Source: Pelobacter propionicus DSM 2379 | Lineage (GTDB): Bacteria; Desulfobacterota; Desulfuromonadia; Geobacterales; Pseudopelobacteraceae | Direction: 5' to 3' | NCBI RefSeq assembly: GCF_000015045.1 | Contig: NC_008609.1 | Span: 620,001-684,000 of the forward strand | DNA length: 64,000 nt | Shown here: piece after piece, positions 1 through 64,000 of the stretch | Layout: every line of letters begins with the position of its first letter | Position numbering within the stretch: the stretch's first letter is position 1 | Translations under genes and position numbers: made by a program | Notes under the pieces: generated by a model | Seen by the model: the letters and a program-made list of their open reading frames with translations, nothing else | The model's database searches: none | Told to the model about the DNA's origin: nothing

Positions 1-950
1 CCGGAGGTGAGGTAGTTGCCCTCCTTGTCGTTATACACCTGGGAGCACTGGATGATGCAGCCGGCATGGCAGCCGTGCTTGGGCCGGCCACCGCGGGCGA
101 CGATGGTGTCGTGCATGGTCTCGCCGGAGATCATGTCGTGATCCTCGAACTGGCCGTAGCGGAAGTTCCTGGTGGGCAGGCCACCCGCCTCGTTGAGGAT
201 GTTCACCAGCACGTTGGTGCCGTAGGTGGGCAGGGCCTGGCCGCTGACCGGGTGGTCCAGCAGGGCCTTGGCGAAGACGCGGGCGGCTGTCTTGAACTTG
301 TCCGGTTCGGCGATCTTCACGGGCGAGGCGCCGTCGCCGTTGATGGAGATGAATTTGATCTTCTTGGAGCCCATGACCGCGCCCAGGCCGCCGCGTCCGT
401 GGCTGCGGATCTTGCTGTCCGGGTCCTTGACCGAGATGTTGGCCGAGGCCATGCGGAACTCACCGGCGGTGCCGATGGTCAGGATGCCGGTCTTCTTGCC
501 AAGGCGCGCCTCCAGGGCTTCGATGACGGCGAAGTTGTTCTTGCCGATCAGTTCGGTCTCTTCATTGATGGTCACGCCTTCCTTGTCGATGTGCAGGCTG
601 TACCAGGTGTTCTCTTTGGTGGGGATCCCTTCGATGATCATTGCCTTGATGCCCAGCCTGGAGAGCAGTTGGGCGGCTGTCCCACCGGCGTTACTCTCCT
701 TGATGGTGTAGGTGAGGGGGCTCTTGGCGCCGGCGGAGAGGCGACCGGAGTTGGCGGCCGGAGTTCCGGATAGCAGGCCGGGAGCGAATACCAGTTTGTT
801 GTTCGGGCCCAGGGGGTGGCAGGTGGGGGGGACTTCGGCTGCCACGATGGTGGAGGTCAGGGCGCGCCCGCCATAGGCTGCCCAGGCTTCCGGCACCGCC
901 TCGGTCTTCATGGTCAGGTCGGTCATGTTTACGCGTACAATCTTGTCCAT
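1..950 (-). CDS. Aldehyde:ferredoxin oxidoreductase (tungsten AOR family), 5' part only
   Basis: The gene runs off the left edge of the window, so only about the first 316 residues are present. The family oxidises aldehydes to acids, or reduces acids, with ferredoxin as partner, using a tungsten bis-pyranopterin and one 4Fe-4S cluster in the cytoplasm. The N-terminus has the expected HPLGPNNKLVFAPGLLSGT segment. Later come a GRGGLGAVMGSKKIK segment, GGLPTRNF, and near the window edge the cluster motif HGCHAGCIIQC (C-x2-C-x3-C). ATG at 950 follows a GGGAG Shine-Dalgarno. The gene is divergent from a sigma-54 activator and has a sigma-54 promoter at 1121-1136, so nitrogen-sigma-type control is likely. 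The family is clear; which aldehyde it uses is not. Confidence 0.93.
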   Translation of the reverse strand, partial: MDKIVRVNMTDLTMKTEAVPEAWAAYGGRALTSTIVAAEVPPTCHPLGPNNKLVFAPGLLSGTPAANSGRLSAGAKSPLTYTIKESNAGGTAAQLLSRLGIKAMIIEGIPTKENTWYSLHIDKEGVTINEETELIGKNNFAVIEALEARLGKKTGILTIGTAGEFRMASANISVKDPDSKIRSHGRGGLGAVMGSKKIKFISINGDGASPVKIAEPDKFKTAARVFAKALLDHPVSGQALPTYGTNVLVNILNEAGGLPTRNFRYGQFEDHDMISGETMHDTIVARGGRPKHGCHAGCIIQCSQVYNDKEGNYLTS

Positions 951-960
951 CTTGTTTTCT

Positions 961-1009
961 CCCTTTTGGTGTGGTTTGTCCTGCTGCTGTCATCTCCTTT
1001 CCAAAAGGG
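961..1009 (-). other. Inverted repeat in the aor leader
   Basis: CCCTTTTGG (961-969) and CCAAAAGGG (1001-1009) form a perfect 9-bp stem with a 31-base loop, starting 11 bases upstream of the aor start codon. It lies in the predicted 5' untranslated region and ends next to the Shine-Dalgarno. It could affect translation or mRNA stability. There is no U-tract, so I do not call it a terminator. Confidence 0.4.
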
Positions 1010-1120
1010 AGGCTCGGGCGTTTCCGCCAGAACCCGTTGGCCTGCCGCCATGGGGGTGTCCCGGTAGGAGGGCAGGCTCGGAGACAGATTGCTCCGTGTC
1101 GAGCAAGCTGGTTTTCTGCA

Positions 1121-1136
1121 AGCCATAAGCGTGCCA
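1121..1136 (-). promoter_or_regulatory. Sigma-54 (-24/-12) promoter for aor
   Basis: On the minus strand the sequence is TGGCACGCTTATGGCT. The -24 element TGGCACG is perfect. Ten bases separate its GG from the GC of the -12 element, as sigma-54 requires; the -12 element is TGGCT against consensus TTGCW. Transcription would start near 1110, leaving a leader of about 160 bases before the aor ATG at 950. The adjacent divergent gene encodes a sigma-54 activator, which supports the call. Confidence 0.72.
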
Positions 1137-1366
1137 AGACGACAGAAATGGAAACGGCAGTTCATTGCCATGAAGAACGCCATACAAAAAGTAAAAAACG
1201 GGATGATGGAGCGGAGAGCGGATGCCTGGAAACTCTTTTACCGATAGTCTGTTTCCTGTTCCCGTCTTCAGCCTTTCCTGGCGAACGTATGCGCGTTTTC
1301 TGCTCAGGTGTGTGCTGGGGGCAGGGCCTGTAGGGGGTGGGAGATGTGAAGCGCAGTGCCCCTATT

Positions 1367-1431
1367 CGCAATATGCTGTGTTTTGTGGTTGCGATATATT
1401 GCACTTGTGGTAGTAAGTGCGGTATATTGCG
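1367..1431. promoter_or_regulatory. Tandem near-palindromic sites, candidate upstream activating sequences
   Basis: Three related elements lie here: CGCAATATGC (1367-1376), TGCGATATATTGCA (1390-1403) and TGCGGTATATTGCG (1418-1431). The last two are imperfect palindromes of the form GCRATAT/ATATTGC, with starts 28 bp apart. They sit about 250-320 bp upstream of the predicted aor transcription start and just upstream of the activator gene at 1482. This is a reasonable place for enhancer sites bound by the sigma-54 activator, possibly with autoregulation. The function is inferred from position and symmetry only. Confidence 0.5.
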
Positions 1432-1481
1432 ATGTGGCCAGCTGTCTGCCACGCCAGTACCGGTCCATAAGGGGGATGTGC

Positions 1482-3035
<1,554 letters not shown>

Positions 3036-3048
3036 CCGCCAGCGCCCG

Positions 3049-3065
3049 GGGGCGGGAGCCCCTTT
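3049..3065 (+). terminator. Short GC-rich hairpin after the activator gene
   Basis: GGGGC (3049-3053), loop GGGA and GCCCC (3058-3062) are followed by only three T residues. This is a weak candidate terminator between the activator gene and parA. Confidence 0.35.
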
Positions 3066-3181
3066 GGATGCCACAAATTGTTCTTTGCAGCATGGGGCTG
3101 ATTGTGGTAGTTTTTTAAACTTTTGTGGCTCAGGCCAACAACCGAATCTGAACGGATCGCCGGGCGGGAAACCAGACGCAT

Positions 3182-3955
3182 ATGTCCAGAATCATCTGCA
3201 TAGCCAACCAGAAGGGGGGCGTCGGCAAGACAACCACCGCCGTCAATCTGGCAGCCGCGCTGGCAGCCACGGAGCGCCCGACGCTGCTGGTTGATATCGA
3301 TCCCCAGGGCAACGCCACCAGCGGAGTGGGGCTGGACAAGGACGGCCTGTCCCAGACCATCTACGACGCGCTGATCAATGGCGTTGATCCGCGGGGAGTG
3401 GTGATGGACACCGGCCAGCCGTTCCTGCACATCATCCCTTCCAACGCGGATTTGGCCGGGGCTGAGCTGGAGTTGGCCTCCCTGGAGGGGCGCGAGCAGA
3501 AGCTCAGGTTCCTGCTGGCCGAACTGCGCGACCAGTACCGCTATATCATCATCGACTGCCCGCCATCCCTGAATCTGTTGACCATCAATGCCATGACCGC
3601 CGCCGAATCGGTGTTGATACCGCTGCAGTGCGAGTACTACGCCATGGAGGGGCTCTCCCAGATCCTGCATACCATCCGGCTCATGCAGCGGGGATTGAAC
3701 CCCTTCCTGAAGATCGAGGGGATTTTGCTGACCATGTTCGACGGCCGCGGCAACCTGGGAAAAGAGGTTGCCGAGGAGATCCGGAGCAATTTTCCGGGCC
3801 AGGTGTTCGAGACGGTCATTCCGCGCAACATACGGCTTGCCGAGGCCCCCAGCCATGGCAAGCCGATCATCTACTACGACATCAACTCGCGCGGCGCCGT
3901 GGCGTACCTGAAGCTGGCCCGCGAAATCATACAGAGGGAGGCTGCCAATGGCTAG
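3182..3955 (+). CDS. parA: Chromosome-partitioning ATPase ParA/Soj
   Basis: A 257-residue Walker-type ATPase that moves or positions the chromosome origin together with ParB. The deviant Walker A motif KGGVGKTT is at residues about 11-18, followed by DIDPQGNATSG and IIDCPPSLNLLT. The length is typical of chromosomal Soj proteins without an N-terminal DNA-binding extension. ATG 3182 gives the conserved IICIANQKGGVGK start, although its ribosome binding site is weak. The stop overlaps parB by 8 bases, so the two genes are translationally linked. No 16-bp parS site of the TGTTTCACGTGAAACA type was found in the window. Confidence 0.96.
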   Translation: MSRIICIANQKGGVGKTTTAVNLAAALAATERPTLLVDIDPQGNATSGVGLDKDGLSQTIYDALINGVDPRGVVMDTGQPFLHIIPSNADLAGAELELASLEGREQKLRFLLAELRDQYRYIIIDCPPSLNLLTINAMTAAESVLIPLQCEYYAMEGLSQILHTIRLMQRGLNPFLKIEGILLTMFDGRGNLGKEVAEEIRSNFPGQVFETVIPRNIRLAEAPSHGKPIIYYDINSRGAVAYLKLAREIIQREAANG

Positions 3956-4802
3956 GGTAGGTGGTCTGGGCAAGGGAATGGCCGCGCTCCTGCACGTCAA
4001 GGAGACGACCGAGGACAACCGGGAGTACTTTCTGTGCCCCATTGAAATGATCCGGCCGAACAAGAGCCAGCCCCGCAAGAGTTTTGCCGCTGACAAGCTG
4101 GAGGAGTTGGCCGATTCCATCCGCGAGCAGGGGATCATCCAGCCGCTGGTGGTGACCAAGAAGGAGAACTGCTACGAGATCGTCGCCGGCGAGCGCCGCT
4201 GGCGGGCCGCCCAGAAGGCCGGGCTGCGCGAGGTGCCGGTGGTCATCCGCGAGGCCAGCGAGAACGCGGTGCTGGAGCTGGCCCTGATCGAAAACATCCA
4301 GCGCCAGGACTTAAACGCCATCGAGGAGGCCCAGGCCTACCGCTCCCTGGTGGAGCAGTTCGCCATCTCCCAGGAGGATGTGGCCAAACGGGTGGGCAAG
4401 AGCCGCGTGGCCGTCACCAACTCGCTCAGACTGCTGAAGCTGCCCGAGGAGATCCAGCGCGACATCGTGGAGGAACGCCTCAGCATGGGGCACGCCCGTG
4501 CCCTGCTCCCCCTGGAGAACCCGGAGCTGATCGCAAAAGCCCGCCACGAGATCCTGCAACGTCAGCTGAGCGTGCGCGCCACCGAGGAACTGGTTCGGCG
4601 GCTCAAGCTGAACCCGCACCCCCTGCCCGGCAAACGGCCGCAGCAACCGGATCTGCTGCTCAGTTCCCTGGAGGATCAGCTGCAGAAACGCTTCCAGTCC
4701 CGGGTTGCCATCCGCAAGACCGGGGCAAAGGCGGGTAAGCTGGAGATTCATTTCTGCGATGCCGACGAGCTGACCCGCATCATCGATCTGCTGGATCTGT
4801 AG
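3948..4802 (+). CDS. parB: Chromosome-partitioning protein ParB/Spo0J
   Basis: A 284-residue parS-binding CTPase and partner of ParA. The N-terminal domain has the CTP-binding motifs GERRWRA and ENIQRQDLNAIEEA. The central helix-turn-helix is SQEDVAKRVGKSRVAVTNSLRLLKLP, and a C-terminal dimerisation segment ends in DELTRIIDLLDL. The length and motif order are standard. It starts inside the parA 3' end, which is typical of the pair. In related bacteria parAB lies near the replication origin and near ATP synthase genes, and ATP synthase genes also follow here. Confidence 0.96.
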   Translation: MARVGGLGKGMAALLHVKETTEDNREYFLCPIEMIRPNKSQPRKSFAADKLEELADSIREQGIIQPLVVTKKENCYEIVAGERRWRAAQKAGLREVPVVIREASENAVLELALIENIQRQDLNAIEEAQAYRSLVEQFAISQEDVAKRVGKSRVAVTNSLRLLKLPEEIQRDIVEERLSMGHARALLPLENPELIAKARHEILQRQLSVRATEELVRRLKLNPHPLPGKRPQQPDLLLSSLEDQLQKRFQSRVAIRKTGAKAGKLEIHFCDADELTRIIDLLDL

Positions 4803-5211
4803 GATCGCTCCCCTCTGGTCTCCCGGGGACGGCCGTCGGACCTGCACGGTCTCCTGTCGTCCACGTTACCAGCCGCTCCCGCTCCCGACGCGCTCGCGTC
4901 CCTGCAGTGCCTGTTTCAATTCCTTTTCGTCGCACACGTCCCCCTCGCATACCATGCACCCATGGTCGATTCCTGCCAGGAAACGGTCAAGGCTGACTCA
5001 TGCACCGAATCCAGGATGCTGGATATCTGACTAATTCTCGTCGATGGAAATCTGTTTTGAGACGGCGGACAACGGGGGAAGGGGCAACCGCCAGGCCGGG
5101 CTCCCGGAGTGAAATATTGAAAAAAACATCGTGAAGCCAGTATGTTGCCGTGGTATGGCTAGTCGTGGCAGGCTGTTTGTTTGACGTGTTTTGGTTGGAC
5201 GAAAAAAACAC
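4803..5211. other. Non-coding gap downstream of parB
   Basis: About 400 bases without a convincing gene. I see only the doubtful minus-strand open stretch at 4866-4997. No clear terminator follows parB. The DNA becomes less GC-rich towards 5200, where the promoter-like sequences begin. Confidence 0.5.
4866..4997 (-). pseudogene. Possible small-ORF remnant in the gap after parB
   Basis: On the minus strand a 43-codon open stretch with gene-like codon use encodes SLDRFLAGIDHGCMVCEGDV and continues DEKELKQALQGRE to a TAA. An in-frame TGA sits immediately upstream at 4998-5000, and the only in-frame ATG is internal, leaving 29 residues. A nearby ATG in another frame gives MSQP and then stops. 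This could be a decayed small gene or chance. I do not recognise it. Confidence 0.22.
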
Positions 5212-5240
5212 TTGCAATTGACATGATGCTGTCATATTCT
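5212..5240 (+). promoter_or_regulatory. Candidate sigma-70 promoter upstream of the DUF2292 gene
   Basis: TTGCAA (5212-5217) and TATTCT (5235-5240) are separated by 17 bases in an AT-rich stretch. A perfect TTGACA also occurs at 5218-5223 but has no matching -10 element at a usable distance. Transcription from here would give a leader of about 300 bases before the DUF2292 start codon. Confidence 0.42.
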
Positions 5241-5264
5241 CCAGCATCATGTCTGCTGGACATG
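5220..5264. repeat. 12-bp perfect inverted repeat plus an overlapping alternative hairpin
   Basis: GACATGATGCTG (5220-5231) and CAGCATCATGTC (5242-5253) are perfect complements with a 10-base spacer that contains most of the candidate -10 box. The 3' arm also takes part in a second hairpin, CATGTC (5248-5253) with GACATG (5259-5264), so the two structures exclude each other. It may be a repressor operator over the promoter or an RNA switch at the 5' end of the transcript. Confidence 0.5.
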
Positions 5265-5333
5265 CGGTTTTAATTTTTTAGCCGGATGGCGAAAACGGGG
5301 TTCATGCCGACGAATCCAGATGTAATCCGTGCG

Positions 5334-5474
5334 GGAGTACCCTGCGTACCCCGGGGGAGGGACAGGGAGATGTACTCCGTTGGCTGCTGGGAGCGACGGC
5401 GCCCCCCCCTGTTGTGGAAGGAGTAAGCATTGCGTGGTCACGTGCGGCCGGCGAGTGTTTATGCTCGTCGGCCG
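5334..5474 (+). ncRNA. Structured leader region upstream of the DUF2292 gene, class unknown
   Basis: Two strong hairpins can be drawn here: GGAGTAC (5334-5340) with GTACTCC (5372-5378), and CGGCCGGCGAG (5445-5455) with CTCGTCGGCCG (5464-5474; 11 pairs including one G-U, 8-base loop). They lie between a candidate promoter and the next start codon. I compared the sequence with the riboswitch consensus sequences I remember and found no match. This may be an unrecognised structured leader. Confidence 0.3.
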
Positions 5475-5547
5475 TAGTTCGTTCAGTCTATTGTAATCAG
5501 CATGTTAGAATCCGACTCAGTGCCGGGTGAATGCGGTGAAGGACCAT

Positions 5548-5691
5548 ATGATCGAAAAAAGGGACAGACTCGTCGATCTGGTGAACGAACTGAAGAGCAG
5601 GCGTTTTACCGGTTTCATCAAGATCAACTTCAGTCAGGGCGGAATAACCAGGATCGAGCAGAACGAAGAGATTCTCAAGAAAGCGACGTGA
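5548..5691 (+). CDS. Small DUF2292-family protein (YezD-like), 47 residues
   Basis: A 47-residue protein, MIEKRDRLVDLVNELKSRRF and onward. The pattern of a basic N-terminal helix, then RFTGFIKINFSQGGITRIEQ, matches the small DUF2292/YezD family (two short beta strands around a glycine turn). ATG 5548 follows GAAGGA at good spacing. The gene stands alone, with hairpins upstream and a strong terminator downstream at 5747-5789, just before the hydrogenase operon. Members of this family have no established function that I can state with confidence; in this setting it could be regulatory. Confidence 0.7.
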   Translation: MIEKRDRLVDLVNELKSRRFTGFIKINFSQGGITRIEQNEEILKKAT

Positions 5692-5746
5692 AGTAATCCG
5701 TTGAAACGGAATCAGGCCCTTTGCTGACCGCATCCTGCGGCCCCAG

Positions 5747-5789
5747 AAAGCCCGAGTCAGAAGCCATCCGGCTTTTCCTCGGGCTTTTT
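5747..5789 (+). terminator. Intrinsic terminator before the hydrogenase operon
   Basis: AAAGCCCGAG (5747-5756) pairs with CTCGGGCTTT (5778-5787) and ends in a T-run. It terminates the DUF2292 transcript only about 60 bases before the first hydrogenase gene. That gene must therefore have its own promoter in a short space or depend on readthrough. Confidence 0.8.
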
Positions 5790-5850
5790 GCGTTTCAGGG
5801 AGCGGGCCGGGTTAGTAACGACATCCTACATGAGGGGAGCATCGTTTGGT

Positions 5851-7293
5851 ATGAAGAGTCAAGAATTGATCTGGTTGGCTGTGTTTGTGCCGATCATGGG
5901 AGCGTTCCTGCTGCCACTGGTCGGAACGGTTTCAAAGGGGGCGCGCAATCTGAGCGCCCTTGCCCTGGTCGGGTTTTCGCTGTTCTGTTCCTGCGGGCTG
6001 ATAGCTCCCGTCCTGAACGGCGAAACAGTCGCCATTTCGATTCCCTTCCTGGGGGGGAACAACCTGTTCCTGGGTGACAGCCTGGCGGTTTTCATGGCCA
6101 TTGTCTCCAGTCTGGTGGGGGCGGTCATCGTGCTCTACTCCATGGGGTATATCAGCCATTACGAAAACCAGAACGAGTACTACGTTATTGTCGTGCTGTT
6201 CCTGGGATCCATGATGGGGATCATCTATTCGGCCAACCTGATCCTGATCTACCTGTTCTGGGAGATCACCGCCTTTGCCTGCTGGCGATTGATCGGCTTC
6301 TTCAGGGAGAAGACCTGCATCGTCCGGGCCGACAAGGCCTTCCTGGTCACCGGCTTCGGCGCCTTTGTCATGCTGATCGGGTTCGCCCTGGTCTACAGCC
6401 AGTACGGCTCATTTGACCTGCAGACCATACAGAGCGCATCGGCGACTGACCCGGTGGCCAACCTGGCCGTGCTGCTGATCCTGTTCGGCATCCTCTCCAA
6501 GTCCGCCACACTTCCCCTGCACACCTGGCTCCCGGATGCGGGCGTGGCCCCCACGCCGGTGACCGCCCTGCTGCACGCCGCGGTGCTGGTCAAGATCGGC
6601 GTCTACGTCTACGCCCGGCTGTTCATCGCCTCCTTCAGCATCGATCCGGTCTGGGAGACGGTTGTCCCGGCCATCGCGGGGATCAGTTCCCTGGTGGCCG
6701 GCGGAGCAGCCCTGATCGAGACCGACATGAAGCGGATCATCGCCTACTCCACCGTCAGCCAGTTGGGCTTCATCCTGCTGGGACTCTCCATTGGCAACGA
6801 TATCGGGGTGGCCGGAGGGCTCTTGTACATCCTGATGCACAGCATCGCCAAGGGGGGGCTGTTCCTCTGCGCCGGCGTGGTGGAGCAGAAGCTGCACGTG
6901 AAAGACATCACCAAGCTGGGCGGGCTGATCAGGACCATGCCGGTCACCGCGGTCTCCTTCCTGTTGTGTGCCTTTTCGGTCATGGGCATACCCCCCTTTG
7001 GCGGGTTCTTCAGCAAATACATGGTCATATCCGGGGCCATCAGGAGCGGGCAGCCGCTGATCAGCGTCATCTTCATCCTGGGGGCGTTTCTGACCATGAT
7101 CTATCTCTTCAGGCTGTTCTCCATGATTTTCCTCGGTGAAGCAAAAACGGAGCCGGTTGCCGAAGGCGCACCGGTCATGGTGGGAAGCGTGGCGCTGCTG
7201 GCGCTGCTCTCCATCGCCGGCGGAATCCTGATTCAGTATCCCTCCGCCTACGTCCAGACCACTGTTCATCAGATCTTGAAGGTGGTGCAATGA
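5851..7293 (+). CDS. Hydrogenase-linked antiporter-like membrane subunit 1 (NuoL/MrpD family)
   Basis: A 480-residue polytopic protein of the proton-conducting complex I/Mrp family and first gene of the hydrogenase operon. Family landmarks are present: FWEITAFACW with the membrane glutamate, KSATLPLHTWLPDAGVAPTP with the broken-helix lysine, and DMKRIIAYSTVSQLGF. It should translocate H+ or Na+ when the hydrogenase turns over. I chose ATG 5851 because GGGGAG lies upstream (11-base spacing, rather long); alternatives at 5788 and 5830 have poorer sites. The stop overlaps the next start in an ATGA. Confidence 0.85.
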   Translation: MKSQELIWLAVFVPIMGAFLLPLVGTVSKGARNLSALALVGFSLFCSCGLIAPVLNGETVAISIPFLGGNNLFLGDSLAVFMAIVSSLVGAVIVLYSMGYISHYENQNEYYVIVVLFLGSMMGIIYSANLILIYLFWEITAFACWRLIGFFREKTCIVRADKAFLVTGFGAFVMLIGFALVYSQYGSFDLQTIQSASATDPVANLAVLLILFGILSKSATLPLHTWLPDAGVAPTPVTALLHAAVLVKIGVYVYARLFIASFSIDPVWETVVPAIAGISSLVAGGAALIETDMKRIIAYSTVSQLGFILLGLSIGNDIGVAGGLLYILMHSIAKGGLFLCAGVVEQKLHVKDITKLGGLIRTMPVTAVSFLLCAFSVMGIPPFGGFFSKYMVISGAIRSGQPLISVIFILGAFLTMIYLFRLFSMIFLGEAKTEPVAEGAPVMVGSVALLALLSIAGGILIQYPSAYVQTTVHQILKVVQ

Positions 7294-9119
7294 TGATAAC
7301 AATGATGTTTCTGGTGATTGGCATACCGGTTGTCTGTGGCTTGGGGGCGCTGATCCTGCCCAGGGGGGTGAGGGAAGCGCTGTCCTTTGCAGGGGCAACG
7401 CTCAACCTGGTGATCTGCGGCCGGCTGTTCGGCCAGGAGGGCACGCTCTCCCTCCCCTGGGGCGGATTCGGCATCCTGTTCGAACTCCGGCTGTACCACT
7501 TCAGTTCGTTTATCCTGATCGCCGCGGCCGGTTTCGGATTCCTGATCTCTCTCTACTCCCTGCATTTCATGAAGAACAGGGAGAAGGGCAACCAGTTCTA
7601 TGCCTACCTGCTGATCTCGCTGGGGATGGTCAACGGCGCGGTCCTGGCCGACAACCTGGTGCTGATGCTCTTCTTCTGGGAGGGGCTGCTGGGGACCATC
7701 TTCGGCCTGATCGCCATCGGCAACCGGGAGGCGTTCCGGTCGGGGGTCAAGGCCTTCATCCTGATCGGCGTTTCCGACGTGCTGATGATGGTGGGGATCA
7801 TGATGACCGGCTATCTGGCCGGAACCCTGACCATTTCAAAGATCCACCAGCTGCCGCTGGATTCCCCCTTTGCCATCACCGCCTTTATCCTGCTGGCCAT
7901 CGGCGCCACCTCCAAGGCGGGCTGCCTGCCGTTCCACAGCTGGATACCGGACGCTGCCGTGGATGCTCCGCTCCCCTTCATGGCCCTGATGCCGGCGGCT
8001 CTGGAAAAGCTTTTGGGGATCTACTTCCTGGCCCGCATCACCCTTGACCTGTTCGCCCTGCGCCACGGTTCCGGCATGAGCATGGCAATGATGACCGTTG
8101 GTGTGGTGACCATTCTGGTGGCGGTCATGATGGCCCTGATCCAGAAGGACTACAAGCGGCTGCTCTCCTACCACGCCATCAGCCAGGTTGGCTATATGAT
8201 CCTGGGCATCGGCACGGCGGTTCCGGTGGGGATCGTGGGTGGTCTCTTCCACATGATCAACCATGCCATGTACAAGAGCTGCCTGTTCCTGACCGGTGGC
8301 TCGGTGGAAGCCCAAGCCGGCACCACCGACCTGCGCAAGCTGGGTGGCATCGCTCGGCGCATGCCGGTCACCTTCACCTGCTTCATCGTCGCCGCCGCTG
8401 CCATCTCCGGCGTACCCCCCTTCAACGGCTTCTTCTCCAAGGAACTGATCTATGACGGTGCCCTGGAGTGCCACTGGATCTTCTACGCCGGGGCGCTTTT
8501 GGGGTCGTTCCTGACCGGCGCGTCATTCCTCAAGCTGGGGCACGCCGCCTTCCTGGGCAAGAACGAATATCTGTCCTCCAGGGTCAAGGAGGCGCCGCTG
8601 ACCATGCTGGTCCCGATGATCGTCATCGCCGCCGGCTGCGTGCTGTTCGGCGTTGCCAACCAGCTCCCGCTGGACACCCTGATCGTGCCGATCATCGGTC
8701 CCCAGATGGCCGCGGGGCATCATTTTGCCGGCTTCCCCGAGAATACGTTCCTGGTGATCATGACCATCACCGTTCTTCTGGCCTCCTGGTTCAACCATCA
8801 GTTTGGCGTCAGCCGGACCGGCAAAGGGGCGGGCGCCTGCGACCATATCCACCATGCGCCTCTCCTGCACGCCATCTATGACCGGGCCGAAAGGCGGGAG
8901 TTCGACCCCTATGACCGGGGCATGCAGGTCATCAACCTGATTTCGAGAGTTTCATGGGGCATCGACCGGGGCATCGACCGTCTCTACAACGTGCTGGTGG
9001 TGGGCATCAGCCAGAGCCTTTCCCGGACCGTGGGAGAGATGCACAACGGCAGTTTCGCCACCTATGTGGTATGGGCGAGCGTTGGGGGTGCGCTGGTATG
9101 TATGTACATGAACGCGTGA
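7290..9119 (+). CDS. Hydrogenase-linked antiporter-like membrane subunit 2 (NuoL family)
   Basis: A 609-residue membrane protein, the longest of the three antiporter-like subunits here. It has FFWEGLLGTIFGLIAIG, SKAGCLPFHSWIPDAAVDAPLP and KDYKRLLSYHAISQVGYM, the conserved glutamate and lysine positions of the NuoL/M/N fold. The C-terminal 150 residues contain a long hydrophilic or amphipathic part before a last membrane helix, as in NuoL. It overlaps the upstream gene by 4 bases. A 186-bp palindrome separates it from the next gene of the operon. Confidence 0.86.
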   Translation: MMITMMFLVIGIPVVCGLGALILPRGVREALSFAGATLNLVICGRLFGQEGTLSLPWGGFGILFELRLYHFSSFILIAAAGFGFLISLYSLHFMKNREKGNQFYAYLLISLGMVNGAVLADNLVLMLFFWEGLLGTIFGLIAIGNREAFRSGVKAFILIGVSDVLMMVGIMMTGYLAGTLTISKIHQLPLDSPFAITAFILLAIGATSKAGCLPFHSWIPDAAVDAPLPFMALMPAALEKLLGIYFLARITLDLFALRHGSGMSMAMMTVGVVTILVAVMMALIQKDYKRLLSYHAISQVGYMILGIGTAVPVGIVGGLFHMINHAMYKSCLFLTGGSVEAQAGTTDLRKLGGIARRMPVTFTCFIVAAAAISGVPPFNGFFSKELIYDGALECHWIFYAGALLGSFLTGASFLKLGHAAFLGKNEYLSSRVKEAPLTMLVPMIVIAAGCVLFGVANQLPLDTLIVPIIGPQMAAGHHFAGFPENTFLVIMTITVLLASWFNHQFGVSRTGKGAGACDHIHHAPLLHAIYDRAERREFDPYDRGMQVINLISRVSWGIDRGIDRLYNVLVVGISQSLSRTVGEMHNGSFATYVVWASVGGALVCMYMNA

Positions 9120-9134
9120 CGAAGCGTCTTGAAA

Positions 9135-9320
9135 CGGCAGTTGCGAGCTGCCGGAGAGAGCGCATCAGGGCTATTTCGTCGTAATTCCCGGCGTAAATTA
9201 CGCGTCAACAGCCGATACTGTCTGAAACCCAGAGGGCTGAGTTTATCGGCTGTAGCGAAATTAACCCTGGAATTACAGAAATAGCCCGTCCGCACGAACG
9301 CAGGCAGCTCGCAACTGCCG
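9135..9320. repeat. 186-bp long imperfect palindrome inside the hydrogenase operon (MITE-like)
   Basis: The ends are perfect 18-bp inverted repeats: CGGCAGTTGCGAGCTGCC (9135-9152) and its complement (9303-9320). Nested inside are GGGCTATTTC / GAAATAGCCC (9168-9177 / 9278-9287), GTAATTCC / GGAATTAC (9181-9188 / 9269-9276) and ACAGCCGATA / TATCGGCTGT (9208-9217 / 9244-9253). Together the arms make a long interrupted hairpin in an otherwise tightly packed operon. The form suggests a miniature inverted-repeat element or a REP-like structure. No open reading frame lies inside and no clear target duplication is visible. Confidence 0.75.
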
Positions 9321-9350
9321 AATACAGCTCCAGATAAGGAGGCCGCACCT

Positions 9351-10772
9351 GTGACACTGCTTTTATTGGTTATACCGCTGCTCGGTTTCATCCTGGTGAA
9401 CATCCCGCCCGCCGGGAGCCTGAGGAAGCCGCTGATCGCCTGTCCCCTGCTGTTGTCCCTGCTCCAGGTGGTGCTGATGATCTTTCCCGAGGCAGGATGG
9501 TGGACCGCCTTCGAGGCCGGCCCCTCTGTTCTCCCCTTTCTGCGCGTGGACGGTATCAGCATGCTGATGCTGCTGGCCATCGGTCTTGTCGTGGCGGCTT
9601 CATCCGCTATCAGCATCCCCATGATCCGTGACGACACACAACGCCACAACTTCGTCAATCTGGTGCTGCTGTCGCTCCTGGGCATGAACGGTATGGTCAT
9701 GGTCACCGACCTCTTCTCCCTGTACGTGTTCCTGGAGATCGTGTCGGTCTGCTCCTTCATCCTGATCGCCCTGTGTGGCGAGCGTGAGATGTTCCAGGGC
9801 GCCTTCACCTACATCATTCTCTCCGCCGTGGCCACCATGCTGATGCTGACCTCCATCGCTATCCTGTTCCTCTACGCCGGAAACACCTCCTTTACGACGC
9901 TGGCCGCGGCCATCGCTGCCCAGCAGGGCAATGCCATGGTGCTGTTCGGGGTGGTCCTGTTCCTGATCGGCCTGTTCATCAAGGGGGGCATCGTTCCCTT
10001 CCACGGGTGGCTGCCCGACGCCTACAGTTCATCCGTTGCGCCGGTTTCCATTCTGCTGGCCGGGATCGTCACCAAGGTTTCCGGTGTGTACACCCTGATC
10101 CGCCTGGTCACGGAAGTCTTCGGGCCTACGCCCCGGACGAACGAGGTGCTGCTCTTCGTCGGCACCCTCTCCATAGTTGCCGGCGCCTTGGGCGCCCTGG
10201 GTCAGAGGGATTTCAAACGCATGCTGGCCTACTCCAGCATCAGTCAGGTCGGTTACATTGTCCTCAGCCTGGGCGCGGGCAACGCCCTGGGCATCGCTGG
10301 CGCCATCTTCCACCTGTTCAACCATACCGTCTTTAAGACCCAGCTCTTTATGAACGCCACGGCAGTGGAAGAACAGACCGGCAGCAGGGACCTGGAGCGC
10401 ATGGGAGGGCTGGCGTCCCGCATGCCGGTCACCGGCTGGACTTCCATCATCGCCTTCCTCTCCGCCGCCGGCATCCCGCCACTGGCAGGTTTCTGGAGCA
10501 AGCTGGTGATCGTGATGGCACTGGTGAGGTCCGGTCATGAGATCTACATGATGATCGCCATCCTGGCCAGCCTGCTGACCCTGGCCTACTTCCTGACCCT
10601 GCAGCGCAAGGTGTTCTTCGGCGAGATCGTGGAGGAGTTCAAGGATGTGCGTGAGGCAGGCTGGCTCGTAACCGCACCCGCGCTTGTTTTTGCCGCTATC
10701 ATCGTCATCACCGGTCTGGCCATACCGTTTCTGCTGAACACCATCATCCTTCCCATCGGGAGTATCCTATGA
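9351..10772 (+). CDS. Hydrogenase-linked antiporter-like membrane subunit 3 (NuoM/NuoN/HyfB-like)
   Basis: A 473-residue membrane protein of the same ion-channel family. Landmarks are YVFLEIVSVCSFILIAL, KGGIVPFHGWLPDAYSSSVA and QRDFKRMLAYSSISQVGY. Translation starts at GTG 9351 behind a strong AAGGAGG at 9336-9342. The strong site may compensate for the palindromic spacer just upstream, which breaks coupling to the preceding gene. It overlaps the following NuoJ-like gene by 4 bases. Confidence 0.85.
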   Translation: MTLLLLVIPLLGFILVNIPPAGSLRKPLIACPLLLSLLQVVLMIFPEAGWWTAFEAGPSVLPFLRVDGISMLMLLAIGLVVAASSAISIPMIRDDTQRHNFVNLVLLSLLGMNGMVMVTDLFSLYVFLEIVSVCSFILIALCGEREMFQGAFTYIILSAVATMLMLTSIAILFLYAGNTSFTTLAAAIAAQQGNAMVLFGVVLFLIGLFIKGGIVPFHGWLPDAYSSSVAPVSILLAGIVTKVSGVYTLIRLVTEVFGPTPRTNEVLLFVGTLSIVAGALGALGQRDFKRMLAYSSISQVGYIVLSLGAGNALGIAGAIFHLFNHTVFKTQLFMNATAVEEQTGSRDLERMGGLASRMPVTGWTSIIAFLSAAGIPPLAGFWSKLVIVMALVRSGHEIYMMIAILASLLTLAYFLTLQRKVFFGEIVEEFKDVREAGWLVTAPALVFAAIIVITGLAIPFLLNTIILPIGSIL

Positions 10773-11257
10773 CACCGACCACACTGCTGCTCTTGCTTGT
10801 GCTGGTGACCGGCCTGTACGCCGTGCTCTCCCCAAGCCTGATCAAGGCGGCCATCGGCTTGGCCGCCGTGAGTGCCCTGCTGACCATGCTGATGTTCACC
10901 ATGAACTCCCCCCTGGCCGCGGTATTCGAGCTCTCTGTCTGCGCAGGCCTGATCACCGTGGTGTTCGTCAGCGTCATCAGCATGACCAAGCCCGCGGCAC
11001 CCGGAGATGGGAGCGATGTGGAGCCGAACCACTATCTGAAATACGCGCCCCTGCCGATTGTGGGCGCGCTGCTCTGCTGGGCGTTGGGCTGGTATCTGGG
11101 GGACGCGCCCGCTTCGACCCTGGCGGTCACGGCCGGGCCGGATGTGCGGGAGGCGCTCTGGATGCTGCGGCGGACCGATATCTTCTCCCAGCTGGCGGTC
11201 CTGTTCGTGGGTGTGTATGGCGTGATCGTTCTCTTCAAGGAGCTGAAACATGATTAA
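10769..11257 (+). CDS. NuoJ-like membrane subunit of the hydrogenase
   Basis: A 162-residue protein with four or five hydrophobic helices. The first half (AVLSPSLIKAAIGLAAVSALLTMLMF, then LSVCAGLITVVFVSVIS) follows the NuoJ/MrpB-like pattern of complex I chain 6. The second half ends in a helix, FVGVYGVIVLFKEL. It is placed between an antiporter-like subunit and a NuoK-like subunit and overlaps both genes. By analogy it forms part of the ion path between the NuoH-like subunit and the antiporter-like subunits. The family call rests on pattern, size and order. Confidence 0.7.
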   Translation: MTPTTLLLLLVLVTGLYAVLSPSLIKAAIGLAAVSALLTMLMFTMNSPLAAVFELSVCAGLITVVFVSVISMTKPAAPGDGSDVEPNHYLKYAPLPIVGALLCWALGWYLGDAPASTLAVTAGPDVREALWMLRRTDIFSQLAVLFVGVYGVIVLFKELKHD

Positions 11258-11582
11258 CGGATTGACACTGACGTCGCAAAATCCCTTCTGGCCCTATTTC
11301 ATCATCTCCGTGCTGCTGATCCTGACCGGACTCTACTGCATCACCGTCACCCGCAACCTGGTGCGGGTCCTGATCGGCATGGAGCTGATGACCAAGGGGG
11401 TTACGCTGATCCTGACCGCTTCCGGCTTCCTTTCCGGCAACACCGGCCTCTCCCAGGCCCTTATCGTGACGCTGATCGTGGTTGAGGTGGTGGTGATCTC
11501 CGTGGCTGCCGGGGTGGTGATCGGCCATTTCCGCACGTCCGGCTCGCTGGATACCCGCACCATAAACAGCCTGAACGGCTGA
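11250..11582 (+). CDS. NuoK-like membrane subunit of the hydrogenase
   Basis: A 110-residue protein with three helices, as in NuoK/MrpC/HyfE N-terminal domains. The conserved membrane acids are visible: a glutamate in LIGMELMTKG and another in LIVTLIVVEVVVISVAAG. Both are used for ion transfer in complex I. It overlaps the NuoJ-like gene by 8 bases. Confidence 0.82.
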   Translation: MINGLTLTSQNPFWPYFIISVLLILTGLYCITVTRNLVRVLIGMELMTKGVTLILTASGFLSGNTGLSQALIVTLIVVEVVVISVAAGVVIGHFRTSGSLDTRTINSLNG

Positions 11583-11598
11583 AAGAGAGGTACTGACC

Positions 11599-11934
11599 AT
11601 GACAACACTGCTTCTGGCGCCACCCATCGCGTTTCTGCTGATCACCCTTGTCGTTAGCATCGAGCTCTGGTCGTTCAAAGCCATCACCGCCAAGGGGACC
11701 CCATGCAAGGGTAAGAGAAAGCCCTATGCCTGCGGTGAAGACATAACCCGGCACCGCACTCAGCCCGATTACAGCCAGTTCTTTTCCATCGCTTTCTTCT
11801 TCACCATCATGCATGTGGTCGTGATGATCATAGCCACCATACCACCCGGCTCATTGGCGTCATCCGCACTGGCGGTCCTGTTCACGCTCTGCGCGGCTCT
11901 GGGGCTCTTTGTACTGTTCAGGAGGAACAACTGA
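11599..11934 (+). CDS. NuoA-like membrane subunit of the hydrogenase
   Basis: A 111-residue protein with three hydrophobic segments. The loop KRKPYACGEDITRHRTQPDY followed by QFFSIAFFFTIMHVVVMIIA matches the complex I chain 3 (NuoA) arrangement, where the equivalent loop carries a conserved cysteine (YECG in NuoA). A separate NuoA-type subunit is not part of the classical Hyc or Ech hydrogenases. It lies directly before the NuoB-like gene, the same order as nuoA-nuoB. Confidence 0.72.
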   Translation: MTTLLLAPPIAFLLITLVVSIELWSFKAITAKGTPCKGKRKPYACGEDITRHRTQPDYSQFFSIAFFFTIMHVVVMIIATIPPGSLASSALAVLFTLCAALGLFVLFRRNN

Positions 11935-11935
11935 C

Positions 11936-12430
11936 ATGAAAATCATCGACCGGATAGTCAACTGGGCGCGGATCAAATCCCCCTGGGTGATTCATTACAA
12001 CACCGGCGCCTGCAACGGCTGCGACATCGAGATCGTGGCGACCCTGACGCCTGTGTTCGACATCGAGCGCTTTGGCTGCCAGCTGAAGGGGACTCCGCGC
12101 CATGCCGATGTCCTGCTCTGCTCCGGCCCGGTAACCCGGCAGAGCAGGGATCGCATAATCCGCATTTATGAGCAGATGCCGGAACCGAAGTTCGTGGTTG
12201 CCGTCGGAAGCTGCGCCTGTTCCGGAGGAGTGTTCCAGGGCTGTTACAACATCCTGGGAGGAATTGACAGCGTGATCCCTGTGTCCGCCTATGTTCCCGG
12301 ATGTGCGGCACGGCCGGAAGCGATCATCGATGGTGTGGTGAAGCTGCTCACCACCCTGGAGAGGAAAAAGGCCGTCGAACCGCCGTCGATTAATCAGGAT
12401 GTCTTACCACTTCCCCAAGGAGGAAATTGA
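11936..12430 (+). CDS. [NiFe] hydrogenase small subunit, group 4 (NuoB-like)
   Basis: A 164-residue electron-transfer subunit holding the 4Fe-4S cluster next to the Ni-Fe site. The cysteines are in NTGACNGCDIEIVA (C-x2-C), VAVGSCACSGGVF and YVPGCAARPEAI. The CNGC form is typical of group 4 hydrogenases, whereas respiratory NuoB has adjacent cysteines (compare ACCGMEF in the nuoB of this window). ATG 11936 follows GGAGGA. It sits one base after the NuoA-like gene. Confidence 0.9.
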   Translation: MKIIDRIVNWARIKSPWVIHYNTGACNGCDIEIVATLTPVFDIERFGCQLKGTPRHADVLLCSGPVTRQSRDRIIRIYEQMPEPKFVVAVGSCACSGGVFQGCYNILGGIDSVIPVSAYVPGCAARPEAIIDGVVKLLTTLERKKAVEPPSINQDVLPLPQGGN

Positions 12431-12433
12431 TCA

Positions 12434-12913
12434 ATGGCTGGTGAAGAAAAAGTACAACAGCAGTTTGTCAACCGCTTTCCCGAGCTGTCCGGCTCCATTC
12501 GGATAGTGCGCAGCAGACGGATCTTCGTTGATGTGCCGGATCAGCGTTTTCTGGAGGTACTCGACTATGTTCGTGGAGAACTCGGTTTCCCCATTCTCTG
12601 TCTGATTGTCGGACTGGATGAGGGGGAAAATTTCGGGGTCATCTATATACTTGCGTCCGGTGACGGGACGCTGGCCAGCCTCACGCGACGCATCCCCCGT
12701 GATGAGCCGGTGATCTGTTCCATCTACGATAGAATGCCCAATTCCGAGATCTATGAACGGGAACTGGTGGACATGTTCGGCATTCACGTGACCGGTCTGC
12801 CCGACGGTTCCCGCTATCCTCTGCCCGACGACTGGCCCGAGGGACAATTCCCTTTGCGCAAGGACTGGACGCCCGACATGCTCGATCAGGTGGAGGTGGC
12901 CGTCAATGGGTAG
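12434..12913 (+). CDS. Hydrogenase NuoC-like subunit
   Basis: A 159-residue homologue of the 30-kDa complex I subunit (HyfG N-terminal part, EchD, CooU). The signature ERELVDMFGIHVTGLPDGSRYPLPDDWPEG matches the NuoC family motif. It helps hold the small and large subunits together and carries no metal. It overlaps the large-subunit gene by 8 bases. Confidence 0.87.
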   Translation: MAGEEKVQQQFVNRFPELSGSIRIVRSRRIFVDVPDQRFLEVLDYVRGELGFPILCLIVGLDEGENFGVIYILASGDGTLASLTRRIPRDEPVICSIYDRMPNSEIYERELVDMFGIHVTGLPDGSRYPLPDDWPEGQFPLRKDWTPDMLDQVEVAVNG

Positions 12914-14135
12914 CGTTACGATTCCGATTGGTCCTCAGCATCCGGCACTGAAGGAGCCGGCCAATTTTTCCATAACCGTGGCTGGAGAGAAGATTCTGCA
13001 CACAAGCTCCCGTCTTGGCTACAACCACCGGGGCATGGAGAAGGCCTGTGAACAGCGGACCTATATCCAGGACCTGTATCTTCTGGAACGGATCTGCGGC
13101 ATCTGCTCCCATTCGCACTCCATGTGCTTTGCCCAAGCCGTAGAGGAAATAGCCGGCCTGAACGTTCCGCCCCGCGCCCTCTACATCCGCACCCTGATCG
13201 GAGAACTTGAACGGATCCACAGCCATCTGCTCTGGCTGGGGGTGGCGGGTCATGAGATCGGCTTCGACACCCTGCTGATGTACTCCTGGAGGGATCGGGA
13301 ACTGGTCATGGACCTTCTCGCGATGTTCAGCGGAAACCGGGTCAACTACGGCATCAACACCATCGGGGGCGTCAGGCGGGACGTCAGCGACGAACAGATC
13401 GTCAAGGCATTGAACGACATCGATGCTCTGGAAGAACGGACCAAGTACTACATCGACATTGCCACAACCGAGCCGAGCTTCATCGCCAGGTTGGCGGGCG
13501 TGGGCTACATCTCCCATGAGGATGCGGTGCGTCTCCAGGCGGTGGGGCCCACCGGACGCGGCTCCAACGTGCCCCACGACATGCGCGCCTGTGATCCCTA
13601 CGCAGCCTATGGCGAGATGGACTTCAAGGTGATCACGGACAGCAGCTGTGACGTGTACGGTCGGGCCGTGGTTAGGCTGCTGGAATTGATGGAGTCCTAC
13701 AGGATCATACGTCAGGCGTTGCGGGAGATGCCGGATGGGCCGGTAAGCGTTAAGGCGCCGCGCACGATTCCGGCCGGTGATACGGTCAGCCGTGTTGAGG
13801 CCCCGCGGGGTGAGGATCTGCACTACGTCAAGGGGAACGGTAGTGACAAGCCGGAGCGGGTCAAGGTGCGCGCCTCCACCCTGGCTAATATCCAGGCCGT
13901 TAATAAGATGATGGAAAACAACAACCTGGCCGATGTGCCGATCATTATTGCGGCCATTGATCCCTGCTTCTCCTGCACCGACCGTTGTATCCAGCTCATC
14001 GGTAGCGAGCGCGGTGATATGGGGCTGAAGGCGCTCAGGCAGCACGGTATCGACTGGTACCGGAAGAACCATGGTATCGAGTTCGGGGCTCTGGCGAAAA
14101 AACTGCAAATGATGCGCGGGGAGCGGGCACTATGA
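12906..14135 (+). CDS. [NiFe] hydrogenase large subunit, group 4 (NuoD-like)
   Basis: The 409-residue catalytic subunit. Both nickel-binding motifs are intact: ERICGICSHSHS near residue 60 and DPCFSCTDR near residue 355. It should therefore be an active hydrogenase, not a metal-free relative. About 50 residues follow DPCFSCTDR. In E. coli HycE a C-terminal peptide after the equivalent arginine is removed by the HycI protease, and a HycI-like gene ends this operon. The likely reaction is H2 formation from reduced ferredoxin, or the reverse, coupled to ion pumping. No formate dehydrogenase gene is in the operon, so a formate hydrogenlyase role is less likely. Confidence 0.94.
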   Translation: MGSVTIPIGPQHPALKEPANFSITVAGEKILHTSSRLGYNHRGMEKACEQRTYIQDLYLLERICGICSHSHSMCFAQAVEEIAGLNVPPRALYIRTLIGELERIHSHLLWLGVAGHEIGFDTLLMYSWRDRELVMDLLAMFSGNRVNYGINTIGGVRRDVSDEQIVKALNDIDALEERTKYYIDIATTEPSFIARLAGVGYISHEDAVRLQAVGPTGRGSNVPHDMRACDPYAAYGEMDFKVITDSSCDVYGRAVVRLLELMESYRIIRQALREMPDGPVSVKAPRTIPAGDTVSRVEAPRGEDLHYVKGNGSDKPERVKVRASTLANIQAVNKMMENNNLADVPIIIAAIDPCFSCTDRCIQLIGSERGDMGLKALRQHGIDWYRKNHGIEFGALAKKLQMMRGERAL

Positions 14136-15073
14136 CACAATCACTGTTCGGCATGTTCGTGTTTCCCGGTTTTCTCTTTCTCTGCGCCATCGGTGTTTGC
14201 GCCGAGTACTTCGACCGCATCTTCCATGCCCGCATGCAGAACCGCAAGGGTCCCCCCTGGTTCCAGCCGGTAGCGGATTTCATCAAACTCTCCGCCAAGG
14301 AGGACATCATCCCGGAAGAGGCAGATGTGTTCATGTTCAAGGCCATGCCGATTGTTGCCGTTGCTTCGGCGGTCACGGCGGTCCTCTATATCCCGCTTTG
14401 GGGAGGGCAGGCCCTGTACTCCTTCGAGGGGGATCTGATCATCGTGCTCTACCTGCTGACCATACCGACCATGACCTTCTTCCTGGCCGGATGGTATTCC
14501 ACCTCGCTGTACGCGGCGATCGGTTCGGTGCGCACCCTGACCCAGCTCTTCTCCTATGAGGTGCCGCTGTACATCGCGGTACTGGCGCCGGCGGTGCTGG
14601 CCAACAGCTGGTCGTTGAGCGGTATGACCGCCTACTACGCCAGCCATCCCGGTTATTGGCTGTTCAACCTGCCCGGCCTGGCGGTGACCATGGTGATCCT
14701 GCTGGGCAAGCTGGAAAAGGTTCCCTTCGACATTCCCGAGGCCGAGACCGAGATCGTCGGCGGGGTATTCACCGAGTACACGGGGCGCTTCCTGGCCTTC
14801 TTCCGCATGGCAATCGATATCGAGACGGTGGTGGTGGCCTCACTGGTGTCGAGCGTATTTCTCCCCTTTGGGTTGGGATTGCCTGTGGTGATCGGTTTCG
14901 TGCTCTACCTGGCCAAGATCGCGCTGGTGGTCGCCGGGGTCTCGTTTCTGCGGACCATCTTCGCCAGGGCGCGCATCGATCAGATGGTTGTTTTCTGCTG
15001 GAAGTATCTGGCTCCGGCCGCGATGGTCCAGATGCTGATCAATCTGATTCTGAAGGGAGTTTTACCGCAATGA
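14132..15073 (+). CDS. Hydrogenase membrane anchor subunit (NuoH/HyfC/EchB-like)
   Basis: A 313-residue protein with about eight helices. It links the peripheral hydrogenase to the ion-pumping subunits. Family motifs are MQNRKGPPWFQPVADFIKL and KLEKVPFDIPEAETEIVGG, the latter being the NuoH signature PFDxPEAE. It overlaps the large-subunit gene by 4 bases and the ferredoxin-like gene by 4 bases. Confidence 0.9.
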   Translation: MTQSLFGMFVFPGFLFLCAIGVCAEYFDRIFHARMQNRKGPPWFQPVADFIKLSAKEDIIPEEADVFMFKAMPIVAVASAVTAVLYIPLWGGQALYSFEGDLIIVLYLLTIPTMTFFLAGWYSTSLYAAIGSVRTLTQLFSYEVPLYIAVLAPAVLANSWSLSGMTAYYASHPGYWLFNLPGLAVTMVILLGKLEKVPFDIPEAETEIVGGVFTEYTGRFLAFFRMAIDIETVVVASLVSSVFLPFGLGLPVVIGFVLYLAKIALVVAGVSFLRTIFARARIDQMVVFCWKYLAPAAMVQMLINLILKGVLPQ

Positions 15074-15459
15074 TAACCATACCGGGCAAGATGGCCAAAG
15101 AGGTGCTGCGACATTCGATCATGGCGCCGGCAACCCGCAACTACCCCTTCGAGAAGCTGGAGATGCCGGACAACTTTCGGGGGAAGATCGTCTTTGATTA
15201 TGAAAAGTGCATTGGCTGCAAGATCTGCGTCAGGGACTGCCCCGCACGGGCCATTACCATAACAAGGGTGGCGGATAAGGTGTTCGAGGCGGAATTCTAT
15301 CTGGACAGGTGCATCTACTGCGCCCAGTGCGTGGACTCGTGTCCCAAGGGAGCATTGGATAATACCCGGGAATTCGAACTGGCCCAGATTGACAGAACAC
15401 AACACAGGATACACTTTCATGCAAAGACAGATGTCGGAGACGTTGAAGGCACGCCTTGA
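15070..15459 (+). CDS. Hydrogenase 2[4Fe-4S] ferredoxin-like subunit (NuoI-like)
   Basis: A 129-residue iron-sulfur protein with two clusters, CIGCKICVRDCP and CIYCAQCVDSCP. It relays electrons from soluble ferredoxin to the NuoB-like subunit. ATG 15070 overlaps the NuoH-like stop. The frame is open for a long distance upstream, but that part is a shadow of the NuoH-like gene. Confidence 0.9.
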   Translation: MITIPGKMAKEVLRHSIMAPATRNYPFEKLEMPDNFRGKIVFDYEKCIGCKICVRDCPARAITITRVADKVFEAEFYLDRCIYCAQCVDSCPKGALDNTREFELAQIDRTQHRIHFHAKTDVGDVEGTP

Positions 15460-16024
15460 GGGGTGCAGGCGGGTTGCGCTGCTGGGGATAGGATCGGAGC
15501 TTCGCGGGGATGATGCGGCAGGGATACTGGTTGTGCGCGAGATGGGCAAACTGGTTTCCGAAGGGCCGTTCCGCTGTCTGGACGTGGCGGGGTTTGAAGG
15601 GGCCAACGCTCCCGAGAACGTGACCGGTTATATCAGATCCTACAAACCGTCACACATTCTGGTGGTCGATGCGGCGGAGATTGGGGCACAGGTTGGTTTT
15701 TGTCGCGAGATTTCGATTAGCGAGATATCGGAGACCAACTTTTCCACCCACACCCTGCCCCTGAAGGTTATTGCCGATTACCTGGAACAGTCGACAGGGG
15801 CCGACATCGTGGTGCTGGGGATTCAGCCCGGTCCCGTGGGGTTTGCCATGGCGCCGACCCTTGAACTGGTGACCGCCGTCGCGCGGGTATCGCATTGCTT
15901 ATACGGACTGTTCAGGGAATGCGACCGTTACCTGGTGTCTGAACAATCCGCTTCGGTACTTCCGGGTGGCAGGATGATTTCAGGGGGATTGGTTGGCAGT
16001 GGTACGACACACGATGTTCCTTGA
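15419..16024 (+). CDS. Hydrogenase maturation endopeptidase (HycI-like)
   Basis: A 201-residue protein of the HycI/HoxM peptidase family, which trims the C-terminus of the large subunit after nickel insertion. Signatures are ALLGIGSELRGDDAAGILV near the start, SHILVVDAAEIG in the middle and VLGIQPGPVGF later; the acidic residues bind nickel. ATG 15419 follows AGGA and lies 41 bases inside the preceding ferredoxin-like gene; ATG 15434 is an alternative start. The protein is somewhat longer than E. coli HycI (about 156 residues) at its C-terminus. Confidence 0.86.
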   Translation: MQRQMSETLKARLEGCRRVALLGIGSELRGDDAAGILVVREMGKLVSEGPFRCLDVAGFEGANAPENVTGYIRSYKPSHILVVDAAEIGAQVGFCREISISEISETNFSTHTLPLKVIADYLEQSTGADIVVLGIQPGPVGFAMAPTLELVTAVARVSHCLYGLFRECDRYLVSEQSASVLPGGRMISGGLVGSGTTHDVP

Positions 16025-16180
16025 ACAGGCGAAGCGGTAATCAGGTGCTATACTGGTAAAAACAACGGATGTAAGTCGTGATCCGCATCAGGCTGCTCTG
16101 GGTGTTTTAACTGTCCCTTTGTTTTTCAATAAAACGCTATTTGGTTGCATTTCATTTATTGTGCGACAGTCGGATTGAAT

Positions 16181-16209
16181 ATGAAAAATCCAGGGCATAA
16201 GCGTATGAT
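16181..16209 (+). promoter_or_regulatory. Weak candidate promoter for the ATP synthase operon
   Basis: ATGAAA (16181-16186) and TATGAT (16204-16209) are 17 bases apart in an AT-rich stretch that differs from its surroundings. It lies about 100 bases upstream of atpB, in the 288-base gap after the hydrogenase operon. No clear terminator was found in that gap, so readthrough from the hydrogenase operon cannot be excluded. Confidence 0.32.
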
Positions 16210-16312
16210 ATTTTCATAAACAAGTTTTTTGCTGTTTCTTTTTTGGTGATTGATGTCGAAGGCATGGCCTGCTTGTCCAGGCCGTGAAATTTTGCTGGGG
16301 GGTAGGTTCGCC

Positions 16313-17002
16313 ATGGTCCACCCGTTACTCTTTCTCGAATTTTTCCGCAAGCTGCTCGAACCGCTGCACATGTCCGAGGCCGGTGCGGACGCCGTTGCCT
16401 ACACCTGGCTTATTATGCTGTTACTGCTGCTGTTCTCTTTTCTGGCTACCAGGGCGCTCAAGATGATCCCCTGTGGATTGCAGAATTTCATGGAAGTTGT
16501 TGTCGGTGGCGTTGAGAACATGATCGTCGAGACCATGGGTGAGCATGGCCGCCCCTACTTCCCGCTGGTGGCCACCGTGGGACTCTTTGTACTGGTTTCC
16601 AATCTGATCGGCCTGATCCCCGGGTTTTTCCCGCCGACGGCCAACATCAACACCACCGCCGCCTGTGCCATAGTGGTGTTCATCGCCACCCATGTGGTGG
16701 GTATAAAGCGGCATGGCATTGGCTACATAAAACACTTCTGCGGCCCCATTCTCTGGCTGGCGCCGGTCATGTTCTTCATCGAGGTCATCGGACACCTGAG
16801 CCGTCCGCTTTCCCTGACCCTGCGTCTGTTCGGCAACATGAACGGCCACGAACTGGTCCTGATCATCTTCTTCGGCCTGGCGCCCTTCCTGGTGCCGCTG
16901 CCGATGATGCTGATGGGGGTGCTGGTCTCCTTCATTCAGGCGTTCGTCTTCATGCTGCTGACGATGATCTACATCCAGGGTTCGCTTGAAGAGGCCCACT
17001 GA
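16313..17002 (+). CDS. atpB: ATP synthase Fo subunit a
   Basis: A 229-residue membrane protein forming the ion half-channels against the c-ring. The essential arginine is in [16 protein letters not shown], and the last helix contains [16 protein letters not shown] with its conserved glutamine. I chose ATG 16313 (MVHPLLF) behind a G-rich site; the open frame upstream to 16250 has no better start. It opens a complete atpBEFFHAGDC operon; no atpI is seen before it. Confidence 0.95.
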
Positions 17003-17079
17003 TCCACCGGTTGATTCACAACAATTATCAAGATCCTATACTGCTTAGGATACATCACACTCCGAGGGGAGAACGAACC

Positions 17080-17355
17080 ATGAACTTTTTCACTATGTGT
17101 GTTTTTGGAGCGGCAATTGGTATGGCGATCGGTACGCTGGGTACGGCGATTGGGCAGGGGATGGCGGTCAAAAGCGCTGTTGAGGGGGTTGCGCGTAATC
17201 CTGGTGCGGCATCAAAAATCATGACAACCATGATGATCGGTCTGGCCATGATAGAGTCGCTGGCAATCTACGCCCTGGTTGTCTGTCTGATCATTCTGTT
17301 CGCCAACCCCTACAAGGATATCGCCCTGAAGATGGTTGAAACCGTTGCCAAGTAG
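17080..17355 (+). CDS. atpE: ATP synthase Fo subunit c
   Basis: A 91-residue hairpin protein of the c-ring. ATG 17080 follows GAGGGGAG. Helix 1 has GTAIGQGMAVKSAVEG and helix 2 has GLAMIESLAIYALVV, with the ion-binding glutamate. The helix-1 glutamine, and Glu-Ser with Tyr five residues later in helix 2, line up with the sodium-binding residues of Ilyobacter tartaricus c (Gln32, Glu65, Ser66, Tyr70) at the same 33-residue spacing. Thr67 is replaced by Leu. The coupling ion may therefore be Na+ but is uncertain. Confidence 0.95.
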   Translation: MNFFTMCVFGAAIGMAIGTLGTAIGQGMAVKSAVEGVARNPGAASKIMTTMMIGLAMIESLAIYALVVCLIILFANPYKDIALKMVETVAK

Positions 17356-17473
17356 TCTTCCGTGAGACACGTCTGTTCCGCGAACAGGCGCGTTGTACCC
17401 GGGAGGGCGCGCAGATACATCGTAATCGGCGAGCCGGCCAGAAGTCCGGTCGCGGATTCGTGCGAGGTGGGTC

Positions 17474-17899
17474 GTGATAGAACTGAATCTGGCGTTCATC
17501 ATCCAGATACTGAACTTCTGTGTTCTTGTAATCATTCTGAACCTGTTTCTGTACAAACCGATTCGCAGAGTTATGGCAGACCGCCGCCAGGTGATCGAAT
17601 CAGCGCGCAGCACGGCCGATTCCGTTGATCAGGAGGTGCGTGACAAGATGGCCCTCTACGAAGGGCGTCTGCAGGAGGCCAAGGCTGAAGCGACCCTGCG
17701 CAGGACAGAGGCGATCAGGCAGGCCCAGGCCGAGGAGACGGCGCTTCTGGATACGGCACGCTCCGAGGCTGCGGCATCATTGGCGGGCATTCGGGACAAT
17801 GTGGCCCGTGAATCGGCGCAGGCCCGGATGCTGTTGGAGCAGCATGCCCTTGCCCTGTCCGATGATATCTGCGAGAAAATCCTGGGGAGGAGTCTGTAG
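17474..17899 (+). CDS. ATP synthase Fo subunit b' (first b-type subunit)
   Basis: A 141-residue stator subunit. One N-terminal helix (LAFIIQILNFCVLVIILNLF) is followed by a long charged coiled-coil, and it ends CEKILGRSL. It starts at GTG 17474 with a GAGGTGG site quite close by. It is followed two bases later by a second b-type gene, so the stalk is probably a b/b' heterodimer, as in related bacteria and in photosynthetic organisms. Confidence 0.85.
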   Translation: MIELNLAFIIQILNFCVLVIILNLFLYKPIRRVMADRRQVIESARSTADSVDQEVRDKMALYEGRLQEAKAEATLRRTEAIRQAQAEETALLDTARSEAAASLAGIRDNVARESAQARMLLEQHALALSDDICEKILGRSL

Positions 17900-17901
17900 C
17901 C

Positions 17902-18510
17902 ATGGGTACACCATCTGATCGCACAACAACCCTGTCCTTATGCCTTGCGGTCTGTGTCGTTGTCATTGCCGTCGGTACGGGGTGGGCATCGGAAGCTGGC
18001 GAAGGAGCCCACCAGGTCGATTCTGCGGCCCAAATGAAGGACTTCGGCTGGCGTGTGCTCAACTTCGCGGTTCTGGCTGCTCTACTGGGCTGGGCGATTG
18101 CAAAGGCACAGGTCAAGAAAGCTCTCAATGAGCGTCAGGTAAAGATAGAGAGGAGTCTTCGCGAGGCAGAGCAGAGCCGGGACGCTGCGGAGCAAAAACT
18201 TCGCGAATACAGCGGCAAGCTGGAACACGCTTCCCGTGAAATCGAAGAGATGCGGGGCGCGATGCTGCGCGAAAGCGAGCAGGAGAAACAGCGCATCATT
18301 GCCGAAGCCCGCGCTGCCGCCGAAAAGATCGCTGGCCAGGCAACTCTTTCCGCCGAACATGAGGTGCTGAAGGCTCGTTCGGCTCTGCAAGCCGAGGCTG
18401 GCCGCCTGGCGGTTCAGCTTGCAGCTACGAAACTGGCTGGCGCCATTGGCAAGGAAGACCACGACCTGTACGTGGATGATTATCTCAAGAAGGTGGAACA
18501 GTTCAAATGA
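17902..18510 (+). CDS. atpF: ATP synthase Fo subunit b
   Basis: A 202-residue stator subunit. An N-terminal hydrophobic leader (LSLCLAVCVVVIAVG) precedes the usual membrane helix (LNFAVLAALLGWAIAKA), and a long coiled-coil follows. The leader looks like a cleavable signal sequence; b subunits with such an N-terminal extension are known in related bacteria. It overlaps atpH by 4 bases. Confidence 0.9.
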   Translation: MGTPSDRTTTLSLCLAVCVVVIAVGTGWASEAGEGAHQVDSAAQMKDFGWRVLNFAVLAALLGWAIAKAQVKKALNERQVKIERSLREAEQSRDAAEQKLREYSGKLEHASREIEEMRGAMLRESEQEKQRIIAEARAAAEKIAGQATLSAEHEVLKARSALQAEAGRLAVQLAATKLAGAIGKEDHDLYVDDYLKKVEQFK

Positions 18511-19049
18511 TCAATTCCACGATAGCAAAACGATATGCGTTGTCGCTTGTGCAACTTGGGGCGGAATGCGGGCTGGTTGACCGCTTCCGCGGGGAGCTTG
18601 CAGACGTTGAGGATCTTTTTGGCACTACCCCCGAGATTCCGGCCGCCTTCGCGGATCCGGCCCTGAGCCATGAACGGAAAAAGAACATCATGCGGGAGTT
18701 GGTCGGCTCATGCGCCTGTTCCGAACTGATGGGAAACTTCCTGCTGCTGCTGGTGGACAAGAACCGCGTTGCGTTTTTCAGCCAGATAGTCAAGGCCTAT
18801 GGGCAGTTGGCTGACGAGCACGTGGGCATACTTCGCCCGGTTATCACAACCGCCTTTGAGTTGGATGCTGTTCAGTTGGCCGCGATACGGGAGGCGCTGG
18901 AAAAAAAGAGCGCTAAAACGATTATCCCCCAACTGACGGTTGACAAGGCTTTTCTGGGCGGTGTTGTCGTTCAGATCGGTGATACGGTCTACGACAGCAG
19001 TGTAAAGACGCAACTCAAGCGGATACAAGATCAATTACAGAAGGGGTAA
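18507..19049 (+). CDS. atpH: ATP synthase F1 subunit delta
   Basis: A 180-residue subunit that joins the b stalk to F1. It starts with the family pattern [16 protein letters not shown] and has the C-terminal [26 protein letters not shown], typical of delta/OSCP. Seven bases separate it from atpA. Confidence 0.93.
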
Positions 19050-19056
19050 TGCTCCC

Positions 19057-20565
19057 ATGAAAATCAGAGCGGAAGAGATCAGCGAGATCATCAAGAAACA
19101 GATCAGAGAGTACGGCAAGGAGGTCGAGGTCTCGGAGACCGGCACGATCATCTCCATCGGCGACGGCATTGCCCGTATTCACGGCCTTTCGGGCGCCATG
19201 GCGGGGGAGTTGCTGGAATTTCCCGGCGGCGTTTCGGGCATGGTCCTCAACCTGGAGGAGGACAATGTCGGTGCCGCGGTCCTGGGTGAATTCACCGCGA
19301 TCAAGGAGGGTCACACCGTCAAGCGCACCGGCCGCATTGCCGAGGTTCCTGTGGGCGAAGCCCTGATCGGGCGGGTGGTCAACGCCATCGGCGAGCCGAT
19401 CGACGGCAAGGGGCCGATCAAAACCGACACCTTCAGCAAGGTGGAGATCAAGGCTCCCGGCATCGTTGCCCGCAAATCGGTTGATCAGCCCATGGCCTCC
19501 GGCCTCAAGGCCGTCGACGCCATGGTTCCCATCGGCCGCGGCCAGCGCGAACTGATCATCGGCGACCGCCAGACTGGCAAGACAGCCGTAGCAGTGGATA
19601 CGATCATCAACCAGAAGGGTGGGGACGTGATCTGCATCTACGTTGCCATCGGCCAGAAGCGCTCCACCGTGGCCCAAGTGGTGGCCAAGCTCTCCGATCA
19701 CGGCGCCATGGACTACACCATCGTCGTTGCCGCTTCCGCATCCGAGTCGGCGCCGCTCCAGTTCATCGCCCCCTACAGCGGGGTCACCATGGGCGAGTAC
19801 TTCCGCGACAAAGGCCAGCACGCCCTGATCATCTATGACGACCTTTCCAAGCAGGCTGTAGCCTACCGCCAGCTGTCGCTGCTGCTGCGCCGCCCTCCGG
19901 GGCGCGAGGCCTACCCCGGTGACGTCTTCTACCTGCACAGCCGTCTGCTGGAACGCGCCTGCAAGCTGTCCGACGAGTGCGGCGGCGGTTCGCTCACCGC
20001 GCTTCCCATCATCGAGACCCAGGCCGGCGACGTCTCCGCTTACATCCCGACCAACGTCATCTCCATCACCGACGGCCAGATCTATCTGGAATCGGACCTG
20101 TTCTTCTCCGGCGTGCGTCCGGCCATCAACGTCGGCCTCTCCGTCTCCCGCGTCGGTGGCAAGGCGCAGACCAAATCCATGAAGCAGGTTGCCGGCACCC
20201 TGCGGCTGAACCTGGCCCAGTACCGCGAGATGGCGGCCTTTGCCCAGTTCGGTTCCGACCTGGACAAGGCGACCCAGATGCAGCTTGCCCGTGGCGAGCG
20301 TCTGGTGGAGATCCTGAAACAGCCGCAGTACCGCCCGCTGTCCAACGAAAAGCAGGTGCTGATCATCTTTGCCGCCAACAACGGCTTCCTGGACGAGCTG
20401 CCGGTCTCCACGCTGAGGCGTTACGAGGATGAGATGTACGCATTCTTCGACAACCGCCAGGCCGACCTGCTGTCGGAGCTGCGCGACAAGAAAGCCATCG
20501 ATGACGAGCTGAAGAAGCGCATCGTGGCTGCCCTGGAGCAGTTCAAGAAAGAATTCAGCGCGTAA
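19057..20565 (+). CDS. atpA: ATP synthase F1 subunit alpha
   Basis: The 502-residue regulatory nucleotide-binding subunit of F1. Walker A is GDRQTGKT, with [13 protein letters not shown] before it. The N-terminal segment [21 protein letters not shown] is conserved. The length is normal. Codon use is strongly biased towards C-ending codons, as expected of a highly expressed gene. Confidence 0.97.
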
Positions 20566-20586
20566 GCACAAGGACGGACTACAACC

Positions 20587-22903
<2,317 letters not shown>

Positions 22904-22911
22904 GGGGGACC

Positions 22912-23328
22912 ATGGCGGAAAAACTGAAGCTGGAAATCATCACTCCCTATGGAAAGGTCGTCGATGCCGAGGTGGACGAGGTCATGGCCACCGGCGTGCT
23001 GGGTGAGTTCTGCGTGCTGCCGGGGCATGCCCCGTTTCTCTCCTCCCTGAAGATCGGCGAATTCTGCTACAGGGTTGACGGAGTGGCGGCCTGCATGGCG
23101 CTCAACTGGGGCTATTTCGAAGTCCAGGACGACAGGGTCGTCGTATTGGTGGAGACCGCCGAGCATGCCCATGAGATCGACGTGGAGCGGGCCAGGGTTG
23201 CCCAGGCCCGCGCGGAGCAGGCGTTGAAAGGGATCGGGCCGGAGGACAAGCAGTTCAAGATCTACGAGGCTGCCCTGGAGCGCGCCCTGATACGCATGCA
23301 GGTGGCCGGCAGGGAAACCAGGAAATGA
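22912..23328 (+). CDS. atpC: ATP synthase F1 subunit epsilon
   Basis: A 138-residue subunit. The N-terminal beta-barrel (LKLEIITPYGKVVDAEVDEV, then GEFCVLPGHAPFLSSLKIG) and the C-terminal helical hairpin of the family are both present. It is the last gene of the ATP synthase operon; no clear terminator follows before ackA. Confidence 0.95.
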   Translation: MAEKLKLEIITPYGKVVDAEVDEVMATGVLGEFCVLPGHAPFLSSLKIGEFCYRVDGVAACMALNWGYFEVQDDRVVVLVETAEHAHEIDVERARVAQARAEQALKGIGPEDKQFKIYEAALERALIRMQVAGRETRK

Positions 23329-23524
23329 TCTCCCTGGAATAGCTCAGCCTGCAAAAACTGTTACGGCATGTTCAGGGAAGCGTCAAAAAACGAGCCGGAT
23401 AGTACCGGTCACAGCGGACAGGTGGATGTGATCACACGGACGTCAGACGTGATTTCTCTCCGTAACCAGGATTAGCGATGTTTTGTTGTTTACCAGAGCG
23501 CTTGCCGTGCAAGGAGGTCTGGCA

Positions 23525-24790
23525 ATGATCATCATGGCATTGAACTGCGGCAGTTCGTCGGTCAAGTACCAGCTCTATGACTGGAGTCGTAAAGAAGTGG
23601 TGGCCAAGGGCATTGTCGAGCGGGTCACCATCGGTGATTCGTTTATCGTGCATGAGGTCCCTGGTAGGGACGCTTTTAAGGAGGAGCAGAACTGTCCCAC
23701 CCACCAGGCTGCCATCGATCTGATCATCAGGACGGTCACCGACCCGAAGCGGGGCGTTATCAAGGATGTCTCCGAAATCGCCGCCGTGGGTCACCGCATT
23801 GTGCATGGTGGAGAGAAGTTTACCCGTTCGGTGGTCATCGACGATCAGGTTCTGGAGGCGGTCAAGGAGTGCCAGCACCTGGCGCCGCTGCACAACCCGC
23901 CCAACATCGAGGGGGTCCTGGCTGCGCGGGCCCTCCTGCCCACTGTTCCGCAGATTGCTGTCTTCGACACCGCCTTTCACCAGACCATGCCGGAATATGC
24001 CTACATCTACCCGGTTCCCTACGAGTGGTACCAGAAGCACCAGGTGCGGCGCTACGGCTTCCACGGCACCTCCCACCTGTACGTCGCCAAGCGCGCGGCG
24101 GCGCTGCTGGGCAAGAAACCGGCCGACACCAACCTGGTCACCCTGCACATCGGCAACGGCGTCTCCCACTGCGCCATCAAGAACGGCATCTCCATCGACA
24201 CCTCCATGGGGCTCACCCCGCTGGAAGGGGCCATCATGGGCACTCGCTGCGGCGACATCGACCCGGCCATCCCGCTGTTCATGATGCATAAGGAGGGTTT
24301 GAGCGTCAAGGATATCGACACCATCCTGAACAAGAAGAGCGGCATCTTGGGCATAACCGGCCGTTTCTCCGACCGCCGCGACGTGGCCCGGCATGCCGAG
24401 GCCGGCGACGAGCGCTGCAAGCTGGCCATGAGGATCGAGGTATTCCGCATCAAAAAGTACATCGGCGCCTACATGGCCATCGTGGGCAAACTGGACGCCG
24501 TCGTCTTCACCGCCGGAGTGGGCGAGATGAGCGTCAAGGTCCGCGAGATGGTTCTGGAAGGGATGGAACATCTGGGGCTGATCCTGGACAGGGAGCGTAA
24601 CAATAGCGCCATGACCCGTAAGAAGGAGACACTGATCACCACCGACGACTCCCCGGTCAAGGCCTTCGTCATCCCCACCGACGAGGAGCTGGTCCTGACC
24701 GAGGATGTGGCTGCCATCCTGAACGGCACCTACGCCGACCACATGAACTTCGAGTACGCCTTCTCCCGGCCGGATTTCGTGCGCACATAG
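23525..24790 (+). CDS. ackA: Acetate kinase
   Basis: A 421-residue enzyme that interconverts acetate plus ATP with acetyl-phosphate plus ADP. Family motifs are ALNCGSSSVKYQLYD, GHRIVHGGEKF, FDTAFHQTMP, HIGNGVSHCAIKNG and ITGRFSDRRDV. I chose ATG 23525, six bases after a perfect AAGGAGGT. It is slightly longer than the usual 400 residues. It follows the ATP synthase operon by about 200 bases and ends in a strong hairpin. No phosphotransacetylase gene is nearby. Confidence 0.96.
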   Translation: MIIMALNCGSSSVKYQLYDWSRKEVVAKGIVERVTIGDSFIVHEVPGRDAFKEEQNCPTHQAAIDLIIRTVTDPKRGVIKDVSEIAAVGHRIVHGGEKFTRSVVIDDQVLEAVKECQHLAPLHNPPNIEGVLAARALLPTVPQIAVFDTAFHQTMPEYAYIYPVPYEWYQKHQVRRYGFHGTSHLYVAKRAAALLGKKPADTNLVTLHIGNGVSHCAIKNGISIDTSMGLTPLEGAIMGTRCGDIDPAIPLFMMHKEGLSVKDIDTILNKKSGILGITGRFSDRRDVARHAEAGDERCKLAMRIEVFRIKKYIGAYMAIVGKLDAVVFTAGVGEMSVKVREMVLEGMEHLGLILDRERNNSAMTRKKETLITTDDSPVKAFVIPTDEELVLTEDVAAILNGTYADHMNFEYAFSRPDFVRT

Positions 24791-24807
24791 CCGGGGCGGA
24801 ATGTTTC

Positions 24808-24848
24808 GGAAACGACAAAGCCGGCTAAATGCCGGCTTTGTCGTTTCC
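24808..24848 (+). terminator. Strong 18-bp hairpin after ackA
   Basis: GGAAACGACAAAGCCGGC (24808-24825) and its exact complement (24831-24848) flank a five-base TAAAT loop. There is no long T-run after the stem, but its stability and place just after the ackA stop support a terminator. Its 3' arm contains the -35 box of the next promoter. Confidence 0.72.
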
Positions 24849-24866
24849 CGCGTTGCGTGCTACAAT
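24838..24866 (+). promoter_or_regulatory. Promoter of the YhcC-like radical SAM gene
   Basis: TTGTCG (24838-24843, inside the ackA hairpin) and TACAAT (24861-24866) are 17 bases apart. Transcription would begin almost at the start codon at 24876. The mRNA would be leaderless or nearly so, which agrees with the lack of a Shine-Dalgarno there. Confidence 0.5.
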
Positions 24867-24875
24867 CACCCCACC

Positions 24876-25796
24876 ATGTCAAACCCCAAACGCTACAACC
24901 CTTTTTCCGCCGAGCTGAAGCGCGTCTTCGGCTGCAAGGTGCAGCGCATCTCCCTGGATGCCGGTTTTTCCTGTCCCAATCGCGATGGCACCCTTGACCA
25001 TGCCGGCTGTATCTTCTGCGGCGGACAGGGGTCCGGCTCCCACGGTATCCTCCGCGATCTTGGTATCGTCGCCCAGCTGGAGGACGGCAAGGAGGTCATG
25101 CGCCGCAAGTACCGGGCCTCCAAGTTCCTGGCCTATTTCCAGGCCTACTCCAATACCTATGCTCCCGTGGAGCGGCTGGGCCTGCTGTTCGGCCAAGCCC
25201 TGCTGACGCCGGACGTTGTCGGCATGATCGTGGCCACGCGGCCGGACTGCCTCCCGCCGGATGTCCTTGATTACCTCTGGAAACTCTCACAGCAGACCTA
25301 TTTCTGGCTGGAGCTGGGGTTGCAGTCAATCCACGACACAAGCCTGGCCTATATCAATCGCCGCCACGATTACGCCTGTTTTCTGCGGGCGGTGGAAGAG
25401 TGCCGCTCCCGCAGCCTGCGGGTCTGCGCCCATGTCATCCTGGGACTGCCGGGCGAGAGCCGCGACGACATGCTGGCCATGGCCGGCGAACTGAACCGGC
25501 TCGGCCTGGCCGGCGTCAAGCTGCATCTGCTGCATGTCATGAAGGGGACGCGGCTGGCGGAGATGCATGCCCGAGGGGAGGTGCCTCTGATGGATAGGGA
25601 TGAGTACGTGGGGCTGGTGTGCGATTTTCTGGAACTGCTCGATCCGGCCATCCTGATCCACCGCCTGACCGGTGACGGCGGGCGCGACAACCTGGTGGCG
25701 CCGCTCTGGTCGCTGAAGAAGTTCGAGGTGCTCAACCTGATCGACGCCGAGCTGGAACGGCGCGGGAGTTGTCAGGGGAGCCGCCGCGCTGGCTGA
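24876..25796 (+). CDS. Radical SAM protein, YhcC family (TIGR01212)
   Basis: A 306-residue protein. The cluster motif CPNRDGTLDHAGCIFC has the wide first spacing (C-x11-C-x2-C) typical of the YhcC family. KFLAYFQAYSNTYAP, TYFWLELGLQSIHD, INRRHDY and HVILGLPGESRDDML are also family segments. The exact reaction is not established for this family to my knowledge. ATG 24876 lies just behind a -10 box with no ribosome binding site, so initiation may be leaderless. Confidence 0.88.
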   Translation: MSNPKRYNPFSAELKRVFGCKVQRISLDAGFSCPNRDGTLDHAGCIFCGGQGSGSHGILRDLGIVAQLEDGKEVMRRKYRASKFLAYFQAYSNTYAPVERLGLLFGQALLTPDVVGMIVATRPDCLPPDVLDYLWKLSQQTYFWLELGLQSIHDTSLAYINRRHDYACFLRAVEECRSRSLRVCAHVILGLPGESRDDMLAMAGELNRLGLAGVKLHLLHVMKGTRLAEMHARGEVPLMDRDEYVGLVCDFLELLDPAILIHRLTGDGGRDNLVAPLWSLKKFEVLNLIDAELERRGSCQGSRRAG

Positions 25797-25819
25797 GGCG
25801 GGGTGGGGACGCCGGGTGT

Positions 25820-25981
25820 GGCTGTCCGCCGTTCGCTCCGGATCCCTGATCCTTTGGCTCCACGGCTCATTGCGCTGCAGCCGGAAAATCGCCCTCCGGG
25901 CTCGGACAGTCCGGCTGCCTTTCGCTCCATTTCGCCGGGAACCACGACGGATCAGGGATAAGTCGCTTCCCGCGGACAGCC
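25820..25981. repeat. 162-bp imperfect palindrome between convergent genes
   Basis: Outer arms GGCTGTCCGC (25820-25829) and GCGGACAGCC (25972-25981), middle arms ATCCCTGATCC (25842-25852) and GGATCAGGGAT (25949-25959), and inner arms GCAGCCGG (25877-25884) and CCGGCTGC (25911-25918) are nested symmetrically. It fills the gap between the radical SAM gene and kup. It may end transcription from both sides, or be a miniature mobile element like the one at 9135-9320, though the sequences are unrelated. Confidence 0.65.
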
Positions 25982-26011
25982 CCACCAGCCTGACGGGCGT
26001 TCAAGTGGAGG

Positions 26012-27829
26012 CTACATCTCCACCCTGGTGATGACCCCCTGCAGCTTGGCAGCCGGGACCTTGTTGAACTGCACGAAGTTGGGTGTCAGCTTCTTGATCA
26101 CCGAGAAGACCCTCCAGATCGGGTTTGTGGTGGCGATATCCTCGATGCCGTAGAAAATGACCTTCTCCTGGATGCCGTTCTGTTTCAGCAGTAGCTCGAT
26201 ATCGAAGATTTCCATGTAGCCGGCCTTGATCATGAAGCCATCCAGGCCGGTGCCGATGCCGCACTCCAGCACGGACTCCACGCCGAAGGGTTCGTCGGTG
26301 CGGACGATGGAGATCAGCACGTTGCGCTCATAGACGATGTTGCTGCGGATGGTGCAGTGCACCAGGTAGGGGGGGATGATGTTCCACTCCTTGACGAAGA
26401 ACAGGCCGGTGCCGGCGATGCGCCCCTTCTTGTAGATCTGCTCATAGCTCAGCAGGTAGGTCTCCAGGTCCAGCGGGCGCAGGGCCAGGTAGAGGCCGCG
26501 CTGACCCCTGGTCCAGATCAGGATCACGGCCAGGGGGACCGAGGCCAGGATCAGCGACCAGTAGCCGCCATGGGGCAGTTTGTTGCAGTTCGATACCAGG
26601 AAGACCACGTCCACCAGGGTGACGAACAGTGCCAGAGGAACCTTCCACTTCTTGGTGGTGCGGCTGAAGATCATGGTCATCATGATGCCGGTGATGACCA
26701 TGGTGCCGGTGACGGCAAATCCATAGGCGGCCGCCAGGTTGGCGGACTTCCTGAAGACCAGCATGATCAGGATCACCAAACAGAGCAACAGCCAGTTGAC
26801 CGAGCCGATATAGATCTGGGACTTGAGCTGGTTGGATGTGTAGTCCACCTTGAGCAGCGGCAGCATGCGGGTGTTGATCCCCTGGTAGACGATGGAGAAG
26901 ACGCCGCTGATCAGTGCCTGGGAGGCGATGATGGTGGCCAGGATCGTCAGGATCAGGAAGGGAATGTAGAACAGGGGCGCCTGGTACTGAAGCATGCCGA
27001 AGAGGATGTTCTTGGCATCCGGGTGGGTGATGATGAAGGCTCCCTGACCCAGGTAGTTGATCACCAGGGCGACGAAGACGAAATACCAGGCCCGTTTGAC
27101 CGGCTTGCGCCCCAGGTGTCCCATGTCGGCGTAGAGCGCCTCGCCCCCGGTGGCGCAGAGGATCACTTCGGAGAGCACGAAGAAACCGGGGAGACCGTTG
27201 TGCATCAGGAAGGAGATGGCGTGGTGCGGGCTGATGGCTGCCAGGATGCCGGGGTGGGAGGAGACGGAAATTGCACCCGATAGTGCCAGGGCCGCGAACC
27301 AGAGCACCATGATCGGCCCGAAGGCCCGGGCCACCTTGTCGGTCCCCTTGTACTGGAAGACGAACAGGAACAGGGCGATCGTGCCAGCGATCAGGATCAG
27401 CGTGTTCTGGCTCAGGCCGCCCAGGCCCGGGATCAGCAAGGTTCCTTCCACTGCCGAGAGGATACTGATGGCCGGGGTGATCACGCCGTCCCCCATGAGC
27501 AGGGCCACCCCCAGGTAGGTGAGGAAGGTGACGAAGGCCATCTGGCGGCCAGGCTTGATCATTCGTACCAGGATCTCGCGCAGCACGATCTCCCCCCCCT
27601 CCCCCTTGCGGCTCAGGCTCATGGCCAGTACGGCGTACTCCAGGTGTACCAGGATGATCAGGGTCCAGACGATCAGGGAGATGATGCCGAGGATGTTGTC
27701 CTGGGTCGGTTTGGTGAGGGCGATGATGACGGTCAGGGTGTAGATCGGGCTGGTGCCGATGTCGCCGAATACCAGCCCCATGGATTTGATGATGCCGCCC
27801 CAGTAGGAATCGGTTTCGCCATGCTTCAT
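26012..27829 (-). CDS. kup: Low-affinity potassium transporter Kup
   Basis: A 605-residue K+ uptake protein with about 12 membrane helices and a C-terminal cytoplasmic part. The N-terminus has the family signature GLVFGDIGTSPIYTL, then LLMGDGVITPAISILSAVEG and CATGGEALYADMGHLGRKPVKRAW. The start codon follows GGAGG at good spacing. Upstream on the same strand are a promoter, a ydaO-type c-di-AMP riboswitch and an intrinsic terminator. Potassium import is therefore predicted to be shut off at high c-di-AMP. Confidence 0.96.
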   Translation of the reverse strand: MKHGETDSYWGGIIKSMGLVFGDIGTSPIYTLTVIIALTKPTQDNILGIISLIVWTLIILVHLEYAVLAMSLSRKGEGGEIVLREILVRMIKPGRQMAFVTFLTYLGVALLMGDGVITPAISILSAVEGTLLIPGLGGLSQNTLILIAGTIALFLFVFQYKGTDKVARAFGPIMVLWFAALALSGAISVSSHPGILAAISPHHAISFLMHNGLPGFFVLSEVILCATGGEALYADMGHLGRKPVKRAWYFVFVALVINYLGQGAFIITHPDAKNILFGMLQYQAPLFYIPFLILTILATIIASQALISGVFSIVYQGINTRMLPLLKVDYTSNQLKSQIYIGSVNWLLLCLVILIMLVFRKSANLAAAYGFAVTGTMVITGIMMTMIFSRTTKKWKVPLALFVTLVDVVFLVSNCNKLPHGGYWSLILASVPLAVILIWTRGQRGLYLALRPLDLETYLLSYEQIYKKGRIAGTGLFFVKEWNIIPPYLVHCTIRSNIVYERNVLISIVRTDEPFGVESVLECGIGTGLDGFMIKAGYMEIFDIELLLKQNGIQEKVIFYGIEDIATTNPIWRVFSVIKKLTPNFVQFNKVPAAKLQGVITRVEM

Positions 27830-27911
27830 GTCAGGCCTCCGCGCTGCTGCCGCCCGCTTTCAGGGGCCGGCCCGCGCACCAATGATTTGTACCACGGGCC
27901 GGACGAAATGC

Positions 27912-27945
27912 AAAAAAGGGCCGCAGGCAGTTGCCGGCGACCCTT
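27912..27945 (-). terminator. Riboswitch-linked intrinsic terminator before kup
   Basis: On the minus strand AAGGGTCGCCGGC pairs with GCCTGCGGCCCTT (one mismatch, one G-U), with loop AACT, and ends in a run of six T. It lies between the aptamer and the kup start, where a transcriptional riboswitch would place its expression platform. Confidence 0.82.
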
Positions 27946-27954
27946 TCGGTGCTG

Positions 27955-28100
27955 TTCGTTGCCCTTCCAATCGCCTACGAGGTTAGCTGACGGGCTAGAG
28001 AGTGGAAGTTCTCTTTCCGGGTGAAAATGTTCTTTCCCCATGCGGAATGCGCCCCGACTGATCGGGTCCCCCGTATCCATTCATTAAAATGGATCTCGGC
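27955..28100 (-). promoter_or_regulatory. Cyclic di-AMP riboswitch (ydaO/yuaA class) upstream of kup
   Basis: The minus strand carries the signature CAGCTAACCTCGTAGGC within 27972-27994, preceded by GGGGACCCGATCAGTCGGGG, GCATGGGGAAAGAACA and CACCCGGAAAGAGA. These are conserved blocks of the ydaO-yuaA class as I remember it. The aptamer lies between a near-consensus promoter and an intrinsic terminator and precedes a potassium transporter, the classic target of this class. The aptamer boundaries are approximate. Confidence 0.85.
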
Positions 28101-28112
28101 TGTTTGGGGGTA

Positions 28113-28140
28113 GTTATACTCCTCCTGGCTGCTCTGTCAA
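28113..28140 (-). promoter_or_regulatory. Promoter of the kup riboswitch transcript
   Basis: TTGACA (28140-28135) and TATAAC (28118-28113) on the minus strand are separated by 16 bases. The -35 is perfect and the -10 matches five of six positions. Transcription would start near 28106, just before the aptamer. Confidence 0.75.
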
Positions 28141-28183
28141 GCGCCGTGTAGTGGGGGGCAACTTTCTTCTGGTTACACGGCGC
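28141..28183. repeat. 10-bp inverted repeat next to the kup promoter
   Basis: GCGCCGTGTA (28141-28150) and TACACGGCGC (28174-28183) are perfect complements with a 23-base loop. It directly abuts the kup -35 box on one side and lies about 90 bases upstream of the DUF4911 gene on the other. It may be an operator or part of the leader of the rightward transcript. Confidence 0.35.
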
Positions 28184-28273
28184 CCGAAACTGGTACACTC
28201 CGCCGCCATCCTTCTGGGGCAGGAGCGTGGCTCCGGGCAGCACATCATTGGATGATACGGGGAGGGGATCGGT

Positions 28274-28552
28274 ATGAGGGCTTGTGAAGGCGGGAACGGG
28301 CGTCCCGCGGCGGAGGATGGGGCGCCGCTGTGCCGTTATTTCAGGGTCAACCAGCGCGATATCGTCTTACTCAAGTTCATCCTGGAAGCCTACGAGGGGA
28401 TGAATGTGATGAGCACCGTGGACAACGGAGCCGGTATCATCCGTATCCTGATCATGCCCGGTTTCGAGCAGGATATGGAGGGGCTTTTAACCGATCTGTC
28501 CGGGCAGGTGGTGATGGAGCCGGTTGAGTGGGACGGGGAGGGGAGCTGGTAA
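28274..28552 (+). CDS. DUF4911 family protein
   Basis: A 92-residue soluble protein. The core RYFRVNQRDIVLLKFILEAYEGMNVMSTVDNGAGIIRI, then PGFEQDMEGLLTDLS, fits the small DUF4911 family. Its fold appears ACT-like (beta-alpha-beta with an amino-acid-binding look), which is inference. ATG 28274 follows GGAGGGG. It lies upstream of an ACT-domain gene and an UPF0210 gene, possibly in one transcript. The function is unknown. Confidence 0.75.
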   Translation: MRACEGGNGRPAAEDGAPLCRYFRVNQRDIVLLKFILEAYEGMNVMSTVDNGAGIIRILIMPGFEQDMEGLLTDLSGQVVMEPVEWDGEGSW

Positions 28553-28666
28553 CCGTTCACACCCCTTGCTCTTTCCTCACGCCGGGGGCGGTTTTTGGGT
28601 GGATTGAACGGGGAAAACCTGCTATGTGAATAGGCTCGCTTTTATTACACTTCAAAAGGAAATCGC

Positions 28667-28945
28667 ATGTCATCGAGTCGTTTCGTCATCACCGTCATCG
28701 GTCTGGACAGGGTGGGTATCGTTGCTGGCATCAGCCGGGTCATGGCCGAACATGGCGTCAATATCGCCGACATCAGGCAGACCATCATGGGCGACCTCTT
28801 CACCATGATCATGCTGGCCGAGGTCACTTCCGGCGAGTTCGGTCTGCCTGCATTCAAGGAGGCCATGAACAGCATCGGCGATGATCTGGGAGTCAAGGTC
28901 ATCATTCAGCATGAAGACGTGTTCCGCTTCATGCACCGGATCTAA
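28667..28945 (+). CDS. ACT domain protein (UPF0237 family)
   Basis: A 92-residue single-domain protein. [35 protein letters not shown] is a textbook ACT-domain start with the ligand-binding glycine. It resembles GcvR-type regulators. It sits 11 bases before the UPF0210 gene; this pairing is common across bacteria and points to a shared, still undefined role. Confidence 0.9.
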
Positions 28946-28956
28946 AGGGAGCGGCC

Positions 28957-30321
28957 ATGTTTATCCATCCGGAAGAAATCCTCGAAACCCTCAAGATGGT
29001 CAACAACGAGCACCTGGACATCAGGACCGTTACCATGGGCATCAGCCTGAGGGGATGCTGCCACCCCGATATGGCGACCTTTAATTCCAACGTCTACGAC
29101 CGCATCCTTCGCTGCGCCGAGAAACTGGTCCGGACCACCGAGGAGATCCAGAGCCTGTACGGCATGCCGATCATCAACCGCCGCATCTCGGTCACCCCCA
29201 TCGCCATCGTGGCCGAGAGTTGCCAGGCCGACGATTACTGCTCTGTTGCCGAGACCCTGGACCGGGCCGCCCGCGAGACCGGCATCGACTTCATCGGCGG
29301 TTTCAGCGCCCTGGTGCAGAAGGGGATGACCCCCGGCGACCTGAAGCTGATCGAGTCCATCCCCCGCGCCCTGGCCATCACGGAAAAGGTCTGCTCATCG
29401 GTCAACCTGGCCAGCACAAAGGCCGGCATCAACATGGACGCCGTGGCGCTGATGGGGCGCATCATCAGGGAAACCGCCCGGCTGACCGCCGACCGCGGCG
29501 CCATCGGCTGCGCCAAGCTGGTGGTGTTCGCCAACGCTCCTGAGGACAACCCCTTCATGGCCGGCGCCTTCCACGGCGTGGGTGAGCCGGACTGCGTCAT
29601 TAATGTGGGTGTCAGCGGTCCCGGCGTGGTCAATGCCGCGGTTCGCGGGCTTCAGGGGAGTCCCACCCTGGGGGATATCGCGGAGTGCATCAAAAAGACC
29701 GCTTTCAAGATCACCCGCATGGGCGAGATGGTGGGCAGGGAAGTGGCCCGGCGGCTGGACGCCCAGTTCGGTGTGCTTGACCTCTCCCTGGCGCCGACGC
29801 CGGCGGTGGGGGACAGCGTGGCAGCCATCCTGGAGGCCATGGGGCTGGAGAGCTGCGGCACCCACGGCACCACGGCGGCCCTGGCGCTTTTGAACGACGC
29901 CGTCAAGAAGGGGGGCTCCATGGCCTCCTCCAACGTGGGGGGGCTGAGCGGCGCCTTCATCCCGGTCAGCGAGGACGAGGGGATGATCCGGGCGGTCAAG
30001 CGCGGTTCCCTTTCCCTGGACAAGCTGGAGGCCATGACCTGCGTCTGTTCGGTGGGGCTGGACATGGTGGCCGTGCCGGGGGACACTCCGGCAGCCACCC
30101 TCTCGGCCATTATCGCCGACGAAATGGCCATCGGCATGATCAACAAGAAGACCACCGCCGTGCGCATCATCCCTGCACCGGGCACCGTAGTGGGGGATGT
30201 GGTGGAGTTTGGCGGCCTTTTGGGTAGCGCGCCGGTGATGGCGGTGCACAACTTCAGCGCGGAAACCTTCATCGGGCGCGGCGGCAGGATACCCGCGCCG
30301 ATCCAGGCACTGACCAACTAG
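28957..30321 (+). CDS. UPF0210 protein (DUF711, PFL-like family)
   Basis: A 454-residue conserved protein. The N-terminal [27 protein letters not shown] and the later [12 protein letters not shown] and [21 protein letters not shown] segments belong to the UPF0210/DUF711 family, which is distantly related to pyruvate formate-lyase folds. No glycyl-radical motif is obvious. It is co-transcribed with the ACT-domain gene. The biochemical role is not established. Confidence 0.9.
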
Positions 30322-30349
30322 TGAATAGCGGACAGTGAGCAGTCACCAG

Positions 30350-32062
30350 TCACAGCACTCTGACCTGTAATCCCTGACCGGCGGCGGAGGCGTAGACGAA
30401 CGTCACCGCCGTCGGTTCCTCCTTCCATCCCTCGTTTCGATAATCCCACTGAAAAAAAGACCTGAAGGCTCGTACGCGGCCATGGGTCGGCAGCTCGATT
30501 CCCGACGGCAGCTCAGCCCGCCCGGGCCACGAGCACTGCTGCTGCCGATCAGCCGCGAAGGAGGGGAGTTTGCCCATCAGCGGCATCTCCACCCGACAGT
30601 AGTCGAAGAAGAGCGTGTCGTACAGCAGTTCCCGTTCCTGCTCCGGCAGCAGTGGGGCGGCCAGGGAGGCGAACAGCTCAAAGGTGCGACGGATGGTGCG
30701 GCCGGTCAGGTCGTCTCCCTCGGGCTGGCCGGCCATGAGGTGGAACAGCTGGCTGAACCCAATGTGCCGTTGCATGAAGGCCAGAGCCGTCCCGAATCCC
30801 CCTCGGTTGTAAAACAGGTCCAGCAGGCGCCCGATGGTTTCGATGCGGCCGATGTCGTCGAAGGAGAGCCAGGGGGTGGTCAGGATGGTGTAGGGGGGCG
30901 ACTGGGAGAAGCGGTACCCGTTGTCCCTGGCGATCGTGCGCATGGCCGAGCCCTTGAGCAGTTTCAGCGGCTCGATCTGGATGACATGGGGTTTCAGCTC
31001 CGCCAGTCGGTCCAGGGAATCCAGCAGCCCGTCATAGCTTTCCCCCGGCAGGCCGGCAAGCAGGTCCAGGTGCAGTTCCACCACCGTTTCCGCGCGCAGT
31101 CGGCGCACGTTGGCTGCCAACCGTTCCAGGTTGCTACGGCGCTGCACCTGCTCCAGGCTGTCCGCCCGGAATGACTGCACGCCGATCTCGAAGCCGAAGG
31201 TTCGGGGCGGAACGCGGCGCAAGATCTCCATGTTCCGGTCGGTGAGCAGGTCGGCGGCGATTTCGAAGTGGAAGCGGCTGGTCCGGTTGTTGGCCAGGAT
31301 CAGTTCCCAGATGCGGTTGGCCCGCTCCCCGTCGTAGTTGAAGGTGCGATCCACCAGCTTGATCTGCTGGATTTCCCGGGACATGAGCCAGACAAGGTCG
31401 CTCTCGATGCGCTCCATGGAGAATGAGCGCACCCGCCCCTCCAGGGAGGAGAGGCAGAAGGCGCAGGAGAAGGGGCAGCCCCGGGATGTTTCGTAGTAGA
31501 TCAGCGGTTTGGACAGGTCAACCAGGCCGGCCTGGAAGGGGGAGGGGATGCTATCCATCTCCAGGTAGCCCGTGGCCAGGGGGCCGGAGAGGATGTCGTT
31601 GCCCCAGCGGTAGAAGAGATTTTCGATTCCCTGAAACTGGTCCTTCTCGCTGGACGGGTCGCTGCCCCTCTGGCGGAGCAGCGTTTCCATCAGGCTGCGG
31701 AAGACCGCCTCCCCCTCTCCCCTGACCACGAAATCCACGGCCGGATTGTCGTGCATCAGCTGGAAGATGCCAAAGGACGCTTCCGGCCCGCCCAGGATGA
31801 TCCGGGTGTGGGGCGCGATCTTCTTTATGTCGTCGGCAAGCTTGAGGCTGCTCTCGATGTTCCAGATGTAGCAGGAAAAGGCCACCGCGTCGGCCTGTCC
31901 GGCCATGATCCGGCGCAGGAGCTGCTGGCGTGGTTCGTTGACGGTCCACTCCCTGATGCTGATGCCCAGATCGGCCAGGTCGCCACAGGCGGCGGTCAGG
32001 CAGGGGAGCGCCAGGGAGGCGTGGGAGTATTTGGCGTGCAGGGTGGTCAGCAGCAGTTTCAT
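30350..32062 (-). CDS. B12-binding radical SAM protein with C-terminal DUF4080-like region
   Basis: A 570-residue protein. Residues about 1-140 form a cobalamin-binding-like Rossmann domain (GQADAVAFSCYIWN, then RIILGGPEASF). The radical SAM core follows with ETSRGCPFSCAFCLSS (C-x3-C-x2-C), KLVDRTFNYDGERA, FEIGVQSF and LHLDLLAGLPGESYDG. A C-terminal region of about 200 residues resembles DUF4080. The substrate is unknown. The start at 32062 lacks a strong ribosome binding site. It converges on the UPF0210 gene with only 28 bases between the stops. Confidence 0.87.
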   Translation of the reverse strand: MKLLLTTLHAKYSHASLALPCLTAACGDLADLGISIREWTVNEPRQQLLRRIMAGQADAVAFSCYIWNIESSLKLADDIKKIAPHTRIILGGPEASFGIFQLMHDNPAVDFVVRGEGEAVFRSLMETLLRQRGSDPSSEKDQFQGIENLFYRWGNDILSGPLATGYLEMDSIPSPFQAGLVDLSKPLIYYETSRGCPFSCAFCLSSLEGRVRSFSMERIESDLVWLMSREIQQIKLVDRTFNYDGERANRIWELILANNRTSRFHFEIAADLLTDRNMEILRRVPPRTFGFEIGVQSFRADSLEQVQRRSNLERLAANVRRLRAETVVELHLDLLAGLPGESYDGLLDSLDRLAELKPHVIQIEPLKLLKGSAMRTIARDNGYRFSQSPPYTILTTPWLSFDDIGRIETIGRLLDLFYNRGGFGTALAFMQRHIGFSQLFHLMAGQPEGDDLTGRTIRRTFELFASLAAPLLPEQERELLYDTLFFDYCRVEMPLMGKLPSFAADRQQQCSWPGRAELPSGIELPTHGRVRAFRSFFQWDYRNEGWKEEPTAVTFVYASAAGQGLQVRVL

Positions 32063-32327
32063 GGGTTGGAGGTGGTTCCTTGGTCGGGGCTGGATGGGAA
32101 AAAGACCACGACAATGGAACGCGGATCAGGTCTGAAAAGGCGGGAAAAACCGGGTACGAATCAAAAGAGAAAAGGTAACTCAATCCGGTCTTATCCGTTG
32201 CTTCCGTTTTTTCCGTGTTCCATCTCCTTTGGTTTTCGGTTGCTTCCGGCGTTGCCGGCTCGGGGGCATCCGCGTTCTATTGCTGTTCGGGGTCCCTGTC
32301 TCTGGAAGGGGCCAAGTTCGTGGCTGA

Positions 32328-33350
32328 CTAAAACAGCACCACGTATCTTCCGCCCATCTCACGTATCTCGGTCCTGAAAGGGCGGGACAGTTCGTTGATC
32401 CTGCTGATCACGGCGGCTCCCCGGTCCCCCTTCAACAGGCGTGGCTGGAACCTGACCCGCCGGTACAGCACATCCAGCGGCAGCAGTTCGGCCTGGCGCT
32501 GCCTGCCGTCCAGCCGCAGGCGGACCAGGGCAGACACATCGGCAATGGTGCTTGTGCTGGCAAAGGCGAAGTTGCCCAGGCTGTAGAAGATGATGCCCCG
32601 CCGGTAGCGCTCCACCCCTTGCAGCACATGGGGGTGGTGCCCGATGATAACGTCGGCGCCAGCATCGATGGCCCGGTGGGCCGTGTCGCGCTGGTAGGCC
32701 TGCACCGTTGTGCTGGCTTCCCTGCCCCAGTGAAATGAGACGATCACGTAATCGGCCTTTCCGCGGGCGGCCGCCACGTCGGCCGCCACCAGCTTGGCAT
32801 AACCGGGTGCGGTTCCGGGACGCCGGGGGGCGGCAAAGAATTCCAGCGGCTGGGTCAGGGAATAGCCCAGAAAGGCGACCCGCTTCCCTCTGACCGTGAA
32901 GAGCGCCATGCGGCGGGCCTGCTCCAGGTTTTCTCCGGCGCCGATCCAGGCGATACCTGCATCCTTCAGGTGGCCGCGGGTCTCGGCCAGGGCCGGCCAG
33001 CCGAAATCCATGCTGTGGTTGTTGGCCAGGGTGACCAGGTTGAAGCCGGCCCTGCGCAGGGCCGGGGCAACCGCCGGTTCGCCCCGGAAACGGAACTTCT
33101 TGGTGGTGAACTCCCTGCCGCAACGGGCCAGGGGCGACTCCAGGTTGGCCAGGTTGATGTCGCCCCTGGCCAGTTCGTCCCTGAGGTTGTCAAAGAGGGG
33201 GTCGTAGCCCGCTGCTCTCAGGTCGGCCGTCCAACGGCCGGCCAGCATGATGTCGCCAACGGCGTTGACGACGATCTCCTGTGCGGTGGCAACGGCGGGG
33301 CACAGAAGCGGCAACAGGGCGGTTATGAACAGGATGATCGCTGATTTCAT
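32328..33350 (-). CDS. CapA-family metallophosphatase-like protein, exported
   Basis: A 340-residue protein with an N-terminal signal peptide (IILFITALLPLLCPAVATA). Family motifs NAVGDIMLAG, NLESPLA, ANNHSMDFG, SFHWGREA, GHHPHVLQG and FYSLGNFAF are all present in order. They belong to the CapA/PgsA poly-gamma-glutamate synthesis group, but this protein lies alone without capBC, so capsule synthesis is not implied. Its role is likely periplasmic. It is divergent from serS. Confidence 0.9.
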   Translation of the reverse strand: MKSAIILFITALLPLLCPAVATAQEIVVNAVGDIMLAGRWTADLRAAGYDPLFDNLRDELARGDINLANLESPLARCGREFTTKKFRFRGEPAVAPALRRAGFNLVTLANNHSMDFGWPALAETRGHLKDAGIAWIGAGENLEQARRMALFTVRGKRVAFLGYSLTQPLEFFAAPRRPGTAPGYAKLVAADVAAARGKADYVIVSFHWGREASTTVQAYQRDTAHRAIDAGADVIIGHHPHVLQGVERYRRGIIFYSLGNFAFASTSTIADVSALVRLRLDGRQRQAELLPLDVLYRRVRFQPRLLKGDRGAAVISRINELSRPFRTEIREMGGRYVVLF

Positions 33351-33424
33351 AGGGCTCTTTGGGATTGACGGGAGGCGTGGGCGGTGCTACTACATACACG
33401 CTTGACCATAAAAAATAAAGGTGA

Positions 33425-34699
<1,275 letters not shown>

Positions 34700-34715
34700 G
34701 TGTGTCTGTTAAGGT

Positions 34716-34744
34716 TTGAAAAACTGAAAAGGGTATGCTATAAG
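34716..34744 (+). promoter_or_regulatory. Promoter of tRNA-Ser
   Basis: TTGAAA (34716-34721) and TATAAG (34739-34744) are 17 bases apart and end 17 bases before the tRNA. It lies in the short serS-tRNA gap. Confidence 0.6.
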
Positions 34745-34761
34745 AACAGTTCCCGTGACAC

Positions 34762-34849
34762 GGAAGGGTGGCCGAGTGGTTTAAGGCAGCGGTCTTGAAA
34801 ACCGCCGAGTGTAACAGCTCCGTGAGTTCGAATCTCACCTCTTCCGCCA
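34762..34849 (+). tRNA. tRNA-Ser, anticodon TGA
   Basis: An 88-base class II tRNA with encoded CCA. The acceptor strands GGAAGGG and CTCTTCC pair with one G-U. The anticodon loop CTTGAAA gives TGA (reads UCA and UCG). A long variable arm, the TTCGAATC T-loop and the discriminator G73 are all present. Confidence 0.97.
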
Positions 34850-34883
34850 CATTGGTTTCATACGGAATCGTCCGTTAGAGTGT

Positions 34884-34913
34884 AAAACCCGTTAGCAATA
34901 GCGGGTTTTTTTT
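34884..34913 (+). terminator. Intrinsic terminator after tRNA-Ser
   Basis: AAAACCCG (34884-34891) pairs with CGGGTTTT (34902-34909), followed by a continuing T-run to 34913. It separates the tRNA from the next gene. Confidence 0.85.
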
Positions 34914-34958
34914 ATATGGGGCGTCGTGTCATCGATGCCTCATGAGAGGAAAACAGCC

Positions 34959-35753
34959 ATGTCCGACCTGCTCAATGCCCCGGAACGGGGCGCCATCGAA
35001 TCATTTCTCATCCGCCAGAAACCGGCAGACGGCCCGGCGCCGACTTTCGAGCGCCTCCTCGGTTTCCTGAGCGGGGTCGTCATCACCCCCGGCGGGATCA
35101 CGCCCTCCGACTGGATGCAGCCGCTCTTGGAGTTCAACGCCATCGTCTTCAAGGATACGGATGACGCCACCCGTTTCATGGATCAGCTGATGCCGCTGTA
35201 CAACCGGCTCAACGACATGAGGCTGCGCAATGAAAATCTCTGTCCCTTTGACTGGCGCGAGATGACCGATCTGGACAAGGCGCATCAACAGGCCAGCGAT
35301 TGGGGGATCGGTCTGCACGATGCCTTAAGGCTGCGGCCCGAGATCTGGGCCCCCGAGAAACACGAGGCGCGCCATGTTCCGGTCAAGTTGCTTGATGAGA
35401 TGCAGCATACCATGGCGTTCATCTGGGCCATTGCCGATCCGGGCTCGGTTCCCCACATCGTGCCCGACCCGGTGCCGTTCCAGCGCAACTTCCTGGGCAA
35501 AGCGCCTGGCTGGAAGGAAGAGATGATTCGCACTTCCTGGGACGACGAACTGGTGGAGATGTTCAGGCTGTTGTGTCTCAGTCGGCTCTCGTCATCGGCG
35601 GATACGCTGCAGCGCTACGCCAAGGCCTATGATGTCGGCACCCGCGCTGGCTCAGCCAAGCCACAGACCGCTCCGGCAAAGCTCAGGGTGGGGCGCAACG
35701 ATCCCTGTCCCTGCGGCAGCGGCGTCAAATACAAGAAATGCTGCGGCCGCTGA
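34959..35753 (+). CDS. UPF0149/YecA-type protein with C-terminal SEC-C zinc motif
   Basis: A 264-residue protein. The first half fits the UPF0149/YecA fold ([28 protein letters not shown]). The end is a SEC-C zinc-binding motif ([19 protein letters not shown]), as found at the C-terminus of SecA and in YecA. E. coli YecA (AscA) is reported to associate with ribosomes and the SecA pathway; a similar role here is inference. I chose ATG 34959, behind GAGAGGA; a GTG at 34926 is also open. Confidence 0.82.
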
Positions 35754-35777
35754 GCCGTGCCGGGGGAGAAGCAGAAC

Positions 35778-35990
35778 ATGTGTGGTGAGATCAGCACCGA
35801 GTACATAAAACTGGACAGCTTTCTGAAGTGCGTGAACTTGGTGGGCTCCGGCGGCGAGGCCAAGGAGATGATCGTCGCGGGAGAGGTGCTGGTCAACGGC
35901 CAGGTGGAACAGCGCCGGGGGCGCAAACTCTACCCCGGCGACCGGGTCGCCCTGCAGGGGCGGGAGTTCACGGTCACGCGCACCCGGTGA
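35778..35990 (+). CDS. Small S4-domain RNA-binding protein (YaaA/YbcJ-like)
   Basis: A 70-residue protein, essentially one S4 domain: IKLDSFLKCVNLVGSGGEAKEMI, then GEVLVNGQVEQRRGRKLYPGDRV. Such proteins bind structured RNA and are usually ribosome-associated. ATG 35778 follows GGAGAAG; GTG 35757 is an alternative start. It lies 24 bases after the YecA-like gene, probably in the same transcript. Confidence 0.88.
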   Translation: MCGEISTEYIKLDSFLKCVNLVGSGGEAKEMIVAGEVLVNGQVEQRRGRKLYPGDRVALQGREFTVTRTR

Positions 35991-36011
35991 ACGGGAACGT
36001 CTGCAATAGCA

Positions 36012-36046
36012 TTGACTTTTGGGGGGGTACGGTTACAATTCCCCCC
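36012..36046 (+). promoter_or_regulatory. hemE promoter within a G6/C6 inverted repeat
   Basis: TTGACT (36012-36017) and TACAAT (36034-36039) are 16 bases apart, close to consensus. GGGGGG (36022-36027) and CCCCCC (36041-36046) bracket the -10 box symmetrically. This could be an operator or simply a snap-back structure. Confidence 0.6.
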
Positions 36047-36107
36047 TTGAAGCGGCCGGCGCCGCGGCATGCCGGCGGGAACGGAATCACGAAACAGGGG
36101 AGTTGAC

Positions 36108-37130
36108 ATGAACACACGTTTTCTCGATGCCTGCTGGGGTAAGCCGGTGGACCGGGTGCCGGTCTGGCTGATGCGCCAGGCTGGGCGTTACCTTCCGGAG
36201 TACATGGCCGTGCGCTCCCGCTGCACCTTCCTGGAACTGTGCAAGACCCCAGAACTGGCCGCGCAGGTCAGCCTCCAGCCGGTGGACATCCTGGGAGTCG
36301 ATGCCGCCATCCTCTTCTCCGATATCCTGACGCCGGTGGAACCCATGGGGATGAAACTGGATTTCGTGCCGGGACCGGTCTTCGAGAAACCGGTGCGCTG
36401 CATGGCCGACGTTGAGCGGCTGCGCATTCCCCGCATGGAAGACGATCTCCCCTTTGTCTTCGACATCATCAGAATCCTGCGTCGGGAACTGGCCGACAGG
36501 GTGCCGCTGATCGGGTTCGGCGGGGCACCCTTCACCCTGGCCTGCTACATGGTGGAGGGGAAGGGCTCCAAGGACTTTGTCCAGATCAAGCGCATGATGT
36601 ACTCCGCGCCGGACGTCTACGCGGCGTTGATGGAAAAGATCACCACCATGAGCATGGAATACCTGAACGCCCAGATCGCTGCCGGCGCCCAGGCCATCCA
36701 GATCTTCGATACCTGGGGCGGCATCCTCTCGCCGTCGGACTACCGCACCCATGTGCTGCCCCATACCACCAGGCTGATCAACGGCCTGAACCGCCTCACA
36801 ACGCCGGTGATTCACTTCGTCAAGGGGGCCGGAACCATGCTGGAGACGGTCAGGGAGGCGGGGGGAGACGTTATCGGCCTGGACTGGCATGTCGATCTGG
36901 CAACGGCGCGGAACCAGCTCGGCCCCGGCGTGGCGGTGCAGGGCAACCTGGACCCCACGGTGCTCTTCGCCCCCCAGGCGGTCATCGAACAGCAGGTGCA
37001 ACGGGTGCTTGATGAAAACAGGGGCCTCCCCGGCTTTATCTTCAACCTGGGGCACGGCATCCTGCCCACGGTCCCGGCGGAGAACGCCCGCTTCATGGTC
37101 CAGTGCGTGCAACGGCTGTCGCGATCATGA
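36108..37130 (+). CDS. hemE: Uroporphyrinogen decarboxylase
   Basis: A 340-residue heme-pathway enzyme that removes four carboxyls from uroporphyrinogen III. PVWLMRQAGRYLPEY is the N-terminal signature with the substrate-binding arginine. LFSDILTPVEPMG, GFGGAPFTLACYMVEG and GHGILPTVPAENA are further family motifs. ATG 36108 follows AGGGGAG. It has its own promoter and heads a short operon with a WbuC-like cupin and an SH3-like protein, each overlapping the next by 4 bases. Confidence 0.97.
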   Translation: MNTRFLDACWGKPVDRVPVWLMRQAGRYLPEYMAVRSRCTFLELCKTPELAAQVSLQPVDILGVDAAILFSDILTPVEPMGMKLDFVPGPVFEKPVRCMADVERLRIPRMEDDLPFVFDIIRILRRELADRVPLIGFGGAPFTLACYMVEGKGSKDFVQIKRMMYSAPDVYAALMEKITTMSMEYLNAQIAAGAQAIQIFDTWGGILSPSDYRTHVLPHTTRLINGLNRLTTPVIHFVKGAGTMLETVREAGGDVIGLDWHVDLATARNQLGPGVAVQGNLDPTVLFAPQAVIEQQVQRVLDENRGLPGFIFNLGHGILPTVPAENARFMVQCVQRLSRS

Positions 37131-37606
37131 AGGTCATCAGCCGGCAACTGCTGGGCCAGGTGACGGAGCAGGCGCGTGCTTCTGCTCGTCTGCGCTTCAA
37201 CCACAACCTCCACCCCGCTGACGAATCCCGCTGCCATCGCCTGCTGAACGCCATGGAACCCGGCTCCTACATCCGCCCCCATTGCCACCTGGACCCGGAG
37301 AAGGACGAGGGGTTCATCCTGATGGAGGGACGCATGGGGATCATCACCTTTTCCCCCGCAGGGGAGGTTGACCGGCTGGTCCTGCTTTCCCGGCAGGACG
37401 GCGACCTGGCCGTGGACATCCCCCACGGCATCTACCACACTGCCGTGAGTCTCTGTCCCGGCACGGTCTTCTACGAGACCAAGGCCGGCCCCTATCTCCC
37501 CATCGCGGAGCAGGAGAAGGCGCCCTGGGCTCCGGAAGAGGGTGACCCGGCGGCCATGCCCTATCTGGAAGGGCTGCGCCGCCTGTTCGACGGGCAGGCA
37601 CCATGA
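37127..37606 (+). CDS. WbuC-family cupin-fold protein
   Basis: A 159-residue protein. The cupin metal motif is visible in PHCHLDPEKDEGFILMEGRMGIITF and again in VDIPHGIYHTAVS. N-terminal RLRFNHNLHPADESRCHRLLNAMEPGSYIRPH matches the WbuC family, often found near O-antigen genes but also elsewhere. ATG 37127 overlaps the hemE stop. The substrate is unknown; the heme operon setting does not define it. Confidence 0.8.
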   Translation: MKVISRQLLGQVTEQARASARLRFNHNLHPADESRCHRLLNAMEPGSYIRPHCHLDPEKDEGFILMEGRMGIITFSPAGEVDRLVLLSRQDGDLAVDIPHGIYHTAVSLCPGTVFYETKAGPYLPIAEQEKAPWAPEEGDPAAMPYLEGLRRLFDGQAP

Positions 37607-38235
37607 GGCCCCGCTTCTCCCTCCTCCCCATTGCCGTGGTTCTCTCCCTGTTGCTGCCGCTGCTCTCCACCACCCCCCTCCACGCCGCCAGGATGCGCCC
37701 CTATGCCGGCATCGGCGTCATGCTGCTGCCGCTCTCCCCTTCGCTCGTCCAGGAAGCCTACGGCGAGTTGCCGCTCTACGACCAGCCCGCCCTGGGGCGG
37801 TTGGGAACGCTGAGCAGCGCCACGCTTCCTCGTCTGGACTGGATCCTCGGCCTGGCGCCACGGAACGTCCCGGTGATGGTGATGGCCCGCCGGGGGGAGT
37901 GGCTGAGGGTGACCTATGACGATGCCGGTCGCGAGGGGTGGGTCAGACCGAGATGGCGCAATGCATTCGAGACCTGGGATGAATTGTTTGCCGACAGGAA
38001 CGTGCGTCCGCTCCCCGGACTCCAGGAGCGCTACTACCGTCTCTTCAGCAGGCCGGAAGGTGAACCGCTGGCTACCCTGGCCAGCCGCCCACTGTTCAGG
38101 GTGGGGATGGTGGACGGAGACTGGTTGCGGGTGGTGGGCGCGCAGGATGCAGCCGGTTGGTTGCGCTGGCGGGACGAGGATGGCAGGATGCTGGTCGGTC
38201 TGGAGCCGGAGCAGGGTGTTTCCGGGGAACGTTGA
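37603..38235 (+). CDS. Exported protein with SH3-like repeats, function unknown
   Basis: A 210-residue protein with a signal peptide (LLPIAVVLSLLLPLLSTTPLHA). Two SH3-like stretches can be seen: VMVMARRGEWLRVTYDDAGREGWVRPRW and FRVGMVDGDWLRVVGAQDAAGWLRW. Such domains often bind cell wall. I do not recognise a named family. It overlaps the cupin gene by 4 bases and ends the hemE operon. Confidence 0.65.
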   Translation: MRPRFSLLPIAVVLSLLLPLLSTTPLHAARMRPYAGIGVMLLPLSPSLVQEAYGELPLYDQPALGRLGTLSSATLPRLDWILGLAPRNVPVMVMARRGEWLRVTYDDAGREGWVRPRWRNAFETWDELFADRNVRPLPGLQERYYRLFSRPEGEPLATLASRPLFRVGMVDGDWLRVVGAQDAAGWLRWRDEDGRMLVGLEPEQGVSGER

Positions 38236-38258
38236 TGGCGCATCCCCCGATAAAAGCG

Positions 38259-38288
38259 TTGACGGGGGCAATTGCGCTGTGCTATTCA
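38259..38288 (+). promoter_or_regulatory. Candidate promoter of the aminotransferase leader
   Basis: TTGACG (38259-38264) and TATTCA (38283-38288) are 18 bases apart. The -10 is poor. If correct, the transcript starts at or next to the ATG of the 27-codon leader at 38297, which would explain why that leader has no Shine-Dalgarno. Confidence 0.42.
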
Positions 38289-38296
38289 GATGAACC

Positions 38297-38380
38297 ATGA
38301 CTATGACGATTTCTGCCATTGCAGCACGAGCTATCACCGCCGCGGCGCGTTATGCCGCAGGAGTGTGCTCTGCCCGCTGA
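38297..38380 (+). CDS. Alanine-rich leader peptide, candidate attenuator ORF
   Basis: A 27-codon reading frame, MTMTISAIAARAITAAARYA and six more residues, with ten alanine codons of 27 and a stop at 38378-38380. It lies 169 bases upstream of an aminotransferase start and ends 28 bases before a strong intrinsic terminator. This is the arrangement of amino-acid biosynthetic attenuators, in which ribosome stalling at scarce aminoacyl-tRNA favours an antiterminator. No good Shine-Dalgarno is seen; a leaderless start is possible. A longer overlapping frame exists but shows no family features. Confidence 0.5.
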   Translation: MTMTISAIAARAITAAARYAAGVCSAR

Positions 38381-38440
38381 TCGTCGTTGTCATTAAAGCG
38401 TATCGCATAAGCCGTGGGCAGAAGCCCCCGGCTTTTTTTT
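38369..38440 (+). terminator. Attenuator: intrinsic terminator with competing antiterminator
   Basis: The terminator stem is AAGCCG-T-GGGC with GCCC-C-CGGCTT (38409-38419 / 38424-38434), loop AGAA, followed by T residues to 38440. Its 5' arm can instead pair with TCTGCCCGC (38369-38377), which overlaps the leader stop codon: GTGGGCAGA (38414-38422) gives nine pairs including one G-U. The two structures exclude each other. Confidence 0.62.
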
Positions 38441-38549
38441 ATGCCTACGCGGTCCGGTTCGGCACGTTCGCTATCATGTGGCGGACGCATCTACTCCCGC
38501 TCTCCGTGTCGAGCTGATTCCAAGAAACCATCGTGGCGGAGGAAAAAAC

Positions 38550-39854
38550 ATGCGAATCGAACTGGTACCACCCGGAGCCGGTGAACTGACCTACGAGATC
38601 AGAAACATCGTCAACGTGGCTGACAAGTTGCAGAAGCGCGGCATCAAGGTCAACTGGGAGAATATCGGTGATCCCATCGCCAAGGGGGAGATCATCCCCG
38701 CCTGGATGAAGGAGATCGTGGTCCGGGCGGTCATGGACGATTCCACCTGGGGCTACTGCCACACCCGCGGTGTGCTGGAAACCCGTGAGTTCATCTGCGA
38801 CAGGACCAACAGCCGTGGCGGCGCGCACATCACGCCGGACGACATCATCTTCTTCAACGGTCTGGGTGACGCCATCGCCAAGGTCTACGGCTGCCTGCGG
38901 GCAGGCGCGCGGGTGCTGATGCCCTCACCCTCCTACACCACCCATACCGTGGGGGAAATCTATCATGCCCAGTCTGCCCCCTCCCTGTTCCGCCTAAAGC
39001 CCGAGGACAGGTGGTATCCCGATATCGACGAGATGCGCATGCACGTGCGCTACAACCCCAACATCGCCGCCATACTGATCATCAACCCGGACAATCCCAC
39101 TGGCATGGTCTATACCCGGGAGATGCTGGAGCAGATCGTCGAGGTGGCCCGGGAAAACAACCTGTTCATCATCGCCGATGAGGTCTATACCAACATCGCC
39201 TACAACGGCGAAACAACGGTGCCGATCTGCGACGTGATCGGCGACGTGCCGGCCATCTCCATGCGGGGCATCTCCAAGGAACTGCCCTGGCCCGGCTCCC
39301 GTTGCGGCTGGATCGAGGTGTACAACAGCGACAAGGACGAACACTTCCGCAAGTACGTCAACCTGATCCTGAACGGAAAGATGAACGAGGTCTGTTCCAC
39401 CACCCTGCCCCAGACGGTCTTTCCGGCCATCATGCGGCACCCCGAGTACCAGCCCTATCTGGCGGAGCGCATCGCCCGCTACGAGAAGATGAGCAACATC
39501 ACCTACGACTACTTGAGCCAGGTGCCGGCCCTGCAGGTCAATCGCACCAACGGCGCTTTCTACATGGCGGTCGCCTTCAGGGAGGGGCTGCTCAATCATC
39601 GCCAGTCGCTTCCCATTGCCAACGCCGATGTCAGGGAGTATATCCAGGGGCTGGTCAACCAGCCGGGGGTCTCGCCGGACAAACGCTTCGTCTATCACAT
39701 GCTGGCGGCAACCGGCATCTGCGTGGTGCCGCTCTCCTCCTTCTCCACGCCGCTGCAGGGGTTCCGCGTGACCCTGCTGGAAAAGGATGAGGACGAGTGC
39801 CGCCGCATCTACCAAACCCTGGCGGAGAAGATAGGCGAGTACCTGCAGTCATAG
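38550..39854 (+). CDS. PLP-dependent aminotransferase, class I/II (possibly alanine-forming)
   Basis: A 434-residue fold-type I aminotransferase. Landmarks are MPSPSYTTHTVGEIYHA, INPDNPTGMVYTREML, FIIADEVYTNIAYNGE and the PLP-lysine segment MRGISKELPWPGSRCGWIEVY, where the lysine in GISKE should hold the cofactor. ATG 38550 follows GGAGGA. The upstream leader with ten alanine codons suggests that the product is alanine, that is, pyruvate plus glutamate giving alanine. The enzyme sequence alone does not prove this. LeuC-LeuD lie convergent downstream. Confidence 0.88.
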   Translation: MRIELVPPGAGELTYEIRNIVNVADKLQKRGIKVNWENIGDPIAKGEIIPAWMKEIVVRAVMDDSTWGYCHTRGVLETREFICDRTNSRGGAHITPDDIIFFNGLGDAIAKVYGCLRAGARVLMPSPSYTTHTVGEIYHAQSAPSLFRLKPEDRWYPDIDEMRMHVRYNPNIAAILIINPDNPTGMVYTREMLEQIVEVARENNLFIIADEVYTNIAYNGETTVPICDVIGDVPAISMRGISKELPWPGSRCGWIEVYNSDKDEHFRKYVNLILNGKMNEVCSTTLPQTVFPAIMRHPEYQPYLAERIARYEKMSNITYDYLSQVPALQVNRTNGAFYMAVAFREGLLNHRQSLPIANADVREYIQGLVNQPGVSPDKRFVYHMLAATGICVVPLSSFSTPLQGFRVTLLEKDEDECRRIYQTLAEKIGEYLQS

Positions 39855-39892
39855 CTGCGGGTGCCGCTGCCATCGCCGTGGGTTCGCACACG

Positions 39893-39930
39893 CAGAAACG
39901 GGGAGAGGCCCTTGCCTCTCCCCGTTTCTG
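39893..39930. terminator. 17-bp bidirectional terminator hairpin
   Basis: CAGAAACGGGGAGAGGC (39893-39909), loop CCTT and its exact complement (39914-39930) lie between the convergent aminotransferase and leuD genes. It can serve both strands. Confidence 0.8.
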
Positions 39931-39981
39931 TATTCATCCCCCCTGTCAGGGAAGCGGGTAGATCCGTTTCCCTGCTCCGCC

Positions 39982-40509
39982 TCAGTAGTTCCTGTCCGCA
40001 TAATCAACCCAGCCGCCGGCCATGACCAGCGCCTTGTCGAAGGGAGAGAGTTGGAAAACGAACTCCTCGGTCTTTCCGCCTGCGTCCAGGGCCAGGCTCT
40101 GGGCCTCGATGTCGATGCAGATCCGGGCATCGTCGTTGCCAGCCAGGGAGAACAGCCGCTCCAGGTCGGCCTGGGGCAATTCGATGGCCAGCATGCCGCA
40201 GTTGAACATGTTCTGGCGGAAGATGCGGGCGAAGGACTGGGCGATCACGGTGTTGATGCCGTTCACCTCGAACACCCAGGGGGCATGCTCGCGGGAGGAG
40301 CCGCAGCCGAAGTTGGCCCGGGAGACGATCACCCGTGCCTGTTTCAGCGTCTCCCCCTTGGGGTCGAAGCCGGCCAGCTTCAGGTCCTCCAGGATGTAGG
40401 GCTTGAGCGCTTCCTTGGTTATCTCGGTCAGATATTTGGCCGGGATGATCTCGTCGGTGTTGATGTCGGAACGGTCGAGAAAGAGGGCAGGGCCTCCAAA
40501 GGTTTTCAT
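39982..40509 (-). CDS. leuD: 3-isopropylmalate dehydratase small subunit (LeuD/homoaconitase type)
   Basis: A 175-residue swivel domain that completes the isomerase with LeuC in leucine synthesis. DRSDINTDEIIPAKYLT and RANFGCGSSREHAPW are family hallmarks. The short form belongs to the LeuD/HacB-like branch common in anaerobes and archaea. I chose ATG 40509, behind AAGGAGTG; the longer open frame lies in the repeat element upstream. It is downstream of leuC, separated by a 127-base spacer that contains a palindromic element. Confidence 0.93.
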   Translation of the reverse strand: MKTFGGPALFLDRSDINTDEIIPAKYLTEITKEALKPYILEDLKLAGFDPKGETLKQARVIVSRANFGCGSSREHAPWVFEVNGINTVIAQSFARIFRQNMFNCGMLAIELPQADLERLFSLAGNDDARICIDIEAQSLALDAGGKTEEFVFQLSPFDKALVMAGGWVDYADRNY

Positions 40510-40538
40510 AGGTTCACTCCTTGGCGGATGAATTGTGG

Positions 40539-40623
40539 CGTAGGGGCACCCCCGTGTGGGTGCCCTGCTGTATTTGTTAGCAGGGGGAGGGGGCAAGGGC
40601 GGCCACATGGGACCGCCCCTACG
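40539..40623. repeat. 85-bp palindromic element between leuC and leuD
   Basis: The ends CGTAGGGGC (40539-40547) and GCCCCTACG (40615-40623) are perfect inverted repeats. Inside are three hairpins: GGGCACCC / GGGTGCCC (40544-40551 / 40558-40565), CCCTGCT / AGCAGGG (40563-40569 / 40579-40585) and GGGCGG / CCGCCC (40597-40602 / 40613-40618). The form suggests a dispersed intergenic repeat. It sits inside the leuC-leuD transcript. Confidence 0.7.
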
Positions 40624-40636
40624 GGATGGTCACCGA

Positions 40637-41920
40637 TTACAGGTACTTTCTCGGGTCGGCGATGACCCCTTCGATGGCGCTGGCTGCAGCGGTGGCCGGC
40701 GACATCAGGTGCACCATGCCTCCCTTGCCCATCCTGCCCATGAAGTTGCGGTTGGTGGTGGCGGCGCAGACCTCCCCTTCGGCCAAGACACCGTTGGACA
40801 TGCCCAGGCAGGCGCCACAGGTGGGGTTGGTGATGCAGAAACCGGCCTCCATGAAGATCTCCATCAGCCCTTCCTTCAGCGCCTCCTGGTACACCTTGGG
40901 GGTTGCCGGGGAGAGGATGCCGCGTACATGGGGGGCGAGCTTTTTCCCCTTCAGGATGCCTGCGGCGATGCGCAGGTCCTCCAGCCGGCCGTTGGTACAG
41001 GAGCCCAGGTAGATCTGGTCCACTTTTGTTCCGGCCAGCTCGGTCACCGGCTTGACCTGGTCAGGCTTGTAGCCGAAGGTGACCGTCGGCTCCAGGTTGG
41101 TGACGTCGATGTCGATCACTTGCTCGTACGAGGCGTCCGGGTCGGAGCACCATTTACCGTACTCGGCCAGGGCGGCTTCCTTGCTCTCGAACTCGTCGCT
41201 TATGAAGGGCCACAGGTAGTCAACGGTGGTCATGTCCGGCATGCAGATGCCGGAGGTGCCGCCAGCCTCGATGGCCATGTTGCACAGGGCCATGCGGGAA
41301 TCCATGGTCATGGCGGCGATGGTGTCGCCGTGGAACTCCATCACCCGGTCGGTGGCGCCGTTGACGCCGATTCTGCCTATGATGTGCAGGATCACGTCCT
41401 TGGCATAGACCCCTGTGGGTAGCTGGCCAATGACGTTGAAGCGGATGGTCTTTGGCTGGCGGAAGGCGCAGACCCCCTTCAGGATGCCCACCTCCAGGTC
41501 GGTGGTGCCGATGCCGGCGGCAAAGGCGCCGAAGGCGCCGTGGGTGCAGGTGTGGGAGTCTCCCATGATCACGGTGTAGCCGGGGCGGATGAACCCTTTC
41601 TCCGGGAACAGGGCGTGGCAGACGCCGTTTGCGCCTATGTCAAAGAAGTCCGGGATGTCGTGGCGCCGGGCCCAGTCGCGCAGGATCTTTGCCTGGGTGG
41701 CAGTTTTACTGTCCTTGCTGGGGGTGACGTGGTCGATGACCGCCTTGATCTTGGTGCTGTCGAAGACCCGGTCCTTGTTACGGCGCACCAGGTCGTCGAT
41801 GGCGATGGGGGTGGTGATCTCATGGCAGAGCACGACGTCCAGGCGCAGGACCTTTGTGCCGGGAAAGGGCTCGTCAACCAGGTGACTCTCGAATATCTTC
41901 TCCGCGATGGTCTTGGGCAT
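40637..41920 (-). CDS. leuC: 3-isopropylmalate dehydratase large subunit (LeuC/homoaconitase type)
   Basis: A 427-residue aconitase-superfamily subunit holding a 4Fe-4S cluster. DSHTCTHGAFGAFAAGIGTTD, YLGSCTNGRLEDL and NPTCGACLGMSNG carry the active-site and cluster cysteines. The ATG at 41920 follows AAAGAGG. The length and the short LeuD partner point to the LeuC2/HacA-type branch, so methylthioalkylmalate or homoaconitate substrates cannot be excluded, but leucine synthesis is most likely. Confidence 0.93.
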   Translation of the reverse strand: MPKTIAEKIFESHLVDEPFPGTKVLRLDVVLCHEITTPIAIDDLVRRNKDRVFDSTKIKAVIDHVTPSKDSKTATQAKILRDWARRHDIPDFFDIGANGVCHALFPEKGFIRPGYTVIMGDSHTCTHGAFGAFAAGIGTTDLEVGILKGVCAFRQPKTIRFNVIGQLPTGVYAKDVILHIIGRIGVNGATDRVMEFHGDTIAAMTMDSRMALCNMAIEAGGTSGICMPDMTTVDYLWPFISDEFESKEAALAEYGKWCSDPDASYEQVIDIDVTNLEPTVTFGYKPDQVKPVTELAGTKVDQIYLGSCTNGRLEDLRIAAGILKGKKLAPHVRGILSPATPKVYQEALKEGLMEIFMEAGFCITNPTCGACLGMSNGVLAEGEVCAATTNRNFMGRMGKGGMVHLMSPATAAASAIEGVIADPRKYL

Positions 41921-42101
41921 GATTCGTTACCTCTTTCGATGCGATAGTGAAGGTTTTGTAGCAGAATTGCGGGGGGAAGTAAATCGCCCAAAGCCCATCC
42001 GCTCTCCACGAGGTGCCGGATTAGGGCAACTTTAGCGTGGCAAGCCTGGCAAGCCTGGTGTATAAACGGGAAATTCATGGAGAGGTGCGGGGAGTGCAAT
42101 T

Positions 42102-42851
42102 GTGACACCGAACAGTATCAGGGAATTGCTGGGCGCCGTGAGTCAGGGGAAAACCTCGGTGGACGACGCCGTAGAACGCTTGCGCCATCTCCCCTTTCAG
42201 GATCTGGGCTGCGCCCAGGTGGATCACCACCGCGAGCTGCGCCAGGGAATGCCAGAGGTGATCTTCGGCGAGGGGAAGGATGCCGGCCAGATCGTTCAGA
42301 TCATGACCGCCATGCATGCCACCGGGAGCAATATCCTGGTGACGCGGCTTTCCCCGGAAAAGGGCGCCGAGATCGGGACGCATTTCCCCGCTGCCCGCTA
42401 TCACGACGAGGCGCGCTGCCTGACCCTGGCTCAACGCCCGCCGGAGATGCGCGGGCGGGGCACGATCCTGGTGGTATCCGCCGGCACCTCCGACATCGGG
42501 GTGGCGGCCGAGGCGCTGGTCACGGCCCGCTTCCTGGGCAATGAGGCGGAGCCGCTCTATGATGTGGGGGTGTCCGGAATCCATCGCCTGCTAGCGCGGC
42601 GCGAGATGCTCTGCTCGGCCTCGGTGATCATCGTAGTGGCCGGCATGGAGGGGGCCCTGCCATCGGTGGTGGGGGGGCTGGTGGATCGGCCGGTTATCGC
42701 CGTGCCCACTTCCGTCGGTTATGGCGCCTCCTTCGGCGGTATCGCAGCCCTGCTGGGCATGCTCAATTCCTGCGCCGCCGGTGTGACGGTGGTCAACATC
42801 GACAACGGTTTCGGCGCTGCCTGCGCGGCGAGCCTGATCAATAGAGTATGA
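42102..42851 (+). CDS. larB: LarB: pyridinium-3,5-biscarboxylate mononucleotide synthase
   Basis: A 249-residue PurE-like enzyme. In known systems LarB carboxylates and hydrolyses nicotinic acid adenine dinucleotide, the first step to the nickel-pincer (NPN) cofactor. [43 protein letters not shown] and [24 protein letters not shown] are family motifs. It starts at GTG 42102 behind GGGGAG. It overlaps larC in an ATGA. No larA or larE gene is in the window. Confidence 0.94.
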
Positions 42852-44026
42852 AACATATCATCCATTTCGACTGCTTTGCCGGTATCTCCGGCGACATGAC
42901 CGTTGCTGCCCTGTTGGACCTGGGGGTGCCGCTGGAGCATCTTCGGGACGAGTTGGCCCGACTCGACCTGCCGCGGGACTCCTACTCCCTCTCCATTCAC
43001 CGCACCGAGCGGAGGCATCTGGCTGCGCTCAGGTTCGACGTACAGGTTCTGGATCAGCGGACAGAGCGTGGGTATGCCGCCATCGACGGGCTGATCGCCG
43101 CAAGCTCCCTCTCCGGGCCGGTCAGGGAACGGGCGCGGGCAATTTTCCGGCGTCTGGCCGAGGCAGAGGCGCTGGTGCATGGCGTGGCGGTGGGGGAGGT
43201 TCACTTTCACGAGGTCGGCGCGGTGGACTCCATCGTGGATATCGTGGGCACTGCCATCTGTCTGGATTATCTGGGGGTTGACGGCCTGTCCGCCGCACCG
43301 CTGCCGCTGGGGAGCGGTTTTGTCCACACCGCCCATGGGGTGCTGCCGGTGCCTGCCCCGGCCACGGCCGAACTGCTCAAGGGGATGGCGGTGCATGGCG
43401 AATGCGGCCCGGGAGAGCGGGTGACGCCTACCGGCGCGGCCATCCTGGCCGCCCTGGCAACCAGCGTCACTGCCCAGCCGGCCATGACCGTCACCGCCGT
43501 CGGGAGCGGCGCCGGCAGCAGGGACTTCCCCGATGTACCCAACATCCTGCGGGCCTTCCTCGGCAGGCCGGAGGGTGAAATGTCCGATGGCGTGTTGGTG
43601 GCCGAGACCAATATTGACGACTCCACGCCGGAACTGCTGGGCTATGTGATGGAACTGCTCCTGGAGGCGGGGGCGCTGGATGTGTTCTTCACTCCCATTC
43701 AGATGAAGAAGAACCGCCCTGGCGTGCAGCTCTCCTTTCTCTGTCGCTCCGGGCTGCTGGAGCGGCTGGCGGCGCTGGTGCTGGTGGAAACTTCGGCCAT
43801 CGGAATCAGGCACTATCCGGTCAGCCGGACCACGCTGGAACGGTGCATGGAAGAACGGGAGACCCCCTTCGGGCCGCTCCCCTTCAAGCTGCTCTTTCAC
43901 GACGGCCGGCCGCTGCGGGCCGCGCCGGAGTATGAGGCCTGCCGCAGGGTTGCCCGGGAGCGGGGCATTCCGTTGCAGGAGGTGATCAGGATTGTGTCGC
44001 AGCCAACTGTTGTGGAAGGAGGGTGA
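42848..44026 (+). CDS. larC: LarC: nickel insertion protein for the nickel-pincer cofactor
   Basis: A 392-residue LarC/DUF111 protein that inserts nickel into the pincer nucleotide in a CTP-dependent reaction. The start [26 protein letters not shown] and [17 protein letters not shown], then [17 protein letters not shown], are typical. It is a single intact gene, unlike Lactobacillus, where larC is made by frameshifting. It is followed eight bases later by cinA. Confidence 0.94.
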
Positions 44027-44033
44027 TGACGTC

Positions 44034-45287
44034 ATGAGGATTTCAACCTTGAGTATCGGAGACGAACTGATCCGTGGCCGCATTGTGGACGGCAATGCCG
44101 CCACCATTGCCGCTGCGCTGATCGGACAGGGCATGCGCGTCCAGCGGCATCTCACCGTGGGGGACAGTGAGCCCGATATCATGGATGCCCTGGCCGACCT
44201 GGGGCGCACCAGCGATGCCATAATAGTAACCGGCGGCCTCGGGCCAACGGTGGACGACCTGACCACCCATGCGGTGGCCCGGGCCACCGGACGACGCCTG
44301 GTGGTCAACGAGGAGGCCAGGGAGCACCTGCACAGGATGATGGCCCGCTTCGGCGTGCCGCCCGGCGTTCAGATCGGCGAGAAGCAGGCCATGATTCCCA
44401 CCAAGACAACCCTGATTCCCAATCCCACCGGCACCGCCTGCGGATTCCACCTGATGCATAACGGCTGCTACCAGTTCTTCATGCCCGGCGTTCCCTCGGA
44501 GATGACGGTCATGCTGCACGAGTCGGTGATTCCCTTTCTGGCTGAGCGGGATACGAAGAGACGTAGCATACGTTCTCTGGACCTGAATGTGTTCGGTCTG
44601 GGAGAACCGCGAGTGGACGAACTACTGGCCGGCATTGTCCTGCCCGGCTGCGGGCTGCAACTGGGTCTCTGCGTATCGTTCCCCATGATCAGGGTCACGC
44701 TGCTGGCCGAGGCCGACAGCGTGCAGGGGGCCGAGGAGATTCTCTCCCGCGCCGCCGATGCGGCACGGGAGAGGCTGGGTGAGCATGTTTTTTCCGAAGA
44801 GAATCAGAATCTGGCGGAGGCTGCGGGCACTCTGCTCCTCCGGCAGGGGATGACCCTCGCCCTGGCCGAGTCGTGCACCGGTGGCATGATCGCCCAGCAG
44901 ATCACCTCCGTGGCCGGCTGTTCGGGCTATTTCCTGGAGGGGGCGGTGACCTACGGCAATGTCGCCAAGAGTCGCCGCCTGGGCGTGGCGGCGGAACTTA
45001 TCGACGGGAAGGGCGCCGTGAGCAGCGAGGTGGCCGAGGCCATGGCCAAGGGGATCCGCGCTTCGGCCGGCAGCGACCTGGGGCTGGCGGTTACCGGCAT
45101 CGCCGGACCCGATGGCGGTACGGAGGAGAAGCCGGTGGGTACGGTCTACATCTCCCTGGCAACGGCGGATGGCTGTCGCACGGAGCGCTTCCTGTTCGGC
45201 CGCGGTCGCGACGATATCCGTATCCTGACCACCTGGACCGCCCTGGACTGGATCAGGCGCTACCTGCTGCAGCGTTCGGCAGTCTGA
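44034..45287 (+). CDS. cinA: CinA-family protein with nicotinamide-nucleotide amidase (PncC) domain
   Basis: A 417-residue two-domain protein. The N-terminal half is the molybdopterin-binding-like CinA domain ([23 protein letters not shown], then [15 protein letters not shown]). The C-terminal half is PncC ([32 protein letters not shown], then [18 protein letters not shown]), which deamidates NMN to nicotinate mononucleotide. I chose ATG 44034, with AAGGAGG 11 bases upstream. It lies behind larBC; its product feeds the nicotinate branch that LarB draws on. Confidence 0.93.
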
Positions 45288-45447
45288 GACGCCCTCTTTC
45301 CCGCCGCTGATGCGCTTTGCGTGGTTACTGGTGCGCGCGCCAGGGATATCCGTCATGCCCTCCCCCTGTGTAGTTGTTTCACCGTGTGGATTGGTTGTTT
45401 TGTGAGTGGGGTATTTGTCGGAAAGGGTACTGCTTTTTAATAGTTGC

Positions 45448-45476
45448 TTGACTTGTCCGTTGATAATGTGTATTAC
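45448..45476 (+). promoter_or_regulatory. Candidate promoter of the nuo operon
   Basis: TTGACT (45448-45453) and TATTAC (45471-45476) are 17 bases apart in an AT-rich stretch. They lie about 118 bases upstream of nuoA, in the 306-base gap after cinA. The rest of that gap shows a hairpin at 45525-45551 and nothing else I can support. Confidence 0.6.
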
Positions 45477-45524
45477 TGTTTCCGCTTTTTGGCTGGTGTT
45501 TTCTTTGTTTTTTTGTGATCGCTG

Positions 45525-45551
45525 AAACCGCATTTCTTTTTTGTGCGGTTT
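45525..45551 (+). other. Hairpin in the nuo leader
   Basis: AAACCGCA (45525-45532) pairs with TGCGGTTT (45544-45551) around an 11-base, T-rich loop. It lies between the candidate promoter and nuoA. There is no T-run after the stem, so it is not a simple terminator. Confidence 0.4.
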
Positions 45552-45593
45552 GTGTCGGGGCTGAGATTTAAACGGCAAGGATGAGTGACTGAT

Positions 45594-45965
45594 ATGGATA
45601 TGAGCCCGTACTTTTCGTTTTTTCTGTTTCTTCTGGCGTCGGTCGGTTTTGTCGGTTTGATTGTCGGTCTGAACGCGCTCCTTGGTCCGCGCAGCGAGCC
45701 GAGCGCCATCAAGCTGGAGCCGTTCGAGTGCGGTTCCAACCCCCTGCAACAGCGCAACGTCCGTCCGCTGTCCATCAAGTACTACCCCATCGCCATCTTT
45801 TTTCTTCTGTTCGATCTGGAAGCCGTGCTTCTGTTCATCTGGGCGGTATCCGCCGGCAACCGCGACATGGCCACGCTCTCGTTGTTCTCGTTTCTGTTTT
45901 TCATGGGCGTGCTTTCTTTGGCATTCATCTATATCTGGAAGGAAGGTGGTCTTGAATGGCGATGA
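45594..45965 (+). CDS. nuoA: NADH:quinone oxidoreductase (complex I) subunit A
   Basis: A 123-residue membrane subunit with three helices. The loop KLEPFECGSNPLQQRNVRPLSIKYYPIAIFFLLFDLEAVLLF is the NuoA signature with its conserved cysteine and acidic residues. ATG 45594 is chosen with AAGGATGAG upstream; GTG 45585 and ATG 45600 are alternatives. It overlaps nuoB by 10 bases. Confidence 0.93.
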   Translation: MDMSPYFSFFLFLLASVGFVGLIVGLNALLGPRSEPSAIKLEPFECGSNPLQQRNVRPLSIKYYPIAIFFLLFDLEAVLLFIWAVSAGNRDMATLSLFSFLFFMGVLSLAFIYIWKEGGLEWR

Positions 45966-46447
45966 TGGAGTATCTGACAACCCGTAAGGACGAACTGATC
46001 GGCTGGGTCCGCAAGTTCAGTATTTTTCCCTATCCCTTCGTCACCGCCTGCTGCGGCATGGAATTCATGGCCGTTGCCTCCACCCTGTACGACACCGACC
46101 GTTTCGGTGCCGCGCTTCCCCGCTTTACCCCCCGTCAGTCCGACCTTTTGATGGTAGTCGGCACCATCACCCACAAGGAAGCCCCGGTCATTAAAAGAGT
46201 CTACGACCAGATGTGCGATCCCAAATGGGTCATGGCGTTTGGCGCCTGCGCCACCAGTGGTGGTGTCTATCGCAACTACACCGTGCTTCAGGGTGTGGAC
46301 CGGATCATCCCGGTGGATATCTACATCCCCGGCTGCCCGCCGCGCCCCGAGATGGTCATCGACGCCATCATGAAACTGCAGGACAAGATAGCCGGCGAGC
46401 GCCACCCGATCTTCCCGTACGAGAAACAGAACCCGGTCCCGGTCTGA
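45956..46447 (+). CDS. nuoB: Complex I subunit B (NuoB)
   Basis: A 163-residue subunit holding the terminal cluster N2. The tandem cysteines are in TACCGMEFMAVAS, with further ligands in FGACATSGGVYRNY and YIPGCPPRPEMVI. It has the adjacent-cysteine form of respiratory NuoB, unlike the CNGC form of the hydrogenase subunit at 11936. A spacer of about 200 bases with a palindromic element separates it from nuoC. Confidence 0.95.
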   Translation: MAMMEYLTTRKDELIGWVRKFSIFPYPFVTACCGMEFMAVASTLYDTDRFGAALPRFTPRQSDLLMVVGTITHKEAPVIKRVYDQMCDPKWVMAFGACATSGGVYRNYTVLQGVDRIIPVDIYIPGCPPRPEMVIDAIMKLQDKIAGERHPIFPYEKQNPVPV

Positions 46448-46472
46448 TTCCGGGAAGCGAGTAACATTATCT

Positions 46473-46560
46473 CACACGAAGCCACGAAGAAAGCAAACAC
46501 GCGGTTAGAGCCTTCTGTTTGTTCGTCAGGTTTTCTTCGTGAACTTCGTGACTTCGTGTG
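46473..46560. repeat. Interrupted palindrome between nuoB and nuoC
   Basis: CACACGAAG (46473-46481) pairs with CTTCGTGTG (46552-46560), and CACGAAGAAA (46483-46492) pairs with TTTCTTCGTG (46532-46541). The short unit ACTTCGTG is repeated on the right arm. It resembles a dispersed intergenic repeat and lies in the middle of the nuo operon. Confidence 0.65.
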
Positions 46561-46645
46561 CGTAATTGTTTTACCCGGTTAAACGGATCCGCGTTCCATT
46601 TTGCTTTTGTGAAGTCATTCTTTCCTGACAGTAAGAGAGAACTCC

Positions 46646-47110
46646 ATGGTCAACGAGACAATACGCACCACCGTCAGTGAGTTGTACGATCGATCCTGGG
46701 ACAGTCACGGCATGCTGGTCCTTGAGACCGACGCCGGCCGTATCCTTCCCCTGATCACCCGCCTGAAGCGCTCCTTCTACTTCGATCTTCTTCTGGACAT
46801 AACCGGCGTGGACTATCCCGAGCGGGACCCTCGCTTCGACGTCGTCTACCACCTGTACAGCCCGCGCAACAACGTGCGGGTCAGGATCAAGGTACCGGTC
46901 ACGGAAGCCGAGCCCAACGTCCCGACCCTAACCGGCCTGTACGGTTCGGCCCGCTACATCGAGCGCGAAGTGCACGAGATGTACGGCATCGTCTCCATCG
47001 GCAACGACGACCTTCGTCCGATCCTTTTGTACGAAGGGTTCGAAGGCCATCCCCTGCGTAAAGACTACCCCATCGACAGGGAACAACCCATCGTCGAATA
47101 TCGGAAATAG
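46646..47110 (+). CDS. nuoC: Complex I subunit C (NuoC)
   Basis: A 154-residue 30-kDa-type subunit. YIEREVHEMYGIVSIGNDDLRPILLYEGFEGHPLRKDYP is the family signature. It is separate from NuoD, not fused as in E. coli. It ends immediately before nuoD. Confidence 0.95.
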   Translation: MVNETIRTTVSELYDRSWDSHGMLVLETDAGRILPLITRLKRSFYFDLLLDITGVDYPERDPRFDVVYHLYSPRNNVRVRIKVPVTEAEPNVPTLTGLYGSARYIEREVHEMYGIVSIGNDDLRPILLYEGFEGHPLRKDYPIDREQPIVEYRK

Positions 47111-48331
47111 GTGAACAGCGTGGAATACAAATCCCCGGTACGATCAAACCTGGAACAGACCGCCGACCCGAACCATGTTCTGGTCAACATGGGTCCCTCC
47201 CATCCGGCCACCCACGGCACCATACAGATCATCGCCGCCCTGGACGGAGAGAGAGTCGCCAAAGCCGACATCCACTGCGGCTACCTGCACCGTGGCTTCG
47301 AGAAGGAATCGGAGCACCACACCTACCACAAGATCATCCCCTTCACCGACCGTTTGAACTACTGCTCGGCCCTGAACAACAACTTCGCCTACGTGGAAGG
47401 TGTGGAGAAACTCTTAGGCATCGAACTCACGCCGCGCTGCATCTACCTGCGCACGCTCCTGGCCGAATACAACCGGGTCGCCGACCACGTCACCTGCGTT
47501 GCTGCCACTGTCATGGAAATGGGCGCCATGACCGCGTTTTTGTACCTGATGACCATCCGCGACTATATCTTCGAGCACTTGAATCAGCTCACCGGCGCGC
47601 GCCTCACCTACTCCTTTGCCCGTGTCGGCGGCTTAAAGAACGACCTGCCCGACGGCTGGCTGGAGCGGCTGGAAGAGATCCTGCAGTTCACCGAGAAGTA
47701 CTGCGGCCGCATCCACGGGCTTCTGGACCGTAACCGCATCTTCATCGACCGTACCCGCGACGTGGGCGCCATGAGTCCCGAGCACGCGCTCAACTGGGGC
47801 TACACCGGCCCGATCCTGCGCTCCACCGGCGCCAAGATCGACATCAGGAAAGACAACCCGTATCTCGCCTATGCCGACCTTGACTTCGAAGTCCCCGTCG
47901 GTATCAAGGGGGACAACTACGACCGTTACTACGTGCGCATGCGCGAGATCGACGAATCAATCTCCATGGTCAGGCAGTGCATGAAGAAACTTCCCGACGG
48001 CCCGGTCAACATCGACGACCGCCGGATCATGTATCCCACCAAAGACAAGGTCTACACCAAGATCGAATACCTGATCAGCCACTTCAAACTGGTCATCGAC
48101 GGCATCCAGGTACCTGCCGGCGAAATCTACGTAAGCCACGAAGCGCCCAACGGCGAGCTCGGCTTCTACCTGATCAGCGACGGCAGCGGCCGTCCCTACA
48201 AACTGCATGTCAGAAGTCCCAGCTTCGCGCACATGGGTGGCATGCACACCCTGCTGGAGGGATATCAAGTCGCCGACGTCATCGCCACCTTCGGCTCCAT
48301 GAACATGATCGGCGGGGAGTGTGACCGATGA
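47111..48331 (+). CDS. nuoD: Complex I subunit D (NuoD)
   Basis: A 406-residue quinone-site subunit related to hydrogenase large subunits. NMGPSHPATHGTIQIIAALDGE, GYLHRGFEKESEHHTYHKIIPFTDRLNYCSALNNNF and the C-terminal FGSMNMIGGECDR are typical. The nickel-binding CxxC pairs are absent, unlike in the hydrogenase subunit at 12906. The start may be GTG 47111 or GTG 47120; the latter has a better AGGTGA site. It overlaps nuoE by 4 bases. Confidence 0.95.
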   Translation: MNSVEYKSPVRSNLEQTADPNHVLVNMGPSHPATHGTIQIIAALDGERVAKADIHCGYLHRGFEKESEHHTYHKIIPFTDRLNYCSALNNNFAYVEGVEKLLGIELTPRCIYLRTLLAEYNRVADHVTCVAATVMEMGAMTAFLYLMTIRDYIFEHLNQLTGARLTYSFARVGGLKNDLPDGWLERLEEILQFTEKYCGRIHGLLDRNRIFIDRTRDVGAMSPEHALNWGYTGPILRSTGAKIDIRKDNPYLAYADLDFEVPVGIKGDNYDRYYVRMREIDESISMVRQCMKKLPDGPVNIDDRRIMYPTKDKVYTKIEYLISHFKLVIDGIQVPAGEIYVSHEAPNGELGFYLISDGSGRPYKLHVRSPSFAHMGGMHTLLEGYQVADVIATFGSMNMIGGECDR

Positions 48332-48792
48332 GCTGTATAGAAGAGAAATTCGCCCAATTGCGCGCCACCTACCCCAAGGAGCTGAACTCCTCCCTGGTCA
48401 TGCCTTTCTTAAGGATCATGCTGGACGAGAAGAAGAGCCTTGGCGAGAGCGACGCCGTCTTCATCGCCAACTACCTGGGTCTTCCGGCCATGCAGGTCAA
48501 AGAAGCGCTCACCTGGTACACCATGTTCTACCGCCACCCGGTGGGCACGCACGTCATCAAGGTCTGCCGCAACATCGCCTGCTCCCTCATGGGCGCCGAG
48601 CGGATCATCGACCACCTCTCCCAGAAACTGGGTATCAAACCGGGCGAGACCACCGCTGACGGCCGTTTCACCCTGCTTCTCGTCGAATGCCTGGCCTCCT
48701 GCGGCACCGCCCCGGTCATGCAGATCGACGACACCTATCACGAGCAACTGACCGAAGCAAAAATCGATCAGATCTTGAAGGGGCTTTCATGA
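48328..48792 (+). CDS. nuoE: Complex I subunit E (NuoE)
   Basis: A 154-residue thioredoxin-fold subunit with one 2Fe-2S cluster. The ligands are in VCRNIACSLMGAE and LVECLASCGTAPVMQ. It is part of the NADH-oxidising module with NuoF and NuoG. It overlaps nuoD and nuoF by 4 bases each. Confidence 0.95.
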   Translation: MSCIEEKFAQLRATYPKELNSSLVMPFLRIMLDEKKSLGESDAVFIANYLGLPAMQVKEALTWYTMFYRHPVGTHVIKVCRNIACSLMGAERIIDHLSQKLGIKPGETTADGRFTLLLVECLASCGTAPVMQIDDTYHEQLTEAKIDQILKGLS

Positions 48793-50072
48793 CAAGCGAG
48801 AGAATCTTCTTCAATTTCCCCGTAACCGCCGACTCCCATACGCTTAAAGCGTACCAGGGGCGTGGCGGCTACCAGGCCCTTGAGAACGCCCTCAAGACCC
48901 TGCAGCCCATCGACGTGGAGAAGGAAGTCATGGCATCGGGTCTTCGTGGCCGCGGCGGCGCCGGCTTCCCCACCGGCAGCAAATGGTCCTTCGTCAACAA
49001 GAAGGCCCCCGTCGTCTACCTCTGCTGCAACGCCGACGAAGGGGAGCCGGGCACCTTCAAAGACCGCTGGATCTTCGAGCACAACTCCCACCAGCTCATC
49101 GAAGGGATGATCCTGGCCGCCTACGCGCTTAACGTCAGAAACGCCTTCATCTACATCAGGGGTGAATTCGACCTCTCCTTCAGAAGGCTCATGGACGCCA
49201 TGAGTGAGGCCTACAAAGCCGGCTACCTGGGCGAGAACATCCTGGGCAGCTCCTTCTCCTGCGACATCCGGGTCATGCAGGGTGGCGGCGCCTACGTCTG
49301 CGGCGAGGAATCCAGCCTTTATACATCCATCGAAGGCTTCAAGGGCTACCCGCGCAACAAGCCGCCCTTCCCGGCCGTGCAGGGCCTCTACAAAGCCCCC
49401 ACCGTCGTCAACAACGTGGAGACCTTGGCCAACGTTCCCTGGATCATGACCAACGGCGCCAAGGCCTTTAGCGCCATGGGCACCGAGAAGCACCCCGGCA
49501 CCAAGATCTTCGGCGTCTCCGGCCACGTCAAAAAACCGGGCCTGTATGAACTTCCCCTGGGCTACCCCTTAAAGAAACTGATCTTCGAGGAGTGCGGCGG
49601 AATCCTGAACGGCAAAGAGCTCAAAGCCGTCATCCCGGGCGGCTCCTCCACCCCGATTCTCTTGCCCCAAGACGTGGAGACCGCCAACCTGGATGCCGAA
49701 TGCCTCTCCACCTACCGCACCATGCTCGGTTCCGGCGGGGTCATCGTCATCGCCGAAGGGGTCTGCATGGTCAGACTGCTGCACACGCTAAGCCGCTTCT
49801 ACGCCCACGAATCCTGCGGCCAGTGCACCCCCTGCCGCGAGGGAAGCGCCTGGATGAACGACATCATCAGCCGCATCGTAGCTGGCAAGGGAGTCAAGGG
49901 AGACCTGGAGAGTCTGGAGCGGATCACCAAGGGCATCATGGGCAACACCGTCTGCGCCCTGGGCGACGCCGCCTCCATGCCGGTCATAAACTTCATCACG
50001 AAATTCAGAGCGGAATTCGACTACTACATCGAACACGGTCGTTCCATGAACGACGGTCGTTTGGAAATCTGA
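48789..50072 (+). CDS. nuoF: Complex I subunit F (NuoF), NADH-binding
   Basis: A 427-residue FMN and NADH-binding subunit. GLRGRGGAGFPTGSKWSFV, NADEGEPGTFKDR and GAYVCGEESSLYTSIEG form the FMN/NADH site. The 4Fe-4S ligands are in ESCGQCTPCREG. ATG 48789 overlaps the nuoE stop; the open frame further upstream is a shadow. Confidence 0.96.
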   Translation: MTSERIFFNFPVTADSHTLKAYQGRGGYQALENALKTLQPIDVEKEVMASGLRGRGGAGFPTGSKWSFVNKKAPVVYLCCNADEGEPGTFKDRWIFEHNSHQLIEGMILAAYALNVRNAFIYIRGEFDLSFRRLMDAMSEAYKAGYLGENILGSSFSCDIRVMQGGGAYVCGEESSLYTSIEGFKGYPRNKPPFPAVQGLYKAPTVVNNVETLANVPWIMTNGAKAFSAMGTEKHPGTKIFGVSGHVKKPGLYELPLGYPLKKLIFEECGGILNGKELKAVIPGGSSTPILLPQDVETANLDAECLSTYRTMLGSGGVIVIAEGVCMVRLLHTLSRFYAHESCGQCTPCREGSAWMNDIISRIVAGKGVKGDLESLERITKGIMGNTVCALGDAASMPVINFITKFRAEFDYYIEHGRSMNDGRLEI

Positions 50073-50079
50073 AGGCGCC

Positions 50080-51486
50080 ATGATTGAACTAAAGATCGAC
50101 AACCAAGTCATCGAGACGCAGGAAGGCGAAACCGTAATGGAAGCGGCGCTCAGGCACGGCATCCATATTCCCCACCTCTGCTATCACCCCTGCCTCTCCA
50201 TCGCCGGTAACTGCCGCATCTGCCTGGTGCAGGTCAACGGTCGTCCCAAACTCATGCCGGCCTGCAACCTGCCCATCACCCCGGGAATGGAGATCGAAAC
50301 GGACAGCGAACCGGTTCGGGCCGCCCGGCGTGCCGTCATGCAGTTCATCACCTTAAACCACCCGGTGGACTGCGGCATCTGCGACAAGGCGGGCGAGTGC
50401 CGGCTGCAGGAATACCAGATGAAGTACGGGGCGGATGAACCGTTCAACATCGATGCCAAGCACCACAAGCCCAAGTTCTACGACCTCTCCGACAGGATCG
50501 TCTACGACGCCGAGCGCTGCATCCTCTGCAGCCGCTGCGTGCGCTTCACCCGCGAAGTCTCCGGCTCCTTCCAGTTGGGCATCGTCGAGCGGGGCAGCCA
50601 CTCCCGGGTCGAGCGCCTGGACCAGGGGACCTTCGACGACCCCTACTCGGACAACGTCACCACCATCTGTCCCGTGGGAGCGCTCCTCTCCCGCGACTTC
50701 CTCTACAAGAGCCGGGTCTGGTACCTGGAGCCGGTTCGTTCCGTCTGTCCCGGCTGCGCCAGGGGCTGCAGCATCAACATCTGGAAACGGGCCCACCACT
50801 GGCATCTGCGCGCCCTGGGCGAAGAGAAAAACCGCATGGTCTATAGGGTCACGCCGTGCGACAACCCGGAGATCAACGGTCCCTGGATCTGCAACAAAGG
50901 CTTCGACCTGCCCAAAGAACTCATGAAACGCCCCAGGGCGCTGCGTCCCCTGGTGCACGGCGCCTTCGTCGGCCTGGAAGAAACCATCGGCGAAGCCAAA
51001 CGGCTCATCTCCCAGGCATCGAGCCCGGCCATCCTGGTCTCGGCGTGGGCCTCCAACGAAGAGCTGGCCGCCTTCAAACAGCACCTGGGCGAGCGCTTCA
51101 CCGTCTACACCCGCCAGGACGCAGGCCCCGAGAAAGGGGAGATCGTCGAAGACAACGTCCTGATCAAGGGTGACAAGAACCCCAACAGCAGAGGCGTGGC
51201 AGACCTGTTCGGTAGCCAGGCCTACAGCCAGGCCGGCCACGACCTGGTCATCGTCTGGGGCGAAGGGGTCAGACTCTCCGACCTGGGCAGCGCCACCGTC
51301 ATCCAGCTGTCCTCCTTTGAGAACGCCCAGGACAAAAACGCCGACATCCTGATCCCCATCTCCACCTTCATGGAGCGGAGCGGGAGCTTCACCAACTTCG
51401 AAGGCACGGCGAACTGTTTTGACAAAGTGTTCGACAAACCGGAGCTGGTCCAGCATGCCGGCGAACTGTTCGGGAGGCTCGCATGA
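50080..51486 (+). CDS. nuoG: Complex I subunit G (NuoG), short form
   Basis: A 468-residue iron-sulfur subunit. The N-terminal half is complete: a 2Fe-2S domain (CYHPCLSIAGNCRIC), the His-Cys cluster region (CGICDKAGECRLQEYQ), the 4Fe-4S region (ERCILCSRCVRF and TICPVGALL) and a molybdopterin-type cluster (SVCPGCARGCSIN). The remaining molybdopterin-like domain is much shorter than in E. coli NuoG (about 900 residues). The frame is open and the next gene overlaps by 4 bases, so this looks like a genuine compact form, not a truncation. Confidence 0.93.
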   Translation: MIELKIDNQVIETQEGETVMEAALRHGIHIPHLCYHPCLSIAGNCRICLVQVNGRPKLMPACNLPITPGMEIETDSEPVRAARRAVMQFITLNHPVDCGICDKAGECRLQEYQMKYGADEPFNIDAKHHKPKFYDLSDRIVYDAERCILCSRCVRFTREVSGSFQLGIVERGSHSRVERLDQGTFDDPYSDNVTTICPVGALLSRDFLYKSRVWYLEPVRSVCPGCARGCSINIWKRAHHWHLRALGEEKNRMVYRVTPCDNPEINGPWICNKGFDLPKELMKRPRALRPLVHGAFVGLEETIGEAKRLISQASSPAILVSAWASNEELAAFKQHLGERFTVYTRQDAGPEKGEIVEDNVLIKGDKNPNSRGVADLFGSQAYSQAGHDLVIVWGEGVRLSDLGSATVIQLSSFENAQDKNADILIPISTFMERSGSFTNFEGTANCFDKVFDKPELVQHAGELFGRLA

Positions 51487-52652
51487 TACAGGACCTGATC
51501 GTCTACCTCATCTTCATGGGCTACGCCATCGCCGTCATGGCCGGCGTCGCCACCATCTTCACCTGGGTGGAGCGCAAGCAGTCGGCCATCATGGCCGACC
51601 GCATCGGCGCCAACCGCTGCTACCTGCGCATCCCCTTCACCAACGTCAAGATCGTTGCCTGGGGCCTCATCCACGGTATCGCCGACGGCAGCAAGATGCT
51701 CTTAAAGGAGAACTTCACCCCCACCACCTACGACCGCTTCTGCTACAACCTGGCCCCCTGGCTGGCCCTCGCCCCGGTGCTCCTGGTCTTCTCCGCCATC
51801 CCCTTCGGCGGGACGCTTGTCCCGGGCAAACTGATCGACCCGGCCAGCTTCCCCCAGCTCTCCCAGATCATGGTCAACTTCTTCGGGGACAAGAGCTATG
51901 TCATGCAGGTAGCCCGACTTGACGCCGGCATCCTGGTGATCCTGGCCATCTCCGGCATCGGCATCCTGGGCACCATGCTGGCCGGCTGGTCCTCCAACAA
52001 CAAATTCTCCCTGCTGGGCGCCGCCCGCGCCGCCTCGCAGATGATCTCCTACGAAGTCTCCATGGGTCTGGCTTTAATCAGCCTGGTGGTCACCTACGGC
52101 ACCCTGGATCTCAACGACATGGTGGTCTGGCAGTCGGGCCTGCTCTTCGGCGTACTTCCCGCCTGGGGCATCATCCTGCAGCCCCTGGCCTTTGTGCTGT
52201 TCCTCACCGCCTGCATCGCCGAGAACAAACGCGTCCCCTTCGACCTTCCGGAATGTGAATCGGAACTGGTTTCCGGCTACTTCACCGAATACACCGCCAT
52301 GAAGATGGGTATCTTCATGCTCAGTGAATTCATCGAGATCGTCGTCGTCTCGGCGCTTCTGGTCACCGTCTTTCTGGGCGGCTACAACCTGCCGTACTTA
52401 ACCGACGCCGGGTTCGTGCTCCCCATGGGCAAAACCATCGCCCTGTCCCATGCAACTGTTGTCCTTGTGCAGATAGTCACCTTCCTGGTGAAGGTATTCC
52501 TGATCGGCTGCTTCCAGATCCAGATTCGCTGGTCCGTGCCCCGTTTCCGCTATGACCAGCTCATGCGATTCGGCTGGAAGTTCCTGCTTCCCCTGGCCGC
52601 CCTGAACCTCGTTGCCACGGCATGTGTCCGCTGGTTCACGCTGAAAGGATGA
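51483..52652 (+). CDS. nuoH: Complex I subunit H (NuoH)
   Basis: A 389-residue membrane subunit near the quinone site. WVERKQSAIMADRIGANRC and ENKRVPFDLPECESELVSGYFTEY are the NuoH signatures. It is longer than usual (about 330 residues) by an insertion around residues 120-170, including a periplasmic-type loop (KLIDPASFPQLSQIMVNFFG). It overlaps nuoG by 4 bases. Confidence 0.94.
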   Translation: MIQDLIVYLIFMGYAIAVMAGVATIFTWVERKQSAIMADRIGANRCYLRIPFTNVKIVAWGLIHGIADGSKMLLKENFTPTTYDRFCYNLAPWLALAPVLLVFSAIPFGGTLVPGKLIDPASFPQLSQIMVNFFGDKSYVMQVARLDAGILVILAISGIGILGTMLAGWSSNNKFSLLGAARAASQMISYEVSMGLALISLVVTYGTLDLNDMVVWQSGLLFGVLPAWGIILQPLAFVLFLTACIAENKRVPFDLPECESELVSGYFTEYTAMKMGIFMLSEFIEIVVVSALLVTVFLGGYNLPYLTDAGFVLPMGKTIALSHATVVLVQIVTFLVKVFLIGCFQIQIRWSVPRFRYDQLMRFGWKFLLPLAALNLVATACVRWFTLKG

Positions 52653-52653
52653 T

Positions 52654-53214
52654 ATGAAGAAAGAGTACTGGAATAAGCCAACCATGGATCTGTGGGATCG
52701 CCTCTACATCTTCGAGGTGATCCGCGGGCTCTGCATCACCGGATCGGTCTTCTTCGGCAACATGTGGAAATGGCTCACCTTCCGCAAGGGTGCCTTAACC
52801 GCCTACTATCCGGAAGAACTGCGGGCCGACTACTCCAGCGCCAACCGGGGCCGGCACCTCCTGACCACGCGTGCCGACGGCAAGGTACAGTGCGTATCGT
52901 GCAACATGTGCGCCACGGTCTGCCCTGCCTACTGCATCGAGATCCAGTCCGCCGCCGACTTTAACGACCCGTTCCACCCCAAGTCCCCGGACCGGTTCGA
53001 GATCGACTACTCGCGCTGCATCTTCTGCGGTTTCTGTGTCGAAGCCTGCCCCGAAGACGCCATCCGCATGTCCAAGGACACGCCCAACTTCCCCGGCTTC
53101 GACCGGGAGAACATGTGGGCCACCCAGGACCTGCTCATGAACTGGCAGCCTGCGAGTGACGCGGCCAAGAGCTACCCCGGCTCCGGTCAGGCCCATCAGG
53201 AGGTTCATCCGTGA
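52654..53214 (+). CDS. nuoI: Complex I subunit I (NuoI)
   Basis: A 186-residue 2[4Fe-4S] subunit. The cluster motifs are CVSCNMCATVCP and CIFCGFCVEACP. The N-terminal part (VIRGLCITGSVFFGNMWKWLTF) is the amphipathic membrane-associated segment. It overlaps nuoJ by 4 bases. Confidence 0.95.
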   Translation: MKKEYWNKPTMDLWDRLYIFEVIRGLCITGSVFFGNMWKWLTFRKGALTAYYPEELRADYSSANRGRHLLTTRADGKVQCVSCNMCATVCPAYCIEIQSAADFNDPFHPKSPDRFEIDYSRCIFCGFCVEACPEDAIRMSKDTPNFPGFDRENMWATQDLLMNWQPASDAAKSYPGSGQAHQEVHP

Positions 53215-53705
53215 TCGACGTCTTCATCGCCTTCTTCAGTCTGCTGGCGGTCATCTTCGCCGCTCTGGTCCTGACACTGCGTCAGCCCATGCGCTGCGCC
53301 CTGGCCCTGGTCAGCCACATGATCTGCCTTGCCGGCATCTACGCCGCCCTTGGCGCCCATGTCATCGCCATGTTCCAGGTCCTGATCTACGTCGGCGCCG
53401 TCATGGTCTTCATGGTCTACACCATCATGCTGCTTGACGACCGCGACGACTCCTACCGCCACCCCTATGCCCGGAAGATCGTCCCGGCTGTCGTGGTTGG
53501 CTTGGGCTTCGCCGCCGTTGTCTGGGCCGCCATCGGCTACCTGCCCGCGCAGCCCGCCGCTGCCGCGCCGGCCGTCGACCCCTTCACCTTCGCCGCCTTT
53601 TCGCTTTCGTTCATGAAGTACTACTGGTTTCACTTCGAACTTGCCACCGTGCTGCTCCTGATCGGCGTCGTCGCCGCCTGGACCGCGGTCAAGGAGGGGC
53701 TCTAA
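53211..53705 (+). CDS. nuoJ: Complex I subunit J (NuoJ)
   Basis: A 164-residue membrane subunit with five helices. RQPMRCALALVSHMICLAGIYAALGAHVIAMFQVLIYVGAVMVFMVYTIMLL is the typical NuoJ core, including the segment where a pi-bulge forms in complex I. It shares one base with nuoK. Confidence 0.93.
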   Translation: MIDVFIAFFSLLAVIFAALVLTLRQPMRCALALVSHMICLAGIYAALGAHVIAMFQVLIYVGAVMVFMVYTIMLLDDRDDSYRHPYARKIVPAVVVGLGFAAVVWAAIGYLPAQPAAAAPAVDPFTFAAFSLSFMKYYWFHFELATVLLLIGVVAAWTAVKEGL

Positions 53706-54007
53706 TGGATCGGTATCAATTCCTGACTACCCTTGCGGGACTCATCTTCTCCCTGGGTCTTCTGGGAGTCGTCCTTCGCCGCAACCTGCTGGTGGTCATG
53801 ATGTGCCTGGAAATCCTGCTCAACGCCGTTGTGTTAAGCTTCGTCGGCTTCGCCGTCAGAAGCCAGACCCTGCCGGGCATCGCCATGACCTTCTTCATCT
53901 ACGTCGCCGCATCCTGCGAAATCGCCCTGGCCATGGCCATCGTCGTACTGCTTGTCAAACGCCGCGGTTCACTGGATCTGGGCGCACACCAGGAACTGAA
54001 AGGGTAG
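53705..54007 (+). CDS. nuoK: Complex I subunit K (NuoK)
   Basis: A 100-residue, three-helix subunit. The conserved membrane glutamates are in VVMMCLEILLNAVVL and VAASCEIALAMAIVV. The position between nuoJ and nuoL is standard. Confidence 0.94.
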   Translation: MDRYQFLTTLAGLIFSLGLLGVVLRRNLLVVMMCLEILLNAVVLSFVGFAVRSQTLPGIAMTFFIYVAASCEIALAMAIVVLLVKRRGSLDLGAHQELKG

Positions 54008-54010
54008 GCA

Positions 54011-55930
54011 ATGATCAAACTGACGCTCATACCGCTCCTGCCGTTGTTGGGCTTTTTGTTCAACGGCCTCTTCGGCAACCGTCTTCCCCGCTGGGTGGTC
54101 TCCACCATCGCCTGCGGGCTGCCTGCGCTCTCCTTCCTGGTCACGCTGGTCCTGTACAGTAGCCTCGTCGCCACGGGCCAGCCCATAGCCGAGACCCTCT
54201 ACACCTGGGTGGCCCTGGATCCGCTCAACGTGGACGTGGCCTTCTACCTGGACCAGGCCTCCGCCGTCATGTGCCTGGTGGTCACCGGGGTCGGTACCCT
54301 GATCCACCTGTACTCCGTGGGCTACATGTCCCATGACGAAGACCAGCCGCGCTACTTCGCGTACCTGAACCTGTTTTTGTTCTTCATGCTCATGCTGGTC
54401 CTGGGCAAGAACATGATCATGCTCTTCGCCGGCTGGGAAGGGGTGGGTCTGGCCTCCTACCTGCTCATCGGCTTCTGGTACCAGGACGACGAGAAATCCG
54501 CCGCCGGCATGAAAGCCTTCATCGTCAACCGCGTAGGCGACACCGGCTTTGTCCTGGCCGCGCTTCTGATCTTCTCCTACTCCCACACCCTTGACTTCCA
54601 GGGGATAAACGCCTACTTCGGTACGGCCGGGCTTCCGGTCTCCACCATGAACCTGATCGGGATCCTGCTCTTGATCGGCGCCTGCGGCAAATCGGCCCAG
54701 ATTCCGCTCCATGTCTGGCTGCCCGACGCCATGGCCGGCCCCACCCCGGTCTCGGCCCTGATCCACGCCGCCACCATGGTCACCGCCGGCGTGTATCTCC
54801 TCTCCCGCATGAACGGTGTCCTCTTGCAGGCCCCCGGCGCCATGCAGGTCGTCATGTGGGGCGGGGCACTCACCGCCTTTGTGGGCGCCACCATGGGTCT
54901 CACCCAGTACAACCTGAAGAAAGTGCTGGCCTACTCCACCATGAGCCAGATCGGCTACATGTTCATGGCCTGCGGCCTGGGCTCCTTCTCCGCCGCCATG
55001 TTCCACCTGTACAGCCATGCCTTCTTCAAAGCCTGCCTGTTCCTCGGCGCCGGCGCCGTCCTGCACGCCCTGCACGGCGAAGAAGACATGAGGAAAATGG
55101 GCGGCCTGGCCAAGAAGATGCCCCTCACCTTTGTCACCTTCCTGGCGGGCAGCCTGGCCCTGTGCGGCGTGCCCCCCTTTGCCGGCTTCTTCTCCAAGGA
55201 CGAGATCCTCTGGAGCGCCTTTGCCTCGGCCCACGGCGGCTCCACCGCCCTGTGGCTGGTGGGCGCAGTCGCCGCCGGCATGACCTCCTTCTACATGTTC
55301 CGGGCCATCATCATGACCTTCTTTGGTCAAGACAACGTGCCCGCGAAACTGAAACACGGCATCCACGAGCCCCCCTTCAGCATGGCCATCGTCCTGATCA
55401 TCTTAGGCGTAAGCTCCGTCGCTGCCGGCTTCATCGGCCTGCCCCAGGTACTGGCCGACAAGTTTGGCTTCGGCTCCCCCTTCTTCAGCTTCCTTGAACC
55501 GGTCTTCGGTCACCACGCCCTGAAAGCGGGCGTCACCCACCAGACCGAACTCATGTTCATGGGTATCTCCATCGCCATCGCCCTGGGCGGCATCTTCCTG
55601 GCATGGGTCTTCTACGGCCTGAACCCGGCCCTGCCCGAAGCCATCAAGAAGAAAGCCGGCTGCATCTACACTACCATCAGCCAGGGATACTACTTCGACG
55701 CCATCTACGAGAAAGTCATCGTCAAATCCCTGGACACGCTATCGGACTCAGTACTCTACAACATAGCGGAGAAACTCTTGAACTACGTCACCATCGTCAA
55801 AGCAGGAGCCACAGCGCGCTACAGCGCCAACCTCCTCTCCCGCATGCAGAGCGGCAACGTCCAGGCCTATGTGCTCTACGCCCTGGCCGGGCTGGCCCTG
55901 ATCATCTGGTGGGGGGTGGCCAATGCCTAG
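54011..55930 (+). CDS. nuoL: Complex I subunit L (NuoL)
   Basis: A 639-residue antiporter-like subunit with the long lateral C-terminal helix. Motifs are FAGWEGVGLASYLLIGFWY, GKSAQIPLHVWLPDAMAGPTPVSALIHAATMVTAGVYLL and YNLKKVLAYSTMSQIGYM. It overlaps nuoM by 8 bases. Confidence 0.96.
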   Translation: MIKLTLIPLLPLLGFLFNGLFGNRLPRWVVSTIACGLPALSFLVTLVLYSSLVATGQPIAETLYTWVALDPLNVDVAFYLDQASAVMCLVVTGVGTLIHLYSVGYMSHDEDQPRYFAYLNLFLFFMLMLVLGKNMIMLFAGWEGVGLASYLLIGFWYQDDEKSAAGMKAFIVNRVGDTGFVLAALLIFSYSHTLDFQGINAYFGTAGLPVSTMNLIGILLLIGACGKSAQIPLHVWLPDAMAGPTPVSALIHAATMVTAGVYLLSRMNGVLLQAPGAMQVVMWGGALTAFVGATMGLTQYNLKKVLAYSTMSQIGYMFMACGLGSFSAAMFHLYSHAFFKACLFLGAGAVLHALHGEEDMRKMGGLAKKMPLTFVTFLAGSLALCGVPPFAGFFSKDEILWSAFASAHGGSTALWLVGAVAAGMTSFYMFRAIIMTFFGQDNVPAKLKHGIHEPPFSMAIVLIILGVSSVAAGFIGLPQVLADKFGFGSPFFSFLEPVFGHHALKAGVTHQTELMFMGISIAIALGGIFLAWVFYGLNPALPEAIKKKAGCIYTTISQGYYFDAIYEKVIVKSLDTLSDSVLYNIAEKLLNYVTIVKAGATARYSANLLSRMQSGNVQAYVLYALAGLALIIWWGVANA

Positions 55931-57527
55931 CAACGGTCTTCTAATCCTCGCCCTGTTCTGCCTGCCGCTGGTGGGCGCCCTGGCCGTACCGTTTCTGCCC
56001 GCAAGCGAAAACGGTAAAATCGCCCGCATGTGGGGCATGCTCTGCATGCTGGCTGTGCTGGTCATGGCAGGCGGCATCTTCGCCGGCTTCGGCACCCCCT
56101 GCCTGCCCGCCTCCCTGCTTGACCTGAACATCCCCTGGGTGGGGAGCCTTGGCATCAACTTCCACCTGGCCGTGGATGGCCTGAACATCTACCTGCTGCT
56201 TCTCACCGGACTGCTCTTCCCGGTGGTGCTGGGCTGCTGCTGGAAACGGCCGGAGACCCAGAACAACCTGTTTGTCGCCATGGCGCTCTTCCTGGAGGCG
56301 ACCCTTCTCGGCACCTTCCTGGCCCAGAACCTGATGCTCTTCTTCGTCTTCTGGGAAGTGGTCCTGATCCCCATGTTCATCATCGTCCTTGCCTTTGGCG
56401 GTGAGAACAAGCGCTCCGCCGCCTTCACCTTCTTCATGTACACCATGGCAGGCAGTATCCTCTTTCTGGCCGCCGTCATCATGATGGGCATGGAGAGCCT
56501 GAACCAGACAGGTGCCTGGAACTTCGAATTCGCACATCTCATGGCCCTGAAACTTGACTGGAACACGCAGCTGTTCGTCTTCATCGCCGTCATGCTGGCC
56601 TGCGCCATCAAGTGCCCGCTGTTCCCGTTCCACTCCTGGCTGCCCTTGGCCTATTACGAAGCTCCTCCGGCAGGCACCGCCCTCATGGCCGGCGCCCTGT
56701 CCAAGATGGGCGCCTTCGGCATCATCAAACTGGCCTTACCCTTGTGCCCCGACGTTGCCCGGGCCTTCGGACCCACGGTCATGCTCTTTGCCGTGATCAG
56801 CATCCTCTACGGCGCCATCATCGCCCTGAAACAGACCGACTTCAAGAAGCTGGTCGCCTTCTCGTCCCTGTCCCACATGGGCTACATCGTCCTGGGCATC
56901 TTCAGCTTCCACCAGGCCGCCATCCACGGTGCCCTGTTCCAGATCTTGAGCCACGGCGTCGCCGTTGCCGGCCTGTTCCTGCTCCTGGGACTTCTGGAAC
57001 TGCGCCTGGGCAGGGAGTACCTGAACCTGACCGCCCTTTCCACCCATGCGCCAAGGCTTGCGGTCATGCTCATGCTCTTCATCCTGGCCTCCGTCGCGCT
57101 GCCCTTGACCAGCGGCTTCACCTCCGAATTCCTGATCCTGTTCGGCGCCTTCCAGCAGGGCATCGCCGCCTTCCAGGCCAACGCCGGAGCCACCATGCTC
57201 ACCAGCGTGCTTCTGGCCTCCACCGGCATGGTGCTTGGCGCAACCTACATGCTGCGCTTCGGCCGGGCCATCCTCTACGGTCAGACCAAAGAGGGGGTAG
57301 GGGTCAAGGACATGAGCCTCATGGAAGGGATCGGCTTCATCCCGCTGCTTGTCATGATCATCTGGATCGGCGTCAACCCCATGCCGATCATGAACAAGGT
57401 AACCACCGCGGTAAGCGCGCTTGGCACCCAGCCGGCAAACGCCCAGATCCAACCGGCGGCGGCACAACCGGCGGCGTCACCCGCGGCGCCCACACCATCT
57501 GTCAAGGGAGGCGCCAATGGCCACTGA
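55923..57527 (+). CDS. nuoM: Complex I subunit M (NuoM)
   Basis: A 534-residue antiporter-like subunit. FFVFWEVVLIPMFIIVL, KCPLFPFHSWLPLAYYEAPPAGTALMAGALSKMGAFG and DFKKLVAFSSLSHMGYI are the conserved segments. The last 35 residues form an Ala/Pro-rich tail after the final helix, which is unusual for NuoM and looks unstructured. It overlaps nuoN by 11 bases. Confidence 0.95.
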   Translation: MPSNGLLILALFCLPLVGALAVPFLPASENGKIARMWGMLCMLAVLVMAGGIFAGFGTPCLPASLLDLNIPWVGSLGINFHLAVDGLNIYLLLLTGLLFPVVLGCCWKRPETQNNLFVAMALFLEATLLGTFLAQNLMLFFVFWEVVLIPMFIIVLAFGGENKRSAAFTFFMYTMAGSILFLAAVIMMGMESLNQTGAWNFEFAHLMALKLDWNTQLFVFIAVMLACAIKCPLFPFHSWLPLAYYEAPPAGTALMAGALSKMGAFGIIKLALPLCPDVARAFGPTVMLFAVISILYGAIIALKQTDFKKLVAFSSLSHMGYIVLGIFSFHQAAIHGALFQILSHGVAVAGLFLLLGLLELRLGREYLNLTALSTHAPRLAVMLMLFILASVALPLTSGFTSEFLILFGAFQQGIAAFQANAGATMLTSVLLASTGMVLGATYMLRFGRAILYGQTKEGVGVKDMSLMEGIGFIPLLVMIIWIGVNPMPIMNKVTTAVSALGTQPANAQIQPAAAQPAASPAAPTPSVKGGANGH

Positions 57528-58908
57528 TCTTCTGTACGGCCTTCTGCCGGAACACATCCTCTTGGGCCTGATCCTGGTCCTCATGCTGCTGGAGATACTC
57601 AGCGTTGACAAGCGTGCCGGCAGCGCCCTGTTCATCGCCTCGCTCCTGGCCGGCGCCGGCGTCCTGGTCATGCAGCTTCAAACCGGGTACACTGCCGACA
57701 TCGTCATGAATGAGATCCGCATCGACCGCTTCTCCGAGATCGGCCGCCTGATCATCGTAAGCTGCGGCGCCATCCTGGGGGTCTACTCCCTCTCCAGCGA
57801 AGCGGGGCACAAATACTGGATCCTCATCGCCTCATCGCTTCTGGGCGCCATGATCATCCTGGACAGCGCCGGCTTCATCTCGCTCTTCATGGGCATCGAG
57901 ATCCTCTCGCTCCCCGGCTTCGCCCTGATGGTCCTGAACAACGGTAAATCAACCGCCTCCGAAGGCTCCATCAAGTATCTCCTGCTCTCCTCCGTGGCCA
58001 CGGCACTGGTCCTGTTCGGACTCTCCTTGGTGTACGGCTCTACCGGCAACCTGAACATCAGTTCCTTCACCGCAGCCGTCGCCACCGGCGGCGTGCAGAA
58101 CCTGGCCGCCAGCGTCATGATCCTCTCTGGCTTCTTCCTGAAAGCCTCCGTGTTCCCCTTCCACGGCTGGGCACCCGACGCCTACTCCAGCGCCCGTCTG
58201 CCGGTAACGGCTTTCCTGGCCTCCATCGTCAAGGCCGCCGTGGTGCTGGGCCTGGTGCGCATCCTGGGCAACGCCGTACTCAACCCGGAAGCGGTCACCG
58301 TGATTGCGCTCCTCTCCATGCTCTCCATGTTCTACGGCAACATCACCGCCATCCACCAGACCGCCTTCAAGAAGATGCTGGCCTACTCCTCCATCTCCCA
58401 CGCCGGCTACATGATGTTCGCCCTGGTTGACAACACCGGAGCCAGAACCGAGGCGCTTCTGTACTACGTGGCCGTCTACGCCGTCACCACCATCACCGCC
58501 TGCGCCTGCTTCAGCATCTTGAGCGGCGAGGACGACAACCTGGACAACCTGAACGGCATCTTCAGGAAGAAGCCGGTGGCCGCCATCCTGCTTTCCCTGT
58601 GCGTACTCTCCCTGGCCGGCATCCCGCCGCTGCCAGGCTTCCTGGCCAAGTTCTTCGTCTTCAAGACCGTCATCGCCTCCGGTCACCTGACCGTCGCCGT
58701 CCTGGCCTTCGTTGCCAGCTACATCGGCACCTTCTTCTACCTGGGCGTGGTGCTGCGGATGTTCCGCTCCGACGCCGAAACCGTGGAGCAGCCAGCCAAC
58801 GCCACCTGCCTCTGCTGGACCTGGGGCGGAGCGCTCCTGGGTACCCTGGCCCTGGCACTGTTCATGCTGCTCCCCAATATCTTCCACTGGGTGATGACGG
58901 GAATCTAG
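57517..58908 (+). CDS. nuoN: Complex I subunit N (NuoN)
   Basis: A 463-residue antiporter-like subunit. FMGIEILSLPGFALMVLNN, LKASVFPFHGWAPDAYSSARLPVTAFLASIVKAAV and QTAFKKMLAYSSISHAGYM carry the conserved Glu and Lys residues. ATG 57517 follows AAGGGAGG; the open frame upstream is a shadow of nuoM. It ends the 14-gene nuo operon. Confidence 0.95.
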   Translation: MATDLLYGLLPEHILLGLILVLMLLEILSVDKRAGSALFIASLLAGAGVLVMQLQTGYTADIVMNEIRIDRFSEIGRLIIVSCGAILGVYSLSSEAGHKYWILIASSLLGAMIILDSAGFISLFMGIEILSLPGFALMVLNNGKSTASEGSIKYLLLSSVATALVLFGLSLVYGSTGNLNISSFTAAVATGGVQNLAASVMILSGFFLKASVFPFHGWAPDAYSSARLPVTAFLASIVKAAVVLGLVRILGNAVLNPEAVTVIALLSMLSMFYGNITAIHQTAFKKMLAYSSISHAGYMMFALVDNTGARTEALLYYVAVYAVTTITACACFSILSGEDDNLDNLNGIFRKKPVAAILLSLCVLSLAGIPPLPGFLAKFFVFKTVIASGHLTVAVLAFVASYIGTFFYLGVVLRMFRSDAETVEQPANATCLCWTWGGALLGTLALALFMLLPNIFHWVMTGI

Positions 58909-58930
58909 ACACAGGTACATACCACCCTTC

Positions 58931-58974
58931 AAGGGCGCGTTGCCGACGGTTAAACCGTACGGTAACGCGCCTTT
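58931..58974 (+). terminator. Hairpin after nuoN
   Basis: AAGGGCGCGTTGCCG (58931-58945) pairs fully with CGGTAACGCGCCTTT (58960-58974), counting two G-U pairs, and the inner part extends through ACGG / CCGT. The T-run is short. It is the likely end of the nuo transcript. Confidence 0.7.
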
Positions 58975-59131
58975 GATGTTTGGGGGGGAGGATAAAGCAG
59001 CATCCTGCTGTGGTGAGAAGACGGTTCCGGCGTGGTTGCATAATGGAAAATCAACGTTACAGTTGTGAATGAGTTTTTCCTAACTGCAAAGGAATGAGTA
59101 CGCCAAATACTGCTACGGAGGCATGAATGCT

Positions 59132-61870
59132 ATGACGAGAAAATGGGTGTACCTGTTCGATGAACTGGACCAGGCATCGAGCTACGTCGGTGGAAAATGG
59201 GATAATGTGCGGGGGTTGTTGGGGGGCAAGGGCGCAAACCTGGCGGAAATGACCAGGATCGGCCTGCCGGTGCCTCCCGGATTTACCGTCACGACCGAGG
59301 CTTGTAACGCCTATCTGGACGCTGGAATGGCTTTCCCCGAAGATATGTGGCAGCAGGAACTCGCCGCACTGGCCGAGGTGGAGAAGAAGACCGGCAAGAA
59401 ATTCGGCGATCCGGGCAACCCCCTGCTTGTATCCTGCCGCTCAGGGGCCAAGTTCTCCATGCCGGGCATGATGGATACGGTTCTCAACATCGGGCTGAAC
59501 GAGGAGACAGTCCAGAGCATGATCAAAAGCACGGGGGATGCGCGCTTTGTCTATGATTCCTACCGCCGGCTGATACAGATGTTCGGATCCGTGGTAATGG
59601 GTGTTCCCGATGAACCGTTCGAGGAGGTCATTACCGAAGTACGTAAAAAACGCCGGGTAAAGAGCGACGCCGAACTGACCGCCGAAGATTGGATGAGCAT
59701 TGGCGAACGCTTCAGGGATATTTTCCGCCGCTACAACCGCATAGATTTTCCGACCGATCCGCTGGAACAGCTGCGGTTGGCCACCGAGGCGGTATTCAAA
59801 TCCTGGAACGGCAAGCGGGCTATCGACTACCGTAACGCTGCAAAAATAGCCCATGACCTTGGCACGGCGGTGAACATCCAGACCATGGTCTTTGGCAATA
59901 TGGGAAACGACAGCGCCACCGGTGTTGCCATGACACGCAATGCGACCACGGGGGAGAAGAGGATCGAGGGCGACTACCTGATTAACGCCCAGGGAGAGGA
60001 TGTTGTTGCCGGTATCCGTGCCACCGACCCGGTGGAGAAGATGGCCCAGACCATGCCGGCATCCTGGGAACAGTTTGTTGAAATCACCCGTATCCTCGAA
60101 AAGCATTACCGCAACATGCAGGACGTGGAATTCACCGTGGAACGGGGCAAGCTCTGGATGCTGCAGACCCGCGATGGCAAACGCACAGCCCAGGCTTCCG
60201 TCCGCATAGCCGTCGAGATGGTGGACGAGGGGCTTATATCCAGCGAGGAAGCGGTCATGCGCGTGACTCCCGAACAGGTGGACTTCTTCCTGCATCCCCA
60301 GTTCAATCCGCACTCAAAGAAAGCCGCCGGTGCGGAGGGGCGTCTGCTGGCCAGCGGTCTGAACGTGTCTCCCGGAGCCGCCGTGGGCATGGTTGCCTTT
60401 GACGCTGACCTTGCCGAAGCCTGGGCGAAGAAGGAGGGGAAAAAGGTTGTCATGGTCAGGCCCGAAACAAAGCCAGACGACGTGCATGGCATGCTCGCAG
60501 CCGAAGGGATCCTGACCAGTCGCGGCGGACGCACGAGCCATGCGGCCCTCGTCGCACGCCAGTTCGGCAAGCCGGCCGTGGTCGGTGTTGCCGCCCTTGA
60601 GATAGACATGTCCCAGCGCCTGATGATCGTGAAAGAGCAGGTGATCGAGGAAGGGGACTGGATATCCATAGACGGGTCTACCGGTGAGGTGTTCCTGGGT
60701 CGGCTGGATACGATGGTGCCGGATATCTCTGATCCATGGCTGAAGCGCCTGCTCGTCATGGCCGACAGTTTCCGTCGACTGGGCGTCTGGGCCAACGCAG
60801 ACTACCCCGATGACGCCAAGCGCGCGCGGGAGTACGGTGCCGGCGGCATCGGCCTTTGCCGCACCGAGCATATGTTTTTTCAGAGCGAGCGGCTTTCCTT
60901 TGTGCAGAAGATGATCATGACCAACCAGCCGACGGAGCGCCGCGAGGCGCTGGATGCGTTGCTCCCCTTCCAGCGAGAGGATTTCATCGGCCTGTTCCGT
61001 GCCATGCACGGTCTGCCGGTGATTATCCGCCTTATCGATCCTCCTCTGCATGAGTTTCTGCCGAACTACGAGTCGCTGATGACCGGGCTTGCCGACAACA
61101 AGATCCGTCTGCTGCGCGCCGCCAACCTGCACGAGATTGACGAACTGCTGCGCAAGATCGAGGATGACGAACATGTTCTCGGCCGCGTGCAGGACCTTCA
61201 TGAGGCCAACCCCATGCTCGGCCTGCGCGGTGTGCGTCTGGGTATCATGATGCCGGACCTGACCCAGATGCAGGTGCGGGCTATTTTCGAGGCTGCCTGC
61301 CAATGCACGAAAGAGGGGATCGATGTGCATCCCGAGGTGATGATTCCGCTCACCAGCCATGTCAATGAACTGAAGGTGCAGCGCGAGGCGCTGGAGGAGG
61401 TGGCCCGACAGGTGCTTGAGGAGCAGGGTGTCGTCATCGACTACAAGTTCGGCACGATGATTGAGATACCGCGCGCGGCCCTGACCGCCGACGAGATCGC
61501 CGGTCATGCCCAGTTCTTCTCATTCGGTACCAACGACCTGACCCAGACCACCTTTGGCATCAGCCGTGACGATGCAGAGAAAGGGTTTCTTATCGATTAC
61601 ATCCAGTCCGGCATCCTCCCGGATAACCCGTTTGAGACGATCGACCGGAATGGTGTGGCGCAGTTGATGGCAATCGGCGTCGAGCGTGGTAGGAAGACCC
61701 GTCCCGGGCTTGAAGTCGGCATCTGTGGCGAGCATGGGGGCGATCCCAAGTCCATTGCCATCTGTCACGAACTGGGGCTCAATTACGTCAGCTGTTCACC
61801 GTTCCGGGTGCCGATTGCGCGCCTGGCGGCTGCCCAGGCGGCACTTCGTGAGAGGATGACGGATGGCTAG
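59132..61870 (+). CDS. ppdK: Pyruvate phosphate dikinase
   Basis: A 912-residue enzyme interconverting pyruvate, ATP and phosphate with phosphoenolpyruvate, AMP and pyrophosphate. The N-terminal nucleotide domain has GGKGANLAEMTRIGLPVPPGF. The phosphohistidine is in SRGGRTSHAALVARQFGKPAVVG. The PEP domain has GIGLCRTEHMFF and the active-site cysteine in GICGEHGGDPKSI. I prefer ATG 59132, 10 bases after GGAGG; ATG 59123 is only one base from that site. It stands alone between nuoN and a siroheme protein and may serve gluconeogenesis from pyruvate or pyrophosphate-based energy saving. Confidence 0.96.
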   Translation: MTRKWVYLFDELDQASSYVGGKWDNVRGLLGGKGANLAEMTRIGLPVPPGFTVTTEACNAYLDAGMAFPEDMWQQELAALAEVEKKTGKKFGDPGNPLLVSCRSGAKFSMPGMMDTVLNIGLNEETVQSMIKSTGDARFVYDSYRRLIQMFGSVVMGVPDEPFEEVITEVRKKRRVKSDAELTAEDWMSIGERFRDIFRRYNRIDFPTDPLEQLRLATEAVFKSWNGKRAIDYRNAAKIAHDLGTAVNIQTMVFGNMGNDSATGVAMTRNATTGEKRIEGDYLINAQGEDVVAGIRATDPVEKMAQTMPASWEQFVEITRILEKHYRNMQDVEFTVERGKLWMLQTRDGKRTAQASVRIAVEMVDEGLISSEEAVMRVTPEQVDFFLHPQFNPHSKKAAGAEGRLLASGLNVSPGAAVGMVAFDADLAEAWAKKEGKKVVMVRPETKPDDVHGMLAAEGILTSRGGRTSHAALVARQFGKPAVVGVAALEIDMSQRLMIVKEQVIEEGDWISIDGSTGEVFLGRLDTMVPDISDPWLKRLLVMADSFRRLGVWANADYPDDAKRAREYGAGGIGLCRTEHMFFQSERLSFVQKMIMTNQPTERREALDALLPFQREDFIGLFRAMHGLPVIIRLIDPPLHEFLPNYESLMTGLADNKIRLLRAANLHEIDELLRKIEDDEHVLGRVQDLHEANPMLGLRGVRLGIMMPDLTQMQVRAIFEAACQCTKEGIDVHPEVMIPLTSHVNELKVQREALEEVARQVLEEQGVVIDYKFGTMIEIPRAALTADEIAGHAQFFSFGTNDLTQTTFGISRDDAEKGFLIDYIQSGILPDNPFETIDRNGVAQLMAIGVERGRKTRPGLEVGICGEHGGDPKSIAICHELGLNYVSCSPFRVPIARLAAAQAALRERMTDG

Positions 61871-62062
61871 GTGTTGAAGCCGTCAATTACCCGGTTCTGG
61901 CTTACATCTGCCTGCTGTTGGCGCTACAGGGACTATGGGGGGAACCTGGCTGGGATTCTCTGCCTGCAACTGTGCCGCGTGTTGTGATTCTTCTCATGGC
62001 TCAAGCGATGTGCTACTCTGCCTGCCAATGAAGCATGACTACATGGACCACAGGGAGGGATC

Positions 62063-62722
62063 GTGAAAAAGGATATTCTTGAAAAAGGCGCCATTCTGCA
62101 GCGGGACCGTGAAACCTATGCCATTGCTCCCCACATCCCGGGGGGGCTCACCGACAGCGCCACACTGCGCAAGATCTGCGCTGTGGCCGACAGGTATGGC
62201 CTGCAGCTGAAGCTTACCTCGGCCCAGCGCATCATGCTGATCGGCATCAGGGAGGATGACCTGGACAGGGTCTGGAGCGAACTGGCGGAGAAGCCTGGCG
62301 CTGCCATCGGCCTCTGCGTGCGCAGCGTCAAGATCTGCCCCGGAACGACCTACTGCAAGAGAGGGGTGCAGGATTCCATCTCGCTGGGGCTCAAGATTGA
62401 TGACAAGTACCACGCCATGGTCCTGCCCAACAAGATGAAGATGGGGGTCTCCGGATGCATGGTTTCCTGCGCCGAATCGGCATTGAAGGATATCGGCATC
62501 GTTGCCACGGCAAAGGGATGGAGGATTCTGGTGGGGGGTAACGCCGGTGCGCGCCCCCGCCTGGCTGATCTTCTCACCGATGTGGAGGCCGACGAGGAGC
62601 GGGTGTTGGAGGTCGTCGACAGGATCGTCAGTTGGTACCGCGGTTGCGGACGCGAGGTGCGTCTCGGTCGCCTGGTGGAGGAGATGGGTATCGACGCCTT
62701 CCGCCAGCAGATCCTGGGTTGA
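62063..62722 (+). CDS. Small siroheme/4Fe-4S sulfite/nitrite reductase-like protein
   Basis: A 219-residue protein. It has the two-part motif for a siroheme-4Fe-4S centre: ICPGTTYCKRG (C-x5-C) and GVSGCMVSCAESALKDIG (C-x3-C). The N-terminal ferredoxin-like part (LRKICAVADRYGLQLKLTSAQRIMLIGI) is the sulfite/nitrite reductase half-domain. The size matches the low-molecular-weight assimilatory-type sulfite reductase of Desulfovibrio vulgaris (about 218 residues). It starts at GTG 62063 with GGGAGGG close by. The natural substrate is uncertain. Confidence 0.83.
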   Translation: MKKDILEKGAILQRDRETYAIAPHIPGGLTDSATLRKICAVADRYGLQLKLTSAQRIMLIGIREDDLDRVWSELAEKPGAAIGLCVRSVKICPGTTYCKRGVQDSISLGLKIDDKYHAMVLPNKMKMGVSGCMVSCAESALKDIGIVATAKGWRILVGGNAGARPRLADLLTDVEADEERVLEVVDRIVSWYRGCGREVRLGRLVEEMGIDAFRQQILG

Positions 62723-62736
62723 ATTCACTCTGGACC

Positions 62737-62774
62737 GGGGCGCTGTTCAGGGACAGACGTCCGAACAGTGCCCC
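62737..62774. terminator. Hairpin between the siroheme protein and semiSWEET genes
   Basis: GGGGCGCTGTTC (62737-62748) pairs with GAACAGTGCCCC (62763-62774), with one G-U. It lies just after the siroheme gene, between convergent genes. There is no T-run. Confidence 0.5.
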
Positions 62775-62904
62775 AACCGCTTTGTTATATCTCAACAAGA
62801 TTATCAGTGCCGCACAACGGAATCAGTACTCTTTCGACGGGTCACCGCCGTCAAAACCGCCCCCGCCACCGCAGAATCCGTTCCTTTGTGGTACCTCCGC
62901 CCGG

Positions 62905-63177
62905 TCATGGCGAGATGCCGTCGTTGTGGTCATAGTACAGCTTCAGGACGCATAGGCCGCAGTTGCAAGCCAGCGGGATGATGTTGGCCAGGATCAGCGG
63001 CAAATCGTGGATAAGCATGCCGTAAACCATCCAGAGCGCAACGCCCACAGACAGCAGCAGTGGCTGCCAGATGGAGATGTCCCTGGTATGGCGGGTTCGC
63101 AGGGTCTTGATCACCTGGGGAAGGGCGGCAATGCTGGTGAGGGTGCCTGCCACAAGACCGACGTTGGTTGGGTTCAC
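62905..63177 (-). CDS. SemiSWEET-type PQ-loop sugar transporter
   Basis: A 90-residue membrane protein with three helices, half of a eukaryotic SWEET; it acts as a dimer. The PQ motif is in GTLTSIAALPQVIKTLRTRHTRDISIWQPLLLSVGVALWMVYG. It overlaps the end of the upstream methyltransferase gene by 4 bases on the minus strand, so the two are co-translated, although no functional link is evident. Confidence 0.87.
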   Translation of the reverse strand: MNPTNVGLVAGTLTSIAALPQVIKTLRTRHTRDISIWQPLLLSVGVALWMVYGMLIHDLPLILANIIPLACNCGLCVLKLYYDHNDGISP

Positions 63178-63929
63178 AGGCGCTTCCTGCCGTCGAAGCC
63201 GGAGCAGGCCCAGTCCACCTGGGAGAACATGCCTCGCAGGATGGCCAGTTCGCGGTTATCCAGTTCGGAACGAAAGAGAATCCTGCGCAGGGAACGCATG
63301 ATGTGGCCGGGGTTCTGTTCGTTGAGAAAGCCGATGCGCTGCAAGCTGGTATCCATCTGGCTGAAGAGCGTCTCCATTTCGGCCGAGGTGGCCGGTATTT
63401 CCGTTCTGCCCCCACCGGGAGAGTCACTGGCCTTGCCCAACTCATAGCAGAACAGTAGGACCGCCTGGGACAGGTTGAGGGAGCCATACTCGCTGGAGGT
63501 GGGGATGGTCGCGTGCCAGCGGCAGAGGGATAGTTCATCGGTGGTCAGGCCGCTGTCCTCGCGGCCGAAGACGAGAGCTCCCCTGCAGTCGCCCTGTGCC
63601 CGCGTCCTGAGTAGGGTGGCCACCTGGGGAGGGGAGAGTATCTCCTGGCGGTACTTGCCGTGGCGGCGGGTGGTTCCCACGGTCAGGGCGCAGTCTGCCA
63701 GGGCGGATGCCAGGTCGTCGTACAACTCCGCCCGCTCCAGCAGATCCTTGGCCGAGACCGCGAACTTGAGTGATTCGGGGTGAAATCGGTCGCACCCTTT
63801 CACCAGGCGCAGGCGGGAGAGCCCCATGTTCTTCATGGCGCGACAGACCATGCCGATGTTGCCGGGTGATTGCGGTTCCACCATGACGATGGAAACACTG
63901 TCCGCGATGCTGTTGTCTGGTTCGTTCAT
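63174..63929 (-). CDS. trmJ: RNA 2'-O-methyltransferase, TrmJ/TrmH group 1 (SPOUT)
   Basis: A 251-residue SPOUT methyltransferase. VMVEPQSPGNIGMVCRAMKNMGLSRLRLV, LVFGREDSGLTTDEL and IPTSSEYGSLNLSQAVLLFCYEL are the three knot motifs. TrmJ methylates position 32 of tRNAs; assignment among group-1 enzymes is by pattern. The start codon at 63929 has only a weak AGAAA site. The remaining 70 bases to the window end show nothing clear. Confidence 0.88.
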   Translation of the reverse strand: MNEPDNSIADSVSIVMVEPQSPGNIGMVCRAMKNMGLSRLRLVKGCDRFHPESLKFAVSAKDLLERAELYDDLASALADCALTVGTTRRHGKYRQEILSPPQVATLLRTRAQGDCRGALVFGREDSGLTTDELSLCRWHATIPTSSEYGSLNLSQAVLLFCYELGKASDSPGGGRTEIPATSAEMETLFSQMDTSLQRIGFLNEQNPGHIMRSLRRILFRSELDNRELAILRGMFSQVDWACSGFDGRKRL

Positions 63930-64000
63930 TTTCTGTACTCATGCTCCGTACGGCCCTGCTTCAGCGAGTTCAGGCGAAGCTGTATTCGGGCAGGTTTCAT

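Follow-up and report, generated by a model that had tools for sequence, protein, structure and literature searches.

Ribosome-mediated attenuators of transcription are known from the trp, his, thr, leu, ilv and phe operons of Proteobacteria. The leader ORF of trpL in Sinorhizobium meliloti is read from a leaderless mRNA. To our knowledge, alanine lies outside the set of amino acids for which ribosome-mediated attenuators have been established. Open-licence PMC papers yielded no description of a biosynthetic gene under an alanine attenuator. Leader ORFs read from leaderless mRNAs occur in Streptomyces, and an alanine leader, AlaL, has been predicted before alaS in one genome, that of Streptomyces lividans TK24; its leader peptide, MNVIGRNIFATARATSSPVAAA, is rich in alanine (PMC8079986). 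PMC2965389 surveys 302 species for premature terminators, and its main text names neither Geobacter nor aminotransferases.

The leader described here precedes an aminotransferase gene in the window, the whole 64-kb stretch of DNA that was analysed. Judged by sequence comparison, it is very probably a transcription attenuator of the trp/his type, mediated by the ribosome and responding to charged alanyl-tRNA. Since the literature searched gave only the AlaL prediction and no alanine attenuator of a biosynthetic gene, what is new in the finding is the specificity and not the mechanism. The original prediction had named no established alanine attenuator; this has to be qualified by AlaL, predicted before alaS (PMC8079986). 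If the reading is true, it would widen the range of leader-peptide regulation, in a large bacterial class of environmental importance.

The locus resembles the trp, his, thr, leu, ilv and phe attenuators in having a short ORF rich in codons of the presumed end product, a leader stop inside strand 2, a set of mutually exclusive pairings (1:2, 2:3 and 3:4) and a putatively biosynthetic gene downstream. It differs from them in that the control amino acid would be alanine, that a single aminotransferase gene would be controlled, that the ORF in the order lies a few bases from the presumed transcription start and that an almost invariant CGA codon stands before the alanine run. With the leaderless leader ORFs of Streptomyces and of S. 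meliloti trpL it shares the lack of a Shine-Dalgarno sequence and an ORF that lies at the transcription start or right beside it, but the amino acids are others and the sequence is unrelated. AlaL and the present leaders are both rich in alanine, and the R-A-T-S stretch of AlaL is also seen in some of them (for example ATARATSAAA in L124). However, AlaL precedes a tRNA synthetase gene and is a prediction from one genome (PMC8079986), whereas the leader here precedes an aminotransferase and was compared across the class. The alaS gene of 14 relatives of the window's genome was examined for an alanine leader like the one predicted in S. lividans, and none was found.

All parts of the locus are on the + strand. 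The promoter-like element (38259-38285) has TTGACG as -35 (38259-38264) and TGCTAT at 38280-38285; no strong match to the sigma-70 consensus was found in the window. The poor -10 and the missing Shine-Dalgarno sequence had been named as weak points of the original prediction. Both are real, and both can be explained. TGCTAT belongs to a promoter-like block, TTGAC...TGTGNTA(T/A), which is kept among the leaders. In the order, the first base of the -35 mostly lies 36-39 nt from the ATG, and on this distance the leader mRNA is expected to be close to leaderless, with the ORF beginning within a few bases of the transcript 5' end; the lack of a Shine-Dalgarno sequence in the order leaders would follow from this position. 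In class members outside the order this spacing is mostly 50-72 nt, and a Shine-Dalgarno-like stretch can be recognised in many of their leaders.

The leader ORF, MTMTISAIAARAITAAARYAAGVCSAR, extends from 38297 to 38380 (ATG at 38297, TGA at 38378-38380), and 10 of its 27 codons specify alanine. The other two frames hold 2 and 1 alanine codons, and none of 500 dinucleotide shuffles of the window leader reached 10. Strand 1 is formed by the leader start region (38296-38325) and has strand 2 as its partner. It is followed by CGA-GCT (Arg-Ala; 38327-38332), directly 5' of the main alanine run and present in all 36 sequences of alignment A1, and by a small hairpin inside the alanine codons, GCGGC...GCCGC (38342-38358), whose 5 bp are found in 36/36 aligned sequences; being nearly invariant, this hairpin offers no covariation evidence. 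In strand 2 (38369-38394), the 5' arm of the antiterminator lies over the leader stop (38369-38377), and the part that pairs with strand 1 extends to 38394. Strand 3, the 3' arm of the antiterminator (38414-38422), overlaps the 5' arm and loop of the intrinsic terminator (3:4), which with its T-run occupies 38409-38440 (AAGCCGTGGGC-AGAA-GCCCCCGGCTT) and sits between leader and structural gene. The aminotransferase (38550-39854) is PLP-dependent, belongs to NCBIfam PRK06855 and has a Shine-Dalgarno sequence, GGAGG, read from the sequence at 38538-38542. The frame with its ten alanine codons, the terminator and the nine-base alternative pairing at the leader stop are thus all found where they had been placed beforehand.

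In the alternative pairing, 38369-38377 (TCTGCCCGC) pairs with 38414-38422 (GTGGGCAGA) over nine bases including one G-U, and the same helix is obtained when 38350-38423 is folded alone. This 2:3 duplex is exclusive with the terminator, and its position is such that a ribosome at the stop codon would block it. On its own, the duplex of the window is unexceptional against shuffled leader sequence (p about 0.16); support for it is therefore comparative. The terminator had been expected to covary and does so, with five pairs of alignment A2 changed on both sides and 0/500 shuffles as high. For the antiterminator, the same expectation was borne out between clades but not by counts within the order. 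Across the two order-level alignments, 86% and 92% of cells retain its pairing, column-wise covariation within the order showed no excess over shuffles, and the arm shifts relative to the reading frame between the two order-level alignment groups. Swap tests were carried out in which the pairing energy of a leader's own arms was compared with that of arms exchanged between clades (5000 permutations). With one leader per clade (n=20), the antiterminator arms gave -17.7 kcal/mol for own against -15.0 kcal/mol for permuted partners, a difference reached in 0/5000. Tested against dinucleotide shuffles, the 2:3 duplex is significantly stronger (p<0.05) in 5% of the order leaders and 41% of the others, and it is long in several class members (L122, 13 base pairs, -29.6 kcal/mol).

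A third helix, 1:2, had been overlooked at first reading. Here the leader start pairs with the stop region, which would sequester the antiterminator arm as long as no ribosome is present; the strength of this pairing varies between species. In the window the helix consists of ATGACTATGACGAT with ATCGTCGTTGTCAT, plus GCAG with CTGC. The swap test for 1:2 gave -16.8 for own against -13.7 for exchanged arms in the order (0/5000; one per genus, n=15) and 2/5000 in the rest of the class. The helices 1:2, 2:3 and 3:4 together make up the strand set of a classical attenuator.

Aminotransferase orthologs with their upstream DNA were gathered from 57 genomes for the order-level set. A homologous leader could be aligned in 36 of them, almost gap-free in its coding part, and these leaders have a common layout of promoter-like TTGAC, ATG, the peptide A-A-R-A-(I/T)-x-A-A-A-x-x-A-A... 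and the terminator. At the conserved alanine positions the third codon base varies and all four alanine codons occur; the sole indel between the alanine codons and the stop, in an otherwise intact frame, is +3 (L043). A covariance model was built for the leader, and with a cut-off of 57 bits it located a single leader each, directly upstream of the PRK06855 aminotransferase, in 82 of the 141 genomes from the order. Among the carriers are Oryzomonas japonica, Geotalea sp. SG265, Geobacter sp. AOG1, Geomobilimonas luticola and one Trichlorobacter lovleyi assembly; the leader is absent from Pelotalea chapellei. Extra copies before other genes were considered and rejected, the weak second matches inspected being mostly alanine-rich or unrelated gene ends followed by a terminator. 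If the reading is true, the model could be used for annotating the alanine attenuator.

Several loci depart from this layout. The Geomonas-type leaders L047, L050 and L051 are unrelated in sequence and keep the alanine run, the terminator and the position; one of them is MYTNNVTSRGTVHAAAAARHF. A second leader type, marked by HAAAAAR, was seen in Geomonas and relatives (L047, L050, L051, L099, L240, L243, L248); its hairpins differ, and alanine run and position are the same. In this type the RNA has apparently been replaced with the control codons retained. The whole leader is absent from L004, L005, L008, L010, L020, L027 and L205, which belong to lineages close to the window's genus, and in the first five of these an SH3-domain gene directly precedes the aminotransferase. 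Absence from several members of the window's own family (such as L004, L005, L008, L010 and L020) indicates that the element is dispensable. At L095 (G042), about 1.1 kb and another ORF separate leader and aminotransferase. Two aminotransferase copies, L003 and L031, are found in G021; the copy with the leader is 89% identical to the aminotransferase of the window and the copy without it 83%. This may reflect a mixed assembly, for which 4% contamination is listed.

Beyond the order, the covariance model matches many further families of the class, with the gene directly downstream wherever it was located. Forty upstream regions from elsewhere in the class were collected and the 32 with a clear leader analysed; L127, L142 and L143 of the 40 had no candidate leader and a few others were doubtful. 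Beyond the class the leader recurs in a few families: of 20 upstream regions, L274, L277 and L281 share the design, with CGA-GC(T/G), an alanine run and then a terminator. Over 71 leaders, alanine makes up a fraction of 0.37 of the frame in the order and 0.32 in other class members; the corresponding values for the other two frames are 0.04 and 0.07. In 94% of the leaders, in-frame alanine exceeds dinucleotide shuffles at p<0.05. They are short ORFs with a conserved frame enriched in codons of one amino acid, and the alanine run is the only coding feature common to all 71. The original prediction had asked for conserved alanine codons, and these were found in this frame in every leader analysed, from at least 18 families. 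It would have been contradicted by leaders that keep the terminator and lose the alanine codons; no such leader was found, and lineages without the alanine frame lack the whole element.

The solved structures closest to the aminotransferase are 1xi9, a putative transaminase which we take to be from P. furiosus, and 4cvq, the glutamate-pyruvate aminotransferase AlaA of E. coli. An alanine dehydrogenase of family TIGR00518 was searched for in the genome and none was found. Twelve other loci with an Aminotran_1_2 domain are present, and most of the ten scanned are of the hisC, bioF-like, serine palmitoyltransferase, DapL, CobD or PatB types, with L157, L161 and L162 being general aminotransferases. 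From the nearest solved relatives, the lack of TIGR00518 and the types of the other loci, an alanine-forming role of the PRK06855 enzyme is likely. NCBIfam assigns no substrate to PRK06855; if true, the alanine-forming role would give the family a function.

The conserved alanine frame, the covariation of the terminator and the cross-clade swap tests support the logic of ribosome-mediated attenuation put forward originally, and from them we infer co-transcriptional switching in response to alanine. Transcription would start a few bases 5' of the leader ATG, at about 38290-38297, and a terminated RNA of about 145 nt would end near 38440. When alanine is ample, the ribosome would pass the alanine codons, reach the stop and cover strand 2, so that the 3:4 terminator forms and the aminotransferase, presumably the main alanine-forming enzyme (glutamate-pyruvate type), is not transcribed. 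A shortage of alanyl-tRNA would stall the ribosome on the alanine codons, where it would mask strand 1; the 2:3 antiterminator would then form and RNA polymerase would read on. With no ribosome on the leader, 1:2 could form and should favour termination, most clearly in Oryzomonas.

These states were sketched with a fold model in which only the RNA outside the ribosome was folded, up to the end of strand 3; it is a thermodynamic sketch and not a kinetic simulation. For most leaders, a stall on the alanine codons left strand 3 paired to strand 2, and a ribosome at the stop codon released strand 3 for the terminator. The outcome without a ribosome differed by species. In Oryzomonas (L022-L024) strand 3 was almost unpaired (0.07-0.12), which is consistent with formation of 1:2 in the model. 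The result was not clean in L002, L015, L016, L028 and L054.

The arginine codon before the main alanine run is CGA in 36/36 aligned order leaders (A1 columns 22-28; window 38327-38329), in about 24 of 25 class leaders having Arg-Ala there and in the three leaders outside the class. Among 12 genes of the window, CGA is the rarest arginine codon, with a share of 2%. The three helices do not account for its conservation; by eye there is no convincing pairing partner for CGAGCT, and RNAalifold gives only a 3-bp hairpin. We consider tentatively, and with more doubt than belief, that the alanine attenuator is ancient, older than the class, and that the rare CGA serves as a pacing or pausing codon which puts the ribosome in register with RNA polymerase. 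Pacing by slow decoding is put forward as a hypothesis only, and we know of no built-in pacing codon in other attenuators. The almost invariant CGA raises a testable question on codon choice in attenuators. It is also what speaks for a leader that responds to any slowing of translation, or to arginine by way of CGA, with the alanine codons mainly serving RNA pairing. We hold this unlikely: Geomonas and several class members keep their alanine runs without CGA, all four alanine codons are used, the alanine positions outlast replacement of the surrounding RNA, and the gene downstream is of the alanine-aminotransferase type.

Response to charged alanyl-tRNA was also weighed against more direct forms of sensing. 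The strong conservation of GCACGAGCTA...GCGGCG at the nucleotide level would suit a nascent peptide, ARA-x-x-AAA, that arrests its own ribosome, or an RNA that binds a ligand or protein directly in the manner of a riboswitch. Such sensing appears very unlikely, as the peptide apart from alanine varies widely over the class and the stop codon lies inside the antiterminator arm, as control by ribosome position requires. Known riboswitch, T-box and leader families were rejected, there being no Rfam match at the locus by gathering score or even at E<=10. An additional role in trans, for the leader peptide or for the short RNA left by termination, has a precedent in another attenuator, the peTrpL of S. 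meliloti, as reported in PMC7298713, and a few peptide positions of the present leaders are conserved; the element is, however, tied to the same downstream gene throughout, and additional action in trans is highly improbable. The locus might also be an ordinary operon-end terminator belonging to the upstream SH3-domain gene, beside a frame that arose by chance, since the terminator does lie between this gene and the aminotransferase and alanine codons are favoured in GC-rich DNA. This reading is ruled out for practical purposes by the conservation of frame, alanine codons, promoter-like block and spacing over the class and by the maintenance of the alternative pairings. The attenuator responding to charged alanyl-tRNA is the reading preferred here.

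Two other regulatory RNAs are present in the window, both on the - strand. A molybdenum/tungsten cofactor riboswitch aptamer is found at 978-1095 (Rfam, 65.8 bits). A c-di-AMP riboswitch (27957-28111; Rfam, 76 bits) lies upstream of an ORF for a Kup-like potassium transporter (26012-27829), which was identified by eye.
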